Origin: Dentipellis sp. KUC8613
Lineage: Eukaryota; Basidiomycota; Agaricomycetes; Russulales; Hericiaceae
Assembly: GCA_002286715.1 (NCBI GenBank)
Contig: NSJX01000007.1
Location: forward strand, 7,999-71,998
Direction: 5' to 3'
DNA length: 64,000 bases
Under the pieces are notes generated by a model. The model was not told the origin of the DNA, made no database searches, and saw only the letters and a list, made by a program, of their open reading frames with translations. The translations under genes were made by a program, and so were the position numbers. Of the stretch, positions 1 to 64,000 are shown in pieces; the stretch's first letter is position 1, and each line of letters starts with the position of its first letter.

Positions 1-906
1 TTTATTTTAAGCGCTGCTTTTCCGCCTCGGCAATCCCAAATAGTACATCAACACAGCCCCCCGGAAATGAACTCGACAATCAAATCTAGTCAATTCATAG
101 TCACTGAGGAGGGTATAAGTCTACAAAACGTCAATTGGAAGTCAATTTCATCAAATTTGTTGACTAACCGTTTTTACTGAGGGTGAGGCCTTTCCAAAAC
201 ATCCACAGTAGAGAAAAAAAGGCCGCAAATTTTTTCGGGCTCGAAAGGCGGCCTGAAATCGGGCCTGTGACTTTGAGTCGCTGTTACAGTCCGGTAACGC
301 CTGTGATGCGTGACGAGCGCAGCCAAACGCTGGGATACCAGCGGTGCCGCCACATCCGACCCGATCCCGACCTCCTAGTACCTGAACGTTGCAGCGAACG
401 CTTGTGGCACCCGCCCTGCGTACGCATCGGGGACCACTACCCCGCGCACCTCGCCATGAACAGCAACCGAATGTCGCGTCGTTCTACCGTTGCCTCTCGC
501 CGTCGCCCATCAGTGCTCTCGCCGTCGCCCATCAGTGCTCTCGCCCGCCGCACGCTCTGTCTGCACTCGTGCTGCCGCCCCTGCCGGTGCACGCGATCCG
601 CCTCGCCTCAGCGATGCCACCGTTTACACTGGCACATCAATGCACAGCGTCATCTCCGCCGCCGAGCGACAGTGCCACAACGTGAGACAGGCACAAGGAC
701 AGTAGTAGGAGAGGCCTGGTGGTTTGGCCAGCGTGTCTTACGTGCCACTGTGCTCACTGTCTACGGTCTGAGTCTTGCTTGTATGTACTGACCTGAGACA
801 TAGTCTCAAGCCACTACTGTATCCTGTATATAACGATGTCCTCTGCACGAAACGCCGCATCTCCCCTCCCCCACCCATATCTCTTGCTCTACGTGTCATA
901 GCCTCT
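1..906. other. no gene recognised (left edge)
   Basis: I see no gene that I can support here. Open frames are short, overlap one another and have no recognisable motif. The one structured element is a near-perfect tandem duplication of about 22 bases around 496-545 (two copies of a unit containing GCCGTCGCCCATCAGTGCTC). The last part is presumably the promoter and 5' leader of the gene that starts at 907. Confidence 0.5.
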
Positions 907-2846
907 ATGCCGCTTGTCCCCGAAGCATACCAGCGCCACCATAAAGGCTGTCCAAAAGCTGATTGCGCTGCAGCTGTGTCTTTGAAGGTGTGCAGGGGCA
1001 CCAGCGTGCCTGAAAACCGCGGCAGATGGTACGAAGTGGTACGTCCTTATCTTATCTTATCTTATCTTATCTTATCCAGAAAGCTGATCGTTTCGTAGTG
1101 CCACGGCACACCCACCCATTTTGTGTGCTGGCGCGAGGATCTCCCCAATGTCGACTTGTCCGGTCCCATTCATCCTGCACTTCTTCCACTCATTGCTTCT
1201 CCCCCAACGACACCTTCCCGTTCTCAGAATTGGGCAGTGGCACATCCGACTGTCCCCCCGCTTCCAGCACTACTCCTGCCCCCAGTGCCGGCCGTTCCAC
1301 AACAGTCTGCATCATCAATCTCTGATGGTGACGGGTCTTGCAACGGTAAGGACTGCCAGGCAAAGGGCAAGCATGTCCGGTCATGCCGGACGTGTTCATT
1401 CAAACTCTGCCAGATCTGCTGCCGGATCGCTCAGAGGGAGAACAACAAGGGCTGCGCGGAGAAACACCATATGTCTGGTCGGAACGCCCAAGCGCCAGCC
1501 CCCACCTTTGGCCAGCCTACGTCTAGCATCAGCATCAGCGACAACTTGATTGATCCTCAGCTACGTGATTCCACGCCGTCTGCCTCTTATATTCCCCACA
1601 AGTCAGAACTGGCTCTTGTCGCTCCGGTGGTACCTTCGGCAGGTGCCACAGCAGTGCGCGATGCCTTCTACGATTCGTCCAAGCCGCTCCGCCCGGAGCA
1701 CTATCACGCAAGACAGACGGCACGGGAGGAGTTGGAAGCTCGCACGCGGCGAGTGGCACAGAGAAAGGCTCACGAAGAGGAAGCGAAGCATAGTGTACGC
1801 TTGTTGTTTTGGAACGAGGTGAGTCCGAAACCCTGCCGTGTGGTTCGGGCCCCACTTACTTATTCTGCCAGGACGGAAAGGATCCTAAGATGTACCGGGT
1901 CCCAGTTCCCAAGGAGATCTGGCCTACCTTCAGCCTCAAGCTTTGCTCTCCCGCTGTTCGCAGCGCTCTCGGCATTACAGAGGCCACATTGATCGAGACC
2001 TTCGAGCCAACCCAACGGTGTTGGTGTGTGCACGATGTAGAGGTCTCTCGTAACATTGAGCTCGAGACCAGCACACTGCTGTACCGTACCCAGGGCATCC
2101 AGCATAGCGACATGTCATGCGAACAGGACTGCGTGCTGCAGGAACTCGGCCAGAAACATCCTCGCAAGCGCCCTGCCAGCATTTCATTCACTCCCCCTCC
2201 CCGCCCGACCACACGAGCTCGAATGAGCTCACCTCCATCATCATCGCCGCCGCCATCGCCCCCGTCGCTCCAACGTTCATCGTCAACAACTTCGCAGTCA
2301 TCTCTCGATCAATCAACATCACAGCCGTCTCATATCGAGTCGCTTACTCCAGAGATGATTGTTGGACTGCGTGCAGAGGCTGCGAGTGGAATGGCATCCT
2401 GGCCACTAAAGTACGTCTGTTCTATGGCTGACGGATTCACTCAGATGCTGTCGCTGTGCGGCTCCCAACAGCAGAAGTTTTCGAAGGTGTTCCCGGGCCA
2501 TGTTTTCAAGCCGACTACGTTCAAGCAGAACTATCGTATCTGGAAGCAAGCACCAGATTCACTCAAGGACCGTTACGTCGAGGCTGGGCTCACCAACGAC
2601 GGCCTGTGGAGTCGGTTCCGCAAAGAAGCTGCTCAGCTCGACGTTCAATCGCAGGGCGATACCGCCTCACCGGGTGAAAACTCTGATATTGCTGACGAGA
2701 ACACGGCGACAGCTGCTGCTCGAAGCGTCAATGATCCTGTCGTTGTGTCTGTCAAACTCGAGCCTATGGAGGCCGAGATTCCTGCATCAGCTAGTGGGCT
2801 CCATGTCGTTGTTGAGGATGGAAAGGAAGTGATTCTTGTGGATTGA
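907..2846 (+). CDS. GRF-type zinc finger / cysteine-rich protein, 608 aa, three exons
   Basis: Model: exons 907-1038, 1099-1818 and 1872-2846; introns of 60 and 53 bases (GTACGT..TAG and GTGAGT..CAG); frame stays open to TGA. Splicing exon 1 to exon 2 builds a segment reading NRGRWYEV then CHGTPTHFVCW. This matches the GRF zinc-finger pattern (T..N.GR.Y..C....H.F..W), which in other proteins binds single-stranded nucleic acid. A second cysteine cluster follows (CNGKDC, RSCRTC, KLCQICC, then a C..HH). The middle is Ser/Pro-rich. The C-terminal ~100 residues hold a helical W/F-rich segment (IWKQAPDSLKDRY..GLW.RFRKEA) that I do not recognise. Neither splice junction is visible in any single open frame, so the ATG at 907 depends on the model. 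I infer a nuclear, DNA- or RNA-binding role, and possibly an accessory protein of a mobile element given the KDZ transposase 2.6 kb away. Confidence 0.6.
1046..1076 (+). repeat. (CTTAT)n microsatellite inside intron 1
   Basis: Six tandem CTTAT units lie within the 60-base first intron of the GRF-finger gene (1039-1098), between the GTACGT donor and the TTTCGTAG acceptor. They supply most of the pyrimidine-rich stretch. Length change here would alter intron size but not coding sequence. Confidence 0.9.
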
Positions 2847-5445
2847 TTGCTTATTGTTGATGTACGATATATGAAAGAGGCTGTATACTATTCTATTCTA
2901 CAAATACAGAGTGCGTCATGAATGAGACCTCTCACTTGATCATACCCTGCCATGTGCCGTGGAGCATCCGAGTCTGTCGCCTCTACCAACTAACCAGCTG
3001 CAGGTCGATCCTCTCGTTGGAATTGTTCGCCATACGTCCTCTCTCGCGCGTGCGTGACACCCATGCTGCTCAGTGCTCAACACATGCTTGCTGACATCAC
3101 TCAGGGTGGCGGTGGGTCTGCGTGTTGCTGGCACCCCGTTCACGGCGCATACACAGTCCGCTGCGCCATTGTAGGTGCCTATCGTTTGATGCATGCTAGG
3201 GGATCTGCGCTACCTGTACCGGCGTAGAAATAAGCTAAGATCTGCCTGCACCGACACAAAAGGATATGCGGGCGGCAGGCGGCGTAAGTGCGTGTGTACA
3301 GGATATGTCGGTCGAGCTGTTGCATGAGGCATGCGAGGGGTCAGGATGTGAGGGACAAGGGGGTCCTGGTTGACCGGGAGGAGTGCGGCGGAAGCGCGTC
3401 CTGCTACACCTGCAGGCCGCCTCGGTCATAAGCGAGCACGACAACAGGCTACAAGGAGATGGCAGAGTCCACAATGTGGCCGAGCAGGGAGAGCACGTAC
3501 GGGACGAGGTGAAATGCACATTGGCGACTCTGTTGCGGGTGTGTTGTGTGCGATTGCGTGAGGGATGGACTGAGAAACCTAGGATGGGGATGATTCCGAG
3601 TCAGATGGCACAACGACGGGGGATGAGGACGTACCTGTGACAGCCCTTTCATCCTACTATGCCATCCCATGCGTCCGAGCACAATGTCGATGTGCGACAG
3701 CATGTTGGTTTTATAAGATAAGGTGCCAGGCGTGGATGGGGTGCAAGGCACTCGTCGCGTTAGGAAAGGAGGATGGGCGCCTCTATCGAAACGGTGGTGT
3801 CCATAACCGTCACACGTGATGTCACACCCACTCACCTGTAACGCGCGTAACGGCCGAACCTAGGTCTCGCTCTCCTTAGACCATGTATGCATCCGGCTCA
3901 GCCGTAGTATGCTCGTGCCCTGCCTGTGAAATAACGGCGGCGCACGTACGATAATTCTATGAGTTGGCCGACAGCCCGTAACGTGCACTACAGCTCTTTT
4001 TCCCCGAGCCGATTCGAGCATCCCAAATCACCCAGGAACAGCTCGAGAATTTCCCACAGCAGGTTTGTTTCCGCCAGTATCCCCACTTCAATCCTGTTCC
4101 TACATCGCAGTTTCACGGTGCTCAACATCCATCCCACTCCGAGTCGGCAGTTCGCCATATCACATCACGCCGTCACTCTACGACAATGTACAGCGAAGGC
4201 GTTGAAGCCGACTGTTGACGTGCCGCACTCAATAAATCACCTAAGGTTTTGCTCGGAGAGCCATTCCACCCTTAACTCCAAATCCGACATGGATGCCTCC
4301 TACTCCACCGACCTCGGAGATCGACCCACATTCTCCACGTTTACGCTCTTCATCTAGGTACCTACGTGTTCCTGTCGCGATACCAATGGATGACCTGTGC
4401 CTAGAAGCACTCACGCTCTTTGAACACCGCGGCAGTCCTCGCGCATCCACTCGATGCCAATCTCAGCCATGCGATTCTGTTGTGTGCCGCAGGCTTCTCC
4501 AGGACCAATCGCCTCTCCGAGATTTGGTGGAAAAATGACTCGGAACGGAGGCAGATCGAGGGATGGATGGAGTCGAAATCCATCGAGGCCGTCGAGGGTA
4601 ATATCACAAAGGAGAAGCGGCATCCGGCTGGTGTTCAATAGCAACTACAAGACCAGTAGCCCGGAGTCTACCAGCTTATCCCGCACATGCCTGTCCAATA
4701 GCACCAGCCGCAGGCCCAATTTATGCGATACTACCCCGCCTCAGCAGCTTTCGTTCCCCCCCCCATGCGTCAGCAGCAGAGCCTGAGCCCGAGGACCCAC
4801 CCTATAAAAACAGAAGCCTCACCACGAGCCGCATCATCAGAAGCTGCACCGGTCGCATACTGCTGCCAGGGCCTCAATATCCACGGCAACTCGCTCGCGC
4901 CCGACAGCTACTTCCCACCATCCTGCATTGACCTCTTTAACCTAGAAATAGCACACAAATTGCATCTGTCATGGCGACCACCTCGCACCGGCCGAGCTCT
5001 TCTCGTCCCGCATATGCCGCCTGCCATTCACCCTAGTGACCCCGCAATGCACACGCTATGCCACCGCTGCCATGTCTAGCAGACACCCGCACGCTGCCAT
5101 CTCGAGTGCTGCACCTCCCCTTATTGCCACCGCCTCCCTCGTTGTACTCTGTACTCGTGCGCTCTCGCTGCGCTCTCACTCCCGCCTGCCACCATTTCCA
5201 ACCCCTTCCGTCCTCGCAGATCCATGTCTCGGTCGTCCCTGCCACTCTCTGTCGCTCTCTCTTCGGACATTCTCCTCACTCTCGCGCGCGCATCTGCTGC
5301 CCTCTATCACGCTCTGCTGCCTGCTCGTGCCCAAAGATGTCGCTGCGCCACACGCTTTTGCCGTCACGCAGGTGGTAAACCCTACACGAGGATGACGGGT
5401 TCAGTGCTCATCCGCCACTAACATACAATGTACAGTACATAGAGA
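2847..5445. other. 2.6 kb without a supported gene
   Basis: Between the GRF-finger gene and the KDZ transposase stop codon there are only short overlapping frames without motifs. Pieces near 3.9-5.3 kb are C/T-rich and may be decayed coding or promoter sequence. I found no inverted repeats or RNA gene here by eye. Confidence 0.4.
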
Positions 5446-7607
5446 TTAAGCTAAGGGTACAATATAAGGCATCTTTCCATCATCACGAAGCTTTGAAATG
5501 AGCTGCTCATTCCGCCGTTTGATGATTTCATCCATGAAGAAATCATACCTATATGCGAGCATCTCTCGCACGATGGAAAGGTACCCGCCCATCCAGACAT
5601 TAGCCTGCTCTGCTGCAGACGAATTGAAGACCCAGTTTCCCTTGCCGTCGTTGAGTTCCGGCCACAGTGCGGGGTTACAGTGCTTCTGGCAGAAGGCATC
5701 TGCCTCTTTGTGTTTCGACTTGAAATGAAAAACATCGACAGCGAGAATGACCCTTCGGAAGAAGGTATCCTTCTGCCTGAAGAGGTGCTCTTGTAAACGG
5801 CAGTTGTTGTCGAAGAAGATGACGTCTGGCAAGTTATCAGGATTATGACCATACACCGACTTGAGGAAGTCCTGTCTCGAATGATGAGTTTTATAGACTG
5901 CGGCGCGATGAGACTCGACTACGCACCTTTACACCTGAAATAGCCTCGGCACCATACATCGTTGCACGGGCTGCTACCACACCACAGCAGCATACAACGA
6001 GCTGTTCGTTGTGAGTGCATCGACGACCGAATCGCGACTGGAGTTTGCGATTGCCTTTGTCGCTTTTTGCACCGTGCGGCAGGTCTTCATTGTTGTCATT
6101 GTCTTCGCTGTAATCCACGAGGACGTCCGGGTCAGAGTTAGCATCGAAAAGATATGACGGCCCGGGAAAGGCTTTCTTCAGACGCTGCTGCAGTTGGAAG
6201 AAGGCCTTCCCGCGCTCATTCCGGATCTCCTCGACCCGACGGTGGTCTGGCTTGCTGCAGGTCCTGTAACCCCGTTCAGCGCGAGCTTCACACGCAGTAA
6301 TCGCACACTTCAAGACGTCGCTCTTGTGAACCGAACAGTAGTGGTGGCGATTGTTGATCAACGGCCTCGTGCAATTGTGAACGGCACAGCAGGGATGCCC
6401 GATTGTGATTCCATCGGTGACAACCGCGCGCAACGAGCCTACATATCAGAAGGTTAGCGAGTTGAAACCAACGGAAAGTTCATCTCACGCACGGAGGCCC
6501 TTGTAGCCCGTTCCCTCGACGAACTTCTCGCATACGTCACATGCATGCATCCTCGCCGGCTGCCCTTCCTCGACCATCTGTAGATTCCTTCGAACCATGG
6601 CAAACTCCAGCCGGGACTCTTGATTACCCTCGTCTGGAACAGTTAGCAATGTGCCATGCTCAGAGTGATCACGCAGGAGCGCGTTCCAAAAGAACGATCG
6701 CCACACTTCGTCCGTCCTCAGAGTGAACGACTGCGGCCAATCGCGTGGACGCACGTGTTTCGTATCGGCCATCGTCATGTTGTAGACTTGGGCACAACCC
6801 TGGCCCGATACACTTCACAGGATGAGCATCTTGGCTTAATATCGCCGTCAGTAGAACTTACTGAGCGACAACCATCAGTGCCGTAAAGAACTTGCAAAGG
6901 TCAACTGTGATGAACGCGTGTTCTTCGAGCTGGAAAGCGTCTGGGATGCCCCGGTAGTAACATCGCACGCAATCTTGGATGTAGTAGTTAGGATGGTAGC
7001 GGATTTTGCAGTCTACGCGGTATGAGGCACCCGATACAGCTCTCAAAGATGGGGAGCAACTCACGAGGACATAACAATGATGTTGTGTAGCCAGGACGCG
7101 CGCCAACGCGAGTGAACAATACAACAGCGAAGCGCGACATGTTCTTGAGCAGGGTATCGCAATGCATGCACTGCAAGACCGGCGGATAGAACATGTCACT
7201 CGCTGTAACATGCACTATCGGTGAGTAGCCCATCATTGTGATGGAGCAATCAACCTACAGATCCACTCACTGCTGCGTTCGCCTTTGTGACCAACGGCAT
7301 GAAACCGAGCGGCTTCGGCACCCGACAATTCAGGTAGACCATCTGAAGCCCAGACATGGTCCTTCAAGACTGACCAGCAATGCGATGTGATCGCGTCGTC
7401 AAACCCTAGAACGTCGCGAAGGAACTCAAACACGTAGAGCGGCAGCGCGATCGGAGGCTCGCCGACGTGGCCGTTCATGTTGAGCATTACCTCGCACTTG
7501 ATATACCGAGCATAGCGAACGAAACGGCCGAGGTCTTCCGTAGTGAGAGAGGCGTAGATGTCGGGGCATCGGGCGAGAGCAGAGACGTCTTCGCAAAGAG
7601 ACGCCAT
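5446..7607 (-). CDS. KDZ (Kyakuja-Dileera-Zisupton) transposase with CxC5/CxC6-like cysteine clusters, 627 aa
   Basis: Six exons on the minus strand (7607-7271, 7214-7065, 7012-6862, 6812-6493, 6438-5927, 5859-5446) with introns of 49-67 bases splice into one frame of 627 residues. After an N-terminal helical region comes a cysteine cluster (YPPVLQCMHCDTLLKN .. TTSLLCPHCKIRYHPNYY), as in CxC5. Then come the family blocks QVYNMTMADTK, AVVTDGITIGHPCC followed by a Cys/His-rich insert as in CxC6, and finally DVIFFDNNCRLQEH, VDVFHFKSKH and FNSSAAEQANVW. The Asp of VTDG, the Asp of FDNNC and the Glu of AEQ are good candidates for the RNase-H-fold catalytic acids. KDZ elements are DNA transposons abundant in Agaricomycetes. 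I see no stop or frameshift, so the gene could be active. Terminal inverted repeats were not found by eye. A divergent gene starts at 7925. Confidence 0.85.
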
Positions 7608-7924
7608 GAGGAGTTGGCGGCGTGGCGCAGGAGGGCGGTGCGGGACTGGGGATGGGGGCGAAGAGGGTCAAAGAGACGACATACTTATATGAGAGGCAGG
7701 ACAAAAGCCAGCATCGTGGCACCTGCGGAACCACAACACATTGTCCTGTGGCCTGAGACACGGGAGCCTGTGGCTCGTGCCTGTGGCAGCAGGCGTGCGT
7801 CACTCGCCTCGGCCTGTGGAACCGGGTGCGAAAGCCACAAACCAAGACTTCATTGTTTGCGGTGGCATCGGTGTCAACCTGCACCAGCCGGGTATCGTAC
7901 TGCGAAACGCTTTGCCCACTTACA

Positions 7925-8724
7925 ATGGTGGCCTTCCCTCCGGCGCAGCGTGACAACTGTCACAATGGTGCGTTTGCGACAGCCCGACTCGAGGCCGCCT
8001 TTGAGGGCGCCTTCGAGGACGCCGTCCTTTTTCTTTCTACTGTGAATGTCCTCGGCCTTTCATCGAAATATTCAATGTCATAGCTCCCAGGGATTCATTC
8101 GTTCTTAGTTGAATCCTGAAACCGAAGCTGCACACGAATTTCGTTTAGATACTCTCGATGCGTACAGAATGGAGCATTGGCTACTCCTTCTGAAGGACCA
8201 TATATGCTATGCTTCACACGACGACCTCAAGGAGCACCATGACGATCCCAGCTATATTGGGGCAGACTTTCTTCTTTCCGAATCCATCGACAGCGAGTTG
8301 GACGACTGTGAGAAAACCTCAGACCTTCAACGAAAAATCATCTCGCGATCGTCTCTACATGCCGTCTCTCGCGTTCTTCACTATGATGGAGACGAAAGGA
8401 CGGCTGAGGAAATCGTCCCGGGGGTCTTGACTTCGAACGCACGATGCTGGGTGAAGCAGTAAGTGTCCGTCTTTGCATAGCAGTGGGCCGCTCTGATCGG
8501 ATAACGCCAGTCGACCTGATCTTCGCTTTGCGTTCTATCCACCACTCGAAGAGTGTTCAAAACCATCAGGCGCGAGCATTGATTTTGCATGTGTCGTACG
8601 AACGTTGGATCGACCCTTCAAGGGACCCTCGTACCAGGAGCTCAATGCCCCGGTAACGATAGCTCATCCTGCACTTCTTCTTGGTGCAAAAGGACCTGCA
8701 CACTGGACGCATCAGCAAGAGTGA
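7925..8724 (+). CDS. orphan protein, 226 aa, three exons
   Basis: Exons 7925-8041, 8109-8458 and 8511-8724 join in frame through introns of 67 (GTGAAT..TTAG) and 52 (GTAAGT..CCAG) bases, and the start is a true ATG. The product is acidic to neutral with no domain I recognise; readable segments include EHWLLLLKDHICYASHD, LRFAFYPPLEEC and FKGPSYQELNAP. It lies divergent to the KDZ transposase, 317 bases from its start codon. The frame ends at TGA exactly where a CTAG-dense tract begins. A second orphan frame in the same orientation starts right after another CTAG tract at about 11.1 kb. The two could be halves of one gene split by an insertion, in which case this stop is not the original C-terminus. 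Confidence 0.5.
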
Positions 8725-8905
8725 ACACCACTAGGAGAGCTAGACCTAGCACTCCTAGCTCCCTAGTGCTCTAGACGAGTGACTAGGCCTAGTAGACTTA
8801 TCCCGACCTAGTTCACCAACTAGACCTCTAGTCACATATCTAGTTGACATTCTAGCACAGCACATATATTTCTAGTAGCTATTCTAGTATGACTATCTAA
8901 TACTG
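8725..8905. repeat. CTAG-dense tract (left)
   Basis: About fifteen CTAG tetramers fall within 180 bases, for example CCTAGCACTCCTAGCTCCC and GTGACTAGGCCTAGTAG. Random expectation for a 4-mer in this length is below one. The tract starts at the stop codon of the 226-residue orphan. A smaller tract with a similar arrangement (GCTAGGCTCCCTAGCG) lies at 11086-11135. CTAG is its own reverse complement, so strand cannot be assigned. Confidence 0.8.
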
Positions 8906-9920
8906 CCGCGTCGAACTCCTCGCGCAGGAGCCACTTGACGATATTGCGCGATGCGAGGGTTTCTGTCTCCATTGTCGGGATGAACCTATGCGCACACGGG
9001 TAGTGTCACATATGGGGTAGAGGGAAGACAGAGGCGACGTACGGCTTGAATGCATCTACGTAGAAGAGGCTCTCGTCGAGCTTGCTGGGCGGGAAGGAAC
9101 TTGTGGGCGGGAGCACGGGATACGCGTCCCCACTGTGTCACATGGCTATCTCAACAAGAATCGAAGGGGCAGAATATCCAGGGGGAAAGACACACATCCT
9201 ACCCGGGTACCTATCCAACCTGTCACAGAGAAGGTTATAGGGGAGGAGGGCAGGCAAGACGTAGAAGCGGCAGCTCAGCCGGTTGAGGCTGAGAAAGAAT
9301 AAACGGCACCAAAGGACAAAGGAGGGGTCGTGGAGATATTCTCGATGGTGCCGGTGTCGGACGAGTGGCTGGTGAATATGTTCTAGGGCTTACACGCACT
9401 TTGAACTCAGACTCAGACCCCGCCTGCGTCGACGCCCGCCTCCTCACCTTCCCATGGTACGTCAGCGAATCGAACTCCCGCGCATGCTTACCATTGCATA
9501 TGGCCTCGAGCGTCACAAGCACGGCTGTGACCGCCTTCGCGCCCTCTGCGAGGTCGGGTTTGGTACGGTCGTGGTCGTGGTGAGCAGCGTAACGTGCAGG
9601 GAGATGTATGGCTGAGGGGATGAGGGTCGCGTCATCTCCAAGGCGCGGTCGAGCGCCGGGAGAATGACGGCACGGTAGTCGAAGGTGCCCGCACGGTCCA
9701 GCGTGTTGCTGATTTGCGCGAGATGGAGTTTACCTGTATGATTCGTGGGAGTGTGGACTGGTTGTATTGTGCGGGACTGTGTGAGGAGGGAGGGAGAGAC
9801 ATACTACGGTGTCGAGGAAGATGTTTGCGCCGGAGTGCTTGACGAAAGCGTCGGATCTGCTAGTTGCGGCCTTGACGCTCGAGGTGCCCGATTGCGGCGA
9901 CGGAGCACGCTGCCTCGGAC
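8890..9920 (-). pseudogene. protein-coding remnants, family not recognised
   Basis: Several minus-strand stretches read like real exons bounded by splice-like sites. Near 9.1 kb YPVLPPTSSFPPSKLDES continues to FYVDAFKP. After a GTACGT..ATAG intron it continues as FIPTMETETLASRN and KWLLREEFDAAVL near 8.9 kb. Others are DLAEGAKAVTAVLVTLEAI near 9.5 kb, LAQISNTLDRAG plus YRAVILPALDRALE near 9.65 kb, and SDAFVKHSGANIFLDTV near 9.85 kb. I could not join all of them in one frame. On the plus strand a frame near 9207-9365 also looks coding (VEIFSMVPVSDEWLVNMF) but carries a TAA at 9300. Together this suggests a decayed gene, or gene pair, inside an insertion. Some stretches may be coding by chance because the DNA is GC-rich. 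Confidence 0.3.
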
Positions 9921-11085
9921 GCATAGACTGCTAAGGGAAAACACTCACTTCGCCTCCTCTCTCCCCCTACTCTCTCCGCGCGGGGGACCACCATGAGTAT
10001 GCATGATAAAGCACCTTCCCGGCGCGTCCCATGCGCATGCCCCGCGCCCGCTACATCCGCCGCTGAGTACATTCACCGCAGCTGAAGAATCACAGTGCGC
10101 ATCAGTATAAAAAATGCGAGCACGGAGTGGTTGCGCGTCGAGGAGAGCCGTGCGAAGGCCATGCTGAAGAAGGTGAGTGAAAGGAAGGAGTGAAAGAAGA
10201 AAAAGCAGATTACCGTAACTCGATAGGCACCCGCTTACATAACTTTTCCCTTCATGGATCTGGCGGTGTGCTCAAAACAGTACTTACGCCCATCGAGCTC
10301 CCCATTGCCCTCCTACTCACCTTCTCGGTAAGGTGCGCGCTCTATTGCCCTATTGCGCACCCTGCTGTGGCCGCCGCTATCGTGACATTCGTGTCTTGAT
10401 GTCCGACACCGCGCCCGCTCCGACACCCGACGCAGTCGTGTGCCTCTTCGCGCGCACAGCCCACACATACACAACCCAGCGCGCCCACTCAACGTGTCGA
10501 GGAGCCCACGGATGCGAAGGGTAGGATCGCAGAAGTGTAATGGCAGGGGCAGCAGCCCGGGGAACAGTCATGTGAGAACTACTACCCTTTCCGCTGACGC
10601 GCTCTCATTTTGACTTGGACCTTTTAGTCCGCTTTCCTTCCTCTCCCCTTCGCGCACGTCCGCGCTCTCGCCCCTTCGCGACAACCAGTCACCCTCTTGT
10701 GCCTCGCACGCCTCTCGGACCTGCGCACGATGGCATCTTGGCTTCTCGCGCCCCTCTCGCGCCCGCACACCCGCCATGTACACCATCTCCCTCTCGGCCC
10801 GCTTGCACCCTCTCTCGCTTGCATGCCATCGCATGTACGCACCGCCCCTCTCGCTTGTGCTCGTACGTCCAACCGCACGTGTTCTTCCCCTCCGGGACCC
10901 CCAGAATCGATGCCAGATTCATGACTGACTTGAACGCGGATGTCCGAAATGAGTACTCATAGTTCACCATCTCAATTTCCCTGACCCATGCATGTACATA
11001 GATGTATCCGTCGAATCATACGTACTATATATGTATATCTGAGCTGTCAATAAATTCCGCGTCGCGAAAGAGTCGAACTCGGCTC
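9921..11085. other. no supported gene between the CTAG tracts
   Basis: This stretch contains GC-rich short frames only. One plus-strand piece near 10105-10165 (WLRVEESRAKAMLKK, followed by a GTGAGT donor) and another near 10290 (TPIELPIALLLTFS before GTAAGG) look like isolated exon fragments. I could not build a gene around them. Confidence 0.3.
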
Positions 11086-11135
11086 TTTGGCTCTCTAGCG
11101 CAGCTAGGCTCCCTAGCGTGTCTACTTCCTCTAGC
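11086..11135. repeat. CTAG-dense tract (right)
   Basis: Four CTAG tetramers lie in 50 bases directly upstream of the orphan frame that opens at 11135. They are spaced like part of the 8725-8905 tract, with a shared GCTCCCTAG core. The two tracts bracket the 2.2 kb of degenerate sequence between the two orphan frames. Confidence 0.6.
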
Positions 11136-11857
11136 TGCGTCTACTCAGTAAGTATCTTGCTGATGCGTCCGCAAGCCGGTTGCTCGAAAACTCGACGTAC
11201 TCTGGCCAGACTGTACAAGGGCGCACTGTAGAGGATGTCCTGAAAGAACTCAGCGATGCTGTTCACTCGAGCTTAACGGCTCACCTGCTTAATTGGAGAT
11301 ATCGCGATAGCGAGATGCAATGGTCCGGAAGCCACTCGCTTGACGGACTTCCCCAATATATGATCGTCTTTGGAATTGTGTTCGATGCAGACTATCTCTA
11401 CATCGTTGCTCACTTTCCCCAACTGTCGATCTCTCGAGACCGAGTCGACAAATACATTTCCACAGTTGTCGACAAGCTACCCTTCCGTGCCAGTTTGCCC
11501 GGCCCGACGTATGTTGAAGCTGCTGTTGGTCGACTTCGGGTGGCAATTGCACTCCTTGTTCTGCGGAATCACGCTTCCCGATTGGTCAAGCTCTGGGAAC
11601 ACCAGGAAGGTTTTTGGTACAAGTGGATCATCAACGTTGAGTTGGTACGTGAATGGTACTTTATAGAAGACCTCTCTTTAGAAGGCGTCGACGAAGATGA
11701 TGAGGCTAGTGAGGACGACGGTGACGGTGACGGTGATAGCGGCATGGGCAGTGACGAGGACGAGGACGAGGGTAATGGAGGTAGTGAAGATGGCGGAGGT
11801 GGAGACAGTGAAGAAGACGGCGATGAAGGAGAGTACGGTAGTGGTGACAAGGATTAG
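11135..11857 (+). CDS. orphan protein with acidic C-terminal tail, 5' end unresolved
   Basis: An open frame of about 240 codons starts after a TAG at 11132-11134 and has no ATG near its beginning. Either an upstream exon joins at the CTCAG acceptor (11148) or the 5' end was lost. The first 165 residues look globular (DVLKELSDAVHSSLTAHLL, YMIVFGIVFDADYLYIVAHF, RLRVAIALLVLRNHASRL). The last 55 are almost entirely Asp, Glu, Gly and Ser, a low-complexity acidic tail encoded by GAC/GAG/GGT repeats. I do not recognise the family. Its position directly after the right CTAG tract, in the same orientation as the 226-residue orphan, makes it a candidate 3' half of the same original gene. Confidence 0.45.
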   Translation: MRLLSKYLADASASRLLENSTYSGQTVQGRTVEDVLKELSDAVHSSLTAHLLNWRYRDSEMQWSGSHSLDGLPQYMIVFGIVFDADYLYIVAHFPQLSISRDRVDKYISTVVDKLPFRASLPGPTYVEAAVGRLRVAIALLVLRNHASRLVKLWEHQEGFWYKWIINVELVREWYFIEDLSLEGVDEDDEASEDDGDGDGDSGMGSDEDEDEGNGGSEDGGGGDSEEDGDEGEYGSGDKD

Positions 11858-12485
11858 ATTCAACATTTGACTCACTGTAAGAAGATAAACCGAAAAGATC
11901 CTGAGAAGCAACCGATCATGGAGTCCCCCATATCGAAAAGGTGCCCATGCTCAATCTATGTCGGACCATAGTCAGGTATATTGACAATGTGAAACCCTTA
12001 CACCGCTGGCCTGAGTGACCAATTTCCCTGAGCGATTCGATTCTTTGGATATCTGCATTGGCGAATGTGGTTTGAACTTGAAGCACATTTCGTGGCGGTG
12101 AGAGACTCGTGCGGGATCAAGCTGGTCTGGGACGCCACCGTTTGTTCATGATAGATCTCCTGCACAGATCAGAGAGATACATATTTTAGATGACGATGCA
12201 TATGCAGGATGACAGAGATGCGCAAGACTCGACCGGACGTCGTCTTTGATGTTCGAGGGCGGAGCAGGAGGTTCGGAAAGACGACGCAAGTGATGCAGGT
12301 CACGGCCATGCACTCGTCGCATACGGGATGTGTATATACACCTGCAACGCTGACGGGTCGGTGGCGCTCTGAAAGAAGCGCATGTGAAACCCAGCTCAGG
12401 GAGCAGAGGGGGTGATAACTATGTGAGGGGCGCACGCCCGACATGCACCAGATTAGCAACGACGTTCCTCCGAACCCTCTTCATG

Positions 12486-12971
12486 CTAGTCATCGACCTC
12501 GACGCAAGGCCACTTTCGACGAATCGAACGGGTCGTACGAGGAGCCCCCGATGCAGGATTGAATGAGCCCGTTCGGGATGTGAGTCGGACAGGGAAAGGA
12601 ATTACGGTGAGTTTCAGCTCCGAGACTAAACGTATTTTGAGACTTACATCACTCCATGCATCCAATAGCCGTCTTTCAAAACATACTACGAGTGAGGAGG
12701 TCGTACCGGGCAGAGGTAGACCAGAAGGTCCGTCGCCCAGTGTGTAATCTAGCTTCAACGTAGGCCGGACGAGTGTATCAGAAATTCCTGTGGGAGGGAG
12801 GCATTGATTCGTATAGTCCTCGATCGTAATTGATTGGGAGTGTCTGCCATGAGGTCGACCATTCCTGCGTCTGGGGATCACAGCAGATGCTGCTACAGCG
12901 TCGGGGGACAAGTTGGAAGACGGTGGCTGGCGCTCAAAGCCAAGCACCAACGGTGGCGGTGTCCATAACAC
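12486..12971 (-). CDS. possible minus-strand gene fragment, unknown
   Basis: A frame of up to 161 codons without a clear ATG. Residues such as SITIEDYTNQCLPPTGISD and LVVCFERRLLDAWSD look protein-like, and the latter is followed by a GTAAGT donor. It would be divergent from the MYND-finger gene at 13310. I could not find convincing flanking exons, so it may be a fragment or a chance frame. Confidence 0.2.
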   Translation of the reverse strand: MLWTPPPLVLGFERQPPSSNLSPDAVAASAVIPRRRNGRPHGRHSQSITIEDYTNQCLPPTGISDTLVRPTLKLDYTLGDGPSGLPLPGTTSSLVVCFERRLLDAWSDVSLKIRLVSELKLTVIPFPVRLTSRTGSFNPASGAPRTTRSIRRKWPCVEVDD

Positions 12972-13309
12972 GATTCACGTGACCGTCGTACCGCATCCAC
13001 GCTTTGGGCATGGCCCCTTGCTTCAGCTTCCCCTCTCACCGTGGTCTCTTCTCGCTTCCTCCTTCTCTCCGGACAAGTCTTTCGCCTCGTATCACTATCG
13101 TAAGTGCATAGTTCATTCCAAAAATGGCGATCATGCTCGTTGATGCGAACTGATCATCTTATCTATAGCTCTAGTCAAGCTTTAGGGCCGACGAATTCGC
13201 GTCCCGCGTTCGGTTCATTCCTCACCAGCATCGAAGCCCCGCCCTCTTCACGTTTCTACCACCATTCGACGCAACGCTGCGCTCGCGACAGGCAACCCCA
13301 TCTCCATCC

Positions 13310-14702
13310 ATGCCCGCCCGGAAGACCAGACATTACTCCCCTACAACGTCGCCGCGGCTGTCGATGTCCGAGCTCGTCTGCAAGACGCTCGACCACGATG
13401 CTACCGACGTTCTCATCGACAAGTGGCTCGAGCACCGTAACGACGCGTACTGGGATTGGTTTATGCGCGTGCGCGAGCGGCGGCACGCTGCCCGCGCGCA
13501 AGCATCAAATTCTAGTGCAAACGAAGCGCAGACGGTCGCGCTTCAGCAAGGGGCTCAGCTGCTCATGTGGAACAAAGGTGACTTTGTTCCTGAGAACGTC
13601 TTCGTGCGCACCGTGGACACATCACGGTTGATTCCTCTCGACCGAACATGGACCACGCATGTATACCACCACCGCTCTATGCAAGAGCGCAAGCTTTCTA
13701 TGATGCCTGTTGTATTTACTATGGTATGTTCGTTCTTATGCGATCTGCCCATCTCTCTCTATGTGGAGTATATAGACACTGTATCTCATGCCATGACGTT
13801 CGTTTGCTCCAGTTACCAGAATTGATGCTGCTCAGGGGCATGCATGACCACGGCTGCGACGACATACATATCATTGTTACCGACATGAAGAGAGCAGAGA
13901 TGGACGCTGCCACCGAATACTTCAAACTCGTCTGCCAGCATACATTCGGGCAAGCTTTGAAGCCCAGCGCGGAGCGAGAAATTCACTATCAACGTGAGAT
14001 CCACTTCAGCTCGAATATTCTATGCATATACTCAACGATGTTGCTTCTGACGCAGACATGCGCCTGACACACACCCTCAACCGGCAGCGGCGGACGCCCT
14101 GCTTTCCACAAATCGACCTCGCCTTCCGCGCGATCCTCCACGACCGCAGACCGCCATTTCTCATCCTCTTCTCTCACCAAACGACGTCCTACTCCCAAAT
14201 CTTCTTCACACACCCGCTATATGTCCCGTCTCCCTCTATCTTCCACGACTTTCCGTCGGGGTGCCCAAATCCCTGCTGCACGGAGGATTGCGAGATGATT
14301 CGCTTTCCGCGGAAGGGCGTCGAGGGCGCTGCGGTGCTGCCTATCAAGCGCGGCTCGCGGTCGAGAGGCTATCGATTTGCCCGGGTGCGAGGGAAGGAGA
14401 TGTGCAATTGGATCGACTGCGACGTTGCCTTTGGCTCAGACGATGGGCAGTCAGGCACGGAGGGCAGCGAGAGCTCGCGGAGCGCGGAAGGAGAAGAGCC
14501 TGAGGAGCGATCGGTGGGCAGAGGCTCGTGCGGGAGCGCAGGTGGTGGCGGGAGCGGTGTGCGCGGACAGGTGTGCAGTAAGTGTAAGCTTGTGAAGTAC
14601 TGTTCGGCGGAGCACCAGAGGAAGGACTGGGACGAGCATAGGAGGGTGTGTGTACGTTCTGCGCCGACACCCGGTGCGGACGGGCAGCAGCAGACTAAGT
14701 GA
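13310..14702 (+). CDS. MYND-type zinc finger protein, 413 aa
   Basis: Three exons (13310-13723, 13813-13993, 14056-14702) join through introns of 89 and 62 bases; the start is an ATG. The N-terminal ~350 residues are a helical region without a named domain (e.g. TDVLIDKWLEHRNDAYWDWF, EMDAATEYFKLVCQHTF). The C-terminus carries a MYND finger with Cys/His ligands CNWIDC, then CSKCKLVKYCSAEHQ and W.EHRRVC. Unusually, the two halves of the finger are separated by about 50 residues of Ser/Glu/Gly-rich insert, whereas classical MYND loops are short. MYND fingers usually mediate protein contacts, often with proline-rich partners in transcriptional regulators. Many Agaricomycete MYND proteins of this layout are uncharacterised. 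Confidence 0.75.
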
Positions 14703-15397
14703 TGCCCGGTGGTGCGTTTGTTCGATTATTGACTTTGTGATTCTTGATGCGTTACTGTACATTTCTACCGGTCTCCATCGATGTGCTACAATTTTGCAAC
14801 CCTTTGTCGTCTTTGTCTGTATTCTGTATTTTTTTCCTAGCCCGCGACCGTCGCGTCATTCCGGTTGTAATACACATTGACTCCCAACATGTTGTCGCAG
14901 TGAGCTTTTGTTCCGTCAATGTCGAGGGTCACCGAAGGTGAGCATGCTCAATCCTAATTAGGCCCGCCCTGCGCGGTTTTCTCCTGTCTAGCCTTCTTGC
15001 ACCGCAATTGTTTGTCCTTATGCATCCCGGGAGAACGCTTGCTTTTTCCGGCAGGCGAAGGTGCGGCGTTGACAAGAGGCTCGACAAGTGGGGGCTCGGA
15101 GGCAGGGGCGATATGAGGACGGTGATGACAGAAGGGATGGGAATGGCGAGGCGCCTGGCTCCGCAGCTACTGTGGAGCAGATCGTGGCGAAGTCGCCTGC
15201 ATTGACCACGACAATTGCCTGGGTAGGGCGGCGAATGCACCCGAAGAGAAAAACACATTGCAGCTGGCGCGCAATGGTGGCAAGCACAGGTAGGCCCTGT
15301 GGGTGCCATCTGTTAGCGAAATAGAAAAAAAAGGCACAGCATCGCCAGAAGGCGTGAAGTGAGGCGTAAGGACACGTCGGACGGGTCGCCGTCACGT

Positions 15398-15880
15398 CAG
15401 TAGAGCCTGGCGAGACCCATGGTTGGCGGCGGCGACACGTCCCACGCGCACTGGCGGTTCACGTCATGCTCTCCAAGGATGCTCACATCGAGTGGGTAGA
15501 GGCCTAAGGGCACGTGAAATGGATTGCTGCCGCGTCAGTAGAGCCTGGCGAGACCCATGGTCGGCGGCGGCGACACATCTCACGCGCACTGGCGGCTCAT
15601 GTCATGCTCTCCAAGGGCATTCACGGCGAGAAGATGCGGGTAGAGGCGCAAGGGCGCATGGAATGGATCGCTGCCGCGTCAGTAGAGCCTGGCGAGACCC
15701 ATGGTCGGCGGCGGCAATACATCCTATGTGCACTAACGGCTCACGGCGTGCTCTCCAAGAACTGTCAGGTCAACATCGCGCAGAAGGCGCGGAAAGAGGC
15801 GCAAGGACGCGTGGAATGTATCGCCGTCGCGTCAGTAGAGCCTGGCGAGACCCATGGTCGGCGGCGGCGACACATTCCAC
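15398..15880 (+). repeat. minisatellite, four copies, period 138-153 bases, frame-preserving
   Basis: Four copies of a block beginning CAGTAGAGCCTGGCGAGACC start at 15398, 15536, 15680 and 15833. Spacings of 138, 144 and 153 bases are all multiples of three. One plus-strand frame stays open across all copies (core RVSRAWRDPWSAAATH). A second is interrupted only between copies 1 and 2 by a TAA and then continues to 16089 (core AASVEPGETHGRRR). Neither has a clear ATG or a recognised family. Length differences limited to whole codons suggest that the array is, or was, translated. Confidence 0.75.
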
Positions 15881-16565
15881 ATACATCAGCGCCTCTCGTC
15901 GCGTCCCATAAGCCACGTCGCCCCAAGCGCACGCGTATTGAACACGGAAAAATGCGATGCAGTGGGTGGGATGGGCCAGGAAACGAAAAGGACCTACTGG
16001 AGGGCGTGGTGAGAGAGGAGGGCGTCGCGTTGTTGGCGGCCTTCGAGTATTTAAAGTTATCTGAACGCCGCGCGGCGACACCCCGGTAACGACCCTACAC
16101 TGCTGTGACATGCGAATTGTCAATGACGGGCGGCGAACAGTGGGATCGCGACGGGGAGCGGCGACCCCCGCTTTTCGGCTCGTGAACATGGCCATCCCGC
16201 TGCCTCCGCACTGCTACCCAGATATTGCCGCTCGAGTTAAAGGCCTAGGCATATCGATTATGCGCACCGCAGTCGAACTTGAGAACAGGTCGCGAAGTTA
16301 GTACAAGAGGACGCCGTACAAAAAAATCCGAGACGGAGGCGTCGAGCGAGAAACAGGTAGCTGAGGAGCAGAATTTGAAACACTGATGCATCGCATGTGA
16401 GTACTTGGGATGTCGATAGAGAAGACTACTACTGACTGAAAAAAAACTGGTAAGTAGAAAAAGATGCGTAGAGGAGACGCGCGTACGATGACCCAATCTG
16501 CGCACGCAGCCACCACCGTGACCAGATCTTGGAATCTACCGCCAAAAAGTGGTCACACAAACCAG

Positions 16566-16797
16566 TACAGCCGTTTACAAATCGATAGGCCGCTTCGCGA
16601 CAAATCATTGCGCATGAGGAATTTAAAATTTGGGTCGGAGTTGTTTAGTGCCGAGGTTCCGACAGCCGCAATTGTGGCGACGGTGGCGTTGCTCTTGCCA
16701 TCAACCGCTGCTTGATAAAATCTCCGCATGAATATTGAAAGTCCGCCCTGTGCGGTGATCTCGTCAGAAGCGGCCTATCGATTTGTAAACGGCTGTA
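16566..16797. mobile_element. MITE copy 1, 232 bases, TA-flanked terminal inverted repeats
   Basis: The left end reads TA then CAGCCGTTTAC, AAATCGATAGGCC and GCTTC. The right end, 16769-16797, is its reverse complement, finishing GGCTG then TA. The perfect inverted repeat is close to 30 bases. TA at both ends fits a Tc1/mariner-type target duplication. The interior (about 170 bases) has no coding capacity, so movement would need a transposase supplied from elsewhere. A diverged second copy lies at 39378-39621. Confidence 0.85.
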
Positions 16798-19507
16798 TGC
16801 AGTAAGACCCACTACCACAGGCGTACTAAAGATCCCTGCTGACTACAGCCCCCGAACAGCTCGTGTAGCATGGCACGATACGCGTACCCTCACCGGAAGC
16901 AGTTGACGCCAGGCTTGCAGTAGCCCAAAGCTCATCTAGCCCCGGGCCTCCTTAACCACTTATCGCTCACCATCGCAACTAGCGCTACGCAATGCAAATA
17001 CACGGGATCTATGCGCTGCTCTGAGCCCGGGTGCGTTCCGCGCCTCAGCATTTGACACTCAGCCACGATCGAGGCCCGGATGGCACACGCATCTGACTAC
17101 GACGAGGAAGTTATAGCTATAGCTATCGTCCACGGAAGCGCCAGCACGCAACGCCTCGCTGCGCAGGACAAATGGCAGGCACCTTCCAGAGTGTTCTCTG
17201 CTCTTATCTCGCCTTCGCGCGTCACGGCTGATCCCCACTCAGCCTCAGGCAGGCAGGCGGCACGTCGACGCCTGGGACATCTGCGTCTTCTGCGCATTCA
17301 AATGCGCCCCCATCACCGCAGCCCACGGCCGCGCAGCCCCATTAGTATGCCTCCCAGCCCCAAGGCGCTCCCGGTCAGCCTCAACGCGCGTCTGCGCCCA
17401 GGTCATGTGCGCAGAGGCCCCGCCCACTATCATCGCGCGCCGCCGCCTTCGCCCTGTTCGCTATAGCAGCACGGCGCTCGCCTGCCAAATAGAAGCTCAG
17501 AACCCGGACCCAGCCCCCGCGCGAGCTTCTGCCATCCGATCGCCTGCCTAACGCCCTTCGCTTTCCATCTTGATCCTTCGTTCATTCATCCATTCATTCA
17601 TTTCGTCCTCGTCTTCGTCCTCGCTCTCGTTCTCGCCCCCGCTTTCGCATTGGCTGCCTGTCACCGGCCCCCAGAGCCCCCATCTCGCCTCCGCACCTTG
17701 GATCTTGCGCGCCAGTCCGCCCCGCCGCCACAGGCGCCTCGGCGGCCCACCTATCATCTACGTTCTTCGGACCTCCATCTTGCAATATGTACATCGCCAC
17801 CTGCCTCCTGTGGCCAACCCGCGCCGCCTCTACTCTATTGCGATGCTAGCTACTAGCGCCTAGCGCCTGCCGGCGACTTATCCTCCCATACCAGTATGTG
17901 TGTATTCCGGGACACACGCCCATCCGCCCGCGCCTGACGCATGACGCATGATGGGTGACGCAGCCCTGCTTTCGTGTCCATGTTCGTGTCCGCCTCAGCC
18001 CCAAACCCTTATGATCGTCGAAGCCGCCCTCAAGGCAGGTTCGTGACAGCCCTGGGCCTGCGCTGATCCTCGTCCCCCGCAATGGGCCGATCTCGCACTC
18101 ACACCTGCAAACCTCAACGTGGACGTGGACGTGAGTGCGAGTGCGTAAACCCTAGTGGCTGCTGCCCCCGTGACCGGCGACCTTTGAGTCCCTGCTTCAT
18201 TGCTGCATGCTTCCCGTCCCGTCTGCACAGAGGGTGTTTGAAATTGCATTCACTATGCGAGTTCCTGCACAGTGCGTATCGTCAACCCCAGCGCAGCTGC
18301 TCTATGCTCTATCCGTCTATCTATCTACGCTCCCGCAGCTCAATCCCACAGAAACGAATCACACCAGCCTGTCCATAGCTATAGTCCTAGGCCCCAGGCG
18401 CAGCCCGGCGGCCCGGCGCCCCACCACACGCGCAGATTAAGTTCGTCCTCGCCTCCGTGTCCGTGTTCGAGCTGTCGGATCTCCACCCCCCGAATTCAAA
18501 CCCTCACCCCACTTCGCGATTCGATCGATCTGTATCGCACCTTTTACCCCGCGTTTCGTAGGGCGTGCAGGCAGGCGATAGCGCTGACTCATGCTGACAG
18601 TGGCTTGCTGGGTGGGTGGGTTGTGGCTGGCTGGCTGGTTGGTTGGTGGTTATCCGATACGCAGACCGTGCGGGGCGTGGCATGGGGCTTTCTGGGGCGG
18701 TTTGTTCGAAGGGGAAGGCGAAGCGCCGGAGCTCGGGCGCTTAGACTCAACCCCAAGCTCGAGAGGCTCACTGGAACCTTCGCCCACATTCCATCCTGCA
18801 TTCCATCGGTCGGCTTGTGCTTTGGCCGAAAGGCAGAGACGTGAACGTCGGACGCTGATAAGAACACGGCGCGCGTGTGAATACGTATTATCCTAATGAC
18901 TATAAGACTTAAAGACATGGATATGGGACGGCGATGATGGATGAGGAGGGATGGAGACGGAGATGGAGGTGCGATCAATAAGGTGCAGTGCGGCATGATA
19001 TACTTACGCGGCTGCGGCGGGACCATCGGGCGGGGGTGGTATACTGTACAACGCTGTGCATGAGAAAGAGTCGGAGGAAGAGGAAGAGGAAGAGTTGGGT
19101 TGGGTTATGGTCGGGGTGGGATGGGATGGTCCCGCGCGCAGCCATTAGGATTGACGAGAGATGGAACGGTGGACTGGGACTGGGGGCTGGGGATGAACGG
19201 TGGACGGTGAACGGTAACGATGCAGGAGAAAGGGAATATGGATATGCAGTGCGTGGAAGTGAACCGGAATGGAATGGAAGGAAGTGAAGTGAAGTGAAGT
19301 GGAATGCAGACGGGACTGGTATTGGGTGGTATCTGTCATGGAGGGACGTGCCGATCATGAATGAGTGTCGTAGAAAGAAAAAAGGCGGGGATACTAGTAC
19401 AGGGTCCTGCCCTACGCCTAAGGTAAGGAGTCGGGTAAGTGGCAACATGCTGCTCTGGCAATGGACGTGGATCCATCCACAGACATCAAGCCATCGACGC
19501 GCAACGC
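16798..19507. other. 2.7 kb without a supported gene
   Basis: GC-rich sequence with only short frames. Simple repeats are present: TTCATTCAT runs near 17579-17602, a GGCTGGCTGG/TTGG run near 18625-18650 and a GAAGT run near 19283-19303. The right part is the 3' flank of the minus-strand DUF6699 gene. I see no RNA gene. Confidence 0.4.
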
Positions 19508-20653
19508 TCAGCACCGCAGCTCGTCCTTCGAGCTCAACAGCAGCGCCCAGTAGCCGTCCGGAAACTCCTTGGACGGCGCGACCCAATCGAGGCCGCCAAA
19601 GTAGCTCTTGCCCGCAAGCAGATCGAAGCGGCGGTAGCCCTTCTCGCGCTCGAGCATCGACGCGCGGCGGCAGCGCTCCTCGAACGCGGCATGCGCGCCG
19701 CGCAGGCGGTCCGCGTGCATGCGGCGCTCGGGGTTCGTGAGCACGATGCTGAGCTGCTCGTAGATTTCGCGGAAGACGTCGATGCAGGTGATGCCGGCGC
19801 CGCCGCGCGCGACGTAGACGGGCCACTCGGGCAGCTCCGCGCAGCGGATCGTCATCTCGTGCAGCGCGGGCTCGCTCGCGGGCTTCTTGCGCTCGGTCAC
19901 CGTCAGCGGGCGCCGCTGCGTGCGCGCGACCGCGTCGATCAGGTCGATGTGCTCCGCGTGGAAGCGCACGTCGAAGGACACGCGGGCCTTGCGTTTCGGG
20001 TAGCTGAACGGCAGCAGCTTCCAGTGTAGTGCTGCCGGAGGTGCGGGGACTGCAGGGAAACCGGCATGGTGAGCGGCGCGCCCGGGAATCTGATAGCAAG
20101 GCGGGCGGGCATACCTGGGGGTGTGGGCGCCCCGCGTAAAGGGGCGGGGTGCGCCCGCGAAGCGGCGGCGCGCTGCTTCTCGGGCGACGACGCGTATCCG
20201 TCACGGTCGACGTCCGCGCTGCCTGTCACGTCGCGCGGATCAGCGCCGTTGCTCGCACGCGGCACAAAGAGACAACCCACCGTGCTTCAGAATGCCCTTT
20301 GGCATGCTCGTGCGCGCATCCGATGGGCGGCGTGTCCTCGATGTCGGCGCTGATGTCGATGCGGACGAGGACGACGCCGTGGTGGTGGTGGACGACGAGG
20401 ACGGGGCTCTGGGCTTGTGCTTGGTGGACGGGCCCTGCGCCTCGGGGGACGTGAAGTAGCCGCTGTCCTGGCTGGACGGGTGCCGGCGATGGCCGCGGGA
20501 CGAGGAGGTCTGCATGCCACAGACTGCCTGGGGCGTCTCCGACCGCCGCAGCCGCGGCGACGCCTCTACCACCTCGGGCAGGGGGATCCTACCCATGCGC
20601 GGGGCCTGCGGGGTCATCATGAACGACTCCTTCATTCTCTGGATCTTGAGCAT
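19508..20653 (-). CDS. DUF6699-domain protein, 340 aa
   Basis: Exons 20653-20281, 20222-20115 and 20049-19508 join through introns of 58 and 65 bases. The start is ATG (MLKIQRMKESF). The N-terminal half is low-complexity, rich in Ser/Pro/Arg. It leads to KGILKHG, then the basidiomycete DUF6699 block: LHWKLLPFSYPKRKARVSFD, then LPEWPVYVARGGAGITCIDV, then FREIYEQLSIVLTNPER. It ends with GLDWVAPSKEFPDGYWALLL. The domain is widespread and expanded in Agaricomycetes, and its biochemical role is unknown to me. Both ends fit family expectation, so the gene is probably complete. Confidence 0.85.
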
Positions 20654-21819
20654 CGAGATCGCGGCAGGTGCGGGTGCGGGACGAGGGGGTGGCCGGTGCT
20701 GCGGGGCGGAGACGACTAGGACAATGAATGAGGAGAGAGATTAGGGCGATCGGGGGTGCGGGGTACCTGTGGGTGACGGAGGGAGGAGGAGAAGGAGGAG
20801 AAGGAGTGGTACAAGCCTTGCTGCCTGTGGGCCGGGGGCCCCCCGCACTTAAGACAAGGACCTATAAGTCTCAAGGAGGCAAGGGGTGCGGCGGGAGAGA
20901 GCCATGCAGTTATACGTCCGCAAGTTCTACACGAGGCTTTTCGGCGCAATCTCTTCGCCTTTCCGGGCCGCCCATGGCCTCTCCTCGTCCTCCCCGGAGG
21001 CGTGTCACTTGATGAGCGACCACAGATTATCGGCTCCCGCAAGGCGCCAACCAAGACGTGCGAATGATGTTCCGACTGCTCAGCTACCCACCTCGTGTCC
21101 TCGCCTCCCGCCCGGCCTATCGCGCAGCTCCTCGGCTCGCTCAATGCTTGAAGGAATGCGTCCTGCATACCAGAATGAACGCACACTGACGCGAGCTGTG
21201 AAGCCGGACTTGCGGAATGCTCGTCTGATGGAAACAAGCTATGTGTCTTCGCTGCAGGGCCACGGCTTCTGATCCTTCGGAGCGAGCGTCCTAGGAACTC
21301 AAATAGGGGGCAGAAGCGCTGCCACGGAAAGATAGTAGGTTGGCGATGAGTCGACGTGTACTGCCACGGCCCTGGCAACACGAATGGAAAGCAGTAGCTC
21401 GTGGCAGCTGCGTAGAGGGACTGCATGGCAGCTATCAACAATGAATGGTCGACATAGCCATCCTAGGACGCGGATTGAGACCCGAGTCCTGTATCCACGG
21501 TCATATCGCGGCCTGCTCCCGGGCCGGCTCCCAAGTCCCCTAGTCCTCGTACTTGACTTCAAACGTACATCAGCACGGAGCAAGCAATGGAACGGTGCAG
21601 TGTCCCAAAACATTGACACAAGACAAGCAGAGGCACAGTGCCCAGGGGGGGTACGTACCCCCTCGCCGTAGGCAGACGCACCGGCAGCGTGCGACTCGGA
21701 GGGAGCAAGGCGTTGAGTGCCTAAAAAGGCAAGCGCCTCGGCAAGTGCCGCGCCAAAAGTTTACGGGCGCTGTCTGCCTACGCCTCGCCGCTGTTCTCGA
21801 CGGCGACGACCCCTCCGCC
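20654..21819. other. intergenic region between divergent genes
   Basis: This stretch separates the divergent DUF6699 gene and NOP56 and must hold both promoters. Frames of 128 codons (+) and about 240 codons (-) cross it, but neither shows a motif or plausible splice pattern. I treat them as chance frames. Confidence 0.45.
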
Positions 21820-23711
21820 ATGGCCACCCACGTCCTCTTCGAATCCGCCTCTGGCTATGCCATCTTCGAGGTCAAGCTCCGTGAGGAGATCGCCGCCTCC
21901 ACCAAGGCCGTCCAGGACTCCATCCAGGACCTCGCGAAATTTGGAAAAATGGTCTCCCTGGTGAGCTTTTCGCCATTCAAAAGCGCCGCACATGCGTTGG
22001 AAAACGCAAATGATGTCTCGGAAGGTGCGTGCCACTTTTATCATATGTTGAAAAGGTGAAATTGAGGCGGGAAATCTAGGCATCGTAAGCGAGGACCTCA
22101 AGTCGCTCCTCGAGCTGAACCTCTCCAAACCCAACAAAAAGTCGCCCGTCGTGCTCGGCGTGTCCGACGGCGTCTTCGCGAGCGCGATTCGGTCCGCTGT
22201 TGGCATCGGCTGCGACACGTCCGAGTCGACGCTCGAGCTGCTGCGCGGGATCCGGTTCCACGCGTCGAAGCTGCTTAAGGGGCTGCAGGCGGACGACCTC
22301 ACCAAGGCGCAGCTCGGGCTCGGACACTCGTACTCGCGCGCCAAGGTCAAGTTCAACGTGAACCGCGTGGACAACATGATCATCCAGGCGATCGCGCTGC
22401 TCGACCAGCTCGACAAGGACGTCAACCTCTTCTCGATGCGCATCCGCGAGTGGTACGGCTACCACTTCCCCGAGCTCATCCGCATCGTGCCGGACAACTA
22501 CCAGTACGCGCGCGCCGCGCAGCTCATCGGGCCCAAGGAGACCCTGACCGAGGAGAAGCTGCCCGAGCTCGCCGCGCTGCTCGACGACGACGCGACGCGC
22601 GCGCAGAACGTGCTCGACGCGGCGCACGGCTCGATGGGCTCCGCGCTCTCGGAGATCGACATGCTCAACATCGCCGCGTTTGCGACGCGCGTCGTGTCCA
22701 TCGCCGAGTACCGCAAGTCGCTCGCCGCGTACCTGTCCGAGAAGATGAACCTCGTCGCGCCGAGCCTCACCGCGCTCCTCGGCGAGCGCATCGGCGCGCG
22801 CCTCATCAGCCACGCCGGCAGCCTCACGAACCTCAGCAAGTACCCCGCCAGCACCGTGCAGATCCTCGGCGCCGAGAAGGCGCTCTTCCGCGCGCTCAAG
22901 ACGAAAGGCAACACGCCCAAGGTGTGCCTTCGCTCCTTCCCATATTTCCGGGCCTCTCGCAATGCTCATGTTTTTGCCTTTGCGGTAACTAAATAGTACG
23001 GCCTGATCTACCACTCGTCCTTCATCGGCCGCGCCGCGCCGAAGCACAAGGGCCGCATCTCGCGCTTCCTCGCGAACAAATGCTCGATCGCCTCGCGGAT
23101 AGACTGCTTCTCAGGTACGCTCCTGCCCCTCTGCCCACACTGCACCCCGCACCCTACCCCGCACGCATGTATGTATGGCGTCTAACTGACGTCAACGCAC
23201 ACGCGCACGCAGACACCCCGACGCCCAAGTTCGGCGAGGCGCTGCGCGACCAGGTCGAGGAGCGCCTCGCGTTCTTCGAGACGGGCGCGCCGCCGCAGAA
23301 GAACTCGGACGTGATCCGCAAGGTGCTCGACGCGCTCGCGGACGAGGACGACGAGGACGACGACGAGGATGCGCACATGGACGTGGACGAGGCGGGCGAG
23401 CCCGCGCTGCCGCTGCTCTCGCCGGCGAAGAAAGACAAGAAGAAGAAGCGGAAGAGCGAGGATATGGATGTGGATGATGAGGAGGACGGCGAGCCGGTGA
23501 AGAAGGTGAAGCTGTCGAAGGAGGAGAAGAAGGCGCTGAAGAAGGAGAAGAAGCGCGAGCACAAGGAGCGCGAGGCGGCGGAGGTGCGTGTCTATTCCCG
23601 TTCCCCGCGTTGACGTGTATCGCTCACCGTATCTTGCAGGGCAAGTCGCACAAAAAGGAGAAGAAGGAAAAGAAGGAGAAAAAGGAGAAGAAAGAGAAGA
23701 GCAAGGCGTAG
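21820..23711 (+). CDS. NOP56: NOP56, box C/D snoRNP core protein, 535 aa
   Basis: Exons 21820-22024, 22080-22921, 22997-23114, 23213-23583 and 23640-23711 give one frame. The start [18 protein letters not shown] identifies NOP56 rather than NOP58. The N-terminal domain runs to about residue 68. The coiled-coil/Nop region carries the signature [19 protein letters not shown] and [20 protein letters not shown], then [20 protein letters not shown]. The C-terminus is an acidic stretch followed by a lysine/glutamate (KKE) tail, the usual nucleolar signature. In eukaryotes NOP56 pairs with NOP58, Snu13 and fibrillarin to guide 2'-O-methylation and pre-rRNA processing in the nucleolus. The last exon encodes only the final 24 lysine-rich residues. 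The encoded length is within the usual range for the family. Confidence 0.97.
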
Positions 23712-24254
23712 TGCCGCCCCCACTTGCCTTCCCTGTCCCTCCCTCTGTCGATCTGTACTCTCACCCCCATCTTCTTTTCCTGCTATATATTTCGCTTTCT
23801 TGTTTTGGTTTCTTCTTACCCACTCTCGCCCTGTGCACGCGCATGGCGGTAATGAAAGGCGGAAGGCGGAAGGCGGAATGCACCACCACGGTAAGCATGT
23901 CACAGAACAGAAGATATCACCAGCACGCCACGGCCATGCAGCGTACACGCTGGCGCGCGAAGTGCTACTGTTAGTCTGCATCATACACAGTGACACGAGG
24001 CCCGATCCCGTGCCTCCGATAAATGAAGGATCGTCGACCGCAAGGCCTTGACGGCGACCAGTGATGCACGATTCCAGAAAACACGCACACTACATCGCGG
24101 GAACGAACAGGTGGTGGTATGAGCAGATGCTTGAAAACGGATATGCAGAGGCAACGACGTTGCCAATGCTCGTATGACATATGTACGTTGACGTTGCGAA
24201 AAGAAATGCTAACAGCGGTGGCGACAGCGTACAGCGATGGAACAGAATGGACAA

Positions 24255-24293
24255 TGAAATGATGTATGTATGTATGTATGTGTATGTATGAAC
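24255..24293 (+). repeat. (ATGT)n microsatellite
   Basis: A run of TATG/ATGT units with one interruption lies in the interval between the convergent NOP56 and antiporter genes. Confidence 0.85.
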
Positions 24294-24423
24294 GTAGGTA
24301 TACTCGTGGGGTATGCATCGTGGTGGGTCGTGTGTCATGACTTCATGGACATGAGCTCGAGCGAAACAGAAGGAAAAAAAGGAAATACAAATACAGTCCA
24401 CCTCGGATTCCCGCCAGCGCCAT

Positions 24424-27400
24424 CTACTCCAGCGCATGCATCGCCTGCATCACCACCAGCCCCGTCCCACACCCCGCCAGGACAAACGCCGTCGCCACAT
24501 CCCCCACCGTCTTCTTCACCTCGGAGCCCACACTCCCATGCTCCTCCATCAGGTCCTTCAGCTCCGCATGGTGGCTCTCAACTGCAAGCCGGCGCGAGCG
24601 CCCAAGCACGATCAGCACGCGGCTCAGGTTCCCCGCCGCCGCGTCCTGCAGCCCGCCCGCCTGGTGCAGGATCGCGTGCAGCGGCACGGGCGTGCTCAGC
24701 TCCTGGAACTCGATGCGCGCGAGCGCCGCGCTTGTCGCGCTGTCCGCGAGCTCGCGCGCGTTCGGCGATGCGTAGCGCGCCCAGGCGACGTGGTCTGCCG
24801 TCTCGGACTGCAGCCGCGTCTGCGTCGTCTCGTTCCCGTAGACTGTATCCGGGAAGCCGGTCACCTATGTAGAACCGATATCATCAGCACACAGAGATCA
24901 CAGTGATCATAGGAAAGGTCCTTACAGAAGTGACGGTGAGGCTGTTAATCCTCGCATTCTCCGTAGCCTCGTCCACGCCGCCCTTCTCATCGCCAAGGTG
25001 CGCATCGTCGGGCTGTTGGACGACCTCCTCCGGACGGACGTCCCTCTTCGCCACACGCACGATGGTAGCACTAGTTCGTGGGTTCGCACAGAGCTGTACG
25101 ACGAAATCCAGCGCAAGACGGTCGTCGGGGCCACCAAAGAATGGCAGGAAGAGGTGCTGGCGCGCGCCTGCCGAGGTAATACCGAGTGCACGGACTGAAG
25201 GCGCCCGATCGACGAACAGCGCGACGTCAGTCCCCGCTTGCGCAAACACGCTCCGGATGAAATGCGAATGTTGCACGGACGCGTTGCGCTCTGCTGGATG
25301 ATGGCCTCTGAAGAGTGCATCGAACGGATTCCAGTCGCCGGCTGCAGGCACCTCCGAGTGCGCAGCGGCAGGTCCAGCTGGCGCAAGCCATGGAACAACG
25401 ACAAGGTGTGAACCCGCTGCACGGGCGTGCTGCGCGACGCTAGGTGCCAGTTCCTCCAGTGGGACATAGGAAAGCGAGGGGACGACGTTGGCATTGTTCA
25501 GCTCTCCAAAAGTGCGGAAAATCCCGAGGATAGGATCGGTGTGGATGAGAGACTCTGCGGCGGAGGACTTCATGACAGCTGATGTACGGTCCGAGAGCTC
25601 GATAAGCCTCAGAGCATCCACCTGGACCCCCTGGCGCTCCCTGCCCTTTCCAGACCTGCTGCTGGAAGAGCGCATGGGAGAGTCCCTGTTATTGTCGGTG
25701 TAATCGGGAGGAGTCAGGAGGAGCTGAGTCAACGCCATCATGCCGGGAACGTGCTCGATCTTGTCAAGGACTACGGTGAAGCGGCGTTTCCAGATGTCCG
25801 ATTCACTGGTGACATTGCTGGGACGCGACGTAGCCTCTGCATCCTTGTCCTGCCCATCGACGTTGTTGTACGGTGTGCCCTGAGCAACCACGCGAAGGCG
25901 ATGTTCGGGCGGGTAGAGCACCGTGACGAGCGGCGTAGTCATGAAAGTGAGGACGAGAGCCTCAAAGACGAACATCGAGAACACAAGCTATAAAATATGC
26001 ATGAGCGACAACGGATCGGCCACTCAGTATATAGACTTGCCTGAGTCAGAATGCCGGCTGACAGACCGACATTGAGGACGATGAGCTCAATAAGTCTAGA
26101 GAACCCGCGCGTTAGTTCAGGGAACGATCAAACTGAGACAATACCTACCCTTTGCAACTCATGAGCGACCCGATGGTGCTGGCTTCTCGCCATTTGAAGC
26201 CGGCAAACCTGGCCGCGAGTGTGCATCCACCGAACTTGCCGCAGAAAGCAAGTGCACAGATGGCGACAGTGAAGCCCCAAACGGTACCTGAAAGGGAAAA
26301 TGATACATACAGAGATGCGGAAAGCTTTGAAAGCAACGACTTACCAGTATTGAGGAGCCCGAGATCCGTCGAGAGACCAGACAACGTGAAGTACTAAGGG
26401 ACCTAGGTATGAGTATATGCTGCTGGTGAAGACAAGGGGAGAAACCCACCAGAGGTAAGAAGATAATTGAAACCATATCTTCGAGCTTCTCAGTGAGAGC
26501 AATAGCAAGGCCACCTTCGCGGGGGACAACGAGTCCAGCCAAGAACGCGCCTAGTCCCAGGACCAAATGAGGGATCCGCCCCGCCAAAAGCAGAGAGCGA
26601 CGCACCGAAAATGGCATGCACGCCAATGACATCAGTGAAGAAGGCGGAACCGAAGAGGACGAGGATGGTCACGGTCATGAATGTCAATGTCGGCCCGTTC
26701 TCGACCGAGCCCGTCCGCCGCGCAAGCCACAGAAACCCCAGGCGCACGGGAAACAGCAGGACGAGGGTCCACCCGAGACATACGAGCAGGATGTACAGTG
26801 CCGTCAGCCCGCTACCCGCGTTTACTAGCGCGACGCTCAGCGCCAATAACGTCCACCCGATGATGTCGTTTCCGACACCCGCGGAGAGCACGACGATGCC
26901 GACAGTGGTGTCGAGCAGCTTCAGTTCCGTAAGTATACGGCACAACACGGGGAACGCGGTGATTGAGTACGCGACGCCGGTAAACAGCATGAAGTGCGTG
27001 TACTTGACGAGGTCGGGGTTGATGAAGTGCTTGTACAGAGGCACTGCGAGGGCCGCACCGAGACCGAAAGGGATTGCTACGCCCGCGAGCGCGACGGTGA
27101 TAGAGAGACGCGCATTGCGCTTGATGACGGCAGTGTCTATTTCGAGGCCGACCAAGAAGAGGAAAAGGCAAAGCCCAATGTTCGCGACGAGCGAGAGGTA
27201 CGGCTTCGAGTCCTCTGGGAATATATGCTTCGAGAATCCAGGTATACGTCCAAACGCGGTGGGACCTGCATACAACCTCAGTCAGCGAAAGCCGCGCCAA
27301 ACAGCCACGTCGAACGCAGACGCACCAAGCAGAATGCCGCCCAGGACCTCAGCAATGACTTTGGGCTGTCGTAATTTGCGGAGAATGAGACTCAGAAGCT

Positions 27401-27846
27401 GGGCCGTGAGAATGATGAGTCCTAGAATGCAAAGACGCGGTCAGCGGGCTGCGCTCTTCGACACCATGTTGATAGATAGCAATCCGTCTCAGAATAGACC
27501 TTCGCCGCGCGTTCTGATGCGCAGGTAGCACGGCGTGACGCGTCCGTGGGCAGCGGGCAGCGGGCAAACGCGCATATATGCACCCCGTGCAACGTAGACG
27601 TAGACCCAGTGGCGACGCCTACTCACCGACTTGGATAATCCACAGGCGCAGCGGGTCCGCGGTATTAAATTCGGTGGGATCCTTCCCTGTCAACAAGCCG
27701 CCCTGCACCACCGCGCACGATAAGCATCAGCTGGAGCCCTCGAACGCTGTCCAGCACATTCAAGCAGAACGCACCTGGTCTGGGGCCGCCCGCCTCTGGA
27801 TGAACGACGAGGACAAGCTGATAACTTGTCGTGAAAATTCGGGCAT
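24424..27846 (-). CDS. KHA1: K+/H+ antiporter of the Kha1 type (CPA2 family), about 916 aa
   Basis: Ten exons from ATG at 27846 (MPEFSRQVISLSSS) to the stop at 24424. After GGLLTGKDPTEFN and DPLRLWIIQVGLIILTAQ come the typical RQPKVIAEVLGGILLGPTAF and then a run of about twelve hydrophobic helices with LFLVGLEIDTAVIK and GVGNDIIGWTLLALS (the Asp-containing ion-binding helix). A long cytoplasmic tail with a Ser/Arg-rich linker and a nucleotide-binding-like region follows. Yeast Kha1 exchanges K+ for H+ in Golgi membranes. One intron (25988-26040) uses a GC donor (CAG|GCAAGT). The second intron is unusually long at 205 bases. The encoded length is typical of fungal Kha1 proteins. It is convergent with NOP56. 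Confidence 0.92.
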
Positions 27847-28418
27847 GTCGAGAGGCCGTCGTCGTGGGTGAAGGGGGGAGGAAAGGGAAGGGCGGGGGCG
27901 GCTAAGGGGGCGAGGAGCAAAGGGCGCCCCACAAAGACATATGGAGATGGGCCCGGGGTTGATATCCATGGGCAAGTAAGATCGCCCGAACTCTTGGCTC
28001 CGGTGTCGCTAACACTCCCCTTATCAGATATCCATTCCTCCGTCGCTGTCACCTGAATGCCTCCAGCCAAGACATGAACAAAAACATAAAATGGTCACTC
28101 GACAGAACTGCCGGATCTCTTGCGGAACTCAGCCGGGACGGTCGAAAGCCTAGTACTTGTCCGCTTCTGGAGAACTGCTAGACTCCACTCGTGTCAAACA
28201 AACCGTAATAGAAGTCTATCGAAACTAACAATCTTCCTTTACGGTTCTGGTGACACAGATGAAGCTTGTAATTTACAACCTAAATGGCACCATATTCGTT
28301 CCACCGCCGGCTCGTCCAGCGCGTATACACACATGTATCAAGGATATCAATTCACTTCTACGGCTGCGTAGCATCAGAAAAATATACCTATTAGTACAAA
28401 CTTACCGCACACAATTCC
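27847..28418. other. intergenic between antiporter start and SPRY gene stop
   Basis: 570 bases that should contain the antiporter promoter and the 3' flank of the SPRY gene, which lies on the same strand. No other feature seen. Confidence 0.5.
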
Positions 28419-29485
28419 CTACCTCGCCCGCCTCGACGAGCGCGCCTCCGAGTACGACGGCAACGCCTCGCCCCCCGCCTCGGGGTCCTCCAGCACTCTA
28501 CCCACCTGTCCATCCACGCGCCAGCCAAACTCCTCCCCGCCCTTCCACACAAACGCGCCGGTGCCGAAGTTGACATCAAACTCGCACGCGCCGTCGACGC
28601 CGACGGCGGCATACACGTCGTGCGCGTGGCGCGGCATGTATACGCCCGTGAACGCGGGCGGGAGGCGCGCGCCGTTGAGCGTGAAGAAGAGCACGCCCGT
28701 CGCGAACTCGTACCCGCACCCGACGACATCGCCCGCCCGCGCGGGCGGCAGCCCCGGCACGTAGTCGCGCCCGCCGTCGGGGTCCTCGAAGAACTTGCGC
28801 ATGTCGTCCAGGTGCAGCGCCGCGCTGAGGCGGTTCCAGCCGGGCATGCGCCACTCGGGGTACGGCCTGCACGCCGTGCCTGCAGTCCGTCTCGTCAGCC
28901 AGGACTTTACATTGCAGAGATTCCAGACGCACCGACGGCAATGACGCCCTCCATCCTGTTCACCTGCACCTCAAAGTACACGCCCTTCTGGCGATTGACG
29001 CCATAGCACCCCGCCACGAGCGGCAAGTTGCTCAACAGACACACGTCCCTGCACGCCGCCTCCGTGCGCACGCGCGTCGCGCCCGCCACGCGCGCGCCCT
29101 TGACGTCCGCGTCCACGCGCCCGACGAAGCGCCCCGGCTCCGCGCGCGGCCACTCGAGCGTCCACACGCCCGGCCCGCGCTCGCGGATCGCCTCGAGCGT
29201 CTCGCTTGCGAGCAGGCGCGGAGGGGCTTCGGGCGTGTGCCGCGTGAAGGCCTCTGCGCGCTCGTAGTCGTCTTCTGAGGCCTCGTGGAACAGCCCGTGC
29301 GCGTGCGTCGCTTCGGGCGCGGGTTCCCAGGCGGGCGGTGGCGCAGCGGGGAACTGTGAGGGCGGGGGCCCTGGAGGTGGCGGGAAGTAGGCGCTGCTGG
29401 ATGACGATGCAGCTGGGGGAGGCCCCGGTGGCGGGGCATAGTATTGCTGCTCCTGTGGTCGTCGGCGTTGCCAGAATGGTGCCAT
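28419..29485 (-). CDS. SPRY-domain protein, 337 aa
   Basis: Exons 29485-28933 and 28879-28419 join through a 53-base intron. Residues 1-60 are rich in Pro, Ala and Ser (PPPGPPPAASSSSSAYFPPP), then comes an acidic/helical linker. From about residue 110 the sequence is a SPRY/B30.2 fold: TLEWPRAEPGRF, EVQVNRMEGVIAVGTACRPY, WRMPGWNRLSAALH, DDMRKFFEDPDGG, DVVGCGYEFATGVLFFTLNG and VYAAVGVDGACEFDVNFG. The layout PYPEWRMPGW..S...H.DD..KF resembles fungal Ssh4/Ear1-type SPRY proteins, which recruit Rsp5 ubiquitin ligase to membrane cargo. Those have a transmembrane helix and PY motifs, which I do not see here. A cytosolic binding protein is therefore the safer reading. Confidence 0.85.
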
Positions 29486-29899
29486 AATCGATCTGTTTCG
29501 AAGTCGTGACGGGTGTAGGTATTCGGGTGATAGACGGTCGGCGGGTGGAGGGCCTATCCTTTATCTACTGTATGAAGCCAAAGCGTTGAGGCCAAGATTG
29601 GAGAGGCTGTGTTTGCTAATTGTGAGCATGGAGGCGGGTGGAGAGCTGTGTAACGACGTCCTGTTTGGGCTCAAGCGATGCGCTGCGCCAGATATCCCAC
29701 TGCAGTGTCTAGCACAAGTATATCTTGCCTGGCCAGAGCAAGCAGAATACCAGAAAGAAGATGATAAATACGATAGCACCGCACGACTATAACAGAGCTC
29801 CAAATGTAAGGTACACCGCCGTCCAATCCTAGTACTGTCAATGATGACCGCGCATAGCACCCAGGTGCCTGTGTCTACTGCGTATCCTGTCCGCCCCAT

Positions 29900-31901
29900 C
29901 TACACCCTGCACGTCAGCTCGCCACCGACCATCGCAATGGTGGCGCCCAGCGTCCACCCGAGCTCCGTGCCGTCGATCTGCTTCCCAATCTGCACCTCGC
30001 GGTCATCCGCGAACTCGTAGCCCAGACGCAGGAGCGCATGCATGAACGTGAGGTCGAGGCAGTGCTCGGGGCGGTTCTCGAGCTCGTCCAACGCGGCCCT
30101 GTTCCCGTGCCACCGCTTCGCCCACGACGCGGCGCCCTCGCAGACGTCGTGCGCGAGCTCGGCGATCGTCGACACGGTCAGCGGGGGCGGGTTCGTCGCG
30201 GGGAGGAGGGGCGCGATGCGGTCGTAGAAGTAGGACAGGAGGAGCACTTTGCCATCGGGGAAGGTGTCGAGGAGCGAGGGCTGATACACACCGTCGAACG
30301 AGCAGGGCTTCATCTCGCAGATCCTGCATATATGCACGTTAGTTGGGTACAATGAGCATACAGTCGGGCACGCACGAGTCCTTCGCCATGACGAGCTCCA
30401 TGACGCGGTTGCACGCCTCGTAGCTGCCGATATCCTCGCCAACCATCGTCACCTTGACGAGCTTCTTCGTCTGCTCGTCGTCGATCTCGACCTCGCGCGT
30501 CGTGCCTTTCGCCAAGCACGGGTTGCCGATCTCCGTGCCCGCGTTCCGGCGGAGCGACGCCATGAACCGCACGAGCTTGTGCACGCTCAGGCGCGCGCGC
30601 ATGAGCCCGTAGCCCAGATACGAGTGCTGGTACAGCACATGCGTGTGCCCGCCAAACGTCAAATCATACTTGTGTTCCCCCTCCTCCAGCGTCGAATCCG
30701 GCTTCGTGCTGTCGAACTTCGGCTCGAACACAATCTGCGTCGACGCGCCGCCGAGATCGAGCACCGCATACAGCGGCGCGCCCTTGGGCGAGTCCGCGCG
30801 GATCGTGTCCTTGAGGTAGTTCGCGGTGATCCACGCATACACGCCCTCGTCCTTGCCGTCCATGATCGTGACCGGGTCCTGCGGGGCGAGCGGGAACGGG
30901 TACACCGTGCGCAGGCGCTCGCGCACGGCCGCGAGGATCTCCCCGCTCTGCGCAGCGCCGAGCAGGCGCAGGCCCGCGGTCGCCTTGACCGCGACGGGCG
31001 TGCACGCGCGCAGCGCCTCGGGCACCGTCTGCACCGCGACGTCGAGCAGCGCGTCCAGGCTCGCGGCTGCGTCCTGCGGCTGCCCCGCGAACGCGGACAG
31101 CCCCGGCCGCCGCTGCCTGAAGACCTCGTACTCGTATGCGGGCGAGGGCCCGCAGTTGTTGAACTTGTACACGTGGATGCGCGAGCCCGTCGAGCCTGCG
31201 TCGATCATGAGGGCCCATTGCACGAGAGGCGTGCCTTCTTTGTACGGCGTCTTGCAGTAGACGGTCTTTGATGGGTCTTGGTCGGAGTCGAAGGAGGTGG
31301 GCCGCGGGCCGGAGGGGGCGGGGCGGGTGGGGGAATCGGGGGTTGAGTGCTCGACCGTCGGGTGCTCGACGGGGCGCTCGGGCGCGGGCTCGACTTGCGG
31401 GTCGACGTCGGCCTCGGGCACTGGTGGGAGCGGGTCGTAATCTACGCCTGAGAGGTCAGGGCCCTTCCATACTGGCAGAAGCAGAAACGCCGTCAGTATC
31501 GCCGAGTGTACGCTGGGCTGCGAAGTATGGATGAAGATGAAGTGAGAGAACGCACCAGGACCGGGATGCTTGATCCCCCCAAGGACACCGTCCACCTTCT
31601 CGCTCGGCGTAAACACCCACACGAGCCCGACGATGACTATCACCCCAATCGCGAGCTTCTTCCACTGGAAGTTGCGCATGCCCATGCGGCTCGGGCCCAT
31701 ACCGCCCTCGAGCCGCTCGTAATTGCTGCTACGTGGCGAGATCATCTTGTCTGCCTCGTTCTCGTTCATCCGACGGCCACGTGGGGACAGAAACTGGTGC
31801 GCCGGCAGCGAGTGTGTCTTGGAAGGAGTGTTTGGGTTGGGAAGGGTGGGCGGGGAGGATTTTGACTGGTGTCGTCGGTGCAGGTGGCCACTGTTGGGCA
31901 T
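29900..31901 (-). CDS. GDA1: guanosine-diphosphatase, GDA1/CD39 family, 621 aa
   Basis: Exons 31901-31556, 31471-30376 and 30323-29900. The N-terminal ~80 residues are cytosolic, followed by one helix (KKLAIGVIVIVGLVWVF): a type II Golgi membrane protein. A Pro/Glu-rich stem leads to the lumenal catalytic domain. The apyrase conserved regions are present: ALMIDAGSTGSRIHVYKF, VAVKATAGLRLLG, EGVYAWITANYL, VLDLGGASTQIVFE and ELGWTLGATIAMV. GDA1 hydrolyses GDP from mannosyl transfer in the Golgi so that GMP can leave in exchange for GDP-mannose. The first intron is 84 bases, so splicing and retention both keep the frame; retention would add a 28-residue hydrophobic insert. The typical GTGCGT donor and CAG acceptor favour splicing. 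Confidence 0.95.
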
Positions 31902-32452
31902 GCAAATTACCGTCTCGAAAGGACAGCCTCAAGTGGCGCCGTCATGAAACTATCATTCGCACTGCTCGCTAAGAGATATCTCCATTCACAGGAATTTATG
32001 GTCAGCGTACTATGTGTAGCCGACCCGACACAGATGTTATATTCGGAGACGATGAGCTATGAACGTAGGCATAAAGCTCATATGTATGGACACGAACTAT
32101 CACGGAGACATATCACGAAACTGGATGTTAAACGGGAGATGGGGATCGTCGCGAGATCGCAGACTATTAGAAAGGGATAACAGGCGATGCAGTGTGGGGG
32201 ATTGCATGGGGGGAGGGGATACGACGATACTCCTGGCCAGTGAATGGGGATGGGGGACAGGGAAAGGGGTAGTGTACACGGAGTATCGAAGCGACGTCCT
32301 TTTGACGTCTGGGGAAGGTGGGACTGAGACTGGGAAACTGGGGAAAGGAAAGTTGTGATCAAGAATCAAAAAATGGTATCGCATAAAAACACAGCGCAGC
32401 CGAAGAAGGCGAAAGCGAAAAGCAAAACAGATAGAGCGAGAAACAAAACACT

Positions 32453-34371
32453 TCACGCATCTATCCGCGGGACATCGTGGCCTTTGTCCCGAAGGAGCGC
32501 CTCTAGAACCAGCGCCCGCGCCTTCCACATCTCCTTCTCCTGCCGCTCCGCCTCCAAGCTATCCTCCAGCTCACGCTGGTACTCGAGCTTGCGTTTACGG
32601 CTCCGACGAGCGGCCAGGGTGTTCTGCAACCGCTTCGCTTTGATAGCCTCCTCCTCAGTCATGGTGACAGGAGCCACCGCGACGTCCTCGACAGCAAGCT
32701 CGTCGTCGGCACCAAAGGCTGCGCTGCGAGCGCGCTTGCGCGCAAACGTCACAGGCAACTCCTTCCGCGACGTCTGGGACGGCGTGATGTACTTGCGGGG
32801 CTGAATAGGAGCGTCGAGGGGAACAAGAGTCTCAGGGGTGACGTTCTTGCGAGTGCCTGTCGGTTGGCTCTTGCGACGAGCGACCGAAGGACGGCTGTTG
32901 AGCCCGTCGCGGCCGTGGAACGACAGAGGGTCGAGGGCGGGGGTATCAGGCGACATGGTGTAAAGCGTATCGAAGTCGGGGTTGGGAGTGAGGGTGGCCG
33001 ACGCAAGCTGCGAGGAAGGGGCCTTTTGTTCGACCGACTCATACCCAGTCATATCCCCAAAAAGCGATGGCAGGTCGCCAAAGCCGCCGTCGTATCCAGG
33101 GATGACGGGGCTCGTGAAGATATCGGGGCTGCCACCCAGGTCGGCGGATCCGAACGCTGGCGTGGTCAGCATGTCGTCGTCGAGCGGTGACTCGAGCGGC
33201 GACGTGAGGAAGTCAAAGTCAGGGGAGGCTGTGCAAGCGGTGCAAGAGTCAGCGTCAGGCGAACAACAGCGCAGACAAACGGGATGACCTTGGAGCGCAT
33301 CGAAGATGGCCTGCGCGGCGGCCTGGTCTTGCATGCTTGGGAGCAGAGGCGCAGACGCAGTCGCGGGAGCAGGAGCGGATTGATCCATCGTCGACGCGAG
33401 GTGATCAGCGTTTTTGGGCGACAGCATAGTTAAATAGTTCGAGCAAAGACTGGTAAAGTTGAAGTCCGCGAGGGGCGACGGGTCGGAAGGGTCTGTACTA
33501 GATAATCGACGGGGTGTTGTACGAGGTGGCGGGGGCAGTGATTGGGGTATCCCATGATGGGCAGCAAGGTCCGACGGAGAGTGGAAAACCTGGTTATACG
33601 TCCGAAGACGGTTGGAGGAGTTGCCTATGTGGCCATTGTTGGGCACAGAGAAACTTGAAAGTCCAAAACTTTCAAGGAAATTCGGGGGGAGAGCACCAAA
33701 GCGGGATGGCTTGACCGTAGAAGAGCGGGTGGACGACTCGCTTACAGACGTACGAAGAACATCTTGAGAGTTGTTCTGTGTTGGTCTGTTCAAATGCGGG
33801 AGAATTGCTGAAAAGGTGGGGGGCGAAGAAATGGGGTGCAGAGATTGCAACGCGTGCAACCTGGGGGGTCTGCGAGGTGACGATGGCGCAGTCAGCTTCG
33901 TGTTCTCATGAAACGCGTGGCGATCGGAGGGAGCGGGCACATGTGAGCGCGAGTCGCCTTCCGTGGAGAACCGTGGGCTGGACGATCCGGACCCCAAGTC
34001 GCTCTGCTGTTGGACGTGTGTCCGCGTGTGCGGAGACCGCTGCACGTTGCTCGACGACGGGGCCGGATGCGACCTCGGATGCACGGACGGATGCTCCATA
34101 CGAGAATTGAGAAGAGACGGATATGTAGGCTGTCGCCACGCTCGAGCACAGGAAATACGTGTCTCGGTGCGTTCACTCGAAGGAGCTTATGCAAGCGGCA
34201 GTGCCACGATATAGGAAAACACGTCGAAAACAGGGATTAGAGCACTCACGGGTCCTCTGGTAGGGATTGGGGGACACCTGGGACGAAAAAGCTGTCGCAG
34301 GAGTCAGAGCTGTTGGTAGGTGTGGTGGGAGGAGGAGAGTAACGAAGCCGGGGCGGTGACTCGGGCCACAT
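32453..34371 (-). CDS. bZIP transcription factor of the Gcn4/Cpc1 type, 548 or about 614 aa
   Basis: The basic region EAIKAKRLQNTLAARRSRKR and the short C-terminal zipper (heptads starting YQRELEDSLEAERQ) are those of Gcn4/Cpc1 regulators of amino-acid biosynthesis. The rest is a Ser/Pro-rich activation region with acidic patches (FDFLTSPLESPLDDDML). From the ATG at 34099 the frame runs uninterrupted to 32453 (548 residues). Upstream, an exon 34371-34250 (ATG, 40 codons plus two bases, then GTGAGT) can join in frame at a weak CGAG acceptor (34176/34175), giving about 614 residues. Alternatively it joins at the better GACAG acceptor (34130/34129), which puts it in a different frame and makes an overlapping upstream ORF ending at 33906. 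Gcn4 homologues are classically controlled by upstream ORFs. Confidence 0.88.
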
Positions 34372-34790
34372 CTTATATGAGAAAGTTTTCACAGCATTTC
34401 AAGCTCAGAGACGCCGTTCTCACGGTCCCTCCGATTATGGGCGCTCTACGCTTTGCTTGCTCAGCCTCCCTATGACAAACGCCTCAAATTCGTTCTCTAG
34501 ATTCCCTTCCTTTCCTCCAAGCTGTGTCTCTTCTATCTACACGTTGTCGGATCATACACTGCACACCCTGCAGCTCGGGGGGCAGCGCACACACGCGAGG
34601 GCAGGTCAACGCCGGTGGGAACGTCCACAGAGCGGTGCCGCGCGGAGACTTGACTCCGATCTAGGCGCCGGCAGGAGGATTGCCGCGACATGATAGGGCA
34701 AAGGTACCGAGGGTATTGTCGGAATCACAGCCGCGTCAGTCCTCTGCAATCCCATAAATTGATCCCAGGAACCACAGCGCCAGTATACAC

Positions 34791-34946
34791 ATGACGTCCG
34801 ACATTCAGTCTGCGCCAGGAGCACGCGGCGCACAGACCGCAGCAGACGCTGACGACAACCAGCAGCCCGCCCGCCGAGGGCGAGAGTCCCGCGGCCGCGC
34901 GACAGAGATCTCCCAATTGCCTGACAATCCCAAAGAAAAAGCGTGA
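34791..34946 (+). CDS. possible small hydrophilic protein, 51 aa
   Basis: ATG to TGA without intron. The composition is strongly hydrophilic: MTSDIQSAPGARG then an Ala/Asp/Gln stretch, an Arg-rich middle (PARRGRESRGRA) and TEISQLPDNPKEKA. An A/T-rich CCATAAATT lies about 40 bases upstream. It resembles small stress or conidiation proteins in composition only; I do not recognise a family. It sits in an otherwise empty 2.3 kb interval. Confidence 0.4.
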   Translation: MTSDIQSAPGARGAQTAADADDNQQPARRGRESRGRATEISQLPDNPKEKA

Positions 34947-36708
34947 CAGTCGGCAGAGTAATTTTCATTTGCGGGGAGGCGGGGAAGGCACGGCTCGCCG
35001 GAGATGAGAACGCCGGCGCTAACGTGGGGGAAGTCGGGGAGGGCGACGTTGCCCGCTGCCCAGGGTGGAGGGCATCCACACCGGCGACAGACGTGCGATG
35101 CTCGCGGGCCCCTGCTGTCCAACTAGGAATAGAGAGCGGACGTGGCAGGGGGGACAGTCAGCAACGGCGCGGGAGCATTTCGGCTCTAAAGAGGATATAG
35201 TGCCCGAAGCCGCGGGATGCGCATCGATAGACTAGTGATGCACCAGGACGCCCAGTGACGAACATAGGAGCGCACAGGCTGGGCGGGCCCTTCGTGCCGA
35301 CGAGAGGGGCGCTGCGCGTAACATCGGTGAGACCAAGCGACCGAGTTGTTGATCAAGACACATGGGAGGTTGAGACGTGTAACTGCGGCAAGCGTGTCAG
35401 AGCTCTAGTGGGTGCCTGTTTATTGAGCCGCAGCAGGTGCTAGTCAAGGAGACATTAGACTGGCCAAGCAAGCTGACCCCCAGAGCATCGAATTCAAGCG
35501 CAGCAGACGGCGAAAGCCAAAGAGCGGTAGGAAACCCAAAGCAACAAAGACGGTAGTAGTAGTTTGGCCCCTAAATCGCCAAGGTTCGCAATTGAGGGAC
35601 TCAATGCAAGCCGGAGATACGCCAGATGCAAGCCCGAGTGAGCGCCAAATTCGAATGTTGGTGTAGGTGGATGCGCAGTTGAGGTGTTTTGGCGGAAGTC
35701 CGCAGTATGGCTTGACAATATAGACTCATTGGCAGGTGTATGCCACTGACTAATCGTAAACAGGTCGAATTGACGACGGACGTTGCGGATGTGTGGGATC
35801 GGCTTAGCGTAGATGAGACTGAACATTGTCATTGTAACCGCCCTCAGGCGGACGCAACGTTCCCCATACGACGAGCTTACACGCACCAATAGTAATAGCA
35901 AGTAGCGTGGCAGACAGTAAGGACTTAGGGGGACACCAAAGACAAGTCTCTCCCTGCCTTCGAGCAACAAGGCGGCCAAGAAATGCCGTGTCCCTCGTCG
36001 TCAGGGAAGACGCATACCTAGAAAAAAGGAGAAACCTCCCGAGTCAACCAGTTCGCGTAGTCGCACAACTACAGATCCTGGAGGCGCACCTGCAGAAAAC
36101 CCTCCACCCTCCACCCGATCTCCCTTGACCTCCTTCTCCCCAAACCAGCCCACCGCCTCTCCAAGCGTTCGACGGCACCACCTGCCACAAGTCGCGTCCC
36201 GCACGCGCCAAAGGGTCCTGAAAGTCCATTACCGTGATATGAAGGGGGGTCGGCAGGGGGGGAAAAGGTCCACGGGGCAAACGCACAGGGGCCTTTTATA
36301 AGCGTGCTGGTGAGTCGACGTTGACGCGCTCTGATTCGTCGCGGCACTGCAACGCGTCGTCCGTGCGGCTCCCACGTGTCGGGTCCGAAGCCCCGAGTCC
36401 ATGGTCCGCCGAGTGACTCGCGCACCACAGCATGGTCCATCCCGTCCGCCACCCGCAGCAGCAGCACACAGGTTGCTCAGTACAGTGTACATTCGACAGT
36501 CCAGGCAGCATGTGGGTATCATCAATAGAAAGCATTAAGACAGCGTCCGTCGTAGAGAGTGTAAGTAGTACAGCACAGCACAATCCGTCCGCCCGCGGCC
36601 CCGATGCGCGCCCTCGCTAATTGATCACCACGTCGAAACAGCCCAGTCAGCAGTCGCCAGCAGCCACCCCACCCGGCCAATCCCCAAATGGTGCGCCGTA
36701 GCTGCTTG
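34947..36708. other. no supported gene
   Basis: About 1.8 kb up to the stop codon of the RhoGAP gene. Only short, motif-free frames are present on both strands. Confidence 0.4.
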
Positions 36709-39243
36709 CTACTTCTGGTCCTGACTCGTCCCGTCGCTCAGAGGAGGGACAGGCGGAGCCGAGCTCGGAGGCGCGAAGAAGCCCTCCGCCGTGATGCCAA
36801 ACGCCTCCACGCCTGCGCCGCTCGACTTGCGCGTCGTGCCGCGCCCGACCGAGATGGATCCCTTCTTCGCCGTCCCGTGCAGCCCGCGCTCGATGCTGAT
36901 CGTCGACTTCGCCTTCCCGACCGTCCCGTAGCCGTTCCCGTTCCCATTGCCGTTCCCCATCGTGTGCATCGAGCGTGCCGCCTGCGCGGGCCCGCCGCCA
37001 GACTGCCCTGTGCGGTGCCGAGGACGCCACTGGCTGCCAGACGCAGCTGCGCCCCATGCGCTAGGGGGAGAGTGTGGGCCAGCCCCGTTTGGACCGATCG
37101 GCATCACGAGCATCGCGTCGTCGATGTCCTCGTCATCGTCGAGCGTCCTGCTGTCGCGATTCGACCCACGCGACTGCACGGACTGCCGCTTGGGACGCGC
37201 GAACTGGGGACTCGACGAGCCGGAGGACGACGCGGTTGGTGAGGGGAATGCGCCCTCTTCGAAGGACCGCGTGGGCGGCAAGGCCTCTGCGCGGTCCACG
37301 ATCTCGTCGAAGACTTCGTAGTACCGCTGGATGCAGAGCTTGATCACCGCACCGAGGGTCGTGCGGCCCTCGTGAGAAGCGTTGTTGGGAGCCGACATTG
37401 CTTGCGCAAGGGCGGGGTGCAGCGCTGGACCGCCCGAGACGGCGCACATCATAACGTCGCGTGCTGGCGACGGGCTCTTGACGAAGTTGGGGCAAAGGAC
37501 AATGGAGAGATTGTGTGCGTCCATAAGATTCGTTTGGGATCGTAAGGATACTTCATGCATTAGGTCTGATGGAGGTGGACGTCAAGATCAAGCGCCCTTG
37601 AAGGTTCGGGAAATACTTACGGAGAACATTACTGAGGAGTATATAATTGCAAGGCGCCAATTCTGGTAGGATGGTTTCGCGAATGTAGAGTAAAGCTGCC
37701 CAGTCGGTAGGATCGTCAGAAGGTGGTGGGCATTTCAGGATGATTGGATAGAGGGTTTCCGGGAAAAGGGGTTCAGGGAGGTCGCGGAGGTATTTCTTCA
37801 GGAGAACGGCTGCGAGGTGAGGGTCGTTGAAGGTATCAAGCGATACAACTTGGCCTGGAAGAATTGTGAGGTAGCATTCACACATCGAGGAAAAGACCTT
37901 ACCTCGGTCGTATGCCTCCTGTACCTGACGCAGCAATGCAGAATTCGGCGAGCGTCGGAACAGACCAGCATCACTCAAGCCTGTTCAGTCGTCAGCATTG
38001 CTATCGCTAGAGAATGCAGGATAGCATACCAGTTTCACGGAGGTACTGTACGCAGTCTTTCACAACCCGCGGAACACCGCCCTTCTCGCCATCATATCCC
38101 ATCAGTTCCTCGAGAGGGACACCGAACAAGCTCGATTGGATCGCCATAGGCATCCGGATCTGCCGCTCGTGTTTGAGGTTCTCTCTGAGAAAGGATGAGT
38201 CACTTTTCGCAACTCGAGCTCCGAGCCGCTTACTGGTAGACTGCTGCTGGGACGTCGATTTGTGTTAACGGGACATGATATGCGAGGTCAGAAAGGGTGT
38301 CGATGTATGTAATCTTGCGGAAGAACTTTGGGCTGCGAAGGTCGTCAGCTTATACCATCTTCAAGAGTCCTTTGCACGGGAAGTACCTAATAAAAGCACC
38401 AGCCAGGGAAAACAGCACTGAAACGCCGACATGAACAAAGGGGTAAAAATAGAATACGCTATGTACTCACTTTTCGAGAAGAAGTTCGAGTGTACGATAT
38501 ACTATTAAGCACGTTAGATATTACATGGGAGGAAGCAAAGGGGACGGAAGTAAAACGCACCAGGCGTTTTAAATTCTTTCGGTATTTACGGCTCAGGCTG
38601 CGGTACGCCTTCCACACCCAGTTCCACCCGGGTGTGTGCTTACTGCCCGCGGCAAAGAATACTACCGTGTAGTCGGATTCCACTTTAAAGCCGCGTTTCA
38701 GAACAGACGACAGCAAGTAGGCATGTGGATGCGTACCATATAGGTCCAGGTAGGAGAGGATGCGGCTGGGGGTGGGTTCGGCATGAGATTCCTGCGCCGC
38801 AGCAAAGTGGAGCGGGCACCTACGTGAGCAGTAGGTCATAGTTCACCTCCCGTGTGTCAGGCATGGCTGACGCGTTGAGCACGACCCTGTCATATGCGCT
38901 ATCAGCGCGAAACGCGGATGCAGCACCTATCTCATGACCTACATGGGTCGCGTCCTGGGTGCGCAGACGGTTACAGTCGACCCCTAAGGACAGCGGAGCA
39001 TGCCACTCACTCATAGTCCACCCCAGCCTGGTATATCATCCGACTGATCACTCCCTCCAGTCTATCATCGCCATGTTCCATCTGCTCCGGCGCATCTTGT
39101 GGCCCTGGTCGTTTCCACGGCGCGTTGAAACGACGCTTGCCTACGGGCGAGCTCGGAGACGCCTGGTTCGAGGCAAGTGGGGAAAGGGGAGATTGAGTAA
39201 GTGCAGTCAGCCGTTGCTTGAGACTCAGTTGTCGAGGAGGCAT
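36709..39243 (-). CDS. Rho GTPase-activating protein with N-terminal BCH/CRAL-TRIO domain, 643 aa
   Basis: Eleven exons: 39243-39011, 38886-38824, 38765-38737, 38682-38561, 38501-38471, 38417-38387, 38332-38234, 38184-38030, 37980-37903, 37854-37621 and 37565-36709. Introns are 48-124 bases and the frame closes exactly. The N-terminal part reads LLLTRILSYLDLYVESDYTV, VFFAAGSKHTPGWNWVW, YIVHSNFFSKMLFSLAGAFI and FRKITYIDTLSDLAYHVPL, a CRAL-TRIO/BCH module as in ARHGAP1 (p50RhoGAP) and yeast Ecm25. The RhoGAP domain follows: FGVPLEELMGYDGE, VVKDCVQYLRETGLSDAG, then LFRRSP with the expected arginine finger, LLKKYLRDLPEPLFPE, and SQTNLMDAHNLSIVLCPNF. The C-terminal ~220 residues are low complexity. 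It probably down-regulates Cdc42/Rho at membranes. Three exons are only 29-31 bases. Confidence 0.93.
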
Positions 39244-39377
39244 GGTTGAAGACGCGGTGGTGGTGCAGTGGTGTTGCAGTTAGCGCTCTCACCGGACGCT
39301 CCTGCAGGGCTGATGGGCGCCGGTCTGTCGGGTCCCAACACACGTGATGTCATAGATAAATATATTCGAGTTATTTT

Positions 39378-39621
39378 TACAGCCGTTTACTAATCGATAG
39401 GCCTTTTATTGCAGAATCTGATCCATTGAAGCGGACTTTCAAGAGGCGTTCTGAGTTGCAATCTCGCGGCATTCAGCCACAGCCAGCCACACGCGAAGCG
39501 TAAAGCAGTGCTCTGGCATGTCGGCAATTGTGATCTCCGACAATCTCCGCCTCTAGAACGCTCTTCACAATCCGTAGGAAATTATTTTTGGGAACGGCCT
39601 ATCGATTAGTAAACGGCTGTA
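39378..39621. mobile_element. MITE copy 2, 244 bases
   Basis: The ends TA-CAGCCGTTTAC-TAATCGATAGGCC and the reverse complement GGCCTATCGATTA-GTAAACGGCTG-TA match copy 1 except for one symmetric base change (A to T after GTTTAC). The interior shares short blocks with the reverse complement of copy 1, such as GCGGACTTTCAA and CAATTG, showing one diverged family. It lies 135 bases upstream of the RhoGAP start codon and so may touch that promoter. Confidence 0.85.
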
Positions 39622-41059
39622 GTCAATAAGGGCACTCAATGGCCTCGACTTGCAAGGAGATCATGCATTCGGCGAACAGGTAGAGTGGATGTAAGGAAGA
39701 GAGATGCAAGAGCATAAGATATCTGAATCTCGACTTCAGGACATGATAGAGCTCACCAGTAGCTCACCATCAAGATCATTTTCAGCCAGGTATCTGATAT
39801 GAAGAAATCGGTCGCGCTCGGCAACTCACACCCCAATCTGCCTGCCTAAACCTCAGCCCCAAGAGAAACTGCACAAGACTCGTTATATCCAATAAAGAAA
39901 GCGGGAATAATAGGAGCATAGCTAGTGAGTCGGGATAAGAAGGTGGGGACTCCGATACCCTCCGCGGGACGGCACTCATGGACATGAGCTCCGACGTTTC
40001 ATTATGGCTATCCGAGATCGCGCGAAGGACAAAAGAGAGGCGAGCGAGAACTATGAGGCTGCAGCAAATTGAGGTCACCGTGCGGGAGAAGTTGGAACTT
40101 CACGTTAAGAGTGGGTCGCATTTCCAACAACCTGCTATCGCCGGGGCTGTTAAATACCCGTAGCCGTGTTGACCGAGAGTTCCACATGTCAGTTCTGTGG
40201 ACGTAGCAAAATCGCGAGGAAGTATAGGAATGAGACAAGCCAGCGGCCCGCAGCTGCAGCGTTTGAGGCAAGGACTCTACGGCTCCGACCATCTTCTTTT
40301 CTTAGATCGTTGCACATATCTCGGAAGGAGCCCGAGGGTGAGCGAGTCGGACGCGAGAGCAGGATTTGTGAATGAGAAGTGAGCGAGAAGAAGCCCCTAA
40401 TTGTACCGCGGAGGGCTCGAAGAATACTTGCGAAATCAACTTGCATCCGACTCGGACGTCGATTTGTGAGACCAGACGGCAGAGGCTACCGAGTTGTAAG
40501 GTAGTGAAGGGAAAACTGAAAGATGTGTCGCTTCTTTTCCTACCTTCGAATTATATTTGAAGCAGCGATGTCTAGGTCCCACGCTGTTCTGAAAGTGTGC
40601 ACACATCTGAGATAAAAACACTGGAAACTCGGCGACTCGCGTCATTTACTCCTTTTTCAACGATCGCGACCTTGAAAGAAAGTTCAGAGCAGATAAGCAA
40701 TCAGCGATATCGAGACTTACAAGAGAACAACTCGGAGGACTTGTTCAGTCTAAGTGGTACAGTGGCAAGGAACGCGCACCGCGGGCGCCACAAAGACTCG
40801 AACGAATCCTCGGGCATGGCCATTTGGCCGGGTCGCGCGACCTTCGTCACCGCTCCCGCTTTCCCACTGCGCCTACACATTACTTTCAAGTGGGATATGT
40901 CAGGCCGCCTACGCAGACACCTGGAAGATGCATTGACCAAGCGAGCACGCTTCTCCGGAATCCGCAGGGAACCAGGTCATGGGAGCACTACGCATGCGCT
41001 GTATAAAAAGACCTTGAGAAGGCCTTCGCAGCCTGAGTATAGCCGACCTCGTCCCACAG
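39622..41059. other. no supported gene
   Basis: 1.4 kb between MITE copy 2 and the methyltransferase. Frames up to about 160 codons exist near 40.6-41.1 kb but lack motifs and overlap one another. Confidence 0.4.
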
Positions 41060-42361
41060 ATGACAGCAGTTCTCCGAGACTCTGAGCTGTACAGCAGCGC
41101 GAATTCGACTGTAGGTATCGATGTGTCCGGAAAAGATGCGTACAGGAAAGCGGTGAGTTGTTCGTCCATGTAACTCGGCACCAAAAAGCTGTCTATCGTG
41201 CTGACAGCTATGCTCCTGGCCGGCCTTGCAGAATCAAGGTGGCGAACTTGATAGGTGAATCTAGTCTACGACGCATCGCTCGCCTCACAATATATTTACT
41301 ACCTTTTTTTCTGACAGATTGGACGAGCAGCACGAACTGTTCAACAGATATCTAGGAAATAGAATCACCTACGCACCGCTCGAGAATCCTAAGAAGATAC
41401 TTGAGGTTGGGTAAGTATGTTCAGAATACTTTACCTTTCACTAAAGAATCATCTTTGCGTCCAATCTTACCAGTGCCGGCTCCGGAGCATGGTGAGACCG
41501 CTTCTCTTAGTAGGGCACCACTTTCACAAGCTGATAACCGTCAGGGCAATCCAAGCAGCGATACAGTATCCAGATGCTGAAGTCATCGCTGCCGACATGG
41601 CTCCGTTACCTGAACGGTACGAACTTACTTCTCATTCCGCTTATGGAGGCGACGTCCTAACTCAACACGCAGCCCACTGCCGCCAAATGTTAAATTTCAG
41701 CAGTTGAACATATTTGACCCCTTCCCATTCGAGAAGGGAACCTTCGACGCCGTCCACATGCGCTTCGTCCTGATGCACGTGAGCCATCCTCCTCTGTGCC
41801 TTCAGCAGCGCCCTTACGCCGCACCACCAACAGGTCCCCCAGCCGAACGAAATTGTCAAACGCCTGACGGAGCTGGTCAGGCATGGCGGATGGCTGATCA
41901 TCGAGGACATGGACCAGCCTCCGAAAGTCATCCCCAACGCCCCCAGCCTGACGGAGGCATTCACAATCATGAAGAAATTCATGGACTCACGAGGCGTATG
42001 CCCGACTGTTGGAGCTTCGCTCTCGCAGTGGTTCATCGATGCGGGCGCCTTCAACGAAGTCAGCGTGCGCCATCTCTCGATTCCCATGAGCCCAGATTCA
42101 CCGGGTACGGTTCAAGTTCTGCATAAAGCTTGTGGACAGCGCACACTCACTTCAGAATTGCTAGATTCCACATATAGTCAGCTAGGAAGAGGTATGAGGT
42201 TGTCGATGAAGCGCTTTTTCGGGGAAGATTCGAAGGACGGAAAGCTCACGGCTATCGGCGTTACACCGGAGTTGCAGCGGCGGTTCAGCGACGAGATAGA
42301 ACGCCCGGGCTGGAAGTATGATCTCCAGTTCTACCTCGTCTGGTCTCAGAAACGTGCTTGA
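41060..42361 (+). CDS. SAM-dependent methyltransferase, 310 aa (or 293)
   Basis: Seven exons: 41060-41152, 41232-41254, 41318-41410, 41474-41491, 41545-41616, 41673-41778 and 41834-42361. The spliced product reads LDEQHELFNRYLGN, then the SAM-binding motif I ILEVGAGSGAWAIQAAI, motif II DAEVIAADMAP, NIFDPFPFEKGTFDAVHMRF, and the post-motif ELVRHGGWLIIEDMD. This is the class I fold common in fungal secondary metabolism and LaeA-like proteins; the substrate is unknown. Exons 2 and 4 are microexons of 23 and 18 bases, and without them motif I is broken. A possible 51-base intron near 42105-42156 (GTACGG..TTCAG) is frame-neutral; removing it gives 293 residues. Confidence 0.85.
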
Positions 42362-42537
42362 CGGTGTTGTCAGTACTGTATTCGCCAGTTCTCGTGTATG
42401 ATTGTACTTTTAGCAAACAGACTGAGTCTCAAAGACGATAGCATTACCAAGGAAAACAAGAGATAGAGAGCAATGTGTTAAATCCCAGGTATACAGACAG
42501 CGAGGTAATATGATACAGAGATAGATGGGTATCCTCC

Positions 42538-43752
42538 TCACAGACTCTGCAGTTTATCTAAAAAGATCGCCCACTCCACGACCGTGATGCCCTTTTTGAG
42601 CGCTTCCTCCTTGACCTCGCGGTCGCGAGTCTCCTCTCCCATCCTGGCAATCGCACGGAGATGCTCGTCGCGGCGGACACCGAGCTCGTGTAGCATCGGT
42701 GCGATATGTAGCAGAGATGGCTGGCACGAGCTGAGGACAGTCTCGATGGACGATGTCGACGTGGCCTTGCTTTGTGTGGTTGTGGTCGTCGACTGACCAG
42801 ATGACTCGATGCCCGAGTCTGTCTTTGGTGGCGCGCCGTAGCGGTTTTTACCCTGTGGAGGGCCGGTGTATGTTACATTCGACGGCGGAGGACTCGATGC
42901 GCTCGAGAAGCTATGCTGCAGAGGTGATCTGGGGCCCTGCGCAAAATATCCCGTTAGAGATCGGCCAAAACAATCCGAGGTTCACATACCTCCGTCAGAT
43001 CCACAGACCGTCGCCCCGCTCGCTCCTTCCCCTTCAGATTCGCAGTCGCGAGCGGCGGGCCCGCGCCTCTCCTGCTCTCCGTACTCACCCGTCTCCTCCC
43101 AGCGTGGCTATCCACCTCGCTCTTCGCAACTTCCGTCTCTCCATCGCCCGCCTCGCTTGCGCTCTTCGCTACGCCCTCCCTCCAGATCGAGATCGTCCGC
43201 TCCGGCCCATCCTCCAGGATCTTCCTCTGCACCAGGTCAGTACGCCCCGGCGCCCGTCCATCCTGCCGGCGGCCCGACCGTGAACCCTCCAACGCGCCGA
43301 CGACGCTGTTCGCCTTGCCCTTGCCCTTCCCCACCGCATCCTGCTGCAGCGACGCCTTGCCCATCAGCCCCGCGAGGCTGCGCGTCGGGCTGTTCGCGCG
43401 GCGCGGGCTGGCGGGCTGGGGCGACGGCTTCGGCTTCGGCGGCGGGTACGCAGGCTCGACGGTGATCGCGTCGTAGTCGACCTCGGGCTGCGAGCCCCCG
43501 CCCCACTCGGCCATGTCGTACACCGTCGTGCCGCCACGCGTGACCGTGATCGCGTCGAAATCGTCGGGGAGGGGCGCTGTGGTCGGCGGCGGGTGCGGGC
43601 GGCGCACGAGCCGCTTGCCGGTGCCTTCGCTGTTTGGCACGAGATAGAGCGCCTCTGCGAAGGAGGAGGGGGATGAGTATGCGTTTGTGCTTGCGTGGCT
43701 GCGAGCCACTGATGTAGAAGGGGTAATTACCGCTGGCTGCGTCGTTATGCAT
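42538..43752 (-). CDS. conserved-looking orphan protein, 361 aa
   Basis: Exons 43752-43731, 43654-42990 and 42936-42538. The 22-base first exon supplies MHNDAAS. The product reads EALYLVPNSEGTGKRLVRRP, then FDAITVTRGGTTVYDMAEWG and DYDAITVEPAYPP, a duplicated DAITV element. A long basic, Ser/Pro-rich disordered stretch follows. It ends in a helical domain: VLSSCQPSLLHIAPMLHELG, RRDEHLRAIARMGEETRDRE, GITVVEWAIFLDKLQSL. I do not know the family. The ordered C-terminal helix bundle plus a disordered linker suggests a scaffold or regulator. It is convergent with the methyltransferase. Confidence 0.7.
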
Positions 43753-44560
43753 TTTGTGGTTGCTTTCGTAGGTATATGGGTTTTTGTAGGTATGTGCGGT
43801 ATAGTTTGGTGGGTTAGAGGTGTCGACGGGTTATGTGGGGGGTATAGACAAGTGCATGGGCTTGGACTGGTGAAGATCGGGTCGAGTGCCGCTGCTCATC
43901 CAATGTGACAGGTACGTGACATTTCGTGACCATTGTGCTATGGCGTGACACAATGATAGCCTCGAGTCCTCCTGTAGGTAAGCTTTCACCACGACCCCAC
44001 CCTCCTGCAGACCAATCTAATACGCATTGAAGTTACGTTTATCCACAGCTGAACGCTGAGCGCCTCAGAAGGATACTCACGTTGGCCGGGCGGATTATAT
44101 GGAACTTTGCATACCTTTATGAAAATCCGCAAGCAGATTATCATGTACTCTACTGTTCACGAGTGAGTTCAAATATACTCCTCGTTGTCAGTATAGCGCC
44201 TCCTATGCTTACAGGAAATAATTGCATCCAGGGTACGACGCGCTGTAATTGTAATTATGAGGTTCCCTCTATATGTAAAGTCTTTGCCTCTTCTATCACC
44301 TTCAGCGTCTCCCAGTCTCCCCAGCGCCGTCGTGGAGCTATCCGCTTTCAAAAGCGCCGGAGGGTATCGCTCCAACTTCAGGGAAGTGCTTTCGACTTCC
44401 TCATCCGTATGATCGATGCCCTCCGGGACTTGCTGCACCGTCATTTGGCGTCTATAGTCAATATGACCACTAGCGCTGCGCCTCAAGTATCCTAACGTCG
44501 ACTCGGTGTAGGCAATGTTGCCCCGCCCCGTCCTGCACCCCTCCGTGCTCTCCTCCCCCG

Positions 44561-45943
44561 ATGCCGAAACTTGAAATGGCCCAGGCGTTGCGGATGGCAG
44601 TGAGAGAGGTAATATGCGAGACTGCATTCTACGGTATGTTCATGCGCGATCTCGAGACACATATCCACAATTGACGTTTCACGCAGGCATATATACTGTT
44701 CTCTTTCTTATCTCAAGCTATATTCTCCTGTGAGTGCCATCGATATCGGCATCCAAAGAAAGAGCTGACTATTTCTTGCTAGATTCAAGAAGCCAGCGTC
44801 AAAGGCAACCTTCACGCTGCTAGCCGCGACTGCGATCATGTACGGTGTCTCCACGGCTCACTGGGCGGTGACTCTCGTGATACTCCTCCCCTCGATCGGG
44901 AACGACACAAAATTATCCGTCCCAACCAGAACCCAGTTCCTCATAACTTCCTATTTCCCGTATTTCAGCGTAAGTGACTTGATGTCCTCGAATCCTGGTA
45001 GCTGACGAACCGACACCTGCTGCAGTACGTCCTCAGCGACGCCATCGTCGTGTGGAGAACATGGCTTATCTGCGATTGTAACACCAAACTCTTCGTCCTC
45101 CCTTTGGTCTGTCTCGCAGCCATGACCAGTATATTTCCTCTACAATATTCAACGTGGATATAATCTAAACGCTCTCGTCACAGTTGTCACGATCGTCGGC
45201 CTGTCGTTCGGCATACATTCTACCGTGGCCGGCGCTTCCAGCGCGGACGGCCAGGCTGCCATATATCTCGCGGTCGCGAGCTGGGGCTTGACCATCCTCT
45301 CCAACATATGGCTGCTTTTCCTGACTGCGTGGAGGACTTGGTATGGATCCTGACAACGTAATACGTGTGTCATCAGCTAAACTTAAGCTCGTTTTAGGAA
45401 GTACAGACAGTGCATCCGCTCTAAACTCACAAGGGGTAGCACGAAGACAAACGCCGAGAAAATCCTCGTGCTGCTCGTCGAGTCGGGCGCCTTGTATCTT
45501 TGTCTATGGGCACGTCTCAAGCCTCACACCTACTATTCTCCCCAACAGCTGAAGAATGCATACTAGATTGTTTACGTTGCCGTGTGGTCAACGACCACCG
45601 GTCCAGCGGCCATACTCTACGCTGCGGTTGTCCAGCTCGTGGTGCGCCAAATGTCTTTCGCGTGCGCATATGCCTCTGGAACTGATCCTGTTGATTTGAC
45701 CACTAGGGTATCTATCCGACTATAATTGTCGTCCTCGTGTGCTTGACCACGGCAGAAACGGACTCTGTGCAAGGTGCTACGAAGCTCTCGACGATCGACT
45801 TTAGACCACGTACAGCGGGATCTGTCTCGTCTGCGGAGTCGGGCTCCACGCGCGAGCATCGTGCATCGATGGCTATGGCAGTCGTCTATCCTGATAATGA
45901 ATGTGGGGCTCTACGGGTCAAGCATGATGATAGCTGCGTTTAG
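44561..45943 (+). CDS. seven-helix integral membrane protein, Agaricomycete type
   Basis: At least eight exons from ATG at 44561 (MPKLEMAQALRMAVREV). Spliced hydrophobic segments: IYTVLFLISSYILL; FTLLAATAIMYGVS with WAVTLVILL; SYFPYFSYVLSDAIVVWRTW; LFVLPLVCLAAMT plus VTIVGLSFGI; AIYLAVASWGLTILSNIW with FLTAWRTW; ILVLLVESGALYLCLW with VYVAVW; AILYAAVVQLVGIYPTIIVV. The repeated WRTW at the ends of helices 3 and 5 is typical of a large uncharacterised seven-helix family in mushrooms, often annotated as integral membrane protein. The C-terminal tail is hydrophilic and Ser-rich. Around 45507 the exon appears to end at a GC donor (TGG|GCACGT). I infer a plasma-membrane receptor-like role, unproven. 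Confidence 0.75.
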
Positions 45944-46348
45944 GTGAGTGCGCTTTGGCGTGAATGCCCCCGTCCGTAATAGCTGATCAGTAGTCTCCTT
46001 TGCCTTGAAGGTGCCACGCTTCGCGTCCACGAAATGCAACAAATACATTATTCGAAGTTATGATGTTACCGCCCAGCTTCAGTGTCTAGTCGCATACCCT
46101 TCAAGAGCCCGCACTCGCTCGCTTACGATAGTGGCTGAGCCCTAATAATATCTAATCATGATCCTTGCGCAGCTCCACCAAAGGCATGAGAAACGGACAG
46201 AAATGACCAGAACAGCACCAACCCCATGTCGCTTTCCATCTCGTATCCATCAATTCTTCCCGCATCTTGGATGGGCGCCAATACATCGCAATGGCACTGC
46301 TCGAGTTTGCGTATGTCTGCCATATATTCATTGCACATTTCCAGGCAT

Positions 46349-47396
46349 TCATTTCGAGACGCGCTTTACCTATTAAAACACAAGGCCGGAAGCCAGAACC
46401 GTAAGTATGCACCACAGCACTGCGTAAACGGAAACGGAGACAGACCTCGGGCTCTTCACCTGCAACCCCATCAAACTGGGCGTCCGAGACGAGCTTTTTC
46501 TACACGGGCCCAACAGCCAGAACCGTCAGCATACACCGCGATAGCACGCTGCATTAGAGACGAAGACGGACCTCGCCAGCAAGCTCTTCACCTACTGGCC
46601 CGACATCATCACCACCAGCTGCAGACTGAGCCGCCTCAGACTTCGAAGCTTCAGACGTCCCAGCCGCCGCATCGTCCGGCATTGTGAGCCAACTCAGAGT
46701 CTACATCATCATCGACAACAACAGGCGTGGTCAACAAGCTTAAGTGCCATCCAATAACACGGATACCTCGAAGGGAAAGTCTGACCTTGCGAGGCGCCCT
46801 CCCGCCGGTGGACTTTTGCGCGGTCTGTTTGAGCCTCCAATACGAGTCAGCCCACGTCATGCCAGTGGTGTGTATGAACTGCTTCATGGCGAGAGCGAGG
46901 GGGAGAGAGAGAGAGGGCGGGAAGGCTTACAGCTTCACGCGCGGCTTGTGGGGCGGCATTGGAGATTTGGACGTGCGGCTGGCGGTAGATGGTGATGGTG
47001 CCTACAGCGATACGTGATTGAGCTCTCAAGCCAGACCGGGTAGAGCACGCAGACGGAAGAGATATGGCACGCACCGCTTGCTGTCGCTGCTGCTGCGACG
47101 ACGACGCCTGTGTCCGCTGCCGCACGGCCTCCTGCGCGTAGAAGCCGCGAGTCCGAGTCGCCGGTGACGATGCCGATGCCGACGCCGACGCGGCCCTTGG
47201 GAGCAGCTCTTGTGCGGCGGAGCTGCGCTGTTGGTCCACATACGTCAATACCCGGCACGAACAAGAGAACGGATTCAGAGGTGGAAAGGAGCGTCAACGC
47301 TGGACGTACCGTGCGGCGCCGCTCGGTGCTCGAAGATTGGCCCGGAGGCGGCGAAGCTGCGCGTATCTGCGGGAGCTTTTTTCTCGGGGCGCGCAT
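46349..47396 (-). CDS. histone H3 tail-mimic protein B, 187 aa, one tail copy
   Basis: Seven exons: 47396-47310, 47227-47075, 47001-46931, 46834-46786, 46700-46572, 46499-46446 and 46369-46349, all joined in frame. The fourth exon encodes KQTAQKSTGGRAPRK, which is H3 residues 4-18 with R8 to Q and K14 to R. The N-terminus begins MRAPRKKLPQIRAASPPPG, weakly like H3 residues 14-30. Exon 2 (LLPRAASAS .. RGFYAQEAVRQRTQ) matches the leader exon of the neighbouring six-tail gene (LLPLASYT .. RGYYEREVARQQRQ), so the two are paralogues. The C-terminal third is acidic (GGDDVGPVGEELAGE), ends KRVSK, and has no histone fold. The last two introns (46571-46500 and 46445-46370) are similar to each other, another sign of internal duplication. 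The last exon is uncertain: after the TGA another protein-like frame continues (LEMCNEYMADIRKLEQ). Confidence 0.6.
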
Positions 47397-48100
47397 GGCT
47401 TCGGCTTCAGGCTTCAGGACAGCTCAGGACTCGGACGCGTGGCGGACGTAGACCAGGGAGGTCGACGCGGTCTTCTTGAACACGAGCGGCGACCAGCCTC
47501 AGCTGGTGCTGTTTGTCCGATCAATGGACAAACAGTGCATATATACGTATGTACGTAACTCGAGGCCGGTGCCGGTGTGGAAGCGAATTGCGAGATCGCC
47601 GTGCTCGAGTCGAATTCGGGCTGGCTATGGATCCCGAGTAGGCTAGGGAAGAGCGGCGGCTAGACGTGTATACTTACGATGTTCTGGTTCTTTGCGCATG
47701 GTCTTACATAGAGCGAGTGGCACATCGTGTGGTAGGTAGGATGATAGAATGGCTCTGCGTGCGATTGTAAAGCAGGTGGTCAAAGCTGTTGGACAATCTC
47801 GTGCGGAAGTAGTTTCGAGCAACAGGGCCTCGAGGCCCGAGAGTCCGGCTCGGATGCTCCCGATTGCCTGGTACTCCCGTTGCGCATGCAGATCGCTCGC
47901 ACATGTGCAAGCACAACGAGATGAAAGCACCGTGACGCCCACCGAGCTCGAGATAAGACGCGCACGCAAGATATCACAGTCACCATCTAGTCTTATAAAG
48001 CACCAGTGAGCAACGCATGCAGTCCGAGGGGGTCCGACGCGCACAATATCAATGCTATACAGGTTCGGTACAGCTGCACTCTTGATATTCCATATGTAGT
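47397..48100. other. interval between the two H3 tail-mimic genes
   Basis: Promoter of gene B plus 3' flank of gene A. One minus-strand frame (48104-47643) reads protein-like in places (LETTSARDCPTALTTCF, YLPHDVPLALCKTMRKEPE). It could be an extra exon or a small gene, but I found no consistent splicing. Confidence 0.3.
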
Positions 48101-49512
48101 TCAAAATTCATACCCCTGCACCCGCGGCGGCGCGCGCCCGCTCGTCTTGCGCGCCGTCTGCTTCGTGCGCGGCGCCCTCTGTGCCATCAGTGCCGGTGCA
48201 CCTGATACACCAGCCGGCTCACAAGCTGCGTGGGGTGCACTGGGGTGGCTGTATCCCTGCATATCCAAGACTCTTAGATCATGCGCCAAATACTGATGTC
48301 TGAGGGACGTACCGCTGTGGGCCGATAGCCCCCCGTCGTCTTGCGCGCCGTCTGTTTCGTGCGTCGTTGAGGGATTGGCTGGGAGGACATCCCGACGCCC
48401 GGGTCGGGCGAGCCGGACGATAGGGTTGGATCAGTGTCGATACCAGTGTCCTGCTCAGAATGAGGGTATTCCTGGAGGACACAGACATCGTTATACTTCA
48501 CGATAAAGAGGAGAGACGGTGGCAGGGCACGACACCGGGTATAATACGAACCTCCGCAGACCCCAAGCCAGAGCCACTCCCGCTCACACGAGGCGGCGCA
48601 CGCCCGCTCGATTTACGCGCCGTCTGCTTCGTGCGAGGCGCTCCGGTCACGGCCGCATGCGCATCTGACATCGGCATGGACCACCATGTGCCGCCCGTCT
48701 GAACGTATTCCTGCATAGTACGATCCTGGGATATATATCTTGATCTGACTAGAAGGGAGGGAGAATATACCTCGATGGCCTCAGGAGCCCGCAATGTGGG
48801 GTATGGACGCGCTTGCGGTTGTGCGCGCGGGGTGTTAGTTCCAGACGACTTGCGCGCCGTCTGCTTCGTGCGAGGCGCTTCAGGCGCTGCCGCGTGCGCA
48901 TCTGGCACAGGCATAGACCAACATGTGCCGCCCGTCTGGACGTATTCCTGTATAGTACGATCCTGGGATATATATCTTGGTCTGACTAGAAGGGAGGGAG
49001 AATATACCTCGATGGCCTCAGGAGCCCGCAATGTGGGGTATGGACGCGCTTGTGGTTGCGCGCGCGGCGCGTTAGTCCCAGACGACTTGCGCGCCGTCTG
49101 CTTCGTGCGAGGCACTCGTTCTACATCCTCGTTCACGTCTGTGTGCGCATCTGGCGCTGGCATAGACCACCATGTACCGCCCGTCTGGACATATTGCGCG
49201 CGCGGTGCGCTGGTTCCGGACGACTTGCGCGCCGTCTGTTTCGTGCGGGGACCTGTGCCGCGCGATAGCGCTGGCGCTACCTGCGCGATAAGGGCAGTAA
49301 TAGCACTCGATGAAGGATCTGTAGGGAAGAAGAGCGTCGACAGGGATACGCACCTGCGAACTCGAAGTCCGCGTCTCGGCGGCGCCCTGTCGCTGCTGCC
49401 GCGCCACCTCCCGCTCGTAGTACCCGCGCGGCCGTGCGTGCGCGTCGTCTGAGTCGTGGCGCGTGTAGGATGCGAGCGGGAGGAGGTCGCCTGGCGCGGG
49501 CTGCGTGTTCAT
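48101..49512 (-). CDS. histone H3 tail-repeat protein A, 360 aa, six tail copies
   Basis: Six exons (49512-49354, 49280-49008, 48947-48771, 48710-48552, 48471-48313, 48256-48101), every junction in phase 0, ATG to TGA. Exon 1 is a leader (MNTQPAPGDLLPLAS .. RGYYEREVARQQRQ). The rest carries six copies of H3 residues 2-9, RTKQTARK, beginning near residues 65, 111, 170, 229, 293 and 339. Most read PRTKQTARKSSGTNAPR or PRTKQTARKSSGRAPPR; copy five reads RRTKQTARKTTGGYRP. H3 itself is ARTKQTARKSTGGKAPRK, so R2, K4, R8, K9 and S10 are kept while K14 and K18 are lost. Linkers repeat EYVQTGGT.WSMP and QARPYPTLRAPEAIE. There is no histone fold, signal peptide or membrane helix. The copies are internal, not at the free N-terminus. 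I infer a nuclear substrate or decoy for H3 modifiers and readers; no such family is known to me. Confidence 0.75.
48552..49280 (-). repeat. tandem exon-intron duplications within H3 tail-repeat gene
   Basis: Introns 49007-48948 and 48770-48711 are both 60 bases and almost identical (GTATATTCTCCCTCCC start, ATACAG or ATGCAG end). Exons 3 and 4 start with the same EYVQTGGT segment, and exons 2 and 3 end with the same QARPYPTLRAPEAIE segment. The unit of one 177-base exon plus one 60-base intron (237 bases) has thus been duplicated in tandem. Near-identity of the introns shows that the duplication is recent. Confidence 0.85.
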
Positions 49513-50452
49513 GTTCGTGTTCTGGCGCAGGCATCATGCGTATGGGCGCGCTATGCTAGTGCGTGCGGTAGGACGTACCGAGCCGTGTGGAAATGCGTAC
49601 GGCGCTGTGCGTGTGTGTGGTTGCTTGCTTGCTGGGGGCAAGCTCAATATTGCTGGCGGTGATTAGGATACGAGAATACTGCTATCTTCACGACCTGGAG
49701 ATTGCGTGCGCGTGTGGTCGTCGTGGAGGACTCATGGTAGGGGCGTGCCAGGTGCGGGTCAGCACGGTGACATCACCCGTGCCCGGCACTGTGGCGGGAA
49801 CGGGATGGCCACGGCGCAACGGGTCACGGAACTGGAAGGCACTGCGGCGGCGGCTGCACGCGAGCGCGGCACGCTCCATGGAGCTCTCCAGCTTTCTTTC
49901 CTGTTCCTCGCAACGCACTGTTCTCCTCGTACATCCTGCTACTCCCCACCTGTATATGACCCTCATATTCACGGTGAGCAGCACCCCTTGCTTTCAGGCT
50001 GACTGCAGATTTTGATTCTGGCTCCGCAGATCTACTAGACGTATACCAAACGATTCAGAGGCTGACTAGGACTGCCAGCCCCTCCGCATCGAACTTTCGC
50101 TCTGACTGAGACCAGAGCTAGGACCAAGCACAAGCACACCATGTCAGCCCCCCTTCCTCCTTATCCTCACGCGCTGCGTTCTGACGGGTGTCGCTCGTAA
50201 CTCCCGCGCTCCATCACATCAAACCGCTCTGAATCCCGCGCGGGTCCATATGCCCTACGTCCGCGTCCCCACACCGGGCTCAACAACGCCAACGTCTGCG
50301 CTCTATCAGCTCCCAAAGCGCGACCGCGCCCCCGCACCGAACTGCAGACAGCTAGCCCCGTGGCTCAGACTATGCTGGATTGACATCGTCGTCATCTGTG
50401 CGCACCTTTCCCCCTCGTACCGTGTAGGCCCGCGCACCGACCCTGCCTGCCT

Positions 50453-51391
50453 GTGCACATAGCAATTGTGATTGCGACGATCGTGTATGTCATTTGGGGA
50501 ATACCGCTTACCATCCGCATGTGGCGCATCTGCCGAGGCCGTCCGCCAAATACACCCCCAGGCTCCCCCATCCCGTCTCCCTCGTCATCGCCCTCCGCAT
50601 CTCCTTCTCCATCGCCATCTCCGCCCTCCACGTCCCCAAAGCAGCTCGCCATGCCGACCCACATCAAACAGCGCCGCGAGACCGTGCACGCGCTGCACTT
50701 CCGCACATCCTCGCTCCCCGCCGGCGCCGACGACGAAAAGCGCGCGTCCCAGCTCCAGTCCCAGTCCACATCCGCCTTCGCGAGCCCCCGCGCGCCCTGG
50801 CTCAGACGGCCGTCCGCCTCCCTCGAGCACATCCCCGCGTCGCCGCCGACGCCATCACCACTGCCCTGCGCGCCCGCGTCCGCGTCGAGCTCGAAGGACC
50901 CGTACCTGCTCGTGAACCCCTCGCTCGACGACTCGCTCCTGCTGCGCTCGGGCCTCGTCGCGCCGACCGCGCGCCCCGAGCCCGCGCTCAACGCGTACGA
51001 CACGCACGCGCCGTTCCCGTCGCCCCCGCCCCGCTCCGCCGCTGTGCCCGCGCGCCGCCACTCGGACGCCATGCTCCCGCTCCCGACGCCTGGCCATGCG
51101 CAGGGCCATGGGTTGAGGCTGAGCGAGCTGCCGCCGCCCCCGCCGTTGTCGCCGCCCACCCACGGGCACGGGCACGGGAGGAGGGAGGTACGGAGGAGCT
51201 ACGATGAGGGGAGGAGCTCGAGGGAGGAGAGTATAGGCGTCGGCGTCGGCGTGGGGATTGGCATCGGCACGGCCGCGGGGCTGGGACTGGGCATGGACGA
51301 GCTCGAGCTCGTGCTGCCGCCGCCGCCGGCGTACTCGCAGTATCCGATCGGGCAGGGCAAGGGCAGGAAGAACCCGTACGATGCCGATTGA
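50453..51391 (+). CDS. single-pass membrane protein with Pro/Ser-rich tail, about 312 aa
   Basis: The frame opens without a certain ATG. A TGTAG acceptor near 50428 suggests an upstream exon that I could not fix. Near the N-terminus is one hydrophobic helix, IAIVIATIVYVIWGIPLTI, then basic WRICRGR. A long disordered region of Pro/Ser repeats follows, with HALHFRTSSLPAG, DPYLLVNPSLDDSLLLRSG, a Gly/Val/Ile-rich stretch (VGVGVGIGIGTAAGLGLG) and a C-terminus with PPPPAYSQYP. A PPxY-like PPAY sequence near the end could bind WW domains, for example of a Rsp5-type ligase. I do not recognise the family. The start is uncertain. Confidence 0.55.
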   Translation: MHIAIVIATIVYVIWGIPLTIRMWRICRGRPPNTPPGSPIPSPSSSPSASPSPSPSPPSTSPKQLAMPTHIKQRRETVHALHFRTSSLPAGADDEKRASQLQSQSTSAFASPRAPWLRRPSASLEHIPASPPTPSPLPCAPASASSSKDPYLLVNPSLDDSLLLRSGLVAPTARPEPALNAYDTHAPFPSPPPRSAAVPARRHSDAMLPLPTPGHAQGHGLRLSELPPPPPLSPPTHGHGHGRREVRRSYDEGRSSREESIGVGVGVGIGIGTAAGLGLGMDELELVLPPPPAYSQYPIGQGKGRKNPYDAD

Positions 51392-52077
51392 GCCTCTCCA
51401 TGGCTTTTTCGCATGGACAGTGGACTGAGGACACAGCTAGCTGGACACACCATTTACATATACAGTACACATACCTTGCGCTTGCTTGCCAGTGAGCTTT
51501 GCTTGTAATCCCCCCCGCTCCCCCCGCTTGCATCTCGGCTCGCACGCACGCTTGCATATTACGCCTTTGCAATTTTGTATCCTTACGATTTTGGTTTTAC
51601 TGCTTCTATCTACGTGTTCCAGGTGGACATCGGTCATCCCCGCTCGTATCCTATAGACACGCAACAAATGGGCGGACGAACGTTGACTTGCCTCTGCGCA
51701 CGGACGGCAGGCACGCAGCTGAGCGCCGCCGAATGTCCGGTCGGCGCTGCGATGCCGCGTGCGGACCGAGCGCGCCGAGGGCGATCGGGCCGGCGTCTGA
51801 AGGATTGAGCACGCCGCCGCTCAGGAGGCCCGAGCCATCTCAATCATATCGCGCACTCAGTCGTCCGGATCCCATGCCCAGGCTCGAGCTCCAATCGCGA
51901 ATATTATTTATGTGTCCGTGTCCGTGCCCGCGGTGACGCACCACCCACCGTGCGCCCGCACATTCAATTTTCGACCCTCGCTCCGTCCTCACCCTCACCC
52001 TCGTCCTCGTCGTGAGCACCGAGCGAACACACGAACACCGAGTGACCCACTCGAATAGAACTCGCACGCACTGCGAC

Positions 52078-54833
52078 ATGCTGCGCAAACGCCTCCTCTC
52101 GCGCCGCGCGCTCGCCTACGCCGCCGCCGGCAGCGCCGCAGCCGCCGGCGGCGGGTACTGGTACCTCAACTCGGGCCCCGCGTATCCCGCGTCGACGCGC
52201 GAGACCCGCCGCCCGCCGCCGCCGTGGCGCCCGCCGACGCGCGCGGAGAACCTCGCCGCGCTGCGTGCGTCGGGCGCGGGCGGTGACGGCGCGGAGGAGT
52301 TTGATTTGCTTGTTGTGGGAGGGGGCGCGACAGGGGCTGGGGTTGCGCTCGATGCGGCGTCGCGCGGCTTGAAGGTTGCGTTGGTCGAGAGGGACGATTT
52401 TTCGGCGGGTGAGTGCTGTCTTCTTTGCGTAGGGGTGGAGGTGGGGTGGAGAGGGGGCACTGATGATGTATGGGCAGGCACGTCGTCCAAGTCGACGAAG
52501 CTCGTCCATGGTGGTGTGAGGTATCTCCAGAAGGCGGTTATGGAGCTCGATTATGAGCAGTACAAGCTTGTGAAGGAGGCGCTGCACGAGCGCAAGATAT
52601 TTCTGCAGACGGCGCCGTATCTCTCGCATATGCTGCCGATCATGCTGCCGATATACAAGTGCGTAGCGGGGTTCTCTGCGGGCTATATGCGCATGCGGGG
52701 CTAATGCCAACGCAGGTACTGGCAGGTGCCATATTACTGGGCGGGGTGCAAGATGTACGACGTCCTCGCGGGGAAGGAGAACATGGAGTCGTCGTACCTG
52801 ATGAGCAAGGGCAAGGCGCTCGAGACGTTCCCCATGCTCAAGAGCGACGGGCTCGTCGGCGCGCTCGTGTATTACGATGGTGAGCGGATCCATGCACGTG
52901 CAAACGAGGGGCCCGAGTAACGCTTCTGCGATCGCGACAGGGCAGCACAACGATGCGCGCATGAACATCGCGCTGATCATGACGGCCGTCAAGCACGGCG
53001 CGACCGTCGCGAACAAAGTCGAGGTCACGGACCTCCATAAGGACGCGAATGGGAAGCTGCAGGGCGCACGCGTCAAGGACAACCTGACCGGCGAGGAATG
53101 GAACGTCCGCGCCAAGGTAACTCTTCCCTTCTCATGCCCTGCATATCTCGCTGACGCGCCTGGACACCAGGGCATCATCAACGCGACCGGGCCCTTCTCC
53201 GACACGCTGCTCACGCTCGACAACGCAGCGCACAACCCGATCGTGCAAGCCTCCTCCGGTGTGCACATCACGCTGCCAGGCTACTACTCCCCGCGCACGA
53301 TGGGGCTGCTCGACCCCGCGACGTCCGACGGGCGCGTCATCTTCTTCCTCCCATGGGAGGGAAACACAATCGCAGGCACCACCGACACCCCAAGTGCCGT
53401 CGAGCGCGAGCCAAAGGCGCAGGAGGAGGAGATCCGCTGGATCCTCGAGGAGGTGCGGCGCTACCTCTCGCCGGACATCAAGGTGCGCCGCGGGGACGTG
53501 CTCAGCGCGTGGAGCGGCCTGCGCCCGCTCGTGCGCAACCCCGCCGCGAGCAGCACCGAGGGCCTCGTGCGCAACCACATGATCCACGTGTCCGACAGCG
53601 GCCTGCTCACGATCGCCGGCGGCAAGTGGACGACGTACCGCGCGATGGCGCAGGAGACCGTCGACGAGGCGGTCAGGGCGTTTGGCCTGCAGGACCGCGT
53701 CAAGAGCGGCTGTGTGACGGAGCGCGTAAGGCTCGTCGGCAGCGATGCGTGGAGCAGGAATATGTTCATCGGACTGATTCAGCGCGTGAGTGTCCATCGC
53801 ATGCGCCATTTGCTGCTGGCGCGCGGCTGACTGGCGGGCGTTTGGTAGTACGGCCTCGACACGGACGTCGCGAAGCACCTCTCGGACAACTATGGCGACC
53901 GCGCGTGGACCGTGCTCTCCCTCGCGCAGCCCACCGGCGAATCGTGGCCGCTGCACGGCGTCCGGCTCGCGCCCCAGTATCCCTGTACGCACCTCTTCTT
54001 CCCTTCCCCCTCCCCTTTCCCGCCCAACCTCACACGCACCCAGTCATCGAAGCGGAAGTGCGCTACGCGGTGCGCCACGAGTACGCGCTGACCGCGGCGG
54101 ACGTCATCGCGCGGCGCTGCCGCCTCGCGTTCCTCAACGCGCACGCGGCGCTCGACGCGCTCCCGCGCGTCGTCGACATCATGGGCGCGGAGCTCGGGTG
54201 GGGCGCCGCGCGCCGCGCGGAGGAGATCGAGCGCGGCGCGCGCTTCCTGCAGAGCATGGGCCTCGCGCCGGACGTCGTCGAGGGCCACGTGCGCGCCGCG
54301 CGCGGGTCGCCGCTGCTCGAGACGATCTCGGCGCGGCTCGGGCTGGGGGCGATGGGCTGGGGCTTGCCCGGCGCGCAGACGCAGGTGCAGGGGCAGGGCC
54401 AGCAGAGGCATGCGGCGAGGCGGGCACAGTTTGAGCCGGGCGAGGTGGACGAGCTGCGCGGGGCGTTTGCGAGGCTGGCGAGGAAGGAGCCCGCGGAGGA
54501 CGGGAGTGGGCGCGAGGAGGAGAAGCTCGAGAGGGTGCATATCAGGGAGATTGTGCTCGCGCTGCCTGGGTATGAGGCGGTGCGACCGAAGGACTTTGAG
54601 TATGTCCTTGAGGAGACGGGGCTGGCGAAGCAGAGGGATGTGGATTTCGACGAGTTCGTCGAGGTGCGTGGGCTTTTTTTTTTCGTTCTTGCTGGGAGGT
54701 GTGGTGCTGATGGGGTCTTGGGACATAGATCTGCGCGGAGCTGAAGGATGTCGCGCTCGCGCCGATTACGCGCAGCCTGTCCAAGTCGCTGCGGATGGCG
54801 ATTCCGGTCGAAAAGAGCGGTGGGGGCGTGTAA
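52078..54833 (+). CDS. GUT2: mitochondrial FAD-dependent glycerol-3-phosphate dehydrogenase, 775 aa
   Basis: Eight exons: 52078-52408, 52478-52658, 52716-52879, 52941-53116, 53171-53785, 53849-53984, 54044-54663 and 54729-54833. The N-terminus is an Arg-rich mitochondrial presequence followed by a small hydrophobic stretch. FAD binding: FDLLVVGGGATGAGVALDAA. Family blocks: STKLVHGGVRYLQKAVMELD, NATGPFSDTLLTLDN, VFFLPWEG-type IFFLPWEGNTIAGTTDTP, RGDVLSAWSGLRPLVRNP and TIAGGKWTTYRAMAQETVDE. It oxidises glycerol-3-phosphate to dihydroxyacetone phosphate at the outer face of the inner membrane and passes electrons to ubiquinone. The C-terminal ~120 residues form a degenerate EF-hand-like extension, as in animal GPD2 but absent from the shorter bacterial enzymes. 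A Gly/Gln-rich insert precedes it. The upstream ATG at 52012 is in frame but lacks presequence character. Confidence 0.95.
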
Positions 54834-55659
54834 GTCTAACGACGCTGGGTGCTCATGCATATGAGTGGAGTCCCGGGTGTACGACCAGAAAGACAGTGCG
54901 CTACGTATAGTGTATCGATTCTGAGCATTCTGATTCATCGCGCTGTTAATGCCAGCTTTATCTACCGTGTTCTTACCGTTGACGTTGTTACTGACTTGTA
55001 ATCGAGTTCCTACCTTTCAGCGTAAATAAAATTACTTACTTGAGCGTGTACTGACCTGACGAGCACCCTGGCCATCGACTAATACTGACTAGCCTAACAC
55101 ACAGAAATGATCAATGGTAAAACAACAATTGAGGAGCTCCTTGATCTCGAACCACCACCATGGTCGAAATTTCCCACGGTCACCCACCTGGGCAAGGACG
55201 GGAATGTACGCCTCGAAAAACGATGCCAATCGTTTTTTTTGTCGACGTTAGCAATCCCCCAGATTACCCTCTGGCTCCCCCAACTGCGAAAATCAATGGA
55301 AAACACAGTTTCTCTGTGCCCCTTATCATATCAGACCATGAGTTCACCTGCCACGTCACCAAGCGCGACAACATCCCCGAGAATCCCCCTCCCCCCAACC
55401 CCCGCTCCTTCCCAAGACTACTGCATAAGAACCCACCTTTTCCTTACAGGCAAGCCTCTATAACTCCGCTGTATCGACGTTAACCACGTGAGAAACATCG
55501 AGCCAAAACTGAGTGCATTAAGAGCGCGAATTAACGAACTAGGTCCATCGATGGGATTCACCTGCTCCGCCTTCCCCTACCCCATGCTTCCCCATCGGAT
55601 CCACCAACCAACGCTCCCCCCCTCCCCACCGACCACAATCCGACGATTATCGACCTCAA

Positions 55660-56354
55660 AAAAACCGAGCATGCGGCTTAAAAAGGCGCGCCATACTTAT
55701 CTTACGAGGCACTGACTTCACTATCAACTCCCCAGCTCCCTCATCCACCCCAGTTACCGCCGCGCCCTCCCGAACACTCTCCTCGCCATCCCCCATCCCG
55801 CCATCCCTCCATCCCCTCTCGTCCCCTGCCACTGGGCTATAACCCATGTGAGTACAGCTCGCTGACAAATCAATAGCACTTACGCGAAGCAAAAGTTCAG
55901 AACCCACAGGAAGCGGTGCCGCAAATCACCCTGTTGACCGCCCATAGACCTCCCCGTCCTCTCCGTATCGAAATACACCTTCGTCCAACCCTCCAACCGT
56001 GCCACCCCGACACAAACCTTGCCCCAAGTCCAATCAACGGGCCCCTCCACGGTCACGTATTCCCCGTACCTCAAGCTCCCGGCACAAGCGATCACAACAT
56101 CGACGAAGCCAGGCACCTCCACCGTCTGCCCTGGCTCTGCCACGAATTGAGGATCGATGACGAACAACGCATGCTTCATGACCGTGAGCCGAACCTTATC
56201 CCTGCCTTCACCGCCTAAATGACTAATAAGACACCCTCGACGCTCATAAGAACTCTTGCTACTCACTGTTGATGAAGGGCCCAAACAGGGGAGCATTGAC
56301 CAACGTTCCGACATAAGCCTCTAAATGGCTAACGACATTAGCGAGTACCGCCAT
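55660..56354 (-). CDS. orphan protein, C-terminus unresolved
   Basis: From ATG at 56354 the first exon reads MAVLANVVSHLEAYVGTLVN and APLFGPFIN. A GTGAGT..TTTAG intron then leads to RDKVRLTVMKHALFVIDPQF, AEPGQTVEVPGFVDVVIACA, GEYVTVEGPVDWTWGKVCVG and LEGWTKVYFDTERTG, down to about 55884. The sequence looks like a genuine beta-rich domain but I do not recognise it. A further exon near 55660-55840 (acidic, AVTGVDEGAGELIVKSVP) could follow, but the phase does not fit the splice sites I see. It lies antisense in a C-rich tract that may belong to the LINE upstream region. Confidence 0.4.
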
Positions 56355-57548
56355 AGAAGAGTTGTAGAGATGAACTAGATAGACGAATGATAAAGCTGTT
56401 GCAAGCACGTATTAAGAGTGAAAATGTTTCCCCTAGACGCCCGCACCGATCCAACTTATATACTACTCCACCTCCCCCCTAAGCGAAATTCAAAGGGCAA
56501 AACTCTATCCCAAACACTTATTACCATCACCAGTTACGTATACCTCGCAACACGTCCTACCCACCTCACTAGACCATAACCTGACCTTACAACCTCCCCA
56601 CCGCCCATCCTATACCAGATATCTTATCTCATACTGTCTAAACCTACCGCAATGCTAACCCCCTCTCCACTCCTCCTAACCGCACCCTGTAGACACGACA
56701 CACACTCATTCCCCAACTCAACGCGACGCGACCGCGTAACGATCACATGCCACCTTCCTGTCATGCGCTTATCACGAGATCGCGAGATCACGGACATCTT
56801 GATAATCCCCTTCTGACCTCCTCCGCGTCACCCACCTCGCCGTCCCTACCTCTACTCCCGTCGACCTCGCTCCTCCTCCCATTTGTGTGCCCATCCCCCT
56901 CCACTCCCCGCTATAACTTTGTCGCCATACCGTTATCTCCTCTGTCGTGTTCCTTCCCACAAAAACCCACAATCGCCATCTGCTCCCGTAAAACTTACAT
57001 TACGCCTCGCGAACCCCTCCTCCCCGCATGACCCCAACCAGCTATACTTACCTCCATCTATACGCACCGGACTTCCCATATCATGCGCCCAATAAATGTC
57101 TTCCCCATCCGCAACTCTTCGCTTCCCCCAGACCAGTCGATCCCCGCTCAAATCTATTATGCCGAGCGCCTCGTCTCGCTCCCCCCCTGCCGCCACTTGT
57201 ACGACACCTACCATCTTACGCCTTACCACACTCCTGAGACTTCTTTACGCCCTACTTCCCCCCCGCATAGCTAAGACAAGATTGGAAAACGGTCCTCCAC
57301 GACCTGTCGGACCTCCTCCCCACGACCTCCTACCCTCCCCTGGCGCGGAACAATACAAAAACCTCCTGTTGCCTCCCATGTCCCCCACCACCATCCACAG
57401 TCCTTTCTCATGTCCTCCGCTCCCTTGCCCTCGATCTCCTCTAAGGATCTCTTCACGAAGTCCTCCACGGCGGCGCATAAAACCGTCTCCGCGGGACCGC
57501 TAGCCTCATCTGCCTCTGCTCGACGACAAAGTAAAGCACCGAAAGACG

Positions 57549-59231
57549 ATGGTAAATACCCTTATTCTTACCCTGCCTACACCATCACCTTATACCCACC
57601 CTTCCCTTCGCCCTCTAGAGGTCCCCCCTCTCCGTCGCTCCCGCCGTGCTACCGCCAAGCAGCCCGATCCTACAGCGGCTGACGACCAGCTCCCTGAGGC
57701 CCCTCCCCCATCCCCCGTCATCGCTCCCCCGACGACCTCCCCCGTCATTTCCCTCAACTCGTCCAACTTCTTTGCCCCCCTCAGAGAGGAATCCCCCGCC
57801 CACCCTTCCGAAACCATTGAGCCGACTACTCTCAACTCAGCCGTCTCTGGCGTTCGCCAAGGTACCCCCCTGCCCGGGGATCATGTCTCGATCAATGGAG
57901 TTAGCACCTCTCAATGGGCACCAGGCGCCGTTGAATTTGTTCAAGAATTCCGTGCCGGATACCCTCCGCCCCCACCTAACAACTCCGAGCACCTCCGTCA
58001 TGCCCCCGCGGTTGGACTCCTCGCCCCTAACACACCCGCCTTCGTCGCTCCCATCGCCTCCTCTGATCGTGACGAGGAAATCCCAGGCTTGATCCCCTTG
58101 GACGATATCTCGGAAATTGATGAAGATGAGGCCCACGACGAGAACCTTCCCGACCTCCCTCCCCCGCCACATACCCCGCCTCTCGGTACCTTCCTTGGTC
58201 GTGATCCACTCGCCGACCTCCCCCTCACCCTTGACACCCCCCTCACCTCCCGTCTTCTTGTGCGTCGCGCTGCTGCTGCCTTGAATACCCCCTCGACCCT
58301 GGCCGGCAACTCCTCCTTCGCTGCTGGCTTCCAGATCCATCCTGGTCCGTTCCCCGCTATTCATCGTGCTCATGCACTCTCTGCAGTCGACGCCAACACG
58401 ACGGAACAGCTTCAAGCTTGGGAGCGTCTCTTGGGTCCGAAACTTATTGTCCGCGTCTTTGATCAAGATACGCACGACGCCGCGATGCATGCTCATCTTG
58501 TCCTCGGTATCAAACGCATCATCGTGCAAGCCACGGGCGATCAAAACCTCCAAGTTGCTGCCCCCAGCATGAATCCTTCTACACCGGGCCTCCCCCGCGG
58601 AGCAGTACCCGCCTTCATGATCTACGGGGCGTCAGCCCAGCATGCTGCTACCCTAATCGAGAAACGTATCTGGTCAACTGCTACCCTCTCTTTCGAAATA
58701 ATCCCTTTCGAGCCGCCGCTCCCTGACTTCCTCACCTCTACGTCTGGCTTCACCACCGGCGATTTGGAGACTGTCCGCACTGAAGTTCTCGCCCATTGGC
58801 TCTCGGCTGACTCCCTTGCCCGCCTCTCAGCGATCAACGACACCATCGCTGAACGACAACTCGGCCACTTCAACCCAGGCCAGCTAGTTCAATACCTCCA
58901 GTCCCTCCGCGTCGAGAAACTCAACATGAAGACGATTGGCGGCGAAGCTGCCCCCTGGTTCAACCTCTTCGCTGATAGCTCCCTCGTCCCGAGCGACGAG
59001 CTTTGGTTTGCCGTCCGACACTATCTCCGTCAGATCCGTTATACGACCAACTTCCACGGTACCGGTACCGCCCGCGGCGTACTCTCCTGCTCACTCTGCC
59101 ATTGCGTCACGCACCCGCGCGGCCTATGCCCATTCCCCGACCTTCCTGGATGGCAGGGTCCCACTCATCGTGCTCCGCTGAATGCCCGCCGCGGCCGGGG
59201 CGGCCCGCGCCCCCCTTCCCGCATCATCTGA
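57549..59231 (+). CDS. LINE ORF1 protein, 560 aa
   Basis: The frame from ATG at 57549 to TGA is open for 560 codons. The first ~230 residues are Pro/Ser/Thr-rich and acidic in places (DDISEIDEDEAHDENLPDLP). The middle is ordered, for example ANTTEQLQAWERLLGPKLIV and GIKRIIVQATGDQNLQVAAP, with a possible RNA-binding role. The C-terminus ends in a Cys-rich segment CSLCHCVTHPRGLCPF resembling a zinc knuckle, then a Gly/Arg-rich tail. ORF1 proteins package LINE RNA. An earlier ATG at 57410 could be spliced (GTAAAT at 57552, CTAG near 57620) to give KAPKDDEVPPLRRSRRAT, replacing the first ~25 residues. Confidence 0.75.
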   Translation: MVNTLILTLPTPSPYTHPSLRPLEVPPLRRSRRATAKQPDPTAADDQLPEAPPPSPVIAPPTTSPVISLNSSNFFAPLREESPAHPSETIEPTTLNSAVSGVRQGTPLPGDHVSINGVSTSQWAPGAVEFVQEFRAGYPPPPPNNSEHLRHAPAVGLLAPNTPAFVAPIASSDRDEEIPGLIPLDDISEIDEDEAHDENLPDLPPPPHTPPLGTFLGRDPLADLPLTLDTPLTSRLLVRRAAAALNTPSTLAGNSSFAAGFQIHPGPFPAIHRAHALSAVDANTTEQLQAWERLLGPKLIVRVFDQDTHDAAMHAHLVLGIKRIIVQATGDQNLQVAAPSMNPSTPGLPRGAVPAFMIYGASAQHAATLIEKRIWSTATLSFEIIPFEPPLPDFLTSTSGFTTGDLETVRTEVLAHWLSADSLARLSAINDTIAERQLGHFNPGQLVQYLQSLRVEKLNMKTIGGEAAPWFNLFADSSLVPSDELWFAVRHYLRQIRYTTNFHGTGTARGVLSCSLCHCVTHPRGLCPFPDLPGWQGPTHRAPLNARRGRGGPRPPSRII

Positions 59232-59953
59232 CACCCCCCCCCCCTTTTTTTATCCTCTTCCCTCTCTCCCTCATATACCCTACGGACCCTATGCTCTCTC
59301 TCCCCCCCTTCCATCCCCCCCACTCCTTCTCACCATACTGCTAATCCTCTTACCTCTGGTGCACCCCGCCCGTATACCCTTCCCTCTTTTCTCTCCCCTT
59401 CTCCCCTTTCGTCATAACCATAAAATCATAATATCGCCTGCCCCCCGAATTCCTCAAGTTCTTTCCCTTTCTTTTAGATCACTTATCCTATCACACTCTG
59501 CCGCTCCTTTACCGTCGTAGCTAGCCCACCCTAACCCTTCCGGTCCTTACTGCTATTAACCTATCCGACGTAGCCGAATATACTGTTGCTGCGCACCCTT
59601 AGCCATTGATCGAACTGCCGCGCCTCCCGCACTCGGCGGCGTACGCCGGCAAACCACCCGATACCTCTGAGATTATGAGAAGCACCCTCAGACATGCTCA
59701 ACCTTGTCGGCCCACATATACTGCTTGCGAGCAAGACAGGAAAGCCGCCAAGAGCCTTCTCCCCCGACGTCTCCCTGACGTCACCAACGGCGACCTATTT
59801 AGGTCAGGTGACTAGCTGTGCAGAGATGCTGAAGCTACCGAAATTGCCGGAATCCGTCGCCGAGGATTGATTCTGTCGATTTCCCAAGCAAGTCCCACCC
59901 GCTGGAGATCGGCCCCCATCTCCTGGTCTACTCATAGTCGTAAGTAGACACGA
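59232..59953 (+). other. inter-ORF spacer of the LINE
   Basis: About 720 bases between the ORF1 stop and the ORF2 start, very C/T-rich just after ORF1 (runs of C and T at 59232-59250). No coding signal seen. ORF2 would need reinitiation or an internal entry mechanism. Confidence 0.6.
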
Positions 59954-62900
59954 ATGACGACTGCTACACCCCAAATTCCATCCCCAATACCTTCCCGGTC
60001 CTCTTCGTCCAATGGTTCGCGCCTTAGCAATCGCAGTGAAGACCTTCCCGCCGCCAGGTCCTCTCAAGAAACTGCTTCTGCTGAGTATGGTGGCAATTCG
60101 CCTTCCTCTTCCTATGCTTCCCAACATAACCCCCAATTGACCCCACCCAGGTCCCCCCACACCAGGCAAACAACCGACACCGGACTTCGGTCGCGCGCAA
60201 ACTTAAAAGTCGCAACCCTTAACATGAAAGGACGAGCCTCTACCCTCCTTGGCTGGTCATCTACCTCCAAGTGGGCGGAAATTCAGTACACTATGAAACA
60301 TAACACTATCGCTATCCTTGCGTTACAGGAAACCCACCTCGACCAACCTCATATCAATGAAATCAATACCCTATACTCTAAACGCTTACGCGTCTTCTCT
60401 ACTGCCGACCCTACCCGCCCCGCGACCTCTAGCAGCGTCGCTTTTGTCCTCAATAAGTCTCTACTCAACACATCATTATGTACCACCGCGGTCCTCATAC
60501 CAGGCCGCGCCCTTTTCCTCTCCCTTAAATGGCATAACCATGAATCCCTTCACTTTCTTAATGTCTATGCGCCCGTTGAAACCCCCCAACAGCCTGACTT
60601 TTGGAACTGCCTCGTCGAGAAATGGGCTGCCCTACACCTCCCCAAACCTGACTTCCTCCTCGGCGACTTCAATCTGACCGAAGACGCCCTTGACCGTGCC
60701 CCGGTATGCATAGACCCTGTGGTCGCTACGGATTCCCTTCGTAACGCGCACATCCGCCTAGGCGTACAAGACTACTGGCGCCACACCTTCCCGGACACAC
60801 GTCTCTTCACTTATACCTCTCCCTTCCACCAACACTTCTCCCAATCCCGACTTGACCGTATCTACACATCTGACCGCGTCTCCCCGACTGTATATGAATG
60901 GAATTGCCTTAATTCTTCTGTCCCAACTGACCATCACCTCATTACTGTCCGATACGCCCTCCCTAACTCCCCCCAAACCGGCTCCGGTCGTTGGACACTA
61001 CCCCTCTACCTACTCAATAATACGGATCTTCTTTCCATAATAAATAAAAAAGGCCTTCATTATATGGCACAGATGGACCGAGCCATCAACGACCGAACCC
61101 CCCTAAACAATCCCCAGACCCTTTGGTCCGCCCTTAAAAACGACATTATTGCGGCAGCCAAACCTCTCTCTCGTGCTGCAGCAGGTAAAATCAACAGCCG
61201 AATCAACTGTTTAAACAACGACCGAACAACTCTCCTGAGCGACCCCAACTATGCCGAGAACCAGGATCTCCGATACCAAGTCGCACTCCTTGCAAATGAA
61301 ATCCAACACCTCCAACAAAAACAACGTCTATCACAACGACAGAACGTCAAAATGAAATGGGCGTTAACCGTGGAACGCAACACACGACCTTGGACACGCT
61401 CGACCATACAACCCAAACCGCGCGACCCCATCTTCCGCTTACGCACTCCCTCCCCGTCCCCTGCCCCCGTCCACTATGAAACTAACTCCCAAAAAATGGC
61501 CAACCTGGCCGGCGCATACCACGATCAACTCCAACAATTAGATCTCTTCACCTCAGACTCATCTGACGACCTTAACCATGTCCTTCAATCTGTAGTAAAC
61601 TATATCCCTCCCTCATCAATACTACAAGACGACGCACGGGACGCGAGCGACATGAACAGCCCAATTACTGAAGATGACGTCATCACTGCTCTTCACCATT
61701 GTAAAAACGGTACCGCCACCGGTCTTGACAGCTGCCCCTATGAACTTTGGAAAAAACTACACGCTACCTTCACTTCATCGCAACCAACCTCTCCGCCCAC
61801 CTTCAACATCGTGAAATTTTTAACTGTGGTCTTTAATGACATCCAAATGTATGGCCTAACCGAGCACTCCTCCTTTAGCCATGGCTGGATGTGCCCCATC
61901 TACAAAAAGAATGACATGACCGACATCGCTAACTACCGACCCATCACGCTCCTCAACACTGACTATAAAATCTTTACAAAAATTCTTACTTCTCAGCTCT
62001 CGCAGGTCGCAGACGACCTCGTTAGCCCCAATCAAGCCGGCTTCCTGCCTGGCCGCTCCATATTCGACCAAACACGCCTTGCGCAAATGATCATTGGTTA
62101 CGCGGAAGCCATGGAGGAAAATGGTGTAATTATGGCGCTCGACCAAGAGAAAGCGTATGATAAAGTTCGCCACGACTACCTCTGGCTTATCCTCCGCAAA
62201 TTTAATCTACCCACCCGTTTTATTAAAACGATACAATCCCTGTACAACAACGCCTTCACCCAAGTCGTGATTAACGGCTTCTTTAGTAAACCTTACAAAG
62301 TATCCCGCGGCGTCAGACAAGGCGACCCACTCTCCTGCCTCCTATTTGATCTCGCTATTGACACCCTCCCGGCAATGCTCCGCCATTCTCCCGATATTCA
62401 CGGCTTCCAAATCCCCGGTTTGGACCGACAAGTCCTCATTAGCCTATTCGCTGACGATACCGCATTATACCTAAACGAAAACACTAACTACCACTCTGTA
62501 CAACAAATTCTGGACCGCTGGTGTCGAGCCTCCGGTGCGAAATTCAATATCAATAAAACTGAAATTATTCCCATAGGCACCCCTGCCTACCGTAACCGCC
62601 TCACCACACAGCGAACACTAAACCCAACTGATGCCCTCCCCCTTGACCCCCAAATCCGTATATCGCCTGATGGCCATCCAATTCGCTACCTCGGCGCCTG
62701 GATCGGCAATGATGTTGACGATGCCGTCCCCTGGGAACCCATCCTTGACAAAATGCGCACAAAGCTTACCAACTGGCTCCCGTCACGACCTACCTTAATG
62801 GGTAAACGTCTCATCGTCCAAATGGTCGTCGCTGGTTCCACCCAATTTCTCACCCAAGTTAACGGCATGCCAAAACACATCGAATCTGCGATCCTCACTG

Positions 62901-64000
62901 ATATAAAACACTTTCTCTGGCCGAACCGTCGCTCCGCTGCAATCTCTCTCGACACCCTCTACCTCCCTGTCAAGGACGGCGGGATAGGTCTCCTAGACCT
63001 CCAGGCATGCAACGAAGCGACTGACATTATCTGGTTGAAATCTTACCTTGATCTATCCCCCTCTCGCCCCGCGTGGGCCTTCATTGCTGACATCCTCATA
63101 AACCGTCTAGCCCCCTCCTCTTTACACGATATCCCACGCATTAACGCCTTCCTTCAAAACTGGTCCCCAGTCCTTCAAGGACCGCGTACAAACGCTATCC
63201 CGCATACCCTTCTCACTATGCTTAAGGTGGCAAAAAAATATAACACAAACTTTGCTGTGCTTCGCCTTACCGATAATTTAAAACGTCAAATTCCCGCCTG
63301 GTGCCACCTTGGCTCCCTCACCTATCGACAAGATGACTGCTCGCGCTGCCTCCAACATTCCCACAAAGTCCTAACCGTTGCTGATCTGACCAAAGTCGCT
63401 CGCAGACTCACGAACCTAGTCAACGGCCGCCCCCACCACAATATCAGTACATGTGCCTGCCAGGACTGCAATACAGATCGCCTCCTCCACTGTCGTAACC
63501 CGAACAAATGTGCAAAAAAAGCGCGTGATATCCTCGCCAACATTTTCCCTCTCCTCCGCCCCGGCGACCTCAGACCCTCAGACGGCCTCACCCACACCCC
63601 TACCCGTGAACAGCAAACCCAACATGCCCGATCAAATAACCAAAATATACTCTTCAACCCCTCCATTACATGTAAAACTGACCTTGCCGACTGTTTCCGT
63701 ATCTTCACCACCCCTATCGCACTATTCCACCAACCTGCTTCCCGCCTTTCGTCCCCTCCGATCCAGGGCCGCCCCCGCCGCCATAAGACCGTCTATACGG
63801 ACGGTTCATGCATCAACAATGGACGCCATAACGCACAATGCGGCAGCGGATTATGGATAGAGGACCATGACCCACTAAACTGCTCATTTCGTGTCCCTGG
63901 CCCCTTTCAATCCAACCAAGTCGGCGAAATTGTCGCCGTCATCCTGGCCTTACAGAAAATCCCCCCTGATACCCCCCTCACCATCCATACCGACTCTAAA
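59954..64000 (+). CDS. LINE ORF2 polyprotein, endonuclease-RT-RNase H, partial (1349 codons)
   Basis: The frame opens at ATG 59954, right after an in-frame TAG at 59945, and stays open for 1349 codons to the window edge. Endonuclease motifs: VATLNMKG, ILALQETHL, FLNVYAP, LLGDFNLTEDALDR, SRLDRIYTS and VPTDHHLITVRY. Reverse transcriptase: NYRPITLLNTDYKIFTKIL, QAGFLPGRSIFDQ, MALDQEKAYDKVRHDYLW (motif A), GVRQGDPLSCLLFDLAID (motif B) and LFADDTALYL (motif C). A Cys-rich stretch CSRCLQHSH and CACQDCNTDRLLHCRN follows. RNase H begins at TVYTDGSC, with the Glu of GEIVAVILAL and the Asp of IHTDS at the very end. All catalytic residues expected so far are present and no frameshift was seen. Confidence 0.93.
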   Translation, partial: MTTATPQIPSPIPSRSSSSNGSRLSNRSEDLPAARSSQETASAEYGGNSPSSSYASQHNPQLTPPRSPHTRQTTDTGLRSRANLKVATLNMKGRASTLLGWSSTSKWAEIQYTMKHNTIAILALQETHLDQPHINEINTLYSKRLRVFSTADPTRPATSSSVAFVLNKSLLNTSLCTTAVLIPGRALFLSLKWHNHESLHFLNVYAPVETPQQPDFWNCLVEKWAALHLPKPDFLLGDFNLTEDALDRAPVCIDPVVATDSLRNAHIRLGVQDYWRHTFPDTRLFTYTSPFHQHFSQSRLDRIYTSDRVSPTVYEWNCLNSSVPTDHHLITVRYALPNSPQTGSGRWTLPLYLLNNTDLLSIINKKGLHYMAQMDRAINDRTPLNNPQTLWSALKNDIIAAAKPLSRAAAGKINSRINCLNNDRTTLLSDPNYAENQDLRYQVALLANEIQHLQQKQRLSQRQNVKMKWALTVERNTRPWTRSTIQPKPRDPIFRLRTPSPSPAPVHYETNSQKMANLAGAYHDQLQQLDLFTSDSSDDLNHVLQSVVNYIPPSSILQDDARDASDMNSPITEDDVITALHHCKNGTATGLDSCPYELWKKLHATFTSSQPTSPPTFNIVKFLTVVFNDIQMYGLTEHSSFSHGWMCPIYKKNDMTDIANYRPITLLNTDYKIFTKILTSQLSQVADDLVSPNQAGFLPGRSIFDQTRLAQMIIGYAEAMEENGVIMALDQEKAYDKVRHDYLWLILRKFNLPTRFIKTIQSLYNNAFTQVVINGFFSKPYKVSRGVRQGDPLSCLLFDLAIDTLPAMLRHSPDIHGFQIPGLDRQVLISLFADDTALYLNENTNYHSVQQILDRWCRASGAKFNINKTEIIPIGTPAYRNRLTTQRTLNPTDALPLDPQIRISPDGHPIRYLGAWIGNDVDDAVPWEPILDKMRTKLTNWLPSRPTLMGKRLIVQMVVAGSTQFLTQVNGMPKHIESAILTDIKHFLWPNRRSAAISLDTLYLPVKDGGIGLLDLQACNEATDIIWLKSYLDLSPSRPAWAFIADILINRLAPSSLHDIPRINAFLQNWSPVLQGPRTNAIPHTLLTMLKVAKKYNTNFAVLRLTDNLKRQIPAWCHLGSLTYRQDDCSRCLQHSHKVLTVADLTKVARRLTNLVNGRPHHNISTCACQDCNTDRLLHCRNPNKCAKKARDILANIFPLLRPGDLRPSDGLTHTPTREQQTQHARSNNQNILFNPSITCKTDLADCFRIFTTPIALFHQPASRLSSPPIQGRPRRHKTVYTDGSCINNGRHNAQCGSGLWIEDHDPLNCSFRVPGPFQSNQVGEIVAVILALQKIPPDTPLTIHTDSK

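Follow-up and report, generated by a model that had tools for sequence, protein, structure and literature searches.

A Dentipellis gene encoding a non-histone protein with six copies of the histone H3 N-terminal tail sequence

Introduction

Why would a protein that is not a histone carry the N-terminal tail of histone H3 six times, and which partner could such a protein serve? The question is raised by a gene of the basidiomycete Dentipellis sp. KUC8613 (Russulales, Hericiaceae), here called gene A, which lies in a 64,000-nt stretch of DNA (the window) on contig C139 of the 34.1 Mb genome. A preliminary description, made from the sequence alone, had proposed that six segments of a six-exon, 360-residue gene product without a histone fold contain RTKQTARK, identical to H3 residues 2-9, and that the product is a multivalent histone-tail mimic, acting as a scaffold or as a decoy. 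Here we examine the gene model, the six tails, their substitution pattern and their relatives, and weigh what the protein might do.

Results

Gene model and predicted protein

Gene A runs on the minus strand from an ATG at 49512 to a stop codon at 48101, giving 360 codons after splicing. Its five introns, set by hand on this strand, are all GT-AG and measure 73, 60, 60, 80 and 56 nt. The features of the spliced model are as follows.

48101..49512, minus strand: gene A (DENSPDRAFT_835255), six-exon gene for a 360-aa protein with six H3 tails
49354..49512, minus strand: exon 1, N-terminal segment like gene B (LLPLAS...RPRGYYEREVARQQRQ), without an H3 tail
49008..49280, minus strand: exon 2, modules 1 and 2 (two tails)
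48771..48947, minus strand: exon 3, module 3
48552..48710, minus strand: exon 4, module 4
48313..48471, minus strand: exon 5, module 5
48101..48256, minus strand: exon 6, module 6 and stop codon

Hand splicing gave the same coordinates as the preliminary description and the same splice sites as the deposited model. A protein search (E <= 0.001) gave a single hit, the hypothetical protein DENSPDRAFT_835255 of Dentipellis sp. KUC8613, with 360/360 residues identical. Searching the product against Pfam returned 0 families at E 0.01, and thus no histone fold domain, in agreement with its description as a non-histone protein. On a residue disorder scale, 94% of its 21-residue windows exceed 0.09, versus 52% for canonical H3, and the protein is probably disordered. 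Elsewhere in the window, the open frame at 59948-64000 of the plus strand resembles that of a retroelement, its domains being those of an endonuclease, a reverse transcriptase and an RNase H.

Six in-frame H3 tails

All six RTKQTARK copies were found in frame on the minus strand, as first described.

49224..49247, minus strand: RTKQTARK copy 1, in-frame octamer
49086..49109, minus strand: RTKQTARK copy 2, in-frame octamer
48849..48872, minus strand: RTKQTARK copy 3, in-frame octamer
48612..48635, minus strand: RTKQTARK copy 4, in-frame octamer
48340..48363, minus strand: RTKQTARK copy 5, in-frame octamer
48146..48169, minus strand: RTKQTARK copy 6, in-frame octamer

Each octamer equals H3 residues 2-9 exactly, and the likeness continues beyond it: over the 18 residues of H3 2-19, the tails share 14, 14, 13, 12, 12 and 12 identities. 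The S-S-G and A-P-R-like elements reported after the octamer were recovered in slightly broader form, with S/T-S/T-G following directly in 6/6 tails and P16-R17 present in 5/6 (two A-P-R, one T-P-R and two P-P-R). R8, K9, S/T10, S/T11 and G12 are thus present in every tail; T11 is replaced by S in 5/6, G13 is altered in 5/6, and K14 and K18 are absent from all six. All six tails are internal, each preceded by P or R. Against the PDB, the product matched 86 sequences at E <= 1 (best E 0.033), and the 60 of these that were listed consist of H3, its peptides and chimeras; two peptides are named only by their H3-like sequence. Gene A therefore encodes H3 N-terminal tail sequence, including the H3K9-like segment, in a non-histone protein.

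The octamers are not chance occurrences

A scan of all six frames of the window for the H3 tail found seven tails, the six of gene A and one in the neighbouring gene B, scoring 53-73; the next site scored 30, and the top sites in five base shuffles of the window scored 29-37. A degenerate DNA pattern for the octamer, which is blind to octamers split by an intron such as those seen by eye in other H3 genes of this genome, gave 8 matches genome-wide, namely the six of gene A and two canonical H3 genes with an uninterrupted octamer that form a divergent pair on contig C117. The reversed octamer, used as a control pattern, had 0 matches in the whole genome. By eye, the tails of the other H3 genes are either intron-split or altered in sequence: an H3-like gene on C106 has an altered tail that starts MARTKQTARRTVGG, and one on C120 reads MARTK followed by an intron and, later, the piece IGGKTPRKQL.

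The same pattern matched 99 stretches in 257 Gb of prokaryote contigs. Among the 80 of these that were listed, the octamer was in frame 48 times, 5 times with an H3-like continuation; we take these five to be probably eukaryotic H3 genes or contamination. The approximately 43 octamers without a clear H3 continuation (80 listed of 99) correspond to a chance rate of about 0.006 per 34 Mb. Viruses contributed 2 in-frame octamers, and among the matches listed neither these 2 nor the 48 from prokaryotes are relatives, as far as seen. The scan scores, the shuffles and the pattern counts in the genome and in prokaryotes rule out a chance origin of the six octamers, upholding the earlier judgement that so many identical segments could not be accidental.

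Repeat architecture and substitution pattern

Part of the array is a tandem repeat at the DNA level.

48609..49082, minus strand: tandem pair of 237-nt units, 91% identical, with tails 3 and 4 and a repeated 60-nt intron

Modules 2 to 4 have a common linker (YVQTGGT.WSMP..DAH), and modules 2 and 3 also a common downstream segment; modules 1, 5 and 6 have little in common with the others except the tail and its surroundings. Within the exons of the 237-nt pair, 19/177 sites differ, and in the annotated frame 12 differences are synonymous and 7 nonsynonymous (pS 0.263, pN 0.053, Fisher P 0.0003; pN/pS about 0.2). In the two other minus-strand frames pN exceeds pS, as it does in two frames of the plus strand, while an antisense open frame of 225 codons gives pS 0.181 and pN 0.058 (P 0.008). 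The substitution pattern argues for coding, yet by itself it leaves the strand undecided; gene A was assigned to the minus strand mainly because of its H3 likeness and the deposited model.

The linker YVQTGGTWWSMP looks constrained, with pS 0.55 and pN 0.075 between modules 2 and 4 (P 0.0016), and P values of 0.03 between modules 3 and 4 and 0.06 between modules 2 and 3. Among the six octamers only three bases vary, all of them synonymous third positions (P 0.016-0.029 taken alone). Across copies, the motif has pN 0.000 and pS 0.200 with 5% of bases diverged, versus pN 0.638 and 66% of bases diverged in the 7 codons upstream and pN 0.391 and 45% in the 8 codons downstream; these values compare copies within one genome, which may exchange sequence. 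The pattern indicates that the octamer is kept at the protein level and that the array does not look decayed. The preliminary description had named a solitary, decaying array that no relative shares as an outcome that would undo its reading; the synonymous-only changes in the motif speak against decay, and protein searches did find no orthologue (see below).

The two copies of the 60-nt intron (49007-48948 and 48770-48711) differ at 2/60 bases versus 26% at synonymous sites; this lower divergence makes it probable that homogenisation has affected part of the repeat. A genome-wide search for this intron found no copy besides these two, both in gene A.

Lysines are confined to the octamers

All 12 lysines of the gene A product (12/12) are K4 or K9 equivalents inside the octamers, and the 312 residues outside the motifs contain 0 lysines and 23 arginines. 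Shuffling the bases outside the motif within codon positions gave a mean of 6.5 lysines and none in 0.04% of 5000 shuffles; with near-duplicate segments dropped, the mean was 4.9 and none occurred in 36/10,000. The window is GC-rich, and 5/81 of its putative open-frame pieces of at least 100 codons are also free of lysine, the one at 18978-20225 on the minus strand having 416 codons and 69 arginines. That the tails retain K4 and K9 but lack K14 and K18 points towards the biology of methylated rather than acetylated lysine.

Lysine-desert proteins, described in the accessible part of PMC10169902 as having long lysine-free stretches, often disordered, that are proposed to guard against stray ubiquitylation or other lysine modification, may resemble the gene A product in having such stretches. 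Unlike in those proteins, the desert of the gene A product is broken only by histone-type lysines.

A neighbouring degenerate relative

A related stretch, gene B (46786-47396, minus strand), lies roughly 0.9 kb past the gene A stop codon.

47075..47227, minus strand: gene B candidate exon like gene A exon 1, 51 codons, from alignment and shuffles
47074-47002, minus strand: gene B candidate intron, 73 nt, placed by eye
46786..46836, minus strand: gene B degenerate H3 tail RLKQTAQKSTGGRAPRK, the top H3-tail score of the window (73)

The candidate exon aligned to gene A exon 1 with a score of 62, versus a maximum of 54 in 2000 shuffles, and the candidate intron, by eye, has the GTGCGT donor and the 73-nt length of intron 1 of gene A. 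In the gene B tail T3 is replaced by L and R8 by Q, and two stops fall within one of the three matched stretches. A search of the protein collection with a joined gene B model returned nothing at E 1e-3 among 5155 candidates, gene B itself included. Because of the two stops and this absence, gene B may be a relic.

Whole-genome searches found no further relatives of genes A and B. The search with gene A recovered the six exons of this gene plus one weakly matching place (E 0.167). Gene B and the H3 genes were both missing from its output, so it could overlook diverged relatives. We also considered gene A as a widespread repeat or mobile element; its own six exons, the place at E 0.167 and the two intron copies give this idea no support.

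Relatives and known histone mimics

No orthologue of gene A was found among about 5.8 billion proteins in searches with the full-length product and with residues 1-130, which covered proteins of 0.55-1.75 times the query length. With residues 1-130 and E <= 10, 2/575 candidates were listed, the gene A product itself and the hypothetical protein BJ508DRAFT_303974 (230 aa) of Ascobolus immersus, whose E of 6.3 is meaningless on its own. This protein has no Pfam domain at E 0.1 and contains two H3 tails, MARTKQTARKSTGGAAPRKVLA and RTKQTARKSSGILAPRSQIA, starting at residues 3 and 105. Like gene A, it has an internal tail, the second, with the pattern RTKQTARKSSG..APR.Q; both of its tails keep K4, K9, G12 and P16 and have K14 replaced. 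It differs from gene A in having only two tails, one of them at the free N-terminus, and 26 lysines, many in its C-terminal part. By BLASTP, similarity between the two proteins beyond the tails is not convincing: 9/10 pieces include a tail, the longest (24/62 identical) extends weakly past it, and the tenth has E 40. We read BJ508DRAFT_303974 as an independent case in another phylum. Counted over the tails of genes A and B and of BJ508DRAFT_303974, K4, K9, G12 and P16 occur in 9/9 tails, R8 in 8/9 and K14 in 0/9. The earlier statement that no similar family is known calls for qualification, the Ascobolus protein having two H3 tails and no Pfam domain.

No multi-tail protein appeared in the histone-mimic and H3-tail literature covered, which comprised titles and abstract openings and few subscription journals. 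G9a, WIZ, LIG1 and ATF7IP are non-histone proteins with short H3K9-like motifs, and in ATF7IP the H3K9-like sequence is trimethylated by G9a/GLP, the protein recruiting MPP8, which has a chromodomain (PMC6172828 and PMC10611923, as far as the accessible text of both goes). Gene A shares with these proteins an H3K9-like sequence in a non-histone context; as portrayed in those portions, theirs are short ARK-type motifs, whereas gene A has six longer R2-G12 segments and no other lysine. In fission yeast, a sequence mimicking histone H3 keeps Swi6/HP1 auto-inhibited (PMC7192584, accessible portion). This, too, is an H3 mimic in a fungal protein, but going by that portion it sits inside HP1 itself, while the gene A product is a separate, multivalent protein. 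Histone H3, represented in this genome by the C117 pair and variants, resembles gene A across residues 2-19 (12-14/18 positions); unlike H3, the gene A product has no Pfam histone domain and six tails, none of them N-terminal.

Fit to H3K9 writers and readers

A six-frame search of the genome gave a single Pre-SET match. Chromodomain matches numbered at least 25, none of them assigned to HP1, and many may lie in transposable elements. According to the accessible portion of PMC3248561, Neurospora DIM-5 requires only R8-G12 in vitro: its activity is abolished by R8A and G12P, greatly reduced by S10A and T11A and slightly reduced by G13M, with no significant effect of K4L, A7M, K14R, A15M or P16A. 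That source also counts G13 among the needed residues in its discussion and table, and A7 in the table. In the part of PMC8303541 consulted, SUV39H1 accepts S at T11, and SUV39H2 reads T11 and G13. Measured against these accounts, the gene A tails fit the needs of DIM-5 in part, since all six keep R-K-S/T-S/T-G and lack K14, and the T11 to S and G13 changes fit the needs of DIM-5 and SUV39H2 less well. R2-T3-K4 is invariant although DIM-5 has no need of K4, so a reader of R8-G12 alone is an incomplete account. The invariance of R2-K4 suggests a second constraint, from a reader or enzyme acting on T3, on K4 or on both lysines.

Discussion

The reading that we favour, with a probability of roughly 0.45, is that the gene A product is a multivalent H3-tail mimic whose K9 equivalents would be methylated by the Pre-SET enzyme of this genome and bound by HP1-type chromodomain proteins. 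It builds on the sequence and gene model, the tail similarity, the substitution pattern, the lysine distribution and the Pre-SET and chromodomain matches. A histone H3 gene would be the most likely source of the acquired segment, which is like H3 residues 2-19; compared by codons with one H3 gene, the six gene A tails have 31-37/54 bases equal, a similarity that does not separate descent from convergence. The segment would then have been multiplied, in part by tandem duplication, and selection would hold R2-K9 identical and residues 10-12 as S/T-S/T-G, with K14, K18 and the other lysines gone. If the gene is expressed, the K9 equivalents could be methylated by the SUV39/Clr4/DIM-5-type Pre-SET enzyme, and HP1-like chromodomain proteins could then dock on the methylated protein. 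Soluble and with six arms, it would serve H3K9 writers and readers either as a scaffold or as a sink, neither being favoured. Of the multivalent tail mimic first proposed, the non-histone nature, the H3 likeness beyond the octamer (12-14/18) and the maintenance of the motif at the protein level have held, and the mimicry itself stays at the strength given here.

An unlikely but substantial alternative is that the tails mimic H3 for a partner of unmodified or K4-modified R2-K9 and not for the pathway of K9 methylation and HP1, the candidates, which share this probability jointly, being a K4 methyltransferase or demethylase, a T3 or S10 kinase, or a reader that recognises K4 together with K9. 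The eight residues are invariant in 6/6 copies while their flanks have diverged, and, in the accessible account of DIM-5 (PMC3248561), K4, which is kept, is not needed and G13, which contributes to activity, is not kept. Against such a partner, G12 and S/T10-11 are kept as well. K4 enzymes are not expected to require these residues. Some H3K4 readers need the free amino terminus of H3, and since all six tails are internal, partners with this need should not bind.

We consider it quite unlikely that gene A is a young, lineage-restricted gene that arose by duplication of an H3 fragment and has no chromatin function, its octamer serving as a general basic signal, such as one for nuclear import, or being functionless. 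Only its own deposited record matches clearly among the roughly 5.8 billion proteins (8000 candidates sharing most words were scored in the full-length search), and the adjoining paralogue, gene B, is degenerate and absent from the protein collection in the form searched. Such an origin would leave unexplained an exact octamer with synonymous-only changes next to diverged flanks and a pN/pS near 0.2 between copies, and a general basic signal would not be expected to lose K14 and K18 yet keep K4 and K9. Very improbable is an unexpressed or misread stretch in which the true gene is on the plus strand (the 225-aa open frame at 48775-49452) or there is none. The antisense frame exists and shows a synonymous bias between the 237-nt copies (P 0.008), but the annotated frame is more strongly biased (P 0.0003), and the antisense bias is likely an echo, given the register of that frame. 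The splice sites are the same in the deposited model, and the H3-like continuation past the octamer, seen again in gene B, makes a reading accident very unlikely. What chiefly led us to reject the antisense reading was the likeness to H3 together with the deposited model.

By its sequence, the gene A product looks like a histone mimic whose copy number, segment length and lysine distribution are unlike those of literature mimics such as ATF7IP (PMC6172828, accessible part). The histone mimics compared are, in the portions of the literature covered, short motifs in proteins with other tasks. More doubtfully, Dentipellis and Ascobolus may point to a fungal 'poly-tail' class of soluble, multivalent H3 tails without K14 that would have evolved at least twice and would be methylated in place of histones, titrating or clustering heterochromatin writers and HP1. 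The H3K4me and H3K9me antibodies might also detect the gene A product, which would be relevant to chromatin work in this Dentipellis. With its conserved tails and lysines nowhere else, the protein would be a natural test of how H3K9 and H3K4 enzymes act on a tail detached from nucleosomes, and of whether heterochromatin can be regulated by titrating its writers and readers.
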